Origin: Acanthochlamys bracteata
Lineage: Eukaryota; Streptophyta; Magnoliopsida; Pandanales; Velloziaceae
Assembly: GCA_019914995.1 (NCBI GenBank)
Contig: CM034143.1
Span: 64,501 to 128,500, forward strand
Length of the DNA stretch: 64,000 bases
Direction: 5' to 3'
Both the position numbers and the translations under genes were made by a program. How positions within the stretch are numbered: position 1 is the first letter of the stretch; each line of letters begins with the position of its first letter. The notes below the pieces were generated by a model. It searched no databases and had not been told where the DNA came from. It worked only from the letters and a program-made list of their open reading frames with translations. Shown here in pieces: positions 1-64,000 of the stretch.

Positions 1-3000
1 TAGCAGTAAAGACTATTATATGATAATAAATTGAGCAAAGAGAAAGAAATGATCACCTCATCAAAAGACTCAAAAATATCGATACTTGGTTGGTGAATAG
101 TGCAAACAACCGTCCGGCCAGTATCAACTGTATTTCTCACTGTCCTCATAACAATTGCGGCAGCTCTAGCATCAAGCCCTGTCGTCGGTTCATCCATGAA
201 GATGATGGATGGATTTGAGACCAACTCTACAGCAATTGTAAGCCTTTTTCTTTGTTCTGTCGAAAGACCGTCTACACCCGGTAGGCCTACCAGAGAGTCC
301 CTTATAACGTCAAGCTCGACCAACTCCATGATTTCTTCCACAAACATCTACAATCATCGAACAGAAAACAGGCAGTTCAATAAATTTTATATTATCCTAC
401 AAATTTGCATAATTATGTTCAGAAATAGCTGCGATGCAATTATATTCAATACAAGAGACGCAAGCACTAATTAAGCACGATTTTGGTTCGTTGCATGATA
501 AGTGAAAATGTAGAAGAAAGCAAGGAATTGAATGAGAAACATGCCTTCCTTGTTTCTCGGTTAACTTCAGGGGCGAGCCGCAACCAGGCTGAGTATGCAA
601 GAGACTCGAAGACAGTAACATAAGGGGAATGTATGTCGTTCTGTTCGCAGTAACCGCTAATTCTAGCAAAAGTTTCTTGCTTCTTCGGGTAACCAGAAAT
701 GTAGACACTTCCTTCCACATAACCTCCAGTCTTCCTCCCTGCTAAGACATCCATCAATGTTGTCTTTCCAGCTCCACTAACACCTACCAGCGCAGTCAGG
801 ATGCCTGCTCTGAAAGCACCACTTACGTCGCGTAATAGCTGAAGACGGGAATCCTCAATGCCTTGCCTCTTCATTTCCTGAAAACAATATAAATTGCTTG
901 CAAATTTCCTAGCAGCTTAGAAGAAGGGATTCATCAAAATAAGAAATTTAAACTCACAGCAGGCATGTCGACATAATAGTTGACATGATCAAAAGCAAGA
1001 GAAAGCGGTTCGAAAGGTAGAACCATTCCTCTCCTAGCTTGATGATTTGGAGAATCTGCATAACCATGAACATATGCCACAGAAACTGTACGTAAAAGTC
1101 CAAGATGTAAGGAATCAAACATCCCTACTTATTATTAACAGCGTACAAAACACAAGCAGTTGAATCTTTGAGCGTATCCAATATGACAAGGTCATACCAA
1201 GCTGTATTGCAAAGAGAAAAAGTACGAACCACTTCAAAATATTGCAAGAAGAAAATAAGAACCATGGATGGATCATCGAAAACCAGCTTTAAACTGATCA
1301 AGCTGCATAGATTAATCTCTAAGTAGATTGATTTTAGTCATGACATATTACATATAATTTGCTAGATATAGTGACCTTTCTCAAGGAAATAAGTTAACAG
1401 ATCATCTAAGAACCTTCATTATTAGCTCCTCCAGGGTGCTCCGGTACCGGTTTCTCCGAATCCTCTTGTGTCATGGTGGTCTGGATGCTTCCAAGAGCTG
1501 AGAAAATGAAAACTATCTGCATCGATCTACACTTTCTAGAGAAATAAAGTTGCGAAGGAGCTAGGGATGGATGACTCACGCTTTAAATAAGTTAAGGCCA
1601 GAACGAAAAGAATGTTATACAAGAAAGAAAACCCAATCAAGGCACCTACAGAAATCCAGTACCAGTAACCTTCTACGAACATTCCTTTGGACCTTAGAAT
1701 AGCTTTTCCAATTGTTGGTTCATTAATGGTGGCGTCATTATTCGGCTGCAGCAATTATCAAGTGAGGACATGTCGAGTAGGATATGACAAGCAGGTGCAA
1801 AAAATTTTAGGCAATATCAGAAGCTCACATTGTTCCATCTTGGATCAAGGAACTCATTAATGGCTATAGCATTCTGCCCGTACATCATTGGAGAAATCCA
1901 GTATCCCCATATCCACCATGGTTGGATGTCGTCTGTCAGAGACAAAGAGTAAAATCTGGAATTAATGAAGCTAGAAAGAATACAAAGCAGTGTCACAAGA
2001 TGATTACTTGCCACTTAAAATGAGAAAAATCTTGTTTCAGGGCAAAGATAATGCTAGCAAAAAAGTAAAATTGTCAACCTCTAGAGATGACAAAACCTCC
2101 AAGAACAAAAACAACAAGCAAAGCGAAGGTTGCAAATGTGTTGGCAAGGACCATTGTTCTTCCGACAGCAGCAATAAATCTAAATATTGCCATCGACATA
2201 TGATGCACGCAGAAAAATGCGACAAACTGTCGAAAGCACCTGAAAACACATGGAGACCAATTAAGCCATCAGATGATGATCAAGATAAGGTCCTTAAGAA
2301 AAGGAATTAATATATATATGGGTGCTTACCGGCTAGCAGAAGGTGCAAACCCCATCATGTAGTACGTAAGGATTACCCAAATTCCCGAGTCCATTAGCGA
2401 GAGAGGAATCTTAAGAAGCACATAAGGTAAGCTAAAAGCCCATGAAGGGTAGAACAGTAGATCTCTTTGTTTGTAGAAAACTGGAAGCCTGTAAACTGTC
2501 ATTGCTAATTCTGCCATGCTATTAAACATCATATTGACCAAACTATAGAATAATGCACCGAAAAATTTTCCTCCATCAGCAATCATTTTGTGATGCATTT
2601 CTGTCTTCAAGAATACTGTCATCCCCATGACCGACATAATTGTTATTTGGGCAATCTTGAAGATATAGAGGAAAGAATTTCGCTTCATCAGTAACCACTC
2701 CCTGGAAAGGCATGCTTTAAACAGCTCCCAGTTGGAGATACCATAATAACCCCTGGATAATGCGTGTTCAGTGTAGTGGGCACTCGATTTGTCAAAAGGA
2801 TATCTCAGATTATGCCAAAGATATTCACCAACATGAAATGACTTGAATGATTGCACAAGCTCACTGACTGAAACATATCTATATGGTTGGCTCTTCTTCG
2901 ACCAGTATTGCTTTTGATCTTTCCTAGATATCACTTGCTGAAGAAAGTCTGGAATGGCTTTTCGTTCTGGACATTTGAAACCCACGAACTCAAAGAACTC

Positions 3001-5192
3001 TAGAACGTTTTCTCGAGGGCCATTATAGACTATTTGTCCGTCTGCGAACAAAATTACATCATCGAAAAGATCAAAAGTTTCTACTGCAGGTTGAAGCAGA
3101 GACATGATCACCGTACTGTCCATAACATGAGCCATCTGCCTAATAAACTTAACAATCTGAAAGGTTGTCGAACTGTCCAGACCAGTAGATATCTCATCCA
3201 TAATCAACACCTTTGCTGGCCCCGCTAACATCTCGCCTAATTAATTAATTAATTATTGCCAGAAACAAATTAAAGCAGGAGAGATTAAATTTTGGGACAC
3301 TAGCCAAGTGCAATTTTAATTAGTGAGGTAAAGTCATGCATGAAGTACCTACCAGTTGTCAGACGCTTCTTCTGCCCCCCAGAAATGCCTCTTCTCATCT
3401 CATCACCAGCAATGATGTCTGCACAGAAATCCAAGCCGAGAACCTGCAAAAACGCATGATTTACCAGAGAGAAACTGATGGTTATGTACATAAGTTTACG
3501 AGTTCAAGTTATAACCTTGAGAATGTAATCAGTAGCAACGTTAGTTTTCTGCCCTTCCATCGCGACAGCCTTCATGTAAGCATCAATATCCAAGTCTGGT
3601 CTAATACCTGCATCCTTCTCTCTTCTCAGCAATTCATACAACAGTTTGTATCTTGTACCCACTCCTAAGCACCTCCCTGAGAAATCTATAGTCTCTCGAA
3701 CAGTCATTTCACCAGTATGGATATCATGCTGACTGATGTACGTGGAAGTCCTCTCAGGAACAAATTCCGAAAGCTCATGGCCATTGTATGCAACTTTACC
3801 GGACACCTGAAACAGAACAACTTCAACAGCATATATGTTTTGCAGCTTTCTTAAAGCATGCAAATTAAACAAACTATCGCACTTGTAAACCGATGAAGTG
3901 CCCAAACAAACGCAAAAATTGAACACATTAATTGAATGCAACAATCAATGCAATAAATTAATTAGATGTACATACATGTAGGTTCTTGTCAAGCTTCCCA
4001 GCAAGGGCTTTCAGAAGCGTCGTCTTACCAGAGCCTGGAGGTCCCAGTAGTAGCGTCATCCTGAAAATGTTTAAAATTTATATAAAAGAAAGAGAATCCT
4101 ATGAATTCTTTAGTTACAATCTTGGAACTAAAAGTCACACGCAGCTCTTTTCCCATAATTAATGCATATAGCATTATATTAATAGTGGTAGCTCTTATGC
4201 CGTATTGGGAAAATTTGGTTAGGCCCTTCGTCGTTACAGATGCATGAATAATGGCGAAGCCATTATTTTGCAATGGAATGGACTAACATATGACACTAGA
4301 AATAAAAACATGTATCTTGAAACTTCAAGTAGGAGCAGTAATAATTCATAAACCTCAAAGAGAAGCAATAATTTACAAGCCTAGCTCAGAGGTGCTGCAT
4401 AAGAAATTGAAAAACATTTTACACTAAATAAGGCACTTCAAATTTCATAAGGAGTCCATAGCAAGCATTGTGTATCCCATGAAATTAAGCATATATATAT
4501 GAAGCATATCATACCTTGACGGCTTCAGAATTCCACTGATACCCATGAGTATCTTCTTAACTTTTTTCTTTGACGAAGAAAGGCAAACCGAACCAAGCAG
4601 TCCCTAAATAAATTAAAAAATACAGTGAAAAAGGACTCAGAAGAGCACACTATAATATTGTTAAGCTTTATTAAACATTAATTCTTACGTACATCCAGAG
4701 CGTTGATTGTGACATTGGATAGAGTGGGTAATGCTCTGCTTCCCACATATGTTTTTCCCTCTACCTCCAAGTTCTCAAACCGCACCTCGATCTTCGGGAG
4801 CTCCAAACCAACCCTGGTCCATGAGCTCAGTCAGATTCTTGATTATTAATTAATTCTTGTAATGTACACGATGAAAGAAGATCATCAACAGAAGTTATTC
4901 ATGAATGAACGAGGTGTTACCGGTCGAATCTTTCTCTGATGCGCCCAAGGAAATTTTCACTGCCTTCATCAACGGTCTTGAGTATGCGGTCCATGAGAAG
5001 CTTCCGGCTCATTCCGTCAAGCTTCTCCACATCAACCACTCTGCTTATCGGCACGTCACTGTCATTGCTGGGAACGTCTGTCAGTATTGCCTTTCGCATT
5101 CTGTCATGCGTCGGCAGCATTTGCAGCGACTCCCACTGTTTTGCTGACTCTTCATGGTCCCTGCTGAAGCTGCGGAGCTCCATATCTGCCAT
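1..5192 (-). CDS. Full-size PDR-type ABCG transporter, copy 1 (C-terminus beyond window)
   Basis: ATP-driven plasma-membrane exporter of the plant pleiotropic drug resistance family. The substrate cannot be told from sequence. Start is the ATG at 5192. Exons (minus): 5192-4921, 4813-4693, 4603-4515, 4060-3976, 3806-3516, 3443-3353, 3236-2330, 2239-2079, 1932-1829, 1745-1580, 1497-1414, 1055-958, 877-545, 347-57; the rest lies left of the window. About 1031 residues are visible of the roughly 1400-1450 usual for the family. NBD1 has Walker [10 protein letters not shown] (~166-174), signature ISGGQKKR (~305) and Walker B/D-loop [16 protein letters not shown]1 follows (~490-800). NBD2 has GVSGAGKTT (~855), LSTEQRKR and [12 protein letters not shown]. 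The intron after 545 starts GC instead of GT. All phases join in frame, so this copy looks intact. It lies in tandem with copy 2. Confidence 0.95.
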
Positions 5193-6345
5193 GGACACCA
5201 GCTAGCAGCTGAGCGTAAGAGCAGTGGTAGTTGGTTCGGTATAATATACTACCCGGACATTAATGAAAGATACAGTATGCATCAACAATTGGGTAATTAG
5301 TTGTTAGATACCACAGCAAGCAGTACTAAATTCTGAAAGACACCTTTGCATGCACCCATGCAGAGTTTATTGTGTTATTAATAATTACTCTACATACTAT
5401 AATATATATATCAGGAAAACAGAAAATGGGGAAAATCAAAGTGCACTCTTCTTTAATTAATTGCAAGTCGTAAAAGAAAGAAAAACAAGGAGTGTTAGCA
5501 AGTGGATAGTAATATACATATCTTACCTATTAAATAAAACTGAAGGAATCACGGGCTCTTTTGAGTCACGGGAATCAGATCCTCTAGTTTTACGAGTAAT
5601 AGAAAATGTGGTGAATGAACGAATTGGGTTCTACAGTTTTTGTTGTCTGTCTGACTTGGATCGGAATCATAATCTGATGAGGTTAATTAATATGGTTGTA
5701 CTTGCAATTAATGTTGTGCGTACAGTTTTCCTAAACCAAGTGCATGCGTGAAAACAATGCCTATCTACTTCTTGCGTCATGTCGTAATAACTATGCTGTC
5801 TTTCCTCTGTCTCTCTATATATCTACGCATATATGCCATACCATTGCCATCCATCTAAAAACAATAAATAGCACATGCATGCAAAGTTGCAATCAAGCTA
5901 TTTATTTAAGGGGATGCTGCATGGCATGCTTCATTCAAAGACATATAACAAGAGTGCGAAAGCGAGGCAAATAATTATAATAACAATAACAAAGAAAGAA
6001 GGAATCTCTCAGACTCGTATATACGAACTGCAACTAGTAGTTGGGAAGGTAGCTGTTACATTAATTACTTCCCATTTAATTTAATTTAATTTACAAGGTA
6101 GCTATTGCGTCGTACGTTATTATTACATCAACTTCAGTTACATACTTGATGCAGCTACGGTGATTGCCATCACTACGGCTTCACAACACGGTTCTTTCAT
6201 TTATTGGCTAGAGCAGAGAAGTAATGAACATGTATAACACCATCGCCACATGCAAGAACAGAGCAGATCATTAAAAAAAAATTTTTTTTACTTCTTTCTT
6301 TCATTTAAAAGGAAAATATAAATATATATTGGTTTTGTATGTATG
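5193..6345. other. Intergenic: copy 1 promoter and copy 2 3' UTR
   Basis: This spacer separates the two tandem transporters. It should hold the 5' leader and promoter of copy 1 (right of 5192) and the 3' UTR of copy 2 (left of 6346). AT-rich with no supported gene; short reading frames here lack family similarity. Runs of A/T near 6273-6290 may be part of the copy 2 polyadenylation region. Confidence 0.5.
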
Positions 6346-9300
6346 TCATCGTTTCTGGAAGTTGAGGTATTTGATACAGATACAGAAGATGAATAGAAAG
6401 AGAAGGATGAATCCGAGATGAGCCACTGCAACGTAAGGGAGGAAGCTGCGATCGAAACCCATAATCTCCTTCAGGAAATCGTTCGTTTGTAATAAGCTAC
6501 TGGATTGCCCTGGATTAATCTCGACAAAACTCTCTTCGCCTCCCAACTGAGACGTCATCAGGCCGTAGATTGTCCCAGCGACAGGAGTAGCCCAGTAGAA
6601 CCATCTCCACCATATCGGTATCATCTGCTATATATATATGCATGAGAAACAGCATGCAAAATGCACGAGTAGCTAGCGCTCTAATGAAATACTACTGCAT
6701 GCTTAAAGACGAAAGAGAAGAGAAGCCATATTATAATTAAGAGCTGGCAATATTGTCGACGAACGAGTGTATCGACCAGATGAACTTGGCATATATATAT
6801 ATATATATATGATGGATAAATTTAAACAATCTGCAAAATTAAGCACTCATGTACCCTTGGCTAGCTACCATTTCTACTGCATATATACGTACCGGTCTAG
6901 GTATCAGAAATCCTGCAAACAAGTTCCATAAGCTGATCAGGAGGGAGGACACGACGCCAGCTATTTGATGGCTAGGGGTGATCGCCATCACCATCATTCC
7001 GTAGAGTGTGAAGCAGATGAAGTTCATGAAAATGAAGTAGGTAAACCAAAGGAACTTGTCTGCTTGCCAACCGAATCCGATCATAAAGAACAGGATACAA
7101 GTATAGGGAAGACACTGCACCGCTATGTAGATCACCTCGATGATTACCTGCATGCATGCCGAATTAATGCAGTTTAATTTCACGGACGTCGTCAAGCTAC
7201 GAAATGACAAATTAAGAAGAAATCCAGCAGGCTAGGGGTAACAAACTAATACATTAATTAAGAGTATATATTAGTTGATTAATTTGCCTGAGCAAATGCG
7301 TAGGACATGGATGAGTACATCCCAGCTGCTCTTTCACGGTAGAAGACTGTTCTCTCCACTGCTACGACAGGTTGCACCATATTTGCATTTGCCACACCAA
7401 GAAAAAACACAGCTGAATACATAGCTCCGAGTAGGTCCAGCAGATCCTGCTGTGTGTTCCTGTTTCATACGTACGTACGTACGTACAGCAGAAAATAATT
7501 AAGAAAGAACTTAGCATATATATTCAAACGTAGTTACGATCGAATGCAAGTTCTACTAATAGATGTGGAGAAAGTTCATTAAACAGTTCAAATTGATCAT
7601 TATATTAGCAGCTAATTAATTCTATATATGCTGAGAGCTAGCTTTAATTTTCAAGACTACTATTACTGTGTTCTGCAGCTTAATTTGGCAGATCGATGAC
7701 GGATTAAAATCCATCAAGGAAAATGGGGGGATTTCAATCGATTAAACGCATAGGATGATAAGAACCAATCTTACATTTTTTCAGCCTTCTTCCAAAAGAT
7801 GGTGCCGAACATAAGGCCAACAATAACTGTCAACAAAAACCGAATCCCATTGTACTGTGGATTCCTCCAATAAGAGCAGAATTGCTTCCAAAGACAAGCC
7901 TTGCATTGGTTGGTAAATGTCTGCGCATATTTACCGGAAAAAGAAATTTCCTTTGATCCAGGTGAAGGACGACTCAGCTCTTCAACAAGTGCCTCATTTT
8001 TCCTGCATGCATATATATATAAATGGTTGGAAGAAGATTAATTAAAAGAAGTACGTATTTGTTTTTTAGTGTCCTCATTGATTGTCCGATCCATTTCCAG
8101 AGAACCGAAAGCGTACGAGAGCAAGTGAAGACACTCACTCGTATAGAGATGAAGAGGAATATATGTCTGCAAAATCTATATTCAGGTGCTGCTCGGCTGA
8201 AATTGAAGTAACATCCAGTATCCAGGAAGCTGGATTGCAGCCTTTTTTTATTTTGGGAACGCCTGGAATAGCCTATTATATCAGAGATAATTAAACGGTA
8301 TGAGCTACTTATTTCAGGGAATTAATTAAGAGAAATGGCAGGCGGTATAGAGGCGGCGTAATCTATCTAGATCACAATTAAATCCAAAATTTTATGTTTT
8401 TCTTTAAACTTTAATTTGCAAATTATAATAACAAATTCTGTCCAGATGCATATATCGTAGATCATGTGAGATTAACTCTGGTTTCTCATGCATGAAAATA
8501 AGCACAAATTAATTTTCAAGATATGATTTGCAGTTGTAAATGGACCAGTTAAAATATTAAAGAGGTACTCACTTGAAAATACTCAATAAGCTTCCGAGAC
8601 TGGAGACCAAGATCTCCTGCATATATTATCCGTCCTCCTCTCTTCATCAATAGTAGCTATAAATTAACGAAAATTAAGATAAGTCTACGTACGTACGGAG
8701 AGTGCACTAGTTGTTAATTTATTTGAAACGGATCTTTTTTAAAGAACTTAAAAACTTACTTCATCAAATGATTCAAAGATATCAATACTCGGTTGGTGAA
8801 TAGTGCAGACGACCGTTCTTCCTGTATCAACAGTGCTTCTCACAGTTCGCATAACAATTGCTGCTGCTCTAGCATCAAGTCCTGATGTTGGTTCATCCAA
8901 GAAGATTATGGATGGATTGGAGACTAGTTCTATTGCAATTGTAAGCCTTTTGCGTTGCTCTGTTGAAAGACCATCTACACCTGGAAGGCCTACCAAGGCA
9001 TTTCTTAAATGACTTAGCTCAACCAGCTCCATGATCTCCTCTACGAACATCTACACAATTAACACAAGGACGCTGCTAATTAGTATTGCATGCTCATAAT
9101 AATTAATTATCTAGGTAGGAGTCAATTACTTTTTATAATAATCCAAGCAGGGCTGGTGAAGGCATTGAACAGGGAGTAGTTTTGAGAGCTAGCACAAAGT
9201 CAAGCGCCAATATATCCTTAATTTTGAAGTATAAAGGCAAGTTAATGTTTAATGATTATGGATAGTGATAACACAATCTAAACATATATCCTTCGGATCA

Positions 9301-12300
9301 AGATTTCTCACACATAATCTGGATAAATAAGAAGTTAGGAAATCATGAATTATCCAGGCCCCTGTCTAAATTAAGCCCAAGGAAGATAAGGAAAGCTAGG
9401 AAACCATATATAAATAGATGCATACCATCCTTGTTTCTGGTTTTATCTCTGGGGCAGCTCTCAGCCAAGCTGAATAGGCAAGAGATTCGTAGACAGTAAC
9501 ATGGGGTGAATGTATGTCATTCTGTTCACAGTAACCGCTAATTCGAGCAAAAGTCTCTTGCTTCTTAGGGTAACCAGAAATATATATACTTCCTTCTACA
9601 TATCCTCCAGTTTTCCTTCCTGCTAAGACATCCATTAGTGTCGTCTTTCCAGCTCCACTGACACCTATCAATGCGGTCAGGATGCCTGGCCTGAAAGCTC
9701 CACTTACATCATGTAGGAGCTGGAGACGGCATTCCTCCATGCCTTGCCTCTTCATTTCCTGAAAAAATTAAGAACAGACTGCTCAGGAATGAAAGAAGAG
9801 TCTTTCTTTTGTTAGAAACCTGCGTTTGTACTAACAGGATGACGCCGTTCTCAAGTTCTGCCGGACCAAATTGGTTCGTAATACGAAGAGATAATATCGA
9901 TCATGGCAACTTACCACAGGCGTATCAACATAGTAATTGATATGACGGAATGCTAGAGACAATGGCTGGAAGGGAAGAACCATTCCTGTCTTAGTCTTTT
10001 TATAACAGACAATCTCATGATGAATAGCTTTCTTCTTAGTTCCTCCTACTATTCCAATACCTGATAAAGTATGTGTCTGATTAAGCTCTAACGACTGCAT
10101 GCAGAATCAATGAGCATTATTTGTTTTTAAGAAATAACCACACGCGCGTAGTACATGGGTCACAGACGTCTAAAGCAAAAATATCATCAAAAAACTGCAG
10201 TGCCTTAATTACCTCCAACACCAGGTTCATTAGATGGCTGCTCCGACTTTTGTGTATCCTCATTTGTCAACACAGGCCGAGTATTACCTGGAGCTGCAAA
10301 GGAGAAGACATATGTCAGTAGTTTTATCTCGAAATTTTAGCATTTGAATCCGTGATTGCTTACATTTTAGAAAAGTTAGAGCCAGAATGAAACAAGCATT
10401 GCACAGAACTGAAGAAAGAATCAGCACACCAACAGATATCCAGTACCAATAACCATCCACGAACATTCCTTTGGATCTTAGGATGGCTTTTCCTAATGTC
10501 GGTTCAGCTACACTGGCGTCGTTATTTGGCTGCAACAATTGTGAAGTACGAGCTGAGTCAAGTCGCAAAACAATGCTATAATTAAAAATTTCAAAGTTTC
10601 CAAGTTTTTACGTACGTTACTCCATCTATGGTCCAAGAACTCGTTAATAGCGATAGCATTTTGCCCATACATCATTGGAGATATCCAGTAGCCCCAAATC
10701 CACCATGGTTTAATGCTGTCTGTCATTCATATAAAAAGAGCACAAGTCAGTTTTTATTTTTATTTTTTAATAGAAAGCAAAATATACCAAAAGGCTAATG
10801 TGTTACATGAAAATTGCAGGTGGTTTTAGTAATAAAAATAAAAAAAACAATTGAGATTGACCTTTGGAGATGACAAATCCTCCGAGAACATATATTACAA
10901 GCAAAACAAAAGCGCCTAACGTATTGGAAGCAACCATAGTTCTTCCGACAGCGGCAATGAATCTGAACAGAGAGAGTGACATCTGATGCACGGACACGAA
11001 TGCTAACAATTGTCCAAGGAACCTGAGTCATTGAGATTTTGGGAACAAAATGAAACAGAAAACAGGATTCTCACTAAATTCATTAGAAAATTGAAGTGCT
11101 TAATTACCTGCCGGTTGATGGTGCAAAACCCATTGTGTAGTACGTGAGGCAAACCCATATCCCTGATTCCAAAAGTGAGAGAGGGATCTTGACAATACAG
11201 TAAGACAAGCCAAAAGCCCACGGCGGGTAAAACATAAGTTCCCGTTGTTTATAAAACACAGGAAGCCTGTAAACCGTCATTGCCATCTCTGCCATCCCGT
11301 TGAACATCACGACAATTAAACTGTATAACAATGCCCCGAAATGCTTTCCTCCGTCTGCAATTGTTTCCCGGTTCATTTCTCCCCTGAAGAACACAGTCAT
11401 AGCCACGACTGATATAACTGTTAGCTGAGCCGTCTTAAATACATAGACAAAATAATTCTGTTTCAGCAATAGCCACTCTCTGTGGAGGCATGCTTTAAAG
11501 AGCTCCCACCCAGAAATGCCATACTTTTTCCTAGCCAGAGCAGCAGGGTCGGCATTCGATTCGTCGAAGGTCGACTTTAGGCACTCGTAAAGCAGCTTGC
11601 CAACATGAAAGGACCTGAATGCTTGAACAAATTCGGCAGCCGAAACATATTCATACGGTTCGTTCTCTTTAGACCAGTACTGCCCTTGATCCTTCCTCGA
11701 AATCACTTCCTGAATGAAGTCAGGTACATATTTTCTTTCAGGGCATTTGAAACCCATCGACTCAAAAAATTCGAGGATGCGGTCGCGAGGTCCGTGGTAC
11801 ACGATCTGGCCATCGGACAGCAGTATGACATCATCAAAGAGATCAAAAGTCTCTGGAGCAGGTTGAAGTAGAGATATGATTGCCGTACAATCCATAACAC
11901 GAACGACGCAGCTGATGAATTTTACAATCTGAAATGTTGTGGAGCTGTCTAGTCCGTTAGATACTTCATCCATAACTAATGCTCTTGCTGATCCAGCCAT
12001 CATCTCGCCTTTTTTTGTTATATATATATATATATATACAATAATAAAATCAGCACGGATCAACAGTGAAGTACAACTGCAGTTAATAGAGTAAAAACTT
12101 AAAGAACTGCATGTCCAGCTTTTGCTAGCATGCCTTTTAGCTAATCTTATGTCTCCATTTAATATTTTTGTGACCATGATTTAGGGGGTGTTTGGCTTTG
12201 CTTTCCTCCAACCCAACTTTTCAATTCTCCATTTCACGTTTTTCAATACATATTTTATAAATATATAAAAAATTTATTTAAAAATTTAGAAAGTGTAAAA

Positions 12301-13898
12301 AAATTCTACGGAGTGAGATCTTTTTATTGCATATTTTTATTATTTTTTTAGAAGAAAAAAAAAAAAGCTCTTTTTTCAAAAAGGACAAAAATACCCTTCA
12401 TTTTACAAAAGCTCCATTTCATAAGCAATTCCAAACGCCCCTTTAGAGTCCTCTGCGCGTGCACTGAGCTTTAGGTTCCCATAAGCTAATTAGGTCAATC
12501 AAAAACAGAGCACGGAAAACAAGCTTTGTGCGTAACAGAAAAAAACATAGCTTCCTACTCTCTGTTATGCATTTCGAAAGAGATTTAAAACGCTGACACA
12601 CAAAAATTAAAGTCCGAGATTAAAACAAAAGGCAATGAAATTTGATGCTCATAACACTGAAAAAAGTAAAATGAATAATTTGGTCAGGTACCAATAGTGA
12701 CGCGCTTCTTTTGGCCTCCGGAAATGCCTCTCCTCATCTCATCGCCGACAATGATATCCGCACAGGTATCCAGGCCGAGCACCTGCTATAATGGAATTGA
12801 TGAAAATTTATATTCAGAGATTGAAAATTTGTCAGAGTGGAAATCTACATATATAGCATTCTGCATCAACCTTGATTATGTAATCTGTAACCGCATTTGT
12901 GCTCCGTCCTTCAACTGCAGCTTCCTTCGTGAAAGCATCGACCATAATAGGATCAGGTGTGGCGCCCAGATCCTTTTCATGTCTTGACAATTCAGACAGC
13001 ATTTGAAGCCTGCTTCCGATGCCCAAGCACCTTCCCGAGAAATCTATGGTCTCACGAACCGTCATTTCACCCGTATGGATGTCATGCTGACCGATGTAAG
13101 CGCAAGTCTTCTGAGGAACAAACTCCGAGAGTTCCTGGCCGTTGTATGTGACTTTACCAGAAACCTGACACAAACGCATAAATCACAAGAACATTTTTTT
13201 TACACAGTGAAAGCGCATTCCACTTGATTTTTCCGTGACAACACAAAGCACTGATTATCCAATTCATGCGTTTGGAAAATTAAGGAATCTATATATGATC
13301 AGAGATTCCAAAAAGAAAAAGATCAGACCTTTAACTTGTTGTCAAGCTTCCCGGCAAGTGCTTTCAGCAGTGTTGTTTTACCGGAGCCCGAAGGTCCGAG
13401 AAGCAAAGTCATCCTGGAAATTAAAGCTAAATTTTAACTCATATGCACACTATTACAAATAATAACAGTCATGCATCCAATTATGCTTTAAACTACCTGC
13501 ATTTGAGAGTTCATGATGAAATTAAGAAATAGAAGTTGCGGCAAACATAGAATACCTGGACGGTTTGAGAACCCCACTGACTCCCTTGATAATCTTGTTG
13601 TTCTTTTTCTTCGACGGACAGAGACCAACAAAACCAGCCACTTCCTAGAAAACTCAAACATCAGAAATAGTCTCAAATTAACATGTACACGATCATATCA
13701 TCATTAATCATAAACTTAAAGAAACACGCATTTCATGAAATTCTACAGGAAACTTTGTTAGAATATTTAATTACCTCCAAAGTATTGATAGCGGCATTGA
13801 GTAAAGTCGGCAGTGCTCTATCACCTACATAACTATCTCCTTCAACTTCCAAGTCTTCAAACCTGACCTCAATCTTAGGCAGTTCCATTATTCGAACC
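6346..13898 (-). CDS. PDR-type ABCG transporter, copy 2, N-terminally truncated
   Basis: Tandem paralogue of copy 1, complete at its 3' end. Exons (minus): 13898-13775, 13644-13556, 13413-13329, 13164-12871, 12782-12692, 12008-11108, 11022-10862, 10719-10616, 10529-10364, 10293-10213, 10060-9915, 9758-9426, 9050-8760, 8656-8573, 8272-8139, 8002-7775, 7459-7288, 7147-6893, 6627-6346 (stop). Every exon joins in frame. The first in-frame ATG is at 13888, giving about 1336 residues that begin MELPKIEV, roughly 90 short of copy 1. NBD1: [17 protein letters not shown], and D-loop VSNGLDSS instead of the usual [11 protein letters not shown]2: [29 protein letters not shown]. The C-terminal TMD ends in the family-typical segment closing NFQKR. 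The intron after 7288 starts GC. With exon 1 degraded it may be a pseudogene or may use the internal start. Confidence 0.85.
12181..12445. mobile_element. Tourist-like MITE (PIF/Harbinger type) in intron of ABC copy 2
   Basis: A roughly 259-bp AT-rich element is flanked by a TTA duplication (12181-12183 and 12443-12445). Its ends are inverted: left GGGGGTGTTTGG and right CCAAACGCCCCT, 10 of 12 positions pairing. A 3-bp TTA target duplication with such termini is typical of non-autonomous PIF/Harbinger (Tourist) MITEs. The same intron is about 116 bp in copy 1 and about 680 bp here, consistent with insertion after the tandem duplication. Confidence 0.75.
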
Positions 13899-13986
13899 CT
13901 GCATGCATGAATCAAACACATGTTTTTCTTAAAACAAAAACAATAAATAATTAATAATCACCAATGAAAAGGAATAAAAACGAGCT

Positions 13987-14060
13987 AACTGTCGAATCTG
14001 TCTCTGCTACGAAGGAGGAGAGTTTCAATGTCGAATCTGTCTCTGTTAGAAGCAAGTTCT
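13987..14060 (-). pseudogene. Degenerate exon 1 remnant of ABC copy 2
   Basis: On the minus strand this stretch encodes ETLLLRSRDRFD, matching the end of exon 1 in copy 1 ([12 protein letters not shown]). Upstream of it the frame meets TAG before any ATG, so the roughly 80-residue N-terminus of copy 1 has no counterpart. The only donor-like GT lies after GACA, which would put the next exon out of frame and into TAA. A 17-bp stretch containing the RDRFD codons is repeated 39 bp away (13990-14006 and 14029-14045). Confidence 0.65.
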
Positions 14061-16202
14061 CTGTGCTTCTAGATTAAAAGCGAGTCAAAACGCAGGCTGA
14101 CGATTTTGTATGGCTGTAATGCAGCACTTGAATTTTCCCTCATAAAAATATTCATCGTGCTCGACCCATTAATCTTAAACTATAAGGATCATATATGTAT
14201 CTATATATAGATGCATGCATACAACAGATCTCTGTATATTTACTACTGAATATTCGGCAACAAAGTGTACCGATTAAGCACTGGACTGTCGATTTTAGAA
14301 AAAGTATATATTGAATGTTATGATGATACGAAGAACGATGACAAGGCAGATATATCCATGTGGCTCCCGTATCTCCAATTTTAATGCAGCTCCATATCAT
14401 GCACGCAAGTTTAATTTTCAAGTGGAAGACGAAACAAAATAAACTATAAAAAAAAAAAAAAGAAACTAGGCCACGTACCGCCTTATTTGATTTTGTTTTT
14501 GGTATATCTTTCAGTACTGGAAAGAATTTGTAACTAGGCTACGTAGCTTACTGGATAGGAAGCAACTCTTTAAAATTTCCTACAAGTTTTCAACAGGAAT
14601 TGCTTTCAAGCACGAGCGATATTGGATGCACATTCTTCTTCGATCTGGAGTAGATAGGAGATAGAAAATGTAGAAGAAGACTGGAATTATACATATAGGA
14701 TTCATCAAACTAGGAATAATATATAATGAATGGATATGGAAAAACGTGTTAATAGTAAGTAGTCAATTTGGTTAAGCAAGGAACTTAACGGTTTATTCTT
14801 TGTACAAGCGACACCATACTGAATATATATTTCATTTGGCATAACCATACACTTGCCTTTGTTTGTTTGTTAGACTTTTCTTTTTTATTACTATCAGTCT
14901 ATTAATTAGGTAAATAGATTACTGCACGCTTGTGTGGCTCATTCGTTTAATTCTGATTCAAATTCGGTCCAGTCTAAATTTTAAACCTAACCAAAATCAA
15001 AATTTAATGTAAGCCTACATACCTATACCTATACATATATAGTCGAGACAAATACAGTTGGATAAACAAACAGAAGTACCGGCTTAACTTGGTATAGATG
15101 AGTGCGATCAATTAACTTTCCGACAATTAGTGGAACTACAGAGAGATGTGGCAAGACGGTTTGGATGATATGAACATATCTCTACTTAAATAAGTCCGAG
15201 TTCGATCTAGATACAAAAACAACTTTTTTAAGTACGTATATAATTAAGACAGTTAGATTGAGAAAAAGATACTTGCATTAATTACCGTTTGGTACACGTG
15301 AAGACCTTTATTAGTTAATTCCTCGATCTCGTTCGTGATCGATCGAAAATCACCCAACGTACTTAACTAGCATGTCGATGCTAGCTAGCTGTTATTTGTC
15401 ACCGACTGCTCTGCTGCAAACATTAAGCAAACCAAGAAAGAATCAGATAACAGGAAAGACAAAAAAAAATTAAGTTTACTTGCTACCTAGCTGCATGCAG
15501 GCACCCAGCCTTCTTATAGATTCCTGCGTGCATGATTAGCTACTGATTAAGCTAGCTGTAATCAGTCACAGGTTACAATTGAAAGAGCAATGAAACAAAA
15601 GTCTAGACTCTTAGAGGACCACAGTAGAGTGTTTCTGGCATGCATGCAGTTCAATGCCTAAAAAATTACTTAAATTAGTCAGACAATTAACATGCACCTA
15701 GTAATATGATGAAAAAGCAGTGTCCAGTAATTAAATATGTAGTTTACTTTGATATATTGCTCACCTATGTTTATTCAGAAAGAGAGATCCACTAGAAGAT
15801 CTTGACTCTTTATCATAGGAGCCGGATAACCCGCCCTAAGTCACCCCTCTTAGCAAATGGCTCCACCTGTTTATGTAGAGATCCCATCCAACTAACCGAT
15901 AACCTATCAAATTGCTCGACAAACAAATAACCACCAAGAAATACATATCACCAGTTTCAAAGGAAGCTCCAAAAAGTACATACGTTTTTTTTTTTTTGGT
16001 AGGCCAGCTTCGACAAATAACATATGTTTGATGCCGGCAATAGAAACTCAGGGCCACCACAAATCAACTCTACATACACACATATCGCTGAAACTTTCAA
16101 GATACATTTGTTTGGACTCATTCCACTACCAAATGAATCCCTTCAGCAAAAGATTCAAAATATTTCCATAGATGACTAACATGGAGCGGTGACCTGGATG
16201 CA
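14061..16202. other. Intergenic, no supported gene
   Basis: AT-rich spacer between the broken 5' end of the ABC copy 2 locus and the 3' end of BUD31. It contains a poly-A stretch at 14449-14461 and scattered TATA-like runs. No reading frame resembles the missing transporter N-terminus. The right part, near 15.8-16.2 kb, may include BUD31 3' UTR. Confidence 0.5.
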
Positions 16203-16909
16203 TCAATCTCCACTAGCACAGCCTCTGCAACCACAATGCACGCATTCGATGACCTTCTCCTCCCTCAAGTGTTTAGGAACCCTGCAGACACATGTTGTCC
16301 CAAAGTTGTGGTCACGAGGTTGCATGCAGCGGAGGCAGCAAAGGCGTTCATAACCCGGCTGCATAGAGCAAAATGACACTGTTAGCCATGCAGATTATGC
16401 AGTCTTACACAGAAACATGTGAAAAAGAAGGATGCCAGGTCCTGCTAAAACACGAAAGATTTGAACAATGCAAGGTATGCGACATATGCTTCAGCAAGAA
16501 ATAACACCTTCAACAAATTAATAAATTTTGAATATGTGAAAGGCTTAACAACAATGTCAATATAATTTAACCATTATCACTGTTTCAGAAAGCCTGTTTT
16601 CTAACATACAAACAAACATAAGGATATAGCCAATACCTTCTTCCATTTAGCAATCAAATTCCGATCAGCATACCCCTGATCCAAGCAGAACTCATAGAGT
16701 TCCTTTGATATTTCCTTCCTCCTATAGTAAAGGTCATAAATGTAACGACTCTTTTGGTGGGTGAGCTTGAAGATGGGCCATAATGCCTCGCACTTCCTCT
16801 TACCGTCATGTGGATCGTTTTCAGCTGACAGTAATACGATGCACAAAAAAAATCACTTCATTACTAAGAACATCAAAATCCTATCGCGGACATTATCTTA
16901 ACCTCTCTC

Positions 16910-16948
<39 letters not shown>

Positions 16949-17065
16949 GACGAAGGGTTTATAACTATTACCTTCTCTCATCTTAGCTTCAAGCTCGCGG
17001 AGAGTGGGTTCAATGAGTTCCCATCCATCCGGGTACTGAACGCGGCTTGTCTTAACCTTCGGCAT
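16203..17065 (-). CDS. BUD31: BUD31/G10 spliceosome-associated protein
   Basis: BUD31 (G10) is a small, highly conserved nuclear protein of the activated spliceosome. Three exons (minus): 17065-16972, 16824-16637, 16358-16203, joining in frame to 145 residues, close to the family's usual length (about 144-145). It starts MPKVKTSR. The C-terminal third carries the cysteine-rich zinc-binding region ([35 protein letters not shown]). The middle has the family-typical helical segment [17 protein letters not shown]. The first intron contains a compound (TC)n(AC)n microsatellite at about 16903-16949. A CAG/GTAACC site near 17328 suggests an intron in the 5' UTR. The upstream region is part of the triplicated unit. 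Confidence 0.97.
16903..16949. repeat. Compound (TC)n(AC)n microsatellite in BUD31 intron 1
   Basis: About 28 bp of CT repeats are followed by about 16 bp of CA repeats on the plus strand, a few bases from the BUD31 exon 1 donor at 16971. Seen directly; likely length-polymorphic. Confidence 0.9.
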
Positions 17066-17265
17066 CGTTTGTTTGAATTGATTGATCGATTATTTACTAC
17101 TCCTCCTTCAATCCAATCTGGAGAAAACCAGACAAAAAAAAAACAACAGTAGTAGCAGCAATTGAAATCCCTGAAAAAATTGGCGAAAATCGAAGATAAC
17201 CGACACGAATCAATCGAAAACTAGAAATTGAGAATTTTAACTACCGAAAACCTTCAAATTCGAGC

Positions 17266-17520
17266 GACAAAACCCTAACAAAACCATTAGACTAGAAACA
17301 TCGGTTACCTGTGAGCGAAGAAAAATCAATCGACCGAACCCTTTCTCTTTTCCTTGCGGTCGAGAGAGAGGGAGAGAGAGAGAAGACGCGACTTGAAGAA
17401 ACGTGTTAGGTTGCTTCGGCTCGTGACGAATTCGAGTTCTGGGCTATAGCCCGAACCACCTACCTTCTTTTAAATAACCCAATGCTTTTAGGCCCATTAG
17501 CCCACTCCCGCCCAGTAAAC
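17266..17520 (-). promoter_or_regulatory. BUD31 upstream region with telo-box and TGGGCY elements
   Basis: The BUD31 leader/promoter has a telo-box (AAACCCTA, about 17272) and several TGGGCY/RGCCCA site-II-like elements between about 17440 and 17500, including the perfect palindrome GGGCTATAGCCC. These pairs are typical of plant genes for ribosome, splicing and other growth functions. The part right of 17393 recurs in the two further tandem copies. Confidence 0.5.
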
Positions 17521-17690
17521 ACACAAGCTAATTAACCCAACAGATAAATACAATCTCTACAAAGTAACAAACAGGTGAAATAAAAACAACATTTTATATG
17601 AAACTTTATAAATCAGAAATTCTGCACTTTGAATTAAATCAAAACAATCATACAAGAATTTTATTCGTTTGATATCTAACATTTTGTTGT

Positions 17691-17961
17691 TCATGAAGAA
17701 ACAGAAGTGAGTTTCTTTTCTGATACTATACTATCCAGCAGTGATTCGCACGCATCTTCCAGTATATCTAAAATCTGCAAAAATATAAGAGTTTTTTTGA
17801 AATGACGGTCATGGATATAAAGTAGTTGCCAGAAATTTTCACAGATTATATGCTGTACATTATCTATGAAGTACCTTTTCGAAACCCTTTGGACCTCCAT
17901 AATAAGGATCAGAAACTTCGGTTTCCTTGTGTCTCTTACAGAAGGAGCACATCAGTTTGAC
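17691..17961 (-). pseudogene. Duplicated phosphatase terminal exons, copy C
   Basis: Copy C of the two terminal phosphatase exons: 17961-17875 and 17774-17691, both with consensus splice sites and open frames. It encodes VKLMCSFC...EVSDPYYGG and [13 protein letters not shown]...LTSVSS. Compared with copy A it has S for P just before the catalytic Asp-Pro-Tyr, and I for V at the start of the last exon. It could act as an alternative 3' end if copies A and B were skipped; otherwise it is a gene fragment. Confidence 0.8.
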
Positions 17962-18876
17962 CTGCATGGATTATAATGGCTCATAAGAAAACATACATTC
18001 CTACTCAATAAAACCATCTCCATCCTGATTCATCAAACATTTATACGCTTTAGAAAACTTCACCGCACTGTGTCCAAGACATGAGCAGTAAATTACATGG
18101 CTCTGAATTTTTCACAGAGTACTGAAGGAGATTTTCAGAGATATGATGTGATGTCTAGCGACATGTTATGGCTTCAATCAGATTTTACAGAGACAGAACA
18201 TGTCATGACTTATATATGACATCTTTGATCCCCTTTTATTCCTTCTACAGCCTAACAAAATACTACGCTGTATCTCTACCACTGAGTACACATTTGAAAA
18301 TCCTCCTCATCAATATTTTACTCATAAATAGCGCCCTGAAATAACAGGGGATTCATCTTACAATGCAGTCAGTGAGATCGTCTGTATTGCAAAGACGTGC
18401 AACTTCAATTCGTAGCAAGCATCATCTCTATGCTTCAGTGCTTCCAATCACAACAGAGAGCTCTTAAATCTTCCTATGACAAAAATTTAGCAGTTCCATA
18501 CAAAACCACTAATTTCTAAGCACGCAAATCAAAGTTGAACCACTGAAACAAACCTTTTTTGGTGCGACTTGAAGAACCGTGTTAGGTTGCGTCGGCTCGT
18601 GACCTTTGGAATTCGAGTTCTGGGCTATAGCCCGAACCACATACCTTCTTTTAGATAACCCAATGCTTTTAGGCCCATTAGCCCACTCCCGTCTAGTAAA
18701 CACACAAGCTAATTAACCCAACAGATGAATACAGTCTCTACAAAGTAACAAACAGATGAAATAAATCTACAACAACATTTTATATGGAACTTTATAAATC
18801 AGAAATTCCGCACTTTGAATTAAATCAAAACAATCATACAGGAATTTTGTTCGTTTGATATCTAACATTTTGTTAT

Positions 18877-19147
18877 TCATGAAGAAGCAGAAGTGAGTTT
18901 CTTCTCTGATACTATACTATCCAGCAGTGATTCGCACGCATCTTCCAGTATATCTAAAACCTGCAGAGATAAAAGAGTTTTTTTGAAATGGCGGTCATGG
19001 ATATAAAGTAGTTGCCAGAAATTTTCACAAATTATATGCTGTACATGATCTATGAAGTACCTTTTCGAAACCCTTTGGACTTCCATAATAAGGATCAGGA
19101 ACTTCGATTTTCTTGTGTCTCCTACAGAAGGAGCACATCAGTTTGAC
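18877..19147 (-). pseudogene. Duplicated phosphatase terminal exons, copy B
   Basis: Copy B: exons 19147-19061 and 18960-18877. The frame is open and splice sites are intact, though the acceptor is TTTAG rather than TGCAG. Relative to copy A it has R for K, KI for ET and S for G in the penultimate exon ([20 protein letters not shown]). The last exon is identical at protein level to copy A. Either an alternative 3' end or a non-functional fragment. Confidence 0.8.
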
Positions 19148-20052
19148 CTAAATTGATTATAATGGCTCATAAGAAAACATACATTCCTACTCAATAAAAC
19201 CATCTCCATCCTGATTCATCAAACATTTATACGCTTTAGAAAACTTCACCGTGACCGTGTCCAAGACGCGTGGCGAGAAATTACATGGCTCTGAATTTTT
19301 CACAGAGTACTTAAGGAGATTTTCAGAGATATGATGTGATGTCTAGCGACATGTTATGGCTTCAATCAGATTTTACAGAGACAGAACATGTCATGACACA
19401 TCTTTGATCCCCTTTTACTCCTTCTACAGCCTAACAAAATACTACGCTGTATCTCTACCACTGAGTACACATTTGAAAATCCTCCTCATCAATATTTTAC
19501 TCATAAATAGCGCCTGAAATAACAGGGATTCATCTTACAATGCAATCGGTGAGATCGCTCAGATTGCAAAGACGTGCAACTTCAATTCGTAGCAAGCATC
19601 ATCTCTATGCTTCAGTGTTTCCAATCACAACAGAGAGCTCTTAAATCTTCCTATGACAAAAATTTAGCAGTTCCATACAAAACCACTAATTTCTAAGCAC
19701 GCAAATCAAAGTTGAACCACTGAAACAAACCTTTTTTGGTGCGACTTGAAGAACCGTGTTAGGTTGCGTCGGCTCGTGACCTTTGGAATTCGAGTTCTGG
19801 GCTATAGCCCGAACCACCTACCTTCTTTTAGATAACCCAATGCTTTTAGGCCATTAGCCCACTCCCGTCCAGTAAACACACAAGCTAATTAACCCAACAG
19901 ATGAATACAGTCTCTACAAAGTAACAAACAGGTGAAATAAATCTACAACAACATTTTATATGGAACTTTATAAATCAGAAATTCCGCACTTTGAATTAAA
20001 TCAAAACAATCATACAGGAATTTTGTTCGTCTGATATCTAATATTTTTTTGT

Positions 20053-22171
20053 TCATGAAGAAGCAGAAGTGAGTTTCTTCTCTGATACTATACTATCCAG
20101 CAGTGATTCGCACGCATCTTCCAGTATATCTAAAACCTGCAGAGATAAAAGAGTTTTTTTGAAATGGCGGTCATGGATATAAAGTAGTTGCCAGAAATTT
20201 TCACAAATTATATGCTGTACATGATCTATGAAATACCTTTTCAAAACCCTTTGGACCTCCATAATAAGGATCAGGAACTTCGGTTTCCTTGTGTCTCTTA
20301 CAGAAGGAGCACATCAGTTTGACCTGCATGGATTATAATGGCTCATAAGAAAACATACATTCCTACTCAATAAAACCATCTCCATCATGATTCATCAAAC
20401 ATTTATACGCTTTAGAAAACTTCACCGCACTGTGTCCAAGATATGAGCAGTAAATTACATGGCTCTGAGTTTTTCACAGAGTACTTAAGGAGATTTTCAG
20501 AGATATGATGTGATGTCTAGCGACATGTTATGGCTTCAATCAGATTTTACAGAGACAGAACATGTCATGACACATCTTTGATCCCCTTTTACTCCTTCTA
20601 CAGCCTAACAAAATACTACGCTGTATCTCTGCCACTGAGTACACATTTGAAAATCCCCCTCATCAATATTTTACTCATAAATAGCGCCCTGAAATAACAG
20701 GGGATTCATCTTACAATGCAGTCAGTGAGATCGTCTGTATTGCAAAGACGTGCAACTTCAATTCGTAGCAAGCATCATCTCTATGCTTCAGTGTTTTCAA
20801 TCACAACAGAAAGCTCTTAAATCTTCCTATGACAAAATTTAGCAGTTCCATACAAAACCACTAATTTCTAAGCACGCAAACCAAAGTTGAACCACTGAAA
20901 CAAACCTTTTTGGGTGCGTCTGTAGGAAGAGTCTCTCTGAACCTCCACCTTTCAAATGCACTCAGTATATCCTCTGGAAGAAAAAAAAAAAGGAGCTCAT
21001 TAACCACTCATTTTTTCACAAATAATCAATAAAGAAATTTGAATGGAATACCTCGGTTCTGCATGTCCATAGCAAGTATGAGATCAAAGTCCCTGAAATC
21101 AGAGGGCTTGATTGGGCGTGATATCGATGTTACTTCGATTCCACGCCTCTTTGCAGCCGCCCTCATCCTCGGGTCTGCCTGATTACCCTGAAGTCCCGGT
21201 ACAACCCAAATTCAATTCAGAGATTCCAAGTTTCATATTCACAACAATCAATAAATCTAAAATTCACTAAAGAGATGATAAAAAAATTCAATTTTTGTAT
21301 CGTAAAAGTAATGAATGGAGTGTGTATGAGTTCAAAATTCAATCCTTTTAACCAAGATAATAACACATGCCTCATGGTAACCGATGGTGCCGGCAGAGTC
21401 AATGAAGAAACTTCCCTCGAGACCTCTCTTGGTAACCATGCCACGGAACACAGCCTCTGCTGCTGGGCTCCGACATATGTTTCCTGTCCATAGTCCAACG
21501 TGAAACAACAACAACAAGACGTCAAGATCCAATCTTTCTATTCCCAAGCAAAACAAGACCAAAACCTTTCTCATTCACAATCAAACAAGATTCAATCTTT
21601 CTACTCACAATCAAAGCAAAAGACTGAATCTCTCTTTTCACAATTGAAACAAGATTCGTTGTTTCTTCACAATCCAAACAAGATTCAATCATTCTACTCA
21701 CAATCAAAGCAAAGACTGAATCTCTCTTTTCACAATTGAAACAAGATTCATTGTTTCTTCACAATCCAAACAAGATACAACCTTCCTGTTAATACATCAA
21801 GGCAAGATTCAAGTTTTTCTACTCGCAACCAAAAACAAGATCAATCTTTCTACTCTCATCCAAAACAAAAGGAAAAGAAAAAAAGAGTAATCTTTCTAAC
21901 CAAGGCAGACGAAGAGGATAGAGAAAGGCCTGGGACTCGCAGCGACAGTGTCCTCCTCCGTTGCCACGTCAGCAGAAGAAGAAGCAGAAGCCATGGAGGA
22001 GCGCTGCCACGGCGGGAGTGATTGAACGGAGACGAGAACCGACGAGTACAACGTGAACGGTAAATAACAAAAAGAAGGGCGGATGTAAAATGGTAACTTC
22101 CGAGCGATTGTTGTGATAGGGGTGGTAATACTACTACCAGCTGCAGCTGCAGCAAATGCTCTCGTGGTCAT
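20053..22171 (-). CDS. Low-molecular-weight protein tyrosine phosphatase, organelle-targeted form
   Basis: Cysteine-based phosphatase of the LMW-PTP family, which removes phosphate from phosphotyrosine through a Cys intermediate. Exons (minus): 22171-21901, 21483-21371, 21187-21052, 20973-20906, 20323-20237, 20136-20053; 252 residues. The P-loop CLGNICRS (about residues 88-95) spans the first intron. The catalytic acid lies in VPDPYYGG in exon 5. About 80 residues precede the core, Ala/Ser/Arg-rich and transit-peptide-like; an internal ATG (MASASSSAD, about residue 60) could give a cytosolic form. Intron 2 (21370-21188) begins GC after CATGAG; other donors break the frame. Intron 1 holds a minisatellite. 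Exons 5-6 are the nearest of three tandem copies. Confidence 0.93.
21535..21870. repeat. Minisatellite of ~30-bp monomers in phosphatase intron 1
   Basis: TCACAAT recurs at about 21575, 21605, 21638, 21667, 21698, 21730 and 21759, spacings 29-33. Three monomers form a higher unit of about 92-93 bp seen twice (from 21586 and from 21679) with few differences. Degenerate copies extend to about 21870. The whole array is inside intron 1 of the phosphatase gene (21484-21900). Confidence 0.85.
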
Positions 22172-22908
22172 GGTTGGTGTTTGTTCTTCTTTGTCGTCTT
22201 TCTTCTTTCGGCGGCCCAAGAAACAAAAAAAAAACTGGACTTTTCAAGATTGGTTTTTCTTTTTCTTTATTTTCTGGGAACAGATAGATTGGGGAACTGG
22301 ATTCTGGCACTGCCAGCCACATGACATGTTTTCCTTTTTGCAATGAATGAGAAAAGCCTTGATATCGTATTCAACAAATCGCATCTGAAGCTTGGAGTAA
22401 AGTTTATTATATTAATTCTACTATTATTCCAACGGAAACATTATTTACAATCAAAGAAATGGACTGATTCATTGAAGGAGAACAACAGCTCTGCTGAACA
22501 CGAGATATACATACGCTTTGAATCTTGATAAAGATACAGACGTCCACTTTCTTTCAAAATATAATGATGGATGGATGTTATTAACAGGGAGCAGAGAGAA
22601 AATCTTGCTCAGCACAGCACAACACAGTATAGTATAGCATAGCACAGCATAGCAGAATCTGCATTTACAACAAAGGTTTGGCATGCTAGAAAAACCGGAA
22701 AATGGCTTCATGCCTAGGAGAGAGGGGAAGTAACAAGCAGCTCTCCTTGTATATTTTCTTGAATCTGAACGAGGGGAAAGGTCTAATAAACCTCATAGGA
22801 TTTCTGCAGCAATCCGCCTGAGTGAATTCTATAAATATCCGCATTGTATATACCTCAACCACGTTTTCTTAAATGTAACCACAACCCCTCTACAGCTCAA
22901 GATCCATG
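22172..22908. other. Intergenic: phosphatase 5' flank and kinase 3' UTR
   Basis: Holds the promoter and leader of the phosphatase (right of 22171) and probably the 3' UTR of the kinase (left of 22909). Around 22610-22660 there is a degenerate short-period repeat built from CACAGCA/TATAGCA units. No other gene is supported. Confidence 0.5.
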
Positions 22909-25906
22909 CTAAAAGAGCTCAAACTCCACATCATCGCCATTGGCCTTGAAGTCTGACCACTTGCCTTCCTTCTTCTTTCGCAGACCCGGCTGAGCAGCTG
23001 CATCACAGTTGCGGGGTACCTGAGGAGGAGCTGCACACCGTACAAGAGCCCAGTTTAAGCCCTCGAAGAAGGGATGTGTTTTGATCTCCGCAGCACCACG
23101 CAATAAGCCCAATCTATTCTCTGGCTCCTTCACTAGAAGCCCTCTGATCAAGTCCTTGGCTTCAAAACTAACAGCAGGATTCTCTGGGAATCTCAGGCTG
23201 TTAGACACTACATTCGATAATGTATCCTCATGTGTCGGTCCTTTGAAGGGTGTTCTACCATAGAGGAGCTCGTAGAGAAAAATACCCAAAGTCCACCAGT
23301 CTACCGAACTCCCGTGTCCATCACCTCTTATTATCTCAGGGGCCAAGTATTCATGGGTGCCAACGAAAGAATTGGAACGTGCATCGGTTGGTTCCACTAC
23401 GAGCTGGGGAAGTGGTTTAGGCTGCCCACCTGAGTCTGGTTTCGATGACCTTCGGTTATTGGATGCAGAAGAGGAAACCAGCCGGGGGGTGAAGCATGTG
23501 ACTGGAGGCCAATCTGGTTGAAGGCAGAAGGGATCAATGCAGGTGGAATCTGCACATGGCCTGGGTGCCTTCTTCACAACTTCTTCCGGACCAAATGAAG
23601 AGAATCTCACCAGGGTTGGGCTTACATTGCACCTCAAAGACAGGTCAAAATCGGACAGCATTATATGACCATCTTCTCGAACCAAAATGTTTTCAGGTTT
23701 CAGATCCCGATAGATCACACCCATCATATGCAGATACTCCAGCGCAAGGAGAACTTCAGCAACGTAAAACCTGAAAATTTATCCATTAGAAACAAAAAAG
23801 AACGTTTTGATAGATATTACAGTAATATTAGCAAAGGACATATAACCTCAGTCAGATAGCCAAAAAAGAGCATTTACACAATGCAGAAGATCGCTCATTG
23901 ATCAGTTGTGAAGTCGAACTATACCATAGGAACAATTTCACTTCAAACAGTTTTCAGTTGAACAATTTCATTACAAACAACTCTGTTTAAAAGCATAGCT
24001 ACACAGGAATTTCCTACATTGTGCCAACATTATACATGCATTTCACCATCAATTCACATCTTTAAATAAACGGGCACTAAAAACAAAAGTCTGTTTCTTT
24101 CAAGTAGCGAGTCGCTTAAACAAGCAGTAACCAGATAGTTATATGAGTGAAACAAAATAGCTTAGAATTCTGCAGTAAGAATCTCTCTGTATTTAGTATT
24201 ATAATTATAACAAATATTTTTAACTCAAAGCATTAAAGATTCTCTAGTTAATGAAGCGAAGATAGTTGAAAGTAAGACCACCGTAGAGAAAACATCTGCT
24301 GACTTGTAGAAAACTAGACCAAAGCTACATACCTAGCCGCGGGTTCAGAAAAATGTCTACCATGTTGCCTCTGTCTCAGTACATGCAAATCGCCACCTGG
24401 ACAGAACTCCATGACTAAACAAGAGAGATTATCAGTCGTAAAATGCACATACAAGGTCGGTAAAAATGGATGGTCCAGCATTTCCAGTATCTCTCTTTCA
24501 GTTTGTGCTCTTAGTATCTTTTTTCTACTCACTAAAAACTCAATATCCATCACTTTCAAGGCAAACAAGCATCCTGAACCATCAAGCTCAGCAAGATAAA
24601 CAGTCCCAATGTCTCCACAGCCAAGCTTTTTAATGAGCTTGAAGTTTTTCAATCCCAAGTACCCTTGTTGGAGCATAATCTGGTGGATAGCCACCCATCT
24701 CACATCCCTAGACATGTGAGGTCTAGAGCCATTTCCACTAGAGCCACTGTGGCCGTCATCACTAATGCTTGTGCTGGTACTATAGTCACCCATACTACTC
24801 TTGGAGCTTTGGGAACATTCACCCTTCTCTCCCAACCTCGGGATCTCATTCAACTTACCTCCTGCAGGCTTGCCAACACTGACGCTACTTGGGATGGTGC
24901 AAGGATTTGTTGCTGCACCATCCTTGAGCCCTGAGCTCACTTCAGATTTTGGAGTTCTAGGAGCTGGAGAAACAGATCTGTTCTGAGATGCCGATTTAGT
25001 TTTGCTCAGGGCAGATCTGGCCTTATTACCACCTGATATGGACGAAGCCTTGGAAGCTGCAGCCGGTTCTTGCTTTCCCTTCTTTTTTGGATGTTCCTGA
25101 TTCCTGAAGACAGGCTTCACGAGTTTTGGACTTGTTATTGATTTGTTTGCTCTAGCACGACTTTTTGAGGCTGTTTCAGAAGCTCGAGTAATCTTTACAT
25201 CAGTTACTAGTTCAGCTGCCGCATTTGAAGTATCTTCATCTTCCGTCGAGGTGGGAGCTATAATGTCTTTGATTCTGGTCTTTCCGACATTCTCTGCAGT
25301 TGAAATTGGACTCTTCGGGGAAGTAGGAGTTTTCGTTGACCCATCAGCCTTGGGAACTTGAGAAGATGCTATGGTCTTTGCTGAAGAATCTGCAGCGCTT
25401 TTGTCAGGAACAAGGGATAGTTCTACCACTCTTCCTTCATTTAGTGTACCATCAGAATCACTAGCTTGACCAACCACAGATGCATATAGCTTTCTAGCTG
25501 CTGCAGCTTCAGCAGCACCAGATGACACTATCAACTTGGACGACCTCTTCATAGCGGCCATCTCTGATGCTTGAGTAATACATAGCTTCCTTAGTGCTTG
25601 CTTCAATGTCACGGACTCTGAGATTCCTACACCAGATGCTTGAACAGGTTTCTTCAGGGCATTATTCTGCTGCAGCTGCACGCCCACTTGATGAGAAGGG
25701 CTTAAAACCCTTGATGAGATTCTAAGATCGATTGTCTCGAGAATCCGACAAAGATCATCATCTAATGGATAAGCATGATGTTTTCCTTCTCTTTTACCTC
25801 CTTTCAACTTAAAACCCAACTGGCCCGACTCCCCACACTCGTCAACAATAAAGTCTCTATCGTCCTTCGATTCGACAATTTCTGAAGTACCACCACACGA
25901 ACCCAT
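22909..25906 (-). CDS. AGC VIII protein kinase, KIPK-like
   Basis: Plant-specific Ser/Thr kinase of the AGC VIII group. Related kinases act in auxin transport, polarity and cytoskeleton control. Two exons (minus): 25906-24333 and 23770-22909; 811 residues. The ATG at 25906 gives [12 protein letters not shown], matching how KIPK-type proteins begin; the extension upstream has no ATG. A long Ser/Thr/Lys-rich N-terminal region (about 1-410) precedes the kinase domain. The glycine loop is [14 protein letters not shown] and the Lys is in FALKVMD. The catalytic loop is [10 protein letters not shown]. Mg binding is DFD (DFDLSLRC), diagnostic of AGC VIII. An insertion rich in Cys/Pro precedes the activation segment ending GTHEYLAPE. 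The protein ends DDVEFELF, a hydrophobic tail resembling a PDK1-binding motif. The intron in the kinase domain is at the position usual for the family. Confidence 0.93.
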
Positions 25907-26431
25907 TGCTCCAACTAACACCGCCAATCAATAACCACTGATTTTCTTCTATCTACACACCCCAGAAGAGCAAATGAAGAAATTCATCTCCGAGAAAACT
26001 ATCTCAAATTTCTTAAGAAATGCCATTTGGTGGGAGGAAAAGTTCGCTTAAATCTGTTTCCAAAAAAGAATCAGATAAACAGAAATAAAAGGAATCAGCT
26101 TCAAGAAAAGTTCCATTTCACTATAAAATAACATTTTTTCATAGACCTGCAGATAGTAATCATCTATAATAAGAACAGAACCAATGAAAAATCTGCAAAA
26201 CCACACATCAGTCAGTTGAGAGTAAAGAAATCACTTAGTTATCAACAAACACACGTCTTTCCTAGCTCAAAGGTAAACAAAACAATTTTTAGCAACATTA
26301 AGCCGATATATTTTCAAACGCACACAATCCAAACAAGAATCACACCTTTCTCGGACCTTGTGGATAAACAACCAAGCATCTCTCAAAGCACAGATCAGGG
26401 CACTAGGAAAGAGAGAAAATCCCACACACAC

Positions 26432-26469
<38 letters not shown>

Positions 26470-26880
26470 CAGAAACTCCACCACTACACGGAGCAGTCCA
26501 AACTAAATCCAGTAACCAAAAAGCTTCCACATTGATTTCAAAACCCTGCTTAATCTCAAATAAACACCAAAAATCTACTCAGAATCAAACAATACAAAAT
26601 GTTGTGCAAATCCAAGAGAACTAACCTTCCTTTTGAAATCACCGTCAAGAGAAGAAAAGTAAGAAGAGAGACCTCGACTAGTTTACTATCCAAACTTCAA
26701 GCAATCACTTCGCTTAGAGCTAGGGTTAGGGGCTCGTTTCTCATCTCATCATCATCGTCATAATCAACTCTCTGAAACGCATCACGAGAACAGAAAGAAG
26801 AGAGAGCTCCAGTGTTTATCGTGAAGCTTGAGAAAAGGTTTGGTTAAAAACAAAAAAAAAAAAACATAAACAAAGCAAAG
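25907..26880 (-). promoter_or_regulatory. Kinase 5' leader and promoter region
   Basis: Sequence upstream of the kinase start. It contains a (GA)n microsatellite at about 26433-26467, a typical plant 5' UTR feature, and a telo-box-like AGGGTTAGGGG near 26722. Splice-like sites suggest one or more 5' UTR introns. The short plus-strand frames here run through the GA repeat and are not genes. Confidence 0.45.
26433..26467. repeat. (GA)n microsatellite
   Basis: About 17 uninterrupted GA dinucleotides in the kinase upstream region. Seen directly. Confidence 0.95.
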
Positions 26881-27384
26881 AAACAAGAAAGATAAAAAAG
26901 TTGTACACTCCACTTACAGCGGGTTAAAGTGCAAATAAGAGAGTTAACAAGGGGTTATATTAATTAATTAATTAATTAATTAGTACAACAATGTTGCTAC
27001 TAATAATAGTAATGGGCCTGGAAGTGTCCCATGTGGACCCCTGACCCAGGTCAGCGTTGTAAGGATGTTACCAAAATACCCTTAATTTGATTTAATCTAA
27101 AGAATAACGGCCACGCGTAACGGTAGAGTTGTTCACCATATCGGCACGTGAATAAGGACCCATTAAACGCAGACGCAGAATTCCGTGTCTGGTTTAAAAA
27201 CAGCAAGCGTCACTTAATTACTTTGAATAAGTAAAGTAAAATGTTTGTAGTTAAATTAACGCGGAGTTTATTGGTTTTGGGTTTCGCTGTTCCAACTGCA
27301 CCAATGATTGTGAATTGCCTTATCTATTCATTTACAGTTATTTGTTTTAACCGCAAAAACGAAGGTTCCTTTTTGTTGTTAAAA

Positions 27385-27388
<4 letters not shown>

Positions 27389-27417
<29 letters not shown>
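27389..27417. repeat. (AAT)n microsatellite
   Basis: About nine AAT units in a row, seen directly. They create an artificial poly-Asn run in an overlapping frame. Confidence 0.95.
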
Positions 27418-27418
<1 letters not shown>

Positions 27419-27493
27419 TAGATTATGTATTGAGTTAATCAGCTTATATAAACACCGAAACCAAAGAGCGCAATCGAAGAAATTTCAAAGAAA

Positions 27494-27574
27494 ATGTTTA
27501 TGTATAAATCAATGCAAAAGCAGTCCGAGGAGGGTTATCAGAAGAAGCCTGGATCTCAGTTTGTCCTGCAGTAA
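27494..27574 (+). CDS. Possible 26-residue small ORF with TATA box
   Basis: An ATG with favourable context (AAAGAAAATG) opens a 26-codon frame encoding a polar, Lys/Gln/Ser-rich peptide (MFMYKSMQKQ...SQFVLQ). A good TATA box (TATATAAA, about 27446) lies about 48 bp upstream, the right place for a short leader. I do not recognise the peptide; it has no signal sequence. Chance occurrence is quite possible. Confidence 0.2.
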   Translation: MFMYKSMQKQSEEGYQKKPGSQFVLQ

Positions 27575-30017
27575 CTTCGTTCAGCTGCTGAAATCTTCAG
27601 CTCTTTCATTGCAGCTGACAAACAAGTGTTTCTGCATCTTCATGTTTCGAACCCAAAACGGGAGGTAGTGCTTTTTTGGTTTCGGTGTTTATGTAAGACT
27701 CATTTTAATGTAACAAACTGTTGCATCTTCAATCAACTGTTTCAATAATTGAGGGGACAGCTGGATGGAGAGCAACACTTACCAGTTAACTTGTATTAGA
27801 GAAAACGAAAAGGTTTATACGCACTTTTTAAAGATGGTACGCGCAATGAATATAATAGTCAAGTTAGAATTGTCAATTGCAAAGACTAGAGAAAATGCAG
27901 ACAGCTATATGCATAAACCTCATAACTACCTTTGTAAGCAGACTGGTAACTGGCAGTTAAATAGGGACAGCCTGGTTGCTTTCGCCTTCAATAATCTGCA
28001 TAAGGTGACAATGAATCATTAGCTGGATAAATTGCCAAATCTAATCAACAATTAATTGCAAGATTGCTGCATTTCATTTATCTGCATTAAAATGCAGATG
28101 GTTGCAAGCAACTGTTGCAGTTGCATCTTTTCTACCACATCGCTAAACAGGGAAATTAAAACTGGGTACTTATCTATATAATGACCAAACATATCAATGA
28201 GCTTCCAGTGCCTTCGCTTTCAATACCATGTAATTACAGGAAAAACACCAAATACAGTATGCTACTCTCGGTGAAGTAATACAAGGGAAAAGCATTAGAC
28301 CCCCTGCGCAGTCATGACACTTCAACTAGCTAAACAAAACTTGAAAGTATACTCAAAGGACCACCATACCTGAGAACCACCTCACCTCTACACTAGCTAT
28401 CTCGATTTTTAGTACTCCATAGCTATTATACCAAATAAAAAACTATCATTTTCATGGCCATATAAGGATCTCAAAATCAAATAAACACGGCTTAAGCAAG
28501 CAAATTCATCTGCAGCAGGAACAAGTAGAAAAAGAAAATCTCAGTATATTAAAATCAGTTGTACTTTGAGGAGCAACTAAGCATAAAACTCGTTCCTTGT
28601 TCAGGCGGGCCATGAGGGATTCCCTTCCTACATCAATCACACTAAACTTTCAAATAGACTAATGAGAAGCTTAATATATCACAACAGATTGTAGACCTGC
28701 ACACATCTAAGGTAGAAAGAATGCTTGGAAAACTGGCCCGATATCCGTTCATGTTAACCGTCGTATATCAGAAGCTCTGAACCAACAAAAAAAGTTATTA
28801 GACGGTCATGGTAAAAACCAAAAGAATCATAAGACGGCCAGTAATAAAGGGTATGCTCCATACATGACAACTACATATTTATCCCCAAGGATATTAAAAT
28901 GTAAAAAGAAAAGCAGCTGCATTAACAATCTTATGATTCAGTAGCTGTATGGTATCATATTGTCAAAGAAAATGAGTAGATGGCAACCATCATTAGAAAA
29001 ACCCAAGGAAATTGTAAATTCTAATTCATCAGCACCCTATTCTTGTATGTGTATCTTCTACCATCTGAGATTCTCAATGGTAGTACAACAAACTGATTTT
29101 CCTGCTAATATTAGATTAGATGGCCAATGAATCCTGCATCCTGAATTTGTGAGTAAAACAAACTGATCCATAATTGGTACCGTCCCTGTGAGATTCCTAC
29201 CCCTATAATGGGCGTCACAGCTCCTTCTTAGCTTGTTTAATTTGCTGGTGAAAAATTAACATATGCATGCTGTCAAGTCACATCCGGTGACTCCGGTCTG
29301 TCAATCATTAATCGATCTCACACATTTTGGATGAAATGAACCCAAAGTTGCATAGGGAAGCTCTACTGACGAAGTAACTAATCAGCAACCAGTGAACATA
29401 TATCTAAACAGCAGTCTGTACATTGTACATAACAATCCACATTATGTGGTGCACCAGAAATATTTTATGCATAGGGCATGCCCTATTCATCAAAACACAT
29501 AAAGCGATACCATGATTCCTGGGCACTTGCAGAACATGTATATTAACATGTCAGTAGTAGAAGAGCAAAAGCCACCTATTGCACAGTTTCGGTAAGCAAG
29601 TGAAAAGAGGCAAATAATCAATGATGCATAGCTCACTTATAACCAGCACACTCACCATGTGATGCATTAAAGGCTCATGTTTCAATTATCTCTTCATTTA
29701 GTTGTTCCATGAATCCGATAGGTTATCACCAATGATCTGCACTTGTTGCATATAAGCATTAAAATAGCATTTGAGAAAGTAATTGCTTCTTCTAATATCA
29801 GTAACAACATTTTCTTTCTCCCCACGGGTTGCATTCCCATGACATGACTAAATTTCAACAACATAAAAATCAATGCTATTGGCGCTAAAACTCCTACTTA
29901 AAACTAAACGTATCTTTTTTTAGGAAACAAAATATAACACAACAACAAGGTGCCACAGAGCTGACCTTTGAAAGGGCAGCAGAAAATCAGAACCAAAGAC
30001 AAAGTGCTCGATCCTCC

Positions 30018-31343
30018 TCACCCACTCAAGGCTGCGGCAAACCGTGCTAGGCTGAGCTTCTCCAAGTCCTCAAGTGGATGTGTTGATTGACTCTTAATCC
30101 TCTTAATCTTGGTGCTAGACAAAGACTTGTGTGTGAATCCATACATCCGCAAAACCTGATTATCAGCAAAATTGAATGCTCTCTCCATGCTACTGAGGCA
30201 CCGCTCAACAGGATAGTCTCCGTAGCTCCCGCAGGGCTTGCATCCTACGAAATGAGTCACAAAAGGCCACTTCTCATTGCCCATTCCTGGGTGGTACTTT
30301 GCCATCATATCCTCATACTTATCAACCAATCCATCCCAGAATCCATGCAGAAAATAAGAGTTCTCAATAAAGACCTTATCTTCCCACTTATCCCTCTGTG
30401 TCAACAGCAAATAAATCAGTGCCGACTGGTCATCTGCCTCAAAAGCCGGCCGGCCATCCAGATAAGCAGTTAAAATCTTCCCAGCCTCATCTCGAACAAT
30501 CCCCTTTGGTCCCATTGGTGCCCACGCATCCAACAAATCAAGCGACCACTGGCAATTCCGCAGCAGAAAGCTTCCGGTATTCAACGCAATCCAAGAATGC
30601 TTGTCAAACATTAGATCCGGGTACCCATGTATAACCAAGTTGTGATTTTTATACTTGTGCATCGGCACCTCAAACGCCATATCAGTGAAAAAAGCATCGC
30701 TATCAATCCACCAGATCCATTCAATCTCTGGGTGGGAAACCATCAACCTTCTAATTAACGGCAGCTTCGCCCAATACCCGGCAAGCTCAAAATCCAAATG
30801 TGCCATATTATGAACAATCTCAATCCCATGAAGCCTGCAGTAATCGACCTTATTCTTGGTTGACTTAAGCAAGTAATGATCACCAGCCGGATTATCGCAC
30901 GGGTTCGGCTGCGATCCAGTTACCATAAGCACACGCGGTTTCCCGGAAGCAGTAACACGTGGAAACCCCGGATTGATGGAAAGCCATCTCCGGCGATGAT
31001 TATCCCAATCGGAAATCTTCGGACCTAAAGAGTAGTTCGCCGCAATCGAAGCGGCGAACTCCGCTGCATTAAAACTCGGATCGGAAGCATTATAAGGCGG
31101 GTAAAATGATTCGGAACCGGAATCTGGATCGGAATCTGAACGGATCTCGCGAAGAATTCGATCAATATCTTCAACAACAGCAGGAGAAGATGAATCAGTA
31201 GCGCTGCCACCGAGATTGCCGACACCGATTGTGCCACGTAGGACGAGAATAGTGACGAGACCACAGAGAATGGTGATCTTCAGGTTGTTGAATGTCTTCT
31301 GTATCGATCTACGCCGCGTTCGTCCGCCGCCGGTGGTCCCCAT
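30018..31343 (-). CDS. XXT5: Xyloglucan 6-xylosyltransferase, GT34, XXT5-like
   Basis: Golgi type II membrane glycosyltransferase that adds alpha-1,6-xylose from UDP-xylose to the glucan backbone of xyloglucan, a cell-wall hemicellulose. Single exon, 441 residues from the ATG at 31343 (MGTTGGGR); upstream in-frame sequence contains unrelated AT-rich residues and is probably leader. The N-terminus has the XXT3/4/5-type stretch QKTFNN then a membrane anchor (ITILCGLVTILVLRGTIGVG, about residues 23-42). The catalytic domain carries DSD (WWIDSDAFF), GSFLLRNCQWS, FEADDQSALIYLL and THFVGCKPCG, all typical of GT34. Similarity in the anchor and stem fits XXT5 better than XXT1/2; assignment between XXT3, 4 and 5 needs a tree. 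Confidence 0.93.
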   Translation of the reverse strand: MGTTGGGRTRRRSIQKTFNNLKITILCGLVTILVLRGTIGVGNLGGSATDSSSPAVVEDIDRILREIRSDSDPDSGSESFYPPYNASDPSFNAAEFAASIAANYSLGPKISDWDNHRRRWLSINPGFPRVTASGKPRVLMVTGSQPNPCDNPAGDHYLLKSTKNKVDYCRLHGIEIVHNMAHLDFELAGYWAKLPLIRRLMVSHPEIEWIWWIDSDAFFTDMAFEVPMHKYKNHNLVIHGYPDLMFDKHSWIALNTGSFLLRNCQWSLDLLDAWAPMGPKGIVRDEAGKILTAYLDGRPAFEADDQSALIYLLLTQRDKWEDKVFIENSYFLHGFWDGLVDKYEDMMAKYHPGMGNEKWPFVTHFVGCKPCGSYGDYPVERCLSSMERAFNFADNQVLRMYGFTHKSLSSTKIKRIKSQSTHPLEDLEKLSLARFAAALSG

Positions 31344-31765
31344 TTCGTTCCCCGCCGGCGATTTTGTTTCCCAGTTTCGGACCAGATCTATAGTTGTTCC
31401 TTTTTGTTTTCGCTTACGAACAATGACAACACTGTCATTGTAATATACTAAGAAAAAGTAACAATTATTTACATAATTTCGAAAACACTCCGTATATATT
31501 ATTATAAACACATTTAGGCGCTTACTGTAATTTGTATTCCAATAACTAGCCCAAAAAGAACTATAATGAAAATATATTTTCAATATCGGTCCGAAATAGG
31601 ATTATAGGAAACCTGTAGCGGATTGAGATGGGCTTTATAGGCCGTAGGGAAAAGACTCGGCTTAATAAAAAATTTTGCGGATCAAAATTTTTGGCGCCCC
31701 TTCGTTAGAAGAACCCTAATTCTGCGATTTCTGATTCTTTGATTTGATTGATCGGAGCTCCAGCG
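31344..31765. promoter_or_regulatory. Divergent promoter between XXT5-like and CYP71
   Basis: 422 bp separate the two divergent start codons. There are TGGGCY-type motifs near 31551 and 31629 and a telo-box-like AACCCTAA near 31713, close to the CYP71 start. The spacing suggests a shared bidirectional promoter. Confidence 0.5.
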
Positions 31766-34700
31766 ATGGAGGAGAACGGGAATGATAAGGAAAGCCAGCA
31801 GACAACGATGACGACCTCGACGTTGAAAGAAGAAGAAGATGGTTCGATAATTGGGCCTGGACCAGCGCCGAAGCAAAGACAGAAGCGGCCATTACAGTTT
31901 GAGCAAGTTTACCTTGATTCGCTACCTTGCGCTCACATGTAAAGCAAAATTGCAATCAGTTTTTAGTTCGGCAGGCTTTGTTTTTCTTACATCGGGTTTG
32001 AAGTGTTTGAGTGTTGAAAGCTGGTGCCTTTTTTAAGAATGGGAAATGAATTTCTGTGATGAAAAGCAAGTAATTTGATGTGTTTTAGCTTGTAAAAACT
32101 TGTCTTGGTGTAACTTTTGGGATTTGTGTAGGTATGAGAAGAGCTATATGCATAGGGATGCAGTTACTCATGTTGCCGTGTCTCTTGCTGACTTCTTTAT
32201 CACTGGAAGCAGTGACGGTACTACTTTCTTTCGCTGTATTTGAGTAGTAACATCTTTACTATGTATAGTTGAATGATAATCGACTGGGGTGCTACGTTGA
32301 TTCCAGGCCATTTGAAGTTTTGGAAGAAGAAACCTATAGGGATTGAATTTGCGAAGCATTTCAGATCCCATCTAGGACCCATTGAAGGCTTAGCTGTGAG
32401 TGCTGACTTTTAGATATATCATATTTTTGGTTTTTGTCTTTCTTTTTTTCTGGTTTTGTTTAAGAGATACTTGCAGATGACATTTTTATTTGATTTTATT
32501 GTTTGAAGTGGGTGGCTGCCAACTGTGACATAGTTCAGTTATGCAGGTCAGCGCCGATGGGTTGCTTTGTTGTACAATATCGAATGATCGTTCTGTGAAG
32601 ATATATGATGTTGTGAACTTTGATATGATGTTTATGATGCGCCTGGCGTATATTCCTGGGGCTGTTGAATGGGTTTACAAATTAGGCGATGTCAAAGCAA
32701 AGCTTGCAATTAGTGACCGCCATTCTGCTTTTGTGCACATATATGATGCACACGCTGGTTCAAATGAACCAATTGCGTCAAAGGAGGTAAGAACCAACTA
32801 ATGGGCTATTAGACTGCATTTTGATTCTCTTTGTGCATTTATCTTTAGCATTACTTTATTTGAATAGATTCACATGGGTCCCATAAAAGTAATGAGGTAC
32901 AATTACGCGCATGACGTTGTTATATCGGCAGACGCCAAAGGGGTCCTAGAGTACTGGAGTCCTAGTACACTAAAGTTTCCAGATGAAGGGTATGTATTTT
33001 GGAGATTTGTGATCACTTGTTTAAGTACGTGAGCAGGAGCGCACCATGTCAGTGTGGTTTCTTGCAATTGTATGCTGAGCTGTCTCCTTCATACATTTTT
33101 ATCCTAATATACTTGTATTCACATGTTGGATTCAGGGTCAAGTTTAAGTTAAAAACCGACACTAATCTTTTTGACATTGCCAAATGCAAGACAACTGTCT
33201 CTGCCATTGAGGTAAAGAAACAATGTGCAAATTTTATTCCCTGGATCGAATTGGAAATGTGAGTTTACATAAAATCATCTTTATGCTTCAGGTTAGTGCA
33301 GATGGCAGCCAGTTTACTCTAACATCCCCAGATCGCAGAATACGTGTGTTTTGGTTCAAAACAGGTAAACTCAGACGGGTGTATGATGAGTCTCTTGAGG
33401 TATTAATTCCTCCTCTCTACTTTATGCTTTCCTTCATGCCCTACTGTTCTGCTTTATTAACTTCTTCTTATAGGTAGCTCAAGATCTTCAGCGAAGTGAT
33501 GCACCTTTGTACCGTTTGGATGCAATTGACTTTGGTCGAAGAATGGCTGTTGAGAAGGAAATTGAGAAAACAGAAACAGCGCCTACACCAAATGCTATTT
33601 TCGATGAAAGTGGAAATTTTCTTCTATATGCAACACTACTGGGTATAAAAGTAAGTTTTGAATCACTCTTTAGTACGGACAAACTAACATTGATAACCAA
33701 TGATACTTGGCAATGATGCTTGGGACCTCATCCTTGTCTTATTTTAGGACCATTCAACTAATTACTAAGGAAAAAATGGTTACACCATACAAAATACATC
33801 AACCCTTATTGATGGCCATATGCTTAGAGATGTAGTCCAGTATAACTTATGAGTGTTTGCTTTCTTGCTATGGTTGTACTGAGTTAATTATATGCATTAA
33901 CAAGGTCATACTTAATTTTCACAACAGATTGTGAACCTGCACACAAATAAGGTAGCGAGAATACTTGGTAAAGAGGAGAACAATGACAGGTTTCTAAGAA
34001 TTGCCCTATACCAAGGCGACATAAGTAACAAGAAAGTGAGAAAGATTCCTGCAGCAGCTGTGAATGTCAATGAAAGCAAAGAACCTCTTGTAGATCCTAC
34101 TTTACTTTGTTGTGCTTTCAAGAAGCACAGGATTTACTTATTCAGGTATGCACTACAGATTATTTTGAGTTAATAATAGCCGTTTAGTAGTCACCACCCT
34201 TGTTTGAATGTCCATGATTACAGGGATAGAAACACCAAAGTCTTAAATTCAGTTCTTGGTGGTGTTTTAGGAGTTCTTTTTCTTGCCATGGAAAATGTTA
34301 TATATTTTCTCTCAGCCCTGGCTAATGGCAGATTTGACTAAGTAATAGTGGTAGTGGACATATCAAGCACCTCTCTCTTGAATAGGTAAAAGATTTTTTA
34401 TTACTTCTAGTTATATGACAAAAATAGGCAGTATATACTTATGATATGTTTGGTGCACTCTTACACTCCTTTCTACTCTTTTGGTGTATAAGTATTACTG
34501 GTGCCTTTAATAAGTTGGCTTCCATCTATTCTTTCTATTGCCCCTGGCTCGACCAGCCGCCGAGAACCTGAAGAACCTGAAGATGCAACAAAGGGAAGAG
34601 ATGTTTTCAATGAAAAGCCACCTCCTGAAGAACTTATGGCAGTATCTGAATTGGGAAAAGGTTCTTCAACATCTCTTCCTGAAAACGTGGTATGTACCCC

Positions 34701-35505
34701 TCTTTTAACATGGCTTATAACATGATTACTGTACTGTATATTTTACTCTGGCTCTCTTTTATCATCAGATCTTGCACACATCGCTTGGTGATATTCACCT
34801 GAAGCTGTACCCAGAAGAATGCCCCAAAACTGTTGAGAACTTCACGACCCATTGTAGAAATGGCTACTACGACAATCTTATTTTCCACCGTGTAATTAGA
34901 GGTTTCATGATCCAGACTGGGGATCCTTTAGGAGATGGAACTGGCGGGCAGTCAATATGGGGAAGGGAATTTGAAGATGAATTCCATAAAAGGTAAAATC
35001 ATTGCCTTTAGTGTCACCTTTTAGTTTTCTCCGTTCTTAGAATATTTTGGTTAATCTGTTGTCTTCAAAGATTGTTGGAAGTCATTGTTCCTTTGGTCAA
35101 CCTTCTTTCTCAAGATGCATCTCCATTCACTATTATTTGGACTCACTTCTTTTTGTTCCTCCTTTTGTGCTTGCAGCTTGAGGCATGACAGGCCTTTCAC
35201 ACTCTCAATGGCAAATGCGGGACCAAATACTAATGGCTCTCAGTTCTTTATAACTACAGTGGCCACGCCTTGGTTGGACAACAAGCACACTGTATTTGGT
35301 AGAGTTGTGAAAGGCATGGATGTAGTTCAGGTCGGAAGTTAATGGTGGCACATTCATCATCATGAAGTGGTTTGTTTTAATGCTACTTACATTTTGTGGT
35401 TGCTTCTTTTACTTTTTTCAGGCTATTGAGAAGGTTAAGACAGACAAGAATGACAAGCCCTATCAGGATGTAAAAATACTGAATGTGACTGTGCCGAAGC
35501 ACTAA
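31766..35505 (+). CDS. CYP71: Cyclophilin CYP71: WD40 repeats plus peptidyl-prolyl isomerase
   Basis: Nuclear multidomain cyclophilin, orthologue of plant CYP71 and animal PPWD1. Plant CYP71 is known to bind histone H3 and act in chromatin-based control of development. Exons (plus): 31766-31938, 32132-32217, 32307-32395, 32547-32786, 32868-32989, 33136-33211, 33292-33399, 33474-33650, 33928-34145, 34557-34689, 34769-34992, 35177-35330, 35422-35505; all join in frame, 627 residues. WD40-like repeats occupy about 60-300 (for example [26 protein letters not shown]). The C-terminal cyclophilin domain starts about 470 with [23 protein letters not shown], then [24 protein letters not shown] and [14 protein letters not shown], so the catalytic Arg, Phe, Gln and Trp are present. 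It looks intact. Confidence 0.96.
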
Positions 35506-36261
35506 TTGTCCCTTGTATACTACTATGTATTCATGCTGCTGCAGAGAAACTACCTGTAAATGTACAGCTTTATGTCCTTAATTTGAAATAAAAATTTTCT
35601 CCACCTTGTAGCCACAATTGCTTTGATGCAGAATTCTAGTTAAAGAAGTTTGAATTTGTGCTTCTGTTGTCTTGATTATAATTATACTGAACACAGCAGT
35701 TTCTGATGAACCAAGCTCTCTTGAAGCTCCCAGATAGCACAAAGTAAGACAATGATGTCCAAGTATTTCATCTGTTTTTCGGTAATAATCTTTGCTTTTT
35801 AACAAATATTTGCAACCCAACGTTCAGGTATTGTTGCTTGTAGGTAGTCTGTACCGAGCACTGCAAATGCTTACAAATGTTCGCGAAAAAGTTAACGGCA
35901 CATTCTGCAGATAAAGATGCTCATACTTGCAAGAATGGCAAAGTAGACCTCGTTAGAATGACCAACAAATAGTGCGACTAAACATAAAAAAATAGCTCAC
36001 TAACAGGATAAACATTAGTAGTATCATTTGGTTGAAACAAAACACTAGACTTATATTAGTCAAGGCATTAAGCAGAAGTGTGAAGAGAATTACAATTCAA
36101 ACTCATAATCCCATCACCGACTTTGTGCTACCAAAAACAGAATCCAACTCAAATGTTTCTAAAAATTTGCGCTACAACACCAGTCCAAAAAGTCTGATAT
36201 ATAATCAAAACGCTGTGACAAGCTTTGCTACTTGAAGGAAGAAAGATCTTAAGGAATTGCC
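35506..36261. other. Convergent 3' flanks of CYP71 and RPP2
   Basis: Contains the 3' UTRs of two convergent genes. AATAAA-like signals occur near 35587 for CYP71. Short frames on both strands have no support. Confidence 0.55.
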
Positions 36262-37163
36262 TTAGTCAAATAAGCTAAAGCCCATATCCTGCAATATCAA
36301 ACAAGGATCAGAAATATATCAGCATACAGGAAGGAACTCGTCCAAGAAAATTTAAGACTAATAACAAAAATGCTTACATCATCGGATTCTTCCTTCTCTT
36401 CAACTTTCTCTTCTTTTTTTGTGTCCACCGCAGCAGAGACAGCTGCACCATCAGCTGCACCTCCTGCAGGAGCTGCTGCAGCAACAGCAATGCCACCACC
36501 AGAAGGGACTGAGGCAAACTTCTCTCTTCCAGCAGCAATAAGCTCAGTTATGTCCTTGCCATGGACTTCTGACAGGAGTAACTCAATTCTCTCGTCATCA
36601 GCTTCAGCGCCAACTATTAAGCAAAGGAGGATAACCATACATTCATAAGCACTAAAGCAATTGAAAAGAAAAATAATGTAAACTACGACCACTGACTGAA
36701 CATTAAATCAAAGACAATAAATGTGCAAATTTTTTCCATAATGCCAACAAACTAAACTTCAGTTTAGAATCAGCTCTGCTGTTTCATGATTAATACTAGC
36801 AGAAACTAATTGAGTTGTTAAAAAATTGTCATACGAAAGATGTCAATGGCAAAGCAAACTTCTTGCCTCAGTGAATACAGCACAATAAAACACAATGAAA
36901 CAGGATTCAAAATAAAGTTGCAACATTCTGATTGAACCAATACTGTGGAATGAAATACTAAACAAAACAATAGTCATCATTAGAATGGTACTTGGCATCA
37001 GAGCCTACATGAAGCGGAAAAGTATTAAATCCAGTAGACAGTAAAAAGCAACAACATATAGAGAGACTAGCAAACCTGATCCCAAGATATCCTTCACATC
37101 ATCAGCAGATGGGGAAGTGTTCCCACCCAAGACAGCAAGCAAATAAGCTGCAATGACCTTCAT
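36262..37163 (-). CDS. RPP2: 60S acidic ribosomal protein P2
   Basis: Component of the lateral stalk of the large cytosolic ribosomal subunit, where P1/P2 dimers recruit elongation factors. Three exons (minus): 37163-37076, 36613-36378, 36288-36262; 116 residues. N-terminal dimerisation part [15 protein letters not shown], then the P2-type [14 protein letters not shown] hinge, an acidic/lysine stretch ([15 protein letters not shown]) and the diagnostic end MGFSLFD. The tiny last exon encodes only DMGFSLFD. The promoter lies near 37.8-37.9 kb, implying a roughly 0.6-kb 5' UTR intron, as in many plant ribosomal protein genes. Confidence 0.97.
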
Positions 37164-38113
37164 TCTGCAGAATGGAAGCAAAAACATTGTCACATAGCAT
37201 TCTACAAACCACTAGAAGCGGAAGTCCTCCAGACATGAAACACAAACAAATCCCACAGATTGCACACGTTAAACATTAGTAAACAGCATGATGTAAATAT
37301 CTTGAATCTAACTTCCAAATCAAGTAGAGGCGACACTGAACATTACATATTAAATTTTACCTTTACAAAATAGTAGATCACATTCAACACAGCAATCACA
37401 TAAAATTGGACAATGCACACAAAGACAACATACCTGATAATCATTCCTATAGGCTGTAGCTACTGATAAAGTCTAAACTTGTAACTGAAGCTATTGTATG
37501 CCTATCAACAAAGTGCAACAATTCAGAGGAAAAGCAATAAAGAACAAGCGTTGCCTTTGCACTTGAAAATCTAACGAAATATCTACAAAAATTAATTTCA
37601 CCAAGTTTCACTCCTTTGCCAGATTAAACAAACAACATCCGTTGTTTCTCAATCATCTAAACAAGCGAACATTACATCACATCTTTGTAAAACAAGAAAA
37701 CACACAAATTCACTGAACAAAAATCACATGAAATGCTTCCACTTTGAAGACTATAGCAGAAGAATTAACCAATAGAAGAGATTACGAGTAAAGATTATTA
37801 CTTTGGATCTCTGTTAGAAGAAAAAAAACAACGCTCGAACGAAACGAAAGAAGGCAGGCTCTGGCTGGCGGTGGTCGAGTTCACAGACTAGGGCTTCTAA
37901 CTGTAGCGTAAAAACCGTTTATATACTACTATCATACCCAACATTTGATATTTAATCAAACGGACATTATTAAATAGAGAAAATAATAAACCAATATATT
38001 ACTTATTTTCAAAACGAGCCACGTTCCTATGAATATATAATGTTAAAACCTTTTTGAGGCCCTTATCCACTCTCCCGCCATTGCTTTGCTTTCCATTCTC
38101 CTACCAACCAATA
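37164..38113. promoter_or_regulatory. RPP2 leader/intron and divergent promoter with aldo/keto reductase
   Basis: Left part (to about 37.8 kb) is AT-rich and probably a 5' UTR intron of RPP2. Around 37850-37905 the minus strand reads like a leader exon (pyrimidine-rich, CTAGGGCTTCT at the far end). The remaining roughly 200 bp to the aldo/keto reductase start serve two divergent genes. Confidence 0.45.
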
Positions 38114-40723
38114 ATGATCTCCACCGGAGTTTCGCCGCCGTTTGCTGGACCAGCTAATATTTTTATTTGCCGGTCAAGAAAAGGTCATAATGGGAAATTC
38201 AGATGCTGTGCTTCTACTTTGGCAGCGGCGGAGAAGAGTGGGAGGTTGACGACGGTTGGTGAGTCGTTAGAGATTTGCAGGGTTTTGAATGGAATGTGGC
38301 AGACAAGTGGTGGGTGGGGAAAAATTGATCGAGATGCAGCTGTAGATTCAATGCTTCGACACGCTGATGCCGGACTCACAACGTTCGACATGGCCGACCA
38401 CTGTGAGTCTGTAACTAAGTGATTATTTGGGAAATCTTGAGCTTTCTATTGATTAAATTGAATTTTTAGGTCGAATGATTGGTTTTACATGATCATCTAA
38501 ACAAGTATGCAGTAAAAATGAAAACGTTTTTACGGACATCGATAGCAAAAGAATCTTGATGTACTGCAATCCATTGACACTAACCAGTTTGTAAGTAACA
38601 ATCTGTTAGTCATGCATGTTTAAAAAATCATGAAATGTGATCTATAGGATGACAAATGCTGCAACAAGCTTGATCTAGGTTCTTGAAAAACATTCAATTG
38701 ATTGAATTTTCTCAAGCTATGGTTTCTTGAAGGTTGTTTCGATAAAACCATGTATCCAGAATGGTTGTTCTTTTGTAAAGGTGTATGTGTTGCCTTGGTT
38801 TTGATGAACTATGTAACTGAATAACTTTCTGATTCTTCTAGCAAATATTTAAGTCACAAGAAGCACATTCTCTCTTTCAACGCTTGTTTTTGTGTTCTCA
38901 AGAGGTGGTGGTTTGTCACCCTGCTATGTTCTTAATTTTGAATCACTGTACTTTTCTCGCATTTGATTCACAGATGGACCTGCAGAGGATTTGTATGGTA
39001 TTTTCATCAACAGGATACGCAGAGAACGCCCACCCGAGTTGCAAAATGAGGTCAAGGGGTGAGTGAACAATTATGGCTTTCTGTAGTTGCTCTAGTTGCA
39101 CGTATCATGAGCATGTCTTGTCTTACTCCAGGATTCATTTGCTGCAGTCTTACTAAGTGGGTTCCTCCTCCTGTTAAAATGACCAGCGGCTATGTGAGGG
39201 AAAACATCAACATTTCTAGGAAGAGGATGGATGTTTCTTGCCTTGACATGCTTCAGTTTCATTGGTATTTCTGTCGCTTCACTTCTTATGCAGTTTAAGG
39301 GATAAATATTTAAGAATGTCTTTGTCATTTATGTCACGCCTAAATAGATTCAGATAAATGCTTAGTTCCATGGACACAGAATAAGGTGAGATAGTGTGTG
39401 ATTTTATCACATGAACTCTACTTGCTTTACTCATATGCTATAAGTTTGGTGATACGTAAGATAAATCGGGGTCCTCCATGTTGTGGTTTTAGAAGTGCTG
39501 CTGCCAATAGTGTTGGCTGTATGATTCGGTGTTAACTATTACAGACATTTTACGTAACTATTTTCTTGGTGATGTTTTCATTGGAACAGGTGGGATTACT
39601 CAAATCCAGGGTATCTTGATGCTTTAAAACATCTAGCGGATCTAAAAGGAGAAGGTTGCAATGCTAAAATCTTAAATGTCCAATCTCTTTCTTTTCAGAA
39701 CCATAGCGTCCTGGCGTCATCCTATCACCTCAATAAAAAAATTGCAGGTAAAATCAAGACTTTGGCTTTGACAAATTTTGATACGGAAAGGTTGCATACA
39801 ATCCTGGATAATGGCATCCCAATTGTGAGTAATCAGGTGAGAGGTTTTTTTCATATGTCCTGACATTTATCCTTCTATAGTTTCATCTCTGATACTATTG
39901 TAATAGAGATGCCTAATTCATATGTCAGGTGCAACATTCTGTTGTAGACATGCGACCACAGCAAAGAATGGCTGAATTCTGTGCTCAAACGGGAGTTAAA
40001 CTTATAACGTCTCTATTTCTTTGTCATAGATACACATTCCATTCCACATAGCAATGACATGTTTACTAGTTTTTGCTTCTTGTATGCAGCTATGGAACCT
40101 TAATGGGTGGTCTTCTGTCAGAGAAGTTTCTGGACACCAGCGTCTCCATTCCTTTCGCAGGCCCTCCTCTGAATACACCATCTCTTCAAAAGTACAAGAG
40201 GGTACGCTGCCATCTTTGTGTGCCATGTTTGTGTGTTGTATGCACTTCCTTAGCTTAGGTAATGTTCCTAATCTTTTGTTTAATGCATAGATGGTTGATG
40301 CTTGGGGAGGATGGAGCCTCTTCCAAGTAATGTTACAAACTCTGAAGAAGGTAGCTTCCAAGCACAGTGTCTCTATTCCAACCGTCGCGGTGAGATACAT
40401 ATTGGACCAGGTATGTGACCAGGTTCATGATTTGATTAACTAAAACATTTATTTATAGTCTCTTATCAAACTTTCACTTGATAATAACCGTAAGTATGTT
40501 GCTCTTTCTTCTTTTTTCTTTTCTGGTGAGAGTGCAGCAATCAGTTGCTGGCTCGATGATTGGTGTCAGACTTGGTCTATCCGAGCATATTCAGGATACA
40601 AATGCCATTTTCTCTCTAGCAATGGATGAAGATGACAAGATTGAAATTTTGGAAGTATCAAAAAGAGGAAAAGATCTTTTCAAGGTGATTGGTGATTGTG
40701 GAGATGAGTATCGACGGGTATAA
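38114..40723 (+). CDS. Aldo/keto reductase, probably plastid-targeted
   Basis: NAD(P)H-dependent oxidoreductase of the aldo/keto reductase superfamily; the physiological substrate is unknown. Exons (plus): 38114-38402, 38974-39058, 39148-39264, 39590-39654, 39748-39836, 39929-40008, 40090-40201, 40291-40410, 40538-40723; in frame, 380 residues. The first roughly 45 residues are Ser/Arg-rich without acids, like a chloroplast transit peptide. The tetrad appears in order: Asp and Tyr in TFDMADHYGPAED (Tyr split by intron 1), Lys in LTKWVPPP, His in LQFHWWDY. NADPH-binding loop candidates SVAGSMIGVR lie near the C-terminus. Length and order fit a complete AKR barrel. Confidence 0.92.
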
Positions 40724-41383
40724 TGACTCAGTGCATCAATCGATGCTGCAGCTCCAAATGTAATATAATCACATAAATGTTGTGAATTTCGAGCTCCTCT
40801 TGTCCTAGTAAAATCACAGAAAGCTCCTTTACACCTTTCTTTTCATCAAATGCAGCATCTCATGTGCTGTGAGAATTTGCTACAAGTATTTGATGTTACA
40901 TAGAAAATGTTACAAGCTAACAAAATAAACACAAAGTATATTAAGTTTATTTAATGCCTTTGCTAATATTGAACTTCTGTTCTTACATTGACAGGAATTA
41001 TAAGCCTGATGACAAAATATAAGGCTCCTCGATATTGTTTGTAGGTTGATTCATTTTCTGCGTAAGCTGCTCTGCTTAAATCATCTGCACCATTTGCAAT
41101 TAACAGAATATACCAAGTGTTCAAGTTCGTAGACAGTTGATGTTCCTGCCAAACACCTGTTAACAAAACCAGACTTTTGAAACCAGACATCAAAAGATCA
41201 GGCACCAAGAGATAGCATCACAAACATGAAATTCTTATAAGTACCAAAGTTATAATATGATCGACATCAGAAATATGGCAAGGTCGTAATACATGTCGTC
41301 TGCGTAATTTCATCAACCATTTACAATCACTACTATAATGTTGCTCCCCAGTAATAATAACAAGCAATTTAGTGTAATGATAA
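40724..41383. other. Convergent 3' flanks of the aldo/keto reductase and CCH
   Basis: Contains 3' UTRs of two convergent genes. No additional gene is supported; the minus-strand frame at 40963-41208 has no recognisable features. Confidence 0.55.
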
Positions 41384-42819
41384 TCATGCAGTGGTTCCAG
41401 CCTGAGCTGGAGCAGCTGGGGTTGTCTCTTCCTTCTGAGCAGGAGCAGTAGGGGCAGCCTCCTCCTTTGGAGCAGAAGGGGCTTGGGCAGCCTCTTCCTT
41501 CGCTGCCTCCTTTTCCTCTGGTTCTGCTGCTTCCCAGAATGAAGTCTTCTTTCCTGTCTTGGAAATGGTTTGGAACACATCCTCAGGCTTCACGTTTCCT
41601 TTCACGGTCACCTTCTGTTGATCAATGTCCACGTCGAATGATTCCACGCCTAACAACATAAACAACACAAGATAGAACACATATCTGAGAAACCCTTTAA
41701 CTTACATCTGAAAGCATAAAGGTATTCACAAGCAATACAGACCAAGCGAAGTGGAGAGTAAAACCCAAACTAAACTATATAACATGCTATCTAAAGGTTA
41801 CTTTAAGCTTCTTCAGAATGGCGCATCATTTGTTGTAGAAAAACTTCCGCCAAACGTATGCAGAAATTAAAGCAAAGATGGACAGCAGAAGTACAAACCT
41901 TCCATCTTAGTTAGGACCCTCTTCACAGCCCCAACGCAGCCTTGGCAGGACATACCAACCTTGAGGACAACAGTCTGAAAGAAGGACCACAAGAAGTTCA
42001 TGTTATAAACAAACATGAATCAAACTTCCCCACAAAATTCACAATGTGTGAGAAAATCAGCTGAAAGTACATATGATCCAGTGTCTATCAAAGATAGAAG
42101 CATTTACATAAAGGCATCTCATCTAGAATCAAGCACCCTTCTGATTAAAAATATAAAAATCTAGAAGCTAAAACAAAGAGTAGAACCACTAGCAACTCCA
42201 ACTAACTGTAAGTAGGAAAACAATTTGGAATTACTCCAGCATCATCTTGTTTTGGTAGTATCACTCTACACATTATGCACACGAGCACTTTGAATTTGGA
42301 CCTGCAAACCCATCTACGCTTAATCCTAGTGGCAAGTATACAAAGCCAAACTGTTTCCTTTGAGAATTATCTAGGAAAATCCCTTGCATTGCTGGCACAA
42401 TAGTACAAACATCTTCAGCCTCAGCGATATGTTCATCAATCAACCTCTTTCAAGAACAAACTTTCTGCAACATGGACCAGAACGTAAAAGTTTGCATGTA
42501 AACTTTCACCAAAATCTCAGATACAACCCAGCTGCCTAATCAGTCAATATGCCCTTTGCTATGCAATCATCAATATTTGCTACTCTTAACAAATCAAACC
42601 TTGATTACCTAAAAACAAAAAACAAAAAATTTCCTCGGAGAATTATCCGTTTTCTGTTTAATTGGTCTAAACTCTCCATTATAATAAATTTTCCAGAAAC
42701 CAAAATGATTTCAGACATACGCAATAACATCCACATATATCTACCAATTATCGCGAGAAGAACTTAAAATCAACAACACCGATCAATCAATTTTAGACTA
42801 GATGAATTACCTCCGCCAT
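41384..42819 (-). CDS. CCH: Copper chaperone CCH (ATX1-like with plant C-terminal extension)
   Basis: Cytosolic copper carrier that delivers Cu(I) to P-type ATPases. Three exons (minus): 42819-42811 (only MAE), 41974-41899, 41649-41384; 116 residues. The metal-binding loop MSCQGC lies in [14 protein letters not shown] (residues 10-23), followed by the ferredoxin-like [17 protein letters not shown] and the conserved Lys patch KTGKKTSFW. Residues about 70-116 form an Ala/Glu/Pro/Lys-rich tail with repeats of the type [13 protein letters not shown], the extension that separates plant CCH from plain ATX1. The nine-base first coding exon is easily missed by gene finders. Confidence 0.95.
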
Positions 42820-43317
42820 CGTTGTTTGATAGAAAGAAGAACCAACAAATTTCTTTGATTGAATGAATGAGATAAAAAATATTTGAACTTTGCGCCGGAA
42901 ATGGGAAGGTAGACTTTGTGGGGGAAGATTTTTTTATATGAAACAAATAAATAGAGAGTGGGACCCAGATAAGCTATTAGCATGCGCCATCGCGTTTCAT
43001 CTACGCAATAATAAATAAATTATTAAATTTACGCAAAAGGATAGTATTTTAATATATATGAATATAGAGGTGCTATACTGCAAATGAAATATTAGAATGA
43101 GTACCACACAAACTTTTCCTTACTAGAATTAGTTTAGCAAATCAAGGTCCCGGTTGTACTGCAGCTTAACTAAATGAAGGCATTGATTGTAGTACTACTC
43201 TCCACTAAGTACAACTTTTTATGTAAGAACTTCTGGATCAAACTGGGCTTGTCAAAATCTTTACTTTCCATCTCAGGCCCAGCAATAATGTGCAACAGAT
43301 AATTGATAATAATAAGG

Positions 43318-43560
43318 ACATGTTTGAAAAAAAAAATTTCTCTAATTTTTTATTTTGTATTTTTTGATAAAATTTTTAAAATATTTTACAGAATTTAAAA
43401 AAAAATTTTATAGTACAGAAAATTCCACATTACGAAATTTTTTTATTAATTATTTTTATTAGTTTTTTAAATAAAAAGAGTATGGTTTATTTTTCAAAAT
43501 ATATTTTTTTAAAATTTTTATTTTCAATAAACACTTTCAAATATCCACAAACGCATTAAC
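43318..43560. mobile_element. Possible AT-rich MITE-like element
   Basis: Very AT-rich stretch with runs of A and T that can fold back. It begins GGACATGTTTGAAA and ends TTTCAAATATCC, which pair imperfectly as terminal inverted repeats. No clear target duplication was found. Confidence 0.25.
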
Positions 43561-43989
43561 CAAAAGAACGGGTTGGCAAATCATACATTAAGCATGCTGC
43601 TTTAAATAAAGTTTAAAACTTCAACAAATTAAAGTCTCTACTATAGTGTCTACAAAACTTGCATCATTTATGCTAAAGAGAGTTACATTAATTACGATAA
43701 CATGATAGTTGAGCATGGGGAGAAGCTTTCCAATCAATAAAAAACTTTGTTACGGGGAGAACGATCCACTTGAAGCAACACACAAGCTTTAAGTAGACGC
43801 CATCTTAGATTAAATAAATGCCAACATCTATTCTCTACTGTTGCATATGGATGGAAAATGTACGCATGGAATAGTTCTAACCCCTTCTCTTTGGATCTTC
43901 TATGGCCATTATCCCAACTGCATGAAATGAAAACAAAATTGATATGCTTTAGAAATCACTGAAGAACAATTCATCTTTAGTATCTGTCT

Positions 43990-44193
43990 CTAAAAAAGAT
44001 GAAAGTAACCTTGGGAGCACAAGTTACAAACATCGTCACCAGTCTGCTGGAGCTGATGCCTGCAAGTAGGTCCTGCAAATGAAGAGATTAATTCAGGTAT
44101 TGATGTAACTTGAATTGCTAACGCTAAGGTTAAACTAAGAGCTAACAAATTACTAAGTTTTACTGATAACATGCATGCCCTTCTTCGGTTCAT
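43990..44193 (-). CDS. Doubtful 67-residue ORF with hydrophobic N-terminus
   Basis: ATG at 44193 opens a frame whose residues about 8-30 are hydrophobic (LSVKLSNLLALSLTLALAIQ), signal-peptide-like, followed by a short tail with Cys residues including CNLC. A TTTGCAG acceptor-like site lies inside, so the right half might instead be an exon of a longer minus-strand transcript. Not recognised; could be chance. Confidence 0.2.
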   Translation of the reverse strand: MNRRRACMLSVKLSNLLALSLTLALAIQVTSIPELISSFAGPTCRHQLQQTGDDVCNLCSQGYFHLF

Positions 44194-44371
44194 GCCTTTT
44201 TTATTTATAATAGAAGAGTTATAATCCTACTAAAATTCTTCTCCTAGAGTTACAATTGAAACATTACGATCTGCTAAATACTAAAGACTCCTAAATAGTT
44301 CAAACTTTAAATGGCATATCCAAGCTTGCGCCTAGCAGGTTTTGGCGTCAAGGTGCTTTTTCAAAAAGTAC

Positions 44372-44465
44372 CCAGGCGCCCTTGGACGGCATCCGGCACC
44401 CTTGTCCTGCATCCAGGCGCCCTTATTCTGCATCCCCTTGTTGCACCTCATCCTGGTGCCCTTGG
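44372..44465. repeat. GC-rich ~20-bp minisatellite
   Basis: The core CCaGGCgCCCTT recurs at 44372, 44393, 44413 and 44452, with spacings 21, 20 and 39 (two periods). Some units end GCAT. Composition is far richer in G+C than the AT-rich flanks. Confidence 0.7.
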
Positions 44466-44938
44466 TTGTAAAAGCTTGTGCATCTTTATGGCTGGTATCC
44501 TGGACAGGTCTGACAGCTCATCGCCGCCAGCCGGCTCCGGCGAGATCGACGTTGGCCCTCTTCCTCTGGTTTGGCAGCATTGCATCTCTGGTTCCTGGCC
44601 CATGCTCACTGTTTGCATCAGGTATCCACATTGACAATGAGCTGACTTGTGCATACTATACCATCACAGTGATATGCATGCTAGCTTGGATTCGGTACAA
44701 CATGATAACCTATTGAAAAAGGTATTCAGGTATTCCACAGTCACAAGTTGTTATTGCTTCGAAGGCATCCAAGGATTCTTTATACATACCTCCGACGAGC
44801 TGTACGTGAAACGTGCTTGGTGCTAGAGGAGCTAGCATGAAAGTTGCACGACATGACATATCCTGGCGATTTCAGGAGGAACAACAGTTAATAATCAGAT
44901 AAGGCTATGAATGCCTGAGTAATAATCAGACGAGCAAT

Positions 44939-45028
44939 CTAAAACATTTTCCAGATCAAGGATTTTCTCAACGAAAAATCGAACGCCTCTACCACTGTCC
45001 CTCCTCCTACTTCGATCTCCTTTACCAT
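44939..45028 (-). CDS. Doubtful 29-residue ORF, possible first exon
   Basis: An ATG at 45028 follows a leader-like pyrimidine/purine stretch and opens MVKEIEVGGG...LIWKMF. Codon composition is plausible, but no continuation could be established by splicing. Possibly the first exon of an unrecognised transcript running leftwards, divergent from the F-box gene. Confidence 0.15.
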   Translation of the reverse strand: MVKEIEVGGGTVVEAFDFSLRKSLIWKMF

Positions 45029-45752
45029 TATTTCAAATCAATTCACAATCAAAAGAATTTACAAATCAATTCAATTTTAAAGCAGAGATTTAACAGAGGA
45101 GTTCCGTTTCCAACTTCCTAGAGGTGAGGGAGGAGGAGGAGGAGAGCTAATTAACGGGTCAGGTATTAATAATATTTATATTAACCCGACCCGTTGTAAT
45201 AATGGGCCGTTCTCTAGTAGGCATAAAGCCCACTTGGAATGTGTAGATATCGTCGTTGTTGGACAAATAAAATTTGATAAAATAGAGATTCGATCGGGTG
45301 CGGAGTTGTCAAACGTCGTCAACCGCCGGTTACCGGCGTGTTCGGGTAGTTGTTTCTTCTTCTTCTTCTTCTTCTTAAGTGGCTGGGTCAGATGGATCGC
45401 GGTCGATGTTTATTGTTTCTATGAATGAAAAGGTTGAGCTTTTTATTAACTGATTGTTCTTGATCAATTCTTCAGATTTGAATCTGTTGTTGGTGATTTA
45501 TTCTTAAAATAAGGTTTCTGTGTTTTCTTTAGGGACTTATTTACGGAATGCTTGGTTCTTGCAGGAAAAATAGATTAATTGCTTTCAGTATTTATGGGCA
45601 TTTTCGGTTCCTTCTTCCTCGAAGAGTTTCTTTTTAGATGTGTTCTCGTTAAAAAAATTTCTAGTGGATGAGATGGTGACAGATCTGGAGAATTAACGAG
45701 CTTTATCTATTTTCAAGATTCGATTTTTTGGAATGATCAGCTATAGTTTGTA

Positions 45753-47012
45753 ATGGAGCACCTTCCAGTAGAGGTTGTGGGCAACATTCTTTCGCACGTC
45801 GGAGCTGCACGTGAAATTGTGATAGCTTCTGCCACTTGTAGGAAATGGAGGAAAGCTTTCAGAAAGCACTTGCGTAGCATTTCATTCAATTCTAATGATT
45901 GGCCTTCGTATCATGATCTCACCACCAATCAGCTTGAGATTATAATCACACAAACCGTCTTGCAAACATCGGGCTTGCAGTGTTTGTCAATTCACATGGA
46001 TGACATTCACGAGTTTTCTACAGCGCCTGTAATTGCTTGGCTTCTGTATACTAGAGAAACTCTACGAAGTCTTTCTTGCAATGTCCGCACTTCGCCTAAT
46101 TTGAACATACTGGAGAAATGTGGGCGGCATAGGCTTGAGATGCTAGCATTGGATCACAATTCTATTACTGGTTTGGAGCCGAGCTATCAAAGGTTCCCAC
46201 GATTGAAAGTTCTTTCTTTGTGTCATGCTAATGTCTCAGCACTGGATCTGAGCTTGTTGCTTGCTGCTTGCCCAAAATTGGAGGAACTGACACTCTACAG
46301 CTTGGAAATTGCATGGTCAGATGCTCAGTCAACTGTTGAACTCTGCAGTTCAACTTTGAAGAAGTTGTACATCAAATCACTAGGTGTTGATAAGATCATC
46401 TTGGAAGCGGATAAGATTAAAAGCCTCCACCTCAATGCCCTCAACCTCGATCTTTTTGAGCTTATTGGAAAGGGTACCTTGAAGTATCTAAAGATTGACG
46501 ATGTAAGTGTTACTCATCTTGATATTGGCGAGTCAACAGATCAGTTGGAAGTTGTGGATGTAAGTAACTTTACGATCATGTGGCCAAAGTTTTACCAGAT
46601 GATATCAAGATCAGCCAGTCTGCGAAAATTGCGTCTTTGGGGCGTGGCGTTTGATGATGAGGATGAAACAGTGGATCTAGAAGCCATTGCTTCTGCTTTC
46701 CCACATCTACGCCACCTTTCCTTGTTTTGTGATCTAAAGGATGGACTGCTCCAGTATGGCTTGAGTGGCCCATTGCCATTGCAGGATGTGTCACTATTGG
46801 AGTTGGGATGGGTGGTAATCAGCGAGCAGTTTGGTCCTTGGGTAGTTGGGATGATCGAAAGGTGCCCAAACCTTAAGAAGCTGGAGATTCATGGTGCTCT
46901 ATCGGAGATCAAAACCCGTGAAGAACGTCAAACATTGGCCAACTTCACTGCGTTTATGGTCCATGTGATGAGGAAGTATGTGCACGTCGATGTTAGGTTT
47001 GAATACGAATGA
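45753..47012 (+). CDS. F-box/LRR-repeat protein (At1g67190-like)
   Basis: Predicted substrate-recognition subunit of an SCF ubiquitin ligase. Single exon, 419 residues. The F-box is at the extreme N-terminus (MEHLPVEVVGNILSHV...TCRKWRKAF, about 1-35), binding SKP1. The rest is a series of irregular leucine-rich repeats (for example RLEMLALDHNSI, RLKVLSLCHANVSALDL, KLEELTLYSLEI, LRHLSLFCDL, NLKKLEIHGAL). The overall layout fits the small family around Arabidopsis At1g67190. The long pyrimidine-rich leader (about 45.25-45.75 kb) includes (TTC)n and possible upstream ATGs, which may limit translation. The degradation target is unknown. Confidence 0.92.
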   Translation: MEHLPVEVVGNILSHVGAAREIVIASATCRKWRKAFRKHLRSISFNSNDWPSYHDLTTNQLEIIITQTVLQTSGLQCLSIHMDDIHEFSTAPVIAWLLYTRETLRSLSCNVRTSPNLNILEKCGRHRLEMLALDHNSITGLEPSYQRFPRLKVLSLCHANVSALDLSLLLAACPKLEELTLYSLEIAWSDAQSTVELCSSTLKKLYIKSLGVDKIILEADKIKSLHLNALNLDLFELIGKGTLKYLKIDDVSVTHLDIGESTDQLEVVDVSNFTIMWPKFYQMISRSASLRKLRLWGVAFDDEDETVDLEAIASAFPHLRHLSLFCDLKDGLLQYGLSGPLPLQDVSLLELGWVVISEQFGPWVVGMIERCPNLKKLEIHGALSEIKTREERQTLANFTAFMVHVMRKYVHVDVRFEYE

Positions 47013-47566
47013 TAATATTGGAAGTGCAAGCATGAAGAAGATGTAATCTTCTAGTTCTATAACTACACATCAAATGTTATAACGACAATGAGAGTCTGTC
47101 AAGGTATTCTACTCTTTGTTGTCCTGTATCCTCTGCAATTTTTGGTCCTTATAAGGGATTATAAGATTATGTAATTTTATTCTTTTTGGCTATAGACAAC
47201 ACTTTCTGGTATCTACATGTTTGCTACCGATTTAGTCAGCTCAGGTTTCAATATTTGCTTTCATATATACTCGTGTTCATTACATGTACAAGTTTCCCAT
47301 AACTGTGTAAGGTTATTTCTCTATGAGGTTTTGTCAGTGATTCAGGCATACTCGTAGTATTGATCGGTTACTCTTCATGCTCCAGGCCTCAATTTTTACA
47401 TGTTTTCTCTGTGTTCCAGCATTTAGAGGAACAAATTTTGGCCAGAAGATTTCACTGAAAAATTTTGCTACTGTCAAATTTATTTCAGTTTCAAACAACA
47501 CATCTTCGGAAAAAAAAATGTAGAAAGGAAGAATCAAAGAAAACAAGGGCAATAACTTTTCGGGGC
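47013..47566. other. Convergent 3' flanks of F-box and GDSL genes
   Basis: 3' UTR material of two convergent genes; T-rich, with no supported frame. Confidence 0.55.
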
Positions 47567-49180
47567 TCAGCTGTGGAAGAATCTCTTGAAAGAAGGTTTT
47601 AGTTTTTCAAATGCTGCAGCCCAACCTGCTTGTGAAAGATGAACAGAGTCCCAGTAGAACGAGCTCTCTGGATCACGGCAGAGCGTGTACTGCTTGTTCC
47701 CATTCTCATCCAACATGCCACAGTAAGAGTCTTCTCCAACACCTTCGCAGCATGGCTTCAGAACCTTTCCAGTCACCTTCACTCCTGCCGAAATGCATTC
47801 AGAGTTTAGATGCATTACTCTAGCTGTATTGTCAGTTTTATATTTGTGATGTTGTGAGTTCATTACCTTTCTGTTGTAACGCAGACAAGAAAACTGAATG
47901 GAGATCAAGAGTAAGTAAAGTTTTGTTCATGTTCTGCCCAAAGACTGTCGCAATTTCTCGTACCATGTACATGTTATGTTGGGTCACTCCCATCTGTATA
48001 ATTCCTCCGTCTTCGCACCTGGTATAGTCGTACTTCTTTGTGATGTAAGGTGTGCACTGCAGCGGATGCATGTTGGTGACCACCAACTTCTCCAATCCCA
48101 GGTTATGTATCCGTTTAAGATCCAGGACCAGTTGCGTCGTTACATTTTTTACGAAGGAGGAAAGATTCTGAATACGTGATGTAAGAAAGTTTAAAGCTGA
48201 TAGAACAGGGTTTGATTACACGAAACGTTCACAGATGAAGTGACTGTACCTGGTAAGATGGATTGGTGTGTACATAATGATCGTAGTCGTTGCCTGCAAT
48301 GCAAACAAATGCAGCAGAAGTACGAATATCGTTACCGGAGAAGATGCCGGCATTGATCATCTCCTCGAAGGTGTCGATCTGAGCAGCCAGATTCTTTTGG
48401 AAGTTTCCGGTGTCATAGACGCCTGCTCCGCCGACGGCGAAGTTCATGCCGTGACGGAGCGGGTTGGGACCTTCTTTTCTGTATTTGTAAGGTGTCGGAG
48501 ATTTGATGCCTAGGAATGAAGCTGTCATGCATACGCCAAGCAACAACATTGCTGTTGTTATTATTATTATTATTATTCAAAAACAAAACAAAACAAAAGT
48601 GAAAATTTCGTACAAACAGATAAAAAAAAGATTAAAAGGTTATGAAAAATTAAAATCAAATAGTAATAATTGGTAAATTAATCGTAGTTAGTGAAAAGCT
48701 GAGCTTTATGCACATGAACCACTCATAAGAACAACTGAAAGAAACAAGCAAGGAATAAAGCAAAGCTCCATGAAATAAATAAATAAAAAAGTACAGAACC
48801 AAAAAAAAATAACAGCAATTAAGATTCAAGTACCGATGTAGTCGGTGAGGATTCGGCCGTCTGAGAAACGGCCGGAAGGTTTTCCGGGGAAGGTCATACC
48901 ATAAGGATCAAACCAGTTATGTGTGAGCACTCTTCCAAGCTTGCCAAGATTACCAGTATCAGCATACGAATCTCCGAAAACAAACAGCTTCTTCACACCA
49001 CGAACTCTCTTTGCTTCGGAAACTACTGCTGCAAACACAGAAACAGAACCAACAAATGTTATGAAATTTTTTTTTTCAATGAGCTAGAAGAAAGCTAGAG
49101 AGTAAAAATTACTCACCTGTAGTGATCAGCAATGCGAAGAAAACGAGCAAGCAGATGGAGTTGATTCTATCCATGCTCAT
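47567..49180 (-). CDS. GDSL esterase/lipase, secreted
   Basis: SGNH/GDSL hydrolase, most likely secreted to the apoplast; plant members cleave lipid, cutin or acyl esters. Five exons (minus): 49180-49117, 49028-48834, 48521-48250, 48167-47867, 47784-47567; 349 residues. An N-terminal signal peptide is evident (SICLLVFFALLITTA). Block I carries the nucleophile in FVFGDSYADTGN, block II Gly in NFAVGGAGV, block III Asn in IAGNDYDHY, and block V the Asp/His pair in DSVHLSQAGW. All catalytic blocks are present. The start could be either of two adjacent Met codons (MSM). A (TTA)n microsatellite sits in intron 2 near 48553-48574. Confidence 0.93.
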
Positions 49181-50556
49181 GAACGAATGATATGATATGT
49201 CATGCAACTGTCTATATATATAAGAGATAGAAGCAATCCCCTCTGATTTATTGCTGAGATAATCTTCAAATATAATATCTACCGTTGAATATGAAAAATT
49301 ATGAATTAGAAATCTAATCATAAAATTTCAGCTCAATCAGATCACGAATTTATCTTCATTCGATCATTTGATAAAAACAGAAAGTAAAAAAATTAAAATA
49401 TATATATGTTGTATTATTTCTGTTATTTTGATTAAGTGATTGAATAGAGGTGAATTCATAATCTGATTGAAATGAAATTTTATAAGTAGGTTTATAACTC
49501 ATAGTTTTCTATATATATGAAGATTGAATTTGAAATTTATCCTAACCATAAATCAGAAATAGAGTAAGGGTATGTTTGAATTCATAAGTAAGAAATAAGA
49601 GTAAGAGTACGGATAGAAAAATAATAAGAGGACGGATAGGAAAGAATAGTTAATTGATCTTACCATGTTTGAATATATAGTAAAAGTAATAAAATAACTA
49701 TGTTTGAATAGATGGATAAATAAATAAGTATTAGAAATAATTTTTTTATAAAAGACTCAAATGCCCTTTTTTATTTATATTAATATTACTTTATTTAAAA
49801 TAATTTTAACTAATTTATTAATATAATTTTAAATAAAATTTATTAGTATAACTTTTAATTAATTTTTAATATTAATATAAAATTATATTAATTATTAAAT
49901 ATAAAAAATAATTATATAATTATATTATTTTCTCTACCAATTAAAATTAAATAAAATTAAATAAATAATAAATTAAATTATTATATAAAAAATAACATGT
50001 ATTAATTTAAAAATATTAAATAAAAATAAATATGAATTAAAATTTTATATTAAATTAATTAAAATATTAAATTAGATAAAAGTTAAATAAGTAAAAGGAT
50101 AAAAAGGAAAGCAAAATTTGCTTCCCTTTATGTTACAATGTGTACCCATCGATTTGATGGGTACATATTTAACCATAGAATAGTGGAGATGATGGGTAAC
50201 AATTACTCATCACTTTCTTTAATAAAAATTTAACAAATATGGTTAGGGATGGAGAATCTGTTAACTTCACCGTGACTTTTCATGCCTATTCATAGTGTAA
50301 TTCTATTCCTTTATATATATATATATATATATTTCAAGAATGTAGGTGTGTGGCTTTTATTAAGTTGGTGAGAGATTAATGATATGTTGGAGTCCTACGA
50401 AATTAAACCTTCATTTCTACTTATCTGTAATAAATTCAGCCCAAAAAAGGAATTTAGGCTGAATATTGTGGCCCAACAGAAAAGCCTTTATAACAGCCCC
50501 TGCTTGTCTCCAACGGTTTTTGGTTTTCATTTCACCATCGGCGGCGGCGGGTGGTT
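49181..50556. other. AT-rich intergenic region with hairpin
   Basis: GDSL promoter at left, methyltransferase promoter at right. About 49720-50090 is almost pure A/T. A perfect 9-bp inverted repeat with a 5-base loop lies at 50142-50164 (GTACCCATC/GATGGGTAC), and (TA)n at about 50313-50332. The stretch from about 49567 (GGGTATGTTTGAA) may be a degraded non-autonomous transposon, but no matching right terminus was found. Confidence 0.45.
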
Positions 50557-52266
50557 ATGGGAAAGCGCGGGAAACCTCAACGGCATCCAAGGAAGACACG
50601 TGGCAGTTTTTCCATCGCCTCTGATGATGATAACGACGGCGGAGATGTCTTGCCCTCTGCTGCTTACAGTCCTCCATCTTCACCACCGCCGAAAACCCAA
50701 GAAGAAGAAGAATCTGAAGAAGAACATGGAGGAGGCGGAGTAGATGAGTTATCGCCATTTCCATCAAAGTTTGAGCTTTATCAGCTCTCTGTGCAGGTGA
50801 AAGATTCTTTGTTTGGTTTTTTTCTCTCTGTTATTCGATTGTTGTTCGTTTGATTGATGCTGACGGCGAGTGGTTGTTTATCGTGATAATGGTGAAGTCG
50901 CCCAAAGGGGATATTAGTTACATGCAGAAGTTCTTTTTGATGTATGTTGGTGGCCGGATTCCGCTACACCTTCAAGAAGATTTCTGTGGCACAGCCCTTC
51001 TCAGGTACCCCTTTACCTTGTTTGACGGTCTATGCTAGCTAGCTTCATCTTCTTGTAGGTTTTCAAATCTCTGAATATAATCTATATACTACTGGAAGCA
51101 TGCGTTTCTTTCAGATTCCCGTTTCTTTTCCAGAATAAATGACTGTGTTCTCTAGGACTTAAGTGCATTTTAATCTTGGCAGTGTTGAATGGCTCCGAAG
51201 TGATCCAAGAAGGACAGCTGTGGGTCTTGATTTAGATTTAGAGGCGCTCAATTGGTGCCTTGGAAGCAATTTACCTAAGATTGGGGCTTATGGCTCTTCA
51301 AGAATTTCACTTTTCCATGGCAATGTCTTGAATCCAGGGGATGCCCATCTAGTTAAGTCAATCCCTCAAGATTTCATGGCAGGTCTAAAGCTCAACGATG
51401 AAGGTGACATTTCAGATGAACAAAGTACGAATCTTAATTCAAGCAGCAGTTCTACTGCTTTGACAATGAAAGATGCAGTGATGCCTGCAAGGGACATTGT
51501 TTGCGCATTCAACTATAGTTGTTGTTGCCTCCAAAAGCGTGCAGACTTAGTTTTGTACTTCAAGCATGTTTGCAGCATCCTTTCTAAGAAGGGTGGTATA
51601 TTTGTAATGGATATCTATGGGGGCACATCATCAGAGGGCAAGCTGCGTCTGCAACGAAAGTATCCTAAGTTCATGGTTAGTATATTGCTAGATCATTATG
51701 GTATATTGGTCTTATGTTTCTGTCGGCCATCCTATTCCAATCAAGTTTGGCTAGTGTATACAAAATTGTCTATGCTTTTGAAAGTGGCTTTAGCTGGCAG
51801 CATGTTGACTTAATTTGATTGTATGTTCTCATGGCAATCATTTTCTTGACATGTACTACAGTATTACTGGGAGCAGGCAGATTTTGACATCATAAACCGA
51901 AGAACAAAAATCAGCCTTCATTTCAAAGTGGGGAAGAAGCAGACACTGCGGCATGCATTTTCATATAGTTGGCGCTTGTAAGTTTTGTTGATTTTCAGTT
52001 GTTTTATGCAAGGTTCTTTGCTGCTTATGGGCTGAAGGGCTTGTTGTGAATTGTTCTACTGCAGGTGGTCCTTGCCAGAAATCAAAGATTGCTTGGAAGA
52101 AGCTGGATTCCAGGAGGTACATTTCTGGATGAAAGAAATGCCGGACACAGATGACCCTGAACACTCAAAAGAGTACAGCGTCTGCCATGACGTAAGGTAT
52201 GAAGAAGTCTCTTCATTCCAACAACAAGACGCCTGGAATGCTTACATTGTCGCTGTAGGAAATTGA
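50557..52266 (+). CDS. Class I SAM-dependent methyltransferase, unknown substrate
   Basis: Five exons (plus): 50557-50796, 50898-51004, 51183-51675, 51862-51977, 52065-52266; in frame, 385 residues. The ATG at 50557 gives MGKRGKPQRHPRKTRG. Residues about 1-75 are basic then acidic/Pro-rich and probably disordered. The methyltransferase fold starts with motif I in LQEDFCGTALLSVEWL (about 105-120), followed by the acidic strand end AVGLDLDLEALNW, a later RDIVCAFNYSCCCL and GGIFVMDIYGG. A Ser/Asn-rich loop (SSSSS) splits the domain. The C-terminal part WSLPEIKDCLEEAGF is the usual final helix/strand. Target (protein, RNA or small molecule) is not evident. Confidence 0.88.
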
Positions 52267-53648
52267 GATTGTTTGTTAATTTACAAGCATCTACACAATC
52301 AACTTATGAATGTTGATAGTCATTTACCTTAGTAGTCTGTTGCTTGTGCAACTATCTGTAAAATGCATTTTCACTTGCACTTGGTGAAGATGAATGGTCA
52401 ATGTTTTTGATTTGATATAAAGATATCATAATAGAACCCTTTTCGCTATGTGCTCGAGTTAGAGTGTATTCTTTTGTAAGGAATTGACATTATGGAAAAT
52501 GATTTTTTGGAAGTTGAGTTTGTAAAAATGAGTTGTTACAAGTGAGTTCAGTTGGTGTTTTTCAAAGTGATAGTTTTTGTTCTTTTGTAAATGGAACTGA
52601 GAAATTGGAAGTGTTTTTTAATTTGTTTTTTGAAATAATGAGATTGGTAGTAACCATATATCAATATTAGAAAAATCAATAAGTATACATTATTGAATCT
52701 TTAACATATCCAATCTAGCAACAAAACTTATGTGATTTATTCACATCTCAACATACCCAACAATAGTATTATAAATACACTGCAAATATACTACAAACAC
52801 AAATTCTTCATTTTATCAGAGCTACTGTTATCAGATTGTGAATTTTTTTCCTAATCTTACCAAGCATTTGTTAGTAGACAATGTCACCAACCACAAGAAC
52901 TGTAGAGAACAACAGCTTTGCTATTTGATAATGTGTAAAGAAAGTGCCTGTGACTCAACCATCATCAACCTTTCCGCCAGAATTACAGAGAGATTAAAAC
53001 TTGGAGCGAAGAAGATGAAGAGAGATTCAAGATCTGAATTTCTTCATATTCTTCTGCAACTCAGAAGAATAAACAAATAACAGAGAAAGACTACTACAGC
53101 TTGCTTTCAAGATGCAATTTGAAATAAATATTTTGCAGCAACATGTTTTGAACTCTCGAAAGGGCATGTGTAATATGTGGGGGCAAACTAACAACTACTA
53201 TTTCCCGCCAAACAAGGAACACACCGTCACAAAATACAAATTCCATCTTGCAGTTTCTAGAACTAAACTCTCACTTGAATTATAGCAGGAATTAAGAAAA
53301 ATGAGTTGATACTTTTCAAAAATCTGGAGTAAGAATCTCCAACTAAAACTTTTATTAAGAGTTTTCTATATGTTTACAGAAGCAACAAGAGAAAACCGTG
53401 TAGCTGAGATGCTAGTAAAAGTACAACTGGAACCAGACATGTGAAAACTACAAACATGAGCTCATTGTACAGGACCCAACGTTTATTACATTCTCTACAT
53501 ATACTAGATAACCTCATGTAGTGTGGAACATCCTCGTTCCAAAAACAACGACAGCCTGAGGTGGTATAACTGAATCCTTTCCCCATGAGATGTATCTGTT
53601 CACATTTTTCTTTCAGTTAACCCTAGCATTCCAAAAAGTGTCGTAACA
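52267..53648. other. Convergent 3' flanks, otherwise featureless
   Basis: T-rich 3' UTR of the methyltransferase on the left and 3' flank of the NFU gene on the right. AATAAA-type signals occur (for example near 53122). The 80-codon frame at 52838 has no recognised features. Confidence 0.5.
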
Positions 53649-56301
53649 TCATTCCATTTGCCCTGTTAACTCTGCTTCCTCATCTGCATCCAATTCCTGC
53701 TCTACTCCTTTTACCTGCCAAGTCAACGAATGGATGGCATCCCTAAGTACACCAATCTACCAAAAGACTAAAATGTCCACCTTTTTTAATCTTTCCTTTT
53801 AGCGGAGATATCTTACCTCGGGTACATAATGCATCAGCATATTCTCGATACCAGACTTCAATGTGACAGATGAACTTGGACAGCCACTACATGCTCCTTG
53901 CATTTTTAGCTTGACAATTCCTGTGTCTCTGAAACCAACATATAAGCAACCTACAAAGTTTGACAATACCTTCTGATAATAGCTACAGACTACTACCAAC
54001 TTAATGAATGCTACGAAGCAAATTGCGCAAGTGACTGTATCAAGAGACTTACGGATCAAATCCACGGTACTCAATGTCACCACCATCATCTTGCACTGCA
54101 GGACGTATACGAGTCTCTAACAACTCCTTTATCATTGCAACAACTTCAGAATCATCCTGAAGAAAAAAATAGTTACAATAAGCAACATAATGACTTAATT
54201 ACTACTGAAGCCAAACTTGCAGCTAAACTAAGATTAGCTTGAGAAGGCGCACAAGTGAACATACTGCCGTCACTTCCATGTTACATATTCCCTAAGGCTA
54301 TATGGACTAAAGATTGACAGAACTTTCTTAAACTAACAAGCTCAAGTTGAATAGACTGGTAAAAGCTACTTTCAACTAGGAGCAAACAAACGAGTCAAAA
54401 TTCTGAGTATTTTATGTAAACTCAGGAATCGCTGAACCAGTAACTTGAAAAAGCAATAATGGCTCGAGTTCTACAATTAAAAGTTACAGTTCCTCTCATC
54501 AACTTGTCAATAGGTGTAAATAAACAAAAATCCCATCCAACACCATATACTGATAGCAGGCGTAAATCTATTTAAAAATTGTAACATGCCATTGAGAAGG
54601 TATACCTCATGAATGGCGGTATCCATAGCAGCCGCAGCCTGCGAATCAAGAAAAAGTGGCTTTCCTGATGAATAAAACTCCATTATTGCCTCAAAAACTT
54701 GAGGTTTCAATACATCCCAAGAGAAATCATCAGACTTTGTAACCGTTACAAAATCTGATCCAAAGAACACTCTTGTAACTCCTGTGGTGACACGTATCAG
54801 TATTACGTTGCATATACACATTCCTTTATAACATACTCTTAAGAAAAGTAAAATCAGCAACAGCAGAATAGAAAAATCATGACACATTTTGAGACGAGTT
54901 GCACTTGCTCAGCAATAATACTGTATATCTAAACAGTGTTCATGAAATAGCAGCACCTACTAAGTGCATAAAATCAGTGTTGGGAATCAAAATTAACGGA
55001 GAACAACCATCACGATCAGCAATACAGGTCTCTTGGTCTGGAAAGTTATTTGATGCCTAACATACCAGTAAGTGATTAAGCTGATAAAACATACCATCAA
55101 TACCAAACAATGCCTTAGCCAATGGTGAGCTCATAGCGGTCCGCGCATTTGGAAAATCTGAGCTTCCAATTTCCATAACTTGCTTATTAGGATAAAACAT
55201 GAGCGAAGATGGATTAGGTGTTGATTGAACTTCGATGAACATGGTCCTCTTCTGTCCTGTGTGAAAACCAACAAACAAAAGCAACTAATTCAATTCCAAA
55301 AAGCATAGTAAGTGGATCTATTCGAAATCAAAAATGAAAAGTCAGATATCAACTTCAAACATGAACAAGATAACATAATTAGAACGTTTACTCTACCAAC
55401 AGAATATAGCACATTGAAACAAATCAATGTAGACATTTACCACGTGACCTGAAAAGATACACATCATGGCTTACTAAAAAAGTAAACAAGCACAACCAGA
55501 GCATAGAGTTCCTAAAGAAAACCCAAAAGATAGCCACTAAAGCAGTAGCTACTCTAATCCAACAAAGAGGAAAACTTTGATATACACAAGCAGCAAAAAC
55601 CAATTTGTAGTTGATTTGGTTCCAAAATTTGCAAACCATGATCGTGTAAGACATGAACGATAGGGTATAATATCATTTTCTTTTGAACTTCTAGCCAAAA
55701 TATGTTTGATCTATGAAGCCCGTGCATTCGTATCGATCTACTTCAACTTAGGCCGTGTTTCCAAATCCCTTGTTTCCGACAAATTTATTTATACTACACG
55801 TGTTTCAGTTACTACTCCAAGCTCTACTTTCAAATCTCAACTCAACTCTGAATTTCAGTCCGAACTTCATTTTCAAATCAACTGCAACTCAAAAACTAAA
55901 CCTTATTCTCAACCCACTTTTCTCCGAACTTCCGATAACCCAAATTCAATCATTCCCAAAAAAGAAGTGATTTTTACCATCAATTTTATAAAATTTTCAA
56001 CTACTCGACGAGCCATACCAAACAAAAATTTATTCAAAAAGACTAACTAAGCAATAGAAGAAGTCTTACCTTGAAATATTCCCCATGGATTGTTGAGCCC
56101 CAAAATAGGTAGAGTCATAGCCGGTACTCGACTTCCACCAAGTCCAAGAGAACCAAATCTAACTCCGGCAAAAGAAGATAAACGAGCCGAGACAGCAGCG
56201 CCACCACCGACATCCCCACCGACGCCGGTTGTTATGCTTTTAACAAAAAGATCTCTTCTTCTTCTACTCCCAAACAACAACAATTTCCTCAAACCTTCCA
56301 T
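53649..56301 (-). CDS. NFU4/NFU5: Mitochondrial NifU-like iron-sulfur scaffold, NFU4/NFU5 type
   Basis: NFU proteins carry a 4Fe-4S cluster and hand it to mitochondrial client enzymes such as lipoyl synthase. Six exons (minus): 56301-56070, 55256-55095, 54781-54606, 54156-54053, 53928-53817, 53714-53649; in frame, 283 residues. An Arg-rich, acid-poor N-terminus ([19 protein letters not shown]) is a mitochondrial presequence. The NFU N-domain begins [18 protein letters not shown]; the C-terminal NifU domain has [12 protein letters not shown] and the cluster-binding CXXC in [10 protein letters not shown]. The two plant mitochondrial paralogues cannot be separated here. The 0.8-kb first intron may hold a transposon fragment. 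Confidence 0.94.
55700..56045. mobile_element. Possible transposon fragment in NFU intron 1
   Basis: The composition changes abruptly: the plus strand is rich in CT/CA triplets and gives an uninterrupted 114-codon frame unlike neighbouring intron sequence. It starts with AGGCCGTGTTTCCAAA and ends near GAGCCATACCAAACA, both resembling terminal motifs of plant MITEs, but pairing is poor and no target duplication was identified. Confidence 0.25.
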
Positions 56302-56895
56302 CTCCCTTCTTTTCTCTTCTCTCTATCTCTTCCCTCAGATTTCTCCAAAAAGATTCAAAAATATCTTTGCTCTTGAAAATATATCTTCAAAAATCAATCT
56401 TTCTTCTTCTTCGAGTAAACTCGACGACATTCAGTTTTGGGGCTTAACGTGGGCTTTTAAGGGCTCTCGTTGATCTGTGTAAATTTGGTTCAGGCTCTCA
56501 ATGGGCTTTCTGGGAATATAAGTCCTCTCTAAGACTCTCAGTTAAGGCCGTTCATGAATTTGCCGGAGTGAGGCTTTTATATAGTTGGGCCATATCCGCC
56601 TATTATTCCGTTAAAACAGGCCTGCTCTTCTATTTATTTTATTTTTGAAAATGAAAACTTTTTTATTATTAATTCAGAAAATTGAAGAAACAAACGAAAG
56701 TCCTCCTTTCCTTTCTCGATCCTAATCTATCTTCTTCTAGGATAGATTGATTCGATTCCTTTCTTCTTCACTGTTTCCGTCGTTCTACTCGATCGGAATC
56801 GAAACAATTTTCTTTTCCCCTAATCCAAAAACCTTGAAAATCTTCCCCTAAATTGATGGAATTTAGGGTTAGGGTTTGATTTCTTCTTGAAATCC
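56302..56895. promoter_or_regulatory. Divergent promoter of NFU and R3H genes
   Basis: 594 bp between divergent start codons. It contains at least three TGGGCY elements (about 56452, 56502 and 56584) and a double telo-box (TTAGGGTTAGGGTTT, about 56864) beside the R3H start. This is the typical arrangement of plant housekeeping promoters. Confidence 0.6.
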
Positions 56896-59645
56896 ATGGC
56901 GGCAACAGAAGAGCCGGAGGACTCGTGGGAGACGGCGGATCTCGAAGAATCCGTTAGCCGTCTTCTGATTAACGATAAGGGACCCACCACCAAAACCGCG
57001 GTTCCCGTTACTGTTACAACCAGCTCAGCAGATGATGACGGATTTGGTGACGTGGCATCTTCTGCTGGAATGGTAAACTCAGCTGCCTGCTTGGCAACGG
57101 CGAGCCGGAAGGTGTCGGAGGATGAGTTAGCGCAGGTTGATCTGTTCTTAAGGGAAGCGCTCGAGAAGCCTAGAGAAAGGCTTTCAAGTGAGTTCTTCCC
57201 TATACCTATCCTTCGTAGATTGGGATTCCTGTAGATTGTAGTTGGTTTCGGTTTCTAAAAGGTTTAGTTGAGGGTTGCTAGAAATATCGTGCCATAGTTA
57301 ATGTGTGTGATGTTTTCATATTATTACAAGTTTCCAACTTTAGCTAATATTGAAATGCTGTGTATTAACTTCTTATTGCTCGTTACTGTAATACTGTAAT
57401 TGAAAAAAGTTTAATTTTTGGATTAAGTAGGTCTTGAATGACTGCCAGCTTTGCTAGATAGATAATGACACTTTATTTCATTGTAGTAGAGGGACGTTAA
57501 ATCTGTATCTTGATTGATGTTATTGAGAAAGAATTGCTCATATATTCAAACACAATGCATGCTTTTCTGTTCATGTATATTGCTTGCTTTTTCTAAACCA
57601 GAATGCATATTTGTGTTCTTAGTTTGAATTCGATGATGGAATTGGTTAAGGATTGTTGAGGAGAAGACTAACTATTTGGATCAACCAATACTAATTACTC
57701 CTGCAGTTACATTCTTGTTGTCAATTTACATGAGAATCTATTCTGTTTTTGTAAACTTACAATATCTTCTGTAGTTTAGATAATTTATACATAAGCATTA
57801 ACTATGGGAATTCTATATTGATAGCTTGTGCCGTTTTCTTCTGTTGACAAAGTATTGCAAATTTTCTAGTTCTGCGAATGGAGCAAGATGTTGAAAAATT
57901 TCTTCGAGACCCTAGCAGACAAGAACTGGAGTTTAAGGCTCTTCCAACATCATATCTGAGGCTGGCAGCACATCGTATAGCCCAGCATTATTTCCTCCAG
58001 TCTGTGGCTATACCCGACAGCAGCTGTCCAGATGGTACCGGTTCACTCATTGTGCTCCATAAAACCCCTCATTGTAGGTTTCCTGCTGTGCGTCTCGCAG
58101 ATATTCCAGTGAATTTACCACAGGAAGAGAACACTGCTGTAAAGTTTGCAATTAAACAGAGGCCCCAGAAGCGTCCTCAAGCCGTAGGCACTGCCAATCT
58201 CCACTCATCTGGTACTAATCTTCAAAGGAGTGTCGAAGAAAGGAAGGAAGAGTATAACAAGGCACGTGCACGTATATTCAGCAGTAGCAGTACGACACCA
58301 AAATCTGAAGCCGAGATAAGATTGCCAGATAGTTTTCCTCTGTGTTCACCTGTGTCTGCAATGGAGGAGAAGAATACTACTGATGGAACAGAAATCAGTT
58401 ATACAAGGGGTTCTAGTGATTCTTCGATAGATACCAGCAGTTCGAGTATAAGTAGGACAGAGGAAGAACCTGTTTTTGGTAGAAACAGGACAAGCAACAG
58501 AGTAGCCATTTTCCGTGACAGAGAGGTGGATAGGAAAGATCCTGATTATGATAGAAACTACGACAGGTATTTTTCTGATTTTGTCCCCATATGTATTAAA
58601 TGCTAATCTGATTTCATTTTGCTATAACAAACATTTCTTGTGGCTTTTGGCTGCAAAATTGCTGCAATATTCATCCTATGATCTTTTTCATAAGTTTGTT
58701 CTTTCTTCTTAGTTTTGGGGGAAACTTGTGAATAGGGACTAACGACTTTTGAGTGTATGGAGAAGCTTATGATGGCTATTGAAAAGTATCTGTTTTGTTC
58801 TCACCTTTTCTTGCTCTTATATTCTTTTTTCTCTGCTTCTCCTCTCTAAAATGGGATGTGTAATATCTTGTCTGTACATCATGTAGAAACTGATTCCAAC
58901 ATACATGCATGTACCTTTTCCTCTCAAGTGATAGTTATTGTCTTTATACATGCACAGGTACATGCAAAGATTCGATCCTGGGTTTGGATTCAATGGGGGA
59001 CCTTATACAATACAGGCACTGTATTCTCCTGCAGTAAATTATAATACCGAATTTCCTCAGCTTGGATCTGGTCACACACCTCAAATTTCTCTTGAACATC
59101 ATCCACGCACTGCTCCTCAACATTTACGGAGTCCTTGGTCAGTAGCATCTGGACCTGCTCCAATCGCCTATGGTCACCCTGAGAGCATCATGACTCCATT
59201 TAGTCCAAGTCATGTTGGTAGTCACCAAACATCTTCGATCTACATGCAGTCGCACTATCCCATTCCTCGCCCTGGAATGGCATACCTCAACCCCCACAAA
59301 CATGTTCAACCTTTTGGACAGGTATGTGATTGTTCTTTCTAGATGGTTCTCAGAAATAGGCACTTTGTCTTTTTTTTTAATTCTCCATCCCCTTTTGTTT
59401 GTTTTTGAGAGCACGCACTGGCTGCAACATTCCAGGTTTATGAATATGTGTTGTTGGGGCTCTGGCACAAACTTGCTAACTACTGGTAGTTTTAACTGAA
59501 CAAAGTAAAAATAGATAGACGAAATGTTCAAAATGAAGTATTGATGTTCTGTTTGTGATAACGATATTCTTGATACAAATTGGTCTTATTGCAGGCTCAC
59601 CAGCAGCAACCTGAGTCGAGTTTTGGATTAGCCCGGCGCCGTTGA
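56896..59645 (+). CDS. R3H and SUZ domain protein
   Basis: Probable single-stranded nucleic-acid-binding protein. Exons (plus): 56896-57187, 57870-58566, 58958-59321, 59595-59645; 467 residues, starting MAATEEPEDSW. The R3H domain is at about 95-165 (MEQDVEKFLRD...LTSYLRLAAHRIAQHYF region, with the Arg-X3-His core in RLAAHRIAQHY). A SUZ-like segment follows (SVEERKEEYNKARARIF, about 220-236). The C-terminal half is Ser-rich then Pro/His/Tyr-rich and disordered, ending SFGLARRR. R3H-SUZ proteins bind RNA in other eukaryotes; the plant function is largely unknown. The 3' UTR may be long (past 60 kb). Confidence 0.9.
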
Positions 59646-61909
59646 GGGGCTTGGGCGTGCCTGCACCTGCCAGCAGGAACTCGGAGATTGAATTGCCACC
59701 AGTATTTATGTTCGCTGGCAGGAGGCTGCAGGCATATAACAGAGGACGCCTGGAACAGTGTGCTGCATTTTGTTCGACTCTACCAGTTGCAGCGTCCTGC
59801 TTGCTGATCTTTCTTCTAAGATGCAGGAAGTTGGAGAACTTGGGTACATGTCTTAAGGACCAAACCTTGACGATTGGGAAAGAGGGAATGGATTGAATCT
59901 GGCGGAAATAAGAATTACAGAAGAAGCAAATAGACCACATCCAGCTGGCATTTTATACCTTGCTTAAGTAGTAGCAGAGTATGTTGCACAGTATGACTCT
60001 TTTTTCTCATCGCTTTTTCTCCCTGAAACTACTTTCTTACAAATTTCAGTTTGTACTCATTGAAGGCATTCTTGCAGAAGCAGTAGTACGGGCTCCTGCA
60101 CTTCATTTCGTGGTGAAGAAGTTGGAAGCTTTTCCAATGAAATTGTGTGCTGAACTAGCTAGGAAGTAGGCTCCTATAAAGATTTTTTGTTTTTTAATGA
60201 CTGCTGTGATTTCAGTTATTGTTATTGCAGAGGACTCCAAAATGACATTCTTATGTATTGTATGTACCCAGCTTTAGTTGATGCATAAATATTGGCAGCA
60301 TGTGTTTTTGTTAATGAATATAGTAATTATTATAGCCCTTGGATGATGTATGTATATTAACACCACCGAGTTTGTGGTACTGGATAGTGTCGTTGTTGCT
60401 AATTGTTATTTAATGCAGGAATTTGCTCCAAAGAGAACTATAATATGTAGACATAATCTTAGTATCTCAGATTTTGCTGGGTACCATATAAACATATACA
60501 GGAGATTTTGCTTTTCTTTCGTTGATTTGCTTGCGTTCAACGTTTTGTCTTTCTGTTGCTATCTTGTAAATTTATAATCTAAGCAAGATGTTAATTTCTT
60601 GATTTACAGAAAAAGTTTTTACTTTTTTTATTTTTGTTTTGTTGTTGATATAATTGCTTGCAATGTTAGTATCTGTGTATATTGATTGAAGACTTGCACA
60701 CAGGGCTTGAGTCAAATACAGAGACACGGGCTCTATCTATTCTCTGCCAGATTAGCAAGGTTCTTCTGTCTGGCAAGACCAAGACCCTCTTCTTCTTCTA
60801 AAAATCTTTCTGCATTGCAGTGAAGTACACAAAGAGATGAGAGATTATATAATTAATATAAAGATATAATTCATTCGTTGAAGTTTTTCTACTTGTTTTT
60901 TATGAATGACTTGATCCCAAGATCTCTCCAGTTGTTTGCAGTTGTTCACAGGCCAGCAAAAGGATTAAAGAACATCTTCAACCAGATCTCAAGAACAAGC
61001 TTCTTAATTTGATCTCAATGCCATCCCATCTAGTAAGGCTGGCTTTGGAACTATGTAGGCTTCTCGTGGTTAACCTGTGAAGATCGATGTTAGTCATCAT
61101 GAGCAATGGAACTATGCAGTGAACAAATCTGAACATCCATGCACATCAAGCGCCAACAGAGCTAGAAATCTATATATATATGTATGTATATACTCCAGCT
61201 ACTTATCGACGGAAGCAAAAATTAATTCTTGATGAAGGGTTTTGTAAGCAATACTCTCTTGAGCTGCATCAGAAATAAGCCTACAAACATTAACCTACAA
61301 CTGCATGCATGTCATTCTTATCACTTCAATATATAGTAAAACTAAGCGAAGTGTTTATTTTAATCACATAAAAGTAATTTAGAGTAATAATTAAGTTATG
61401 TGAAGTACAAATTTTAGTAAAAGTATAGTTCAATGAGAAAATAAAAGTATAATTTGAAATTTAGAAGAAAGAAAGTATAATTTTAGTGACTAATTTGACC
61501 TAACAATTAAAATATACTCTAAAACTTTTAATTGATTCGAATAGGCTAATTCTTCTTAATTAATGCATGCATGTTGAGTGTAGTGGGCTCAAAACTTAAA
61601 GCTTATTGTGAGGAGGCTCAATACAACTCTGTCAGGCCCATTTACGATTTCGAGCCGGGTTTGAGTTTTTTTTATTAATCTTGTTACTTTCGTATGCCTA
61701 CCTAAGCCGGTCCGGTTCAATCCCGACTCCTTCAATGTATTTCACTCTCTCTTCTCCTCTGTTAATTAGGGTTTGTTTCTCTTTCGCTCGAATTCGTCTC
61801 CCAACAAATTTTTTGTTTCTTGATTAATATACCAAAATCTAGTATAAGGATTCAGTTTCTTCTCAATCGTTTTTGGCGGTTTTGAAAAAAAATTGGGCAA
61901 GATTTGTCC
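59646..61909. other. R3H 3' region, intergenic, and MTB promoter
   Basis: 59.65-60.6 kb reads like 3' UTR or spliced 3' sequence (CAG acceptors, T-rich ends). 60.6-61.6 kb is featureless apart from a short inverted repeat TGCCAGA/TCTGGCA around 60757-60776. A telo-box-type AATTAGGGTTTG near 61765 marks the MTB promoter/leader. Confidence 0.5.
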
Positions 61910-63982
61910 ATGGACGCTAGTGAATCGAGTCGTTGTCATTCTAAGAGAAGCTTCGACGATGAAGAAGAACAAGATTGGGATTCAGAGAAGAAGCAGCAGC
62001 AGCGTTCAAATAGAGCTCGGCGGAATGAAGAACACGGAGGAGGCGGCGAAGAAGTTAAACAAGAAGACAACAACAGCAACAGCAACAGCAGCGGCGGTAG
62101 TAGGAGGAGAATAAGGAGAACTAGTAGGAGTAGAAGCTCCGGTGGCGGCGGCGGCAGCGATCGAAAGAAACCCGAGGAAGAATTAGAATTCGAGAAGCGT
62201 TCCCATTCTCCTGGCCGGAGTTTGAATCACGATGTGGAAGAAGCTGCTCGTGATCATTCTTTGGAGACATCGTCCAAGCATAGTAGTGGAAAATATTCAA
62301 GAAAAGAAACGTCTGATGGTGGCGGCGGGAGGTCGAGTAGTCGAGGTCGTGGCAATGAAGAACACAGTAAACAGTCCAGAATGGATAATGTGGATAGAGA
62401 AGATAGGTTGAGAAAGAGTAGAGATCGATCGCCTGGTGTAGTTGAGCACAGGGAAGAGAGGCAAAGGCATCAGCGGGATGTCCATAACCCTGATCAGTCA
62501 GGGAATGTTGATGAAGACAAGCGGAATCGTGATAGTGGAATTATGGATTCAAGGCGAGATAATAGATCTCGGACACCAGAAAGGAGCGAATGGAATTACC
62601 GTGAGGTTGATGATGAGAAGGGTTATGGTAGAGATGAGAGGTCTTTCAAGGGGAAGGAATGGAATGGTGGTGGTGATCGTTGGTGGAGGAGCCTGGGAAG
62701 GCAAGACGGTATGGATTGGGATTCGCATAGGGTGGAAAGTGAGAAACCTCATAATCACCCTGTGCATAGGAGAGATGGCAGGGGTAGGGGGGATAATAGG
62801 TCTTCTTCGTATAGGAATAATGAGACTGATAGCATAGAGATTAAACCTGATAGGAACCTTGATTTCGGTAGGGAGGGATCGGTAGCTTCATTACAAGGAA
62901 GGCGAAGCGAGGCAGGTTCTCAGCAGGATTTTGCTGGGGGAGGAGAGGGCAATGAGGATTGGAGTTATCCTCCCGAAGAGAGTAGTAGGATAGGTGGCAG
63001 CTATGCAGATGATATGCAGGAGGGTTACCAGGATGGTGGTGGCTCTCCTGCAGGCGATCAGAACTCTGGGAGGAATTCTCTTGATTCGCAATCCAGCAAG
63101 GGAAGAGGACCGAAAGGGAGCAGCCGTCCTGCTGGCCAGCAGCCCCCATTCGGGACTAACAGGGGCCCTCAACAAGGACAAAAGGGAAACAGAAATGCAA
63201 GGGGATCAAGAGGGAGGATTCCCCTCGGTAGGGATGCTCAACGAGTCGGCATGCAGGTGCCAATGATGGGGCCACCATTTGGCCCTCTAGGCTTGCGTCC
63301 AGGGCCAATGCAGCCGCTCGGACCAAATATGCAGCTTACACCTGGCCCACCAATCGGGCCTGGAGTGTTTATGCCACCATTTCCTGGTCCTTTAGTTTGG
63401 CCAGGTCCTCGAGGTGTTGATGTGAATATGCTAGCTGGTGTACCGCCAAGTCTTCCTCCTCTTCCAGGGCATGCAGGACCAAGGTTTCCACCTAGTATGG
63501 GTTCTGCACCAAATCAAGGTATGTTTTTCAATCAACTAGGTCCTTCTAGGTCTCCGAATTCAACTCCTGGACTCAGTGCTGCTAGGCCTCTGAATTCAAC
63601 TCCGTCAAGAAGTACCGGAGCTCCGGCTAAACCTGGTCCCTCAAGGGGTGAGCAGAATGACTACTCGCAGAATTTTGTGGATACTGGTGCAAGGCCGCAG
63701 AACTTTATTAGGGAGTTGGAGCTTACAAGTGTGGTGGAGGACTATCCCAAACTGAGGGAGCTTATTCAGAGGAAAGATGAGATTGTGGCTAACTCAGCTA
63801 CTCCTCCCATGTACTTCAAATGTGATCTAAAAGAGCATCTTTTGTCACCTGAGTTCTTTGGTACCAAGTTTGATGTTATTCTAGTGGATCCTCCGTGGGA
63901 GGAATATGTTCACAGAGCTCCTGGTGTCACTGACAACATAGATTGCTGGTCATTTGAAGAAATACAGAATCTTAAGATTGAG
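61910..63982 (+). CDS. MTB: m6A RNA methyltransferase subunit MTB (METTL14 homologue), 5' exon only
   Basis: MTB pairs with MTA (METTL3) in the complex that writes N6-methyladenosine on mRNA in the nucleus; plant MTB loss is embryo-lethal. The window has the large first coding exon, ATG at 61910 to the donor at 63983; 691 residues are visible and the rest lies to the right. Residues about 1-390 are Arg/Ser/Asp/Gly-rich, with RS and RGG-like stretches typical of RNA-binding low-complexity regions. A Pro/Gly/Met-rich segment follows (about 440-590). The MT-A70 domain then begins (EDYPKLRELIQRKDE, YFKCDLKEHLL, FDVILVDPPWEEYVHRAPG). It keeps DPPW, unlike animal METTL14 (EPPL). The first exon is open throughout. 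Confidence 0.95.
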
Positions 63983-64000
63983 GTATGATTTTCTCTTGCA

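Follow-up and report, generated by a model that had tools for sequence, protein, structure and literature searches.

Tandem duplications that ignore gene boundaries can link a gene's 5' portion with the 3' portion of a different gene, as described for Drosophila in the accessible text of PMC5460883. The Drosophila yakuba chimeras covered there resemble the locus described here in joining a 5' part to a neighbor's 3' part, often with changed expression; they differ in being polymorphic duplicates with RNA data, whereas the present duplication is older, has three copies and includes no coding exon of the 5' partner. At the cucumber F locus (CsACS1G), according to the accessible part of PMC7072070, a gene copy likewise acquires a recombinant promoter at the joint of a tandem duplication, unequal crossing over removes copies, and one three-copy line is reported. 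There, however, the unit spans 30.2 kb and holds a whole extra gene with a sex phenotype, while here it measures 1.18 kb and holds a gene tail only, with no known phenotype. PEP1 of Arabis alpina (PMC3527215, excerpted text) is likewise a plant gene tandemly duplicated only in part, with duplicated exons that use the remainder of the gene in common; in that case the first exon and parts of the promoter are duplicated, both copies are transcribed and accessions vary, whereas here the 3' exons of one gene and the promoter of the next are duplicated. The locus is best classed as a small member of the known class of boundary-crossing partial tandem duplications. In a literature search on its two genes together, BUD31 is not named in the best 10 of 572 papers, and we make no claim that the locus is unpublished.

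The locus lies in a window of 64,000 nucleotides from Acanthochlamys bracteata (contig C18, 64501-128500), in which two neighboring genes occupy the minus strand. One encodes a low-molecular-weight tyrosine phosphatase (PTP) that matches LMWPc (PF01451) with 136 bits, and its CX5R loop and DP(Y) acid loop fall within one LMWPc domain. The other is BUD31, with a full-length match to PF01125 (224.4 bits, profile 1-146 of 146) and a 5' UTR intron that, by eye, appears to begin near 17309. The last two PTP exons are present three times, in units c1, c2 and c3:

16203..17065, minus strand: BUD31 coding exons 17065-16972, 16824-16637 and 16358-16203 (145 aa, PF01125).
17691..17961, minus strand: c1 exons 5-6, 17961-17875 and 17774-17691, with three replacements relative to c3 and a 53-aa open reading frame.
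18877..19147, minus strand: c2 exons 5-6, 19147-19061 and 18960-18877, with four replacements relative to c3 and a 53-aa open reading frame from the exon-5 ATG.
20053..20323, minus strand: c3 exons 5-6, 20323-20237 and 20136-20053, the likely working 3' end of PTP.
20906..22171, minus strand: PTP exons 1-4, 21994-21901, 21483-21371, 21187-21052 and 20973-20906 (LMWPc PF01451).

The PTP frame is open upstream of exon 1 as far as an ATG at 22171, so the true start may lie there, and a candidate transit peptide is possible at the N-terminus. All PTP matches in its own genome (8/8) fall within this locus, and the gene looks single-copy. Intron 2 (21188-21370) appears by eye to be of the GC-AG type, and intron 1 contains a minisatellite (21523-21784) with rows of period 29, 63 and 92.

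Between the two genes we found an array of three head-to-tail units in the same orientation. Every unit starts with the final 13 nt of PTP exon 4, continues through exons 5-6 and stops just short of a CT-rich stretch before BUD31, so that one endpoint is inside PTP and the other in the 5' region of BUD31, and both endpoints are shared by the three copies:

17391..18566, minus strand: unit c1 (1176 bp), adjoining BUD31, with a 13-nt exon-4 stub, intron 4, PTP exons 5-6, the 3' region and BUD31 promoter copy P1.
18560..18575, minus strand: joint 1 (18566/18567), where P2 is fused to the c1 exon-4 stub, with CGC microhomology.
18567..19743, minus strand: unit c2 (1177 bp), in the middle, with the same content as c1, a mosaic of c1-like and c3-like sequence with clusters of private changes, ending in P2.
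19737..19752, minus strand: joint 2 (19743/19744), where P3 is fused to the c2 exon-4 stub, identical in sequence to joint 1.
19744..20918, minus strand: unit c3 (1175 bp), adjoining PTP and running on from the complete exon 4; its exons 5-6 keep the family-invariant residues, and it ends in P3.

The order in the direction of transcription is therefore PTP exons 1-4, c3 exons 5-6, P3, stub and donor, c2 exons 5-6, P2, stub, c1 exons 5-6, P1 and BUD31; since both genes are on the minus strand, the inner joints place a copy of the BUD31 promoter ahead of a PTP tail. The sequence-only reading of this DNA had described a triplicated unit with the last two PTP exons and the BUD31 upstream region, and the three copies, their canonical splice sites and their open frames bear it out. 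So does the recurrence of the joint sequence (GCG/ACTTGAAG) at both internal boundaries for its claim of constant endpoints, and of the span that it gave (17393..20918) the end is exact and the start is off by 2 bp.

The repeat is far past chance (BLAST E 0.0 across 2375 aligned columns), and the units are 3.2-4.2% apart pairwise. Substitutions number 49/1165 aligned positions between c1 and c2, 37/1165 between c1 and c3 and 40/1173 between c2 and c3, with 7, 5 and 6 indel events, respectively; one terminal column, where c3 extends 1 base too far, is left out of the count. Private events number 26 in c1, 30 in c2 and 16 in c3, and such copy-specific differences argue against an assembly artefact in which haplotypes or reads were falsely stacked. 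Furthermore, the joint sequences would be absent from a single-copy locus, and the array sits in a 6.96-Mb contig. Own-genome searches, which score the best candidates only, found no further copy of the unit in the assembly (195.5 Mb, 557 contigs), the three matches being the array itself, and an intron piece of the unit also matched only in the array. Three copies are thus confirmed as real, and we give an artefact hardly any credence.

Read on the minus strand, both internal joints are CTTCAAGT-CGC-ACCAAAAAAG, in which the 3 bp CGC is common to both parent sequences at the break. Identical joints point to one founding duplication that was amplified later. In the founding event, PTP exon 4 would have been joined through microhomology to the region upstream of BUD31, giving a 1.18-kb tandem duplication, and amplification to three copies would have followed by unequal homologous recombination. 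If unequal crossing over took place between two copies, the middle copy should resemble c1 toward PTP and c3 toward BUD31. The 42 events that distinguish c1 or c3 from the other copies are best divided at column 699 of 1189: toward PTP, 12 are c3-only and 5 c1-only; toward BUD31, 4 are c3-only and 21 c1-only (permutation p 0.0076, falling to 0.0036 for the predicted direction; runs test p 0.0028). This result, together with the identical joints, agrees with the growth by unequal exchange proposed in the sequence-only reading. That reading further proposed that copy number may vary between individuals; the analysis covered one assembly.

The two sides of the break differ in how much they contribute. 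Columns 2-699, on the PTP side, hold 5/26/12 private events of c1/c2/c3, columns 700-1189, on the BUD31 side, hold 21/4/4, and a single-crossover history is not clean on the PTP side because c2 has most private changes there. These 26 c2 events are clustered, being reduced to 7 once events within 12 bp are merged. On the PTP side c1 and c2 differ more (26/685) than c1 and c3 (15/686), and c1-c3 divergence depends on the side (15/686 versus 22/479 on the BUD31 side, p 0.027). Three sequences taken with no outgroup yield branch lengths and not a tree. Unequal crossing over is hence supported by identical joints and a mosaic c2, with most of the signal on the BUD31 side and a weaker one on the PTP side. 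The low divergence had also been taken to mean a recent expansion, a view that the analysis does not support: the divergence is low only in relative terms, and 3-4% is not very recent. Taking a neutral rate of 7e-9 per site and year, a divergence of 3-5% would correspond to roughly 2-3.5 million years, and the c2-c3 divergence on the BUD31 side (1.4%, 7/489) to roughly 1 million, with older dates if the plant is long-lived.

Two clusters of c2-only changes were found in intron 4 of c2. In the first (19542-19567), seven c2-only substitutions within 18 bp bring an inverted repeat from 4/10 to 10/10 pairs, a pattern that resembles template-switch correction of a quasi-palindrome; when these columns were given random replacements, the repeat became perfect in 263/200000 trials, the columns having been picked post hoc. 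The second (19252-19277) has ten c2-only events in 26 alignment columns, and a genome search for a donor, allowing up to 3 mismatches, found only the cluster itself. Two other causes of the repeat were considered and rejected. For a structured RNA, a search of 16000-22300 against Rfam gave a sole match (E 2.5) below the gathering score and outside the array, and six intron pieces (two places in three copies) folded no better than shuffled sequences (z -0.62 to 1.66). For a mobile element, searches that score the best candidates only found no copies elsewhere in the genome.

Contig C16 carries a homeologous segment whose collinearity with C18 begins before the window and reaches approximately 56 kb, where the C16 piece ends. 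On this segment PTP survives only as its 5' flank and the beginning of exon 1: window positions 22260-22107 align to C16:100680-100561, and the alignment of the part downstream of the ATG was equaled by 0/200 shuffles. This remnant indicates that the PTP-BUD31 neighborhood predates the C16/C18 duplication and that PTP is now apparently single-copy. We discarded C16 as an outgroup for the unit; most of PTP is gone, and the BUD31 upstream region aligns clearly, by eye, only near the CT-rich stretch, so that C16 does not polarize the array. Direct repeats of at least 300 bp and at least 75% identity were found in 4/28 10-kb pieces, namely this array, a transporter pair in the window and 2/14 pieces placed arbitrarily on C1-C7 (with copies kilobases apart), the last suggesting that local duplication is not rare in this genome. 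None was found in the eight C16/C18 pieces around the locus, a size of piece that misses wider pairs. The transporter pair (window 1-4100 and 8700-13420) is a minus-strand tandem gene pair whose open reading frames read like ABCG/PDR transporters, with two matching stretches on collinear C16 (C16:79000-95800). Another BUD31-like match (C65:3001-10127) has internal stops (2 TGA, 1 TAG, 2 TAA) and lies on a 10-kb contig with a G+C of 0.51, against 0.29-0.42 in 22 other pieces; it is either a diverged pseudogene or a contaminant contig.

All three PTP tails have canonical donors and acceptors, open frames and no coding indel. The sequence-only reading saw in them three possible 3' ends of PTP, and their alternative use would yield isoforms distinguished by residues next to the catalytic Asp or by the 3' UTR. 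Three open tails do exist, and exons 1-4 joined to any of them give, from an internal ATG, a complete 193-aa LMWPc protein with no inner stops (136, 135.9 and 133.7 bits), but the tails are not equivalent. Relative to c3, there are seven replacements (three in c1 and four in c2) and synonymous differences at 2 sites. A P->S change in c1 affects a position that is P in 80/80 relatives, a V->I change in the same copy one that is V in 80/80, and a G->S change in c2 one that is G in 77/80, while c3 retains all three residues. Among the remaining four replaced positions, three vary and the fourth is unaligned in 79/80 relatives. The panel comprises 80 of the 81 bacterial relatives found, all 80 aligned and mostly Bacteroidota; they were recruited by peptide patterns of the query, one of which (DILEDACE) sits beside the tested V, and they served only to judge residue conservation because the protein collection searched is prokaryotic. 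Arabidopsis has a single LMW-PTP gene, APH, whose activity is abolished by Asp231Ala, according to the accessible text of PMC9345830, and a c1 change adjoins the Asp that we equate, by shared motif, with this essential residue. Transcription also reaches the 3' end of c3 first. We therefore regard three alternative PTP ends as unlikely; c3 would be the tail in use, with c1 and c2 relaxed.

Divergence between copies is alike in coding and noncoding sequence (Fisher p 0.68, 1.0 and 0.82), and the lower coding divergence expected from selection was not seen, in a comparison of 171 coding positions with low power. The dN/dS ratio exceeds 1 for c1-c2 and c2-c3 and is below 1 for c1-c3, the latter (dN 0.023, dS 0.055) from five differences. 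Open frames, canonical splice sites and the absence of coding indels in all tails would also be expected if the tails were used, and this counts against treating the inner ones as leftovers.

BUD31 had been said to sit behind three promoter copies. The three copies exist, but only P1 faces BUD31, with P2 and P3 each preceding an orphan PTP tail; the BUD31 upstream part is indeed duplicated in each unit, but every copy ends just upstream of the CT-rich stretch, which aligns by eye with the C16 BUD31 homeolog. P1, which is shorter by 5 bp close to its end, and P2 have two TGGGC(C/T) motifs each, and P3 lacks one (TGGGCC). The inner joints could be new chimeric genes, in which a BUD31 promoter copy would drive the stub exon and exons 5-6 to yield a 53-aa acid-loop fragment, possibly interfering with PTP. 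Several features fit such genes: the donor lies right after the joint, the acceptors are canonical, the exons are phase 0, P2 retains both motifs, and the exon-5 ATG opens 53 aa in all three copies, with fragments that exceed the LMWPc cut-off of 23.2 bits (26.3 for c2, 24.1 for c1 and 26.4 for c3). In Drosophila yakuba, the accessible part of PMC5460883 gives 24/76 tandem-duplication chimeric genes with raised expression. However, the promoter copies stop before the CT-rich stretch, P3 is without its TGGGCC motif, and there is no sign of coding constraint; upstream ATGs also stand before the stub donor, by 124 bases in P3 and by 125 and 89 in P2, their presence in RNA depending on the start site. 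Chimeric genes at the joints thus seem quite improbable to us. Less probable again is that the array holds two tandem new genes in which a 53-aa microprotein from the C-terminal part of the phosphatase, with the catalytic Asp loop, is expressed from the promoter of BUD31, a spliceosome factor; if true, the microprotein could compete with the single-copy PTP, and copy number would set the dose.

Considering all of the above, it seems likely that a 1.18-kb duplication founded by microhomology was amplified by unequal recombination, with the c3 exons completing PTP, P1 driving BUD31 and the inner fusions being mostly neutral leftovers. PTP would then be completed by the exons of copy 3 and BUD31 driven by the promoter of copy 1, while the inner promoter-tail fusions would be mostly neutral and decaying, giving at most short chimeric or read-through RNAs. 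The locus would thus be a clean example of how a small cross-boundary tandem duplication makes promoter-exon fusions with both parent genes apparently whole, and the array also illustrates the amplification of such fusions by unequal exchange.
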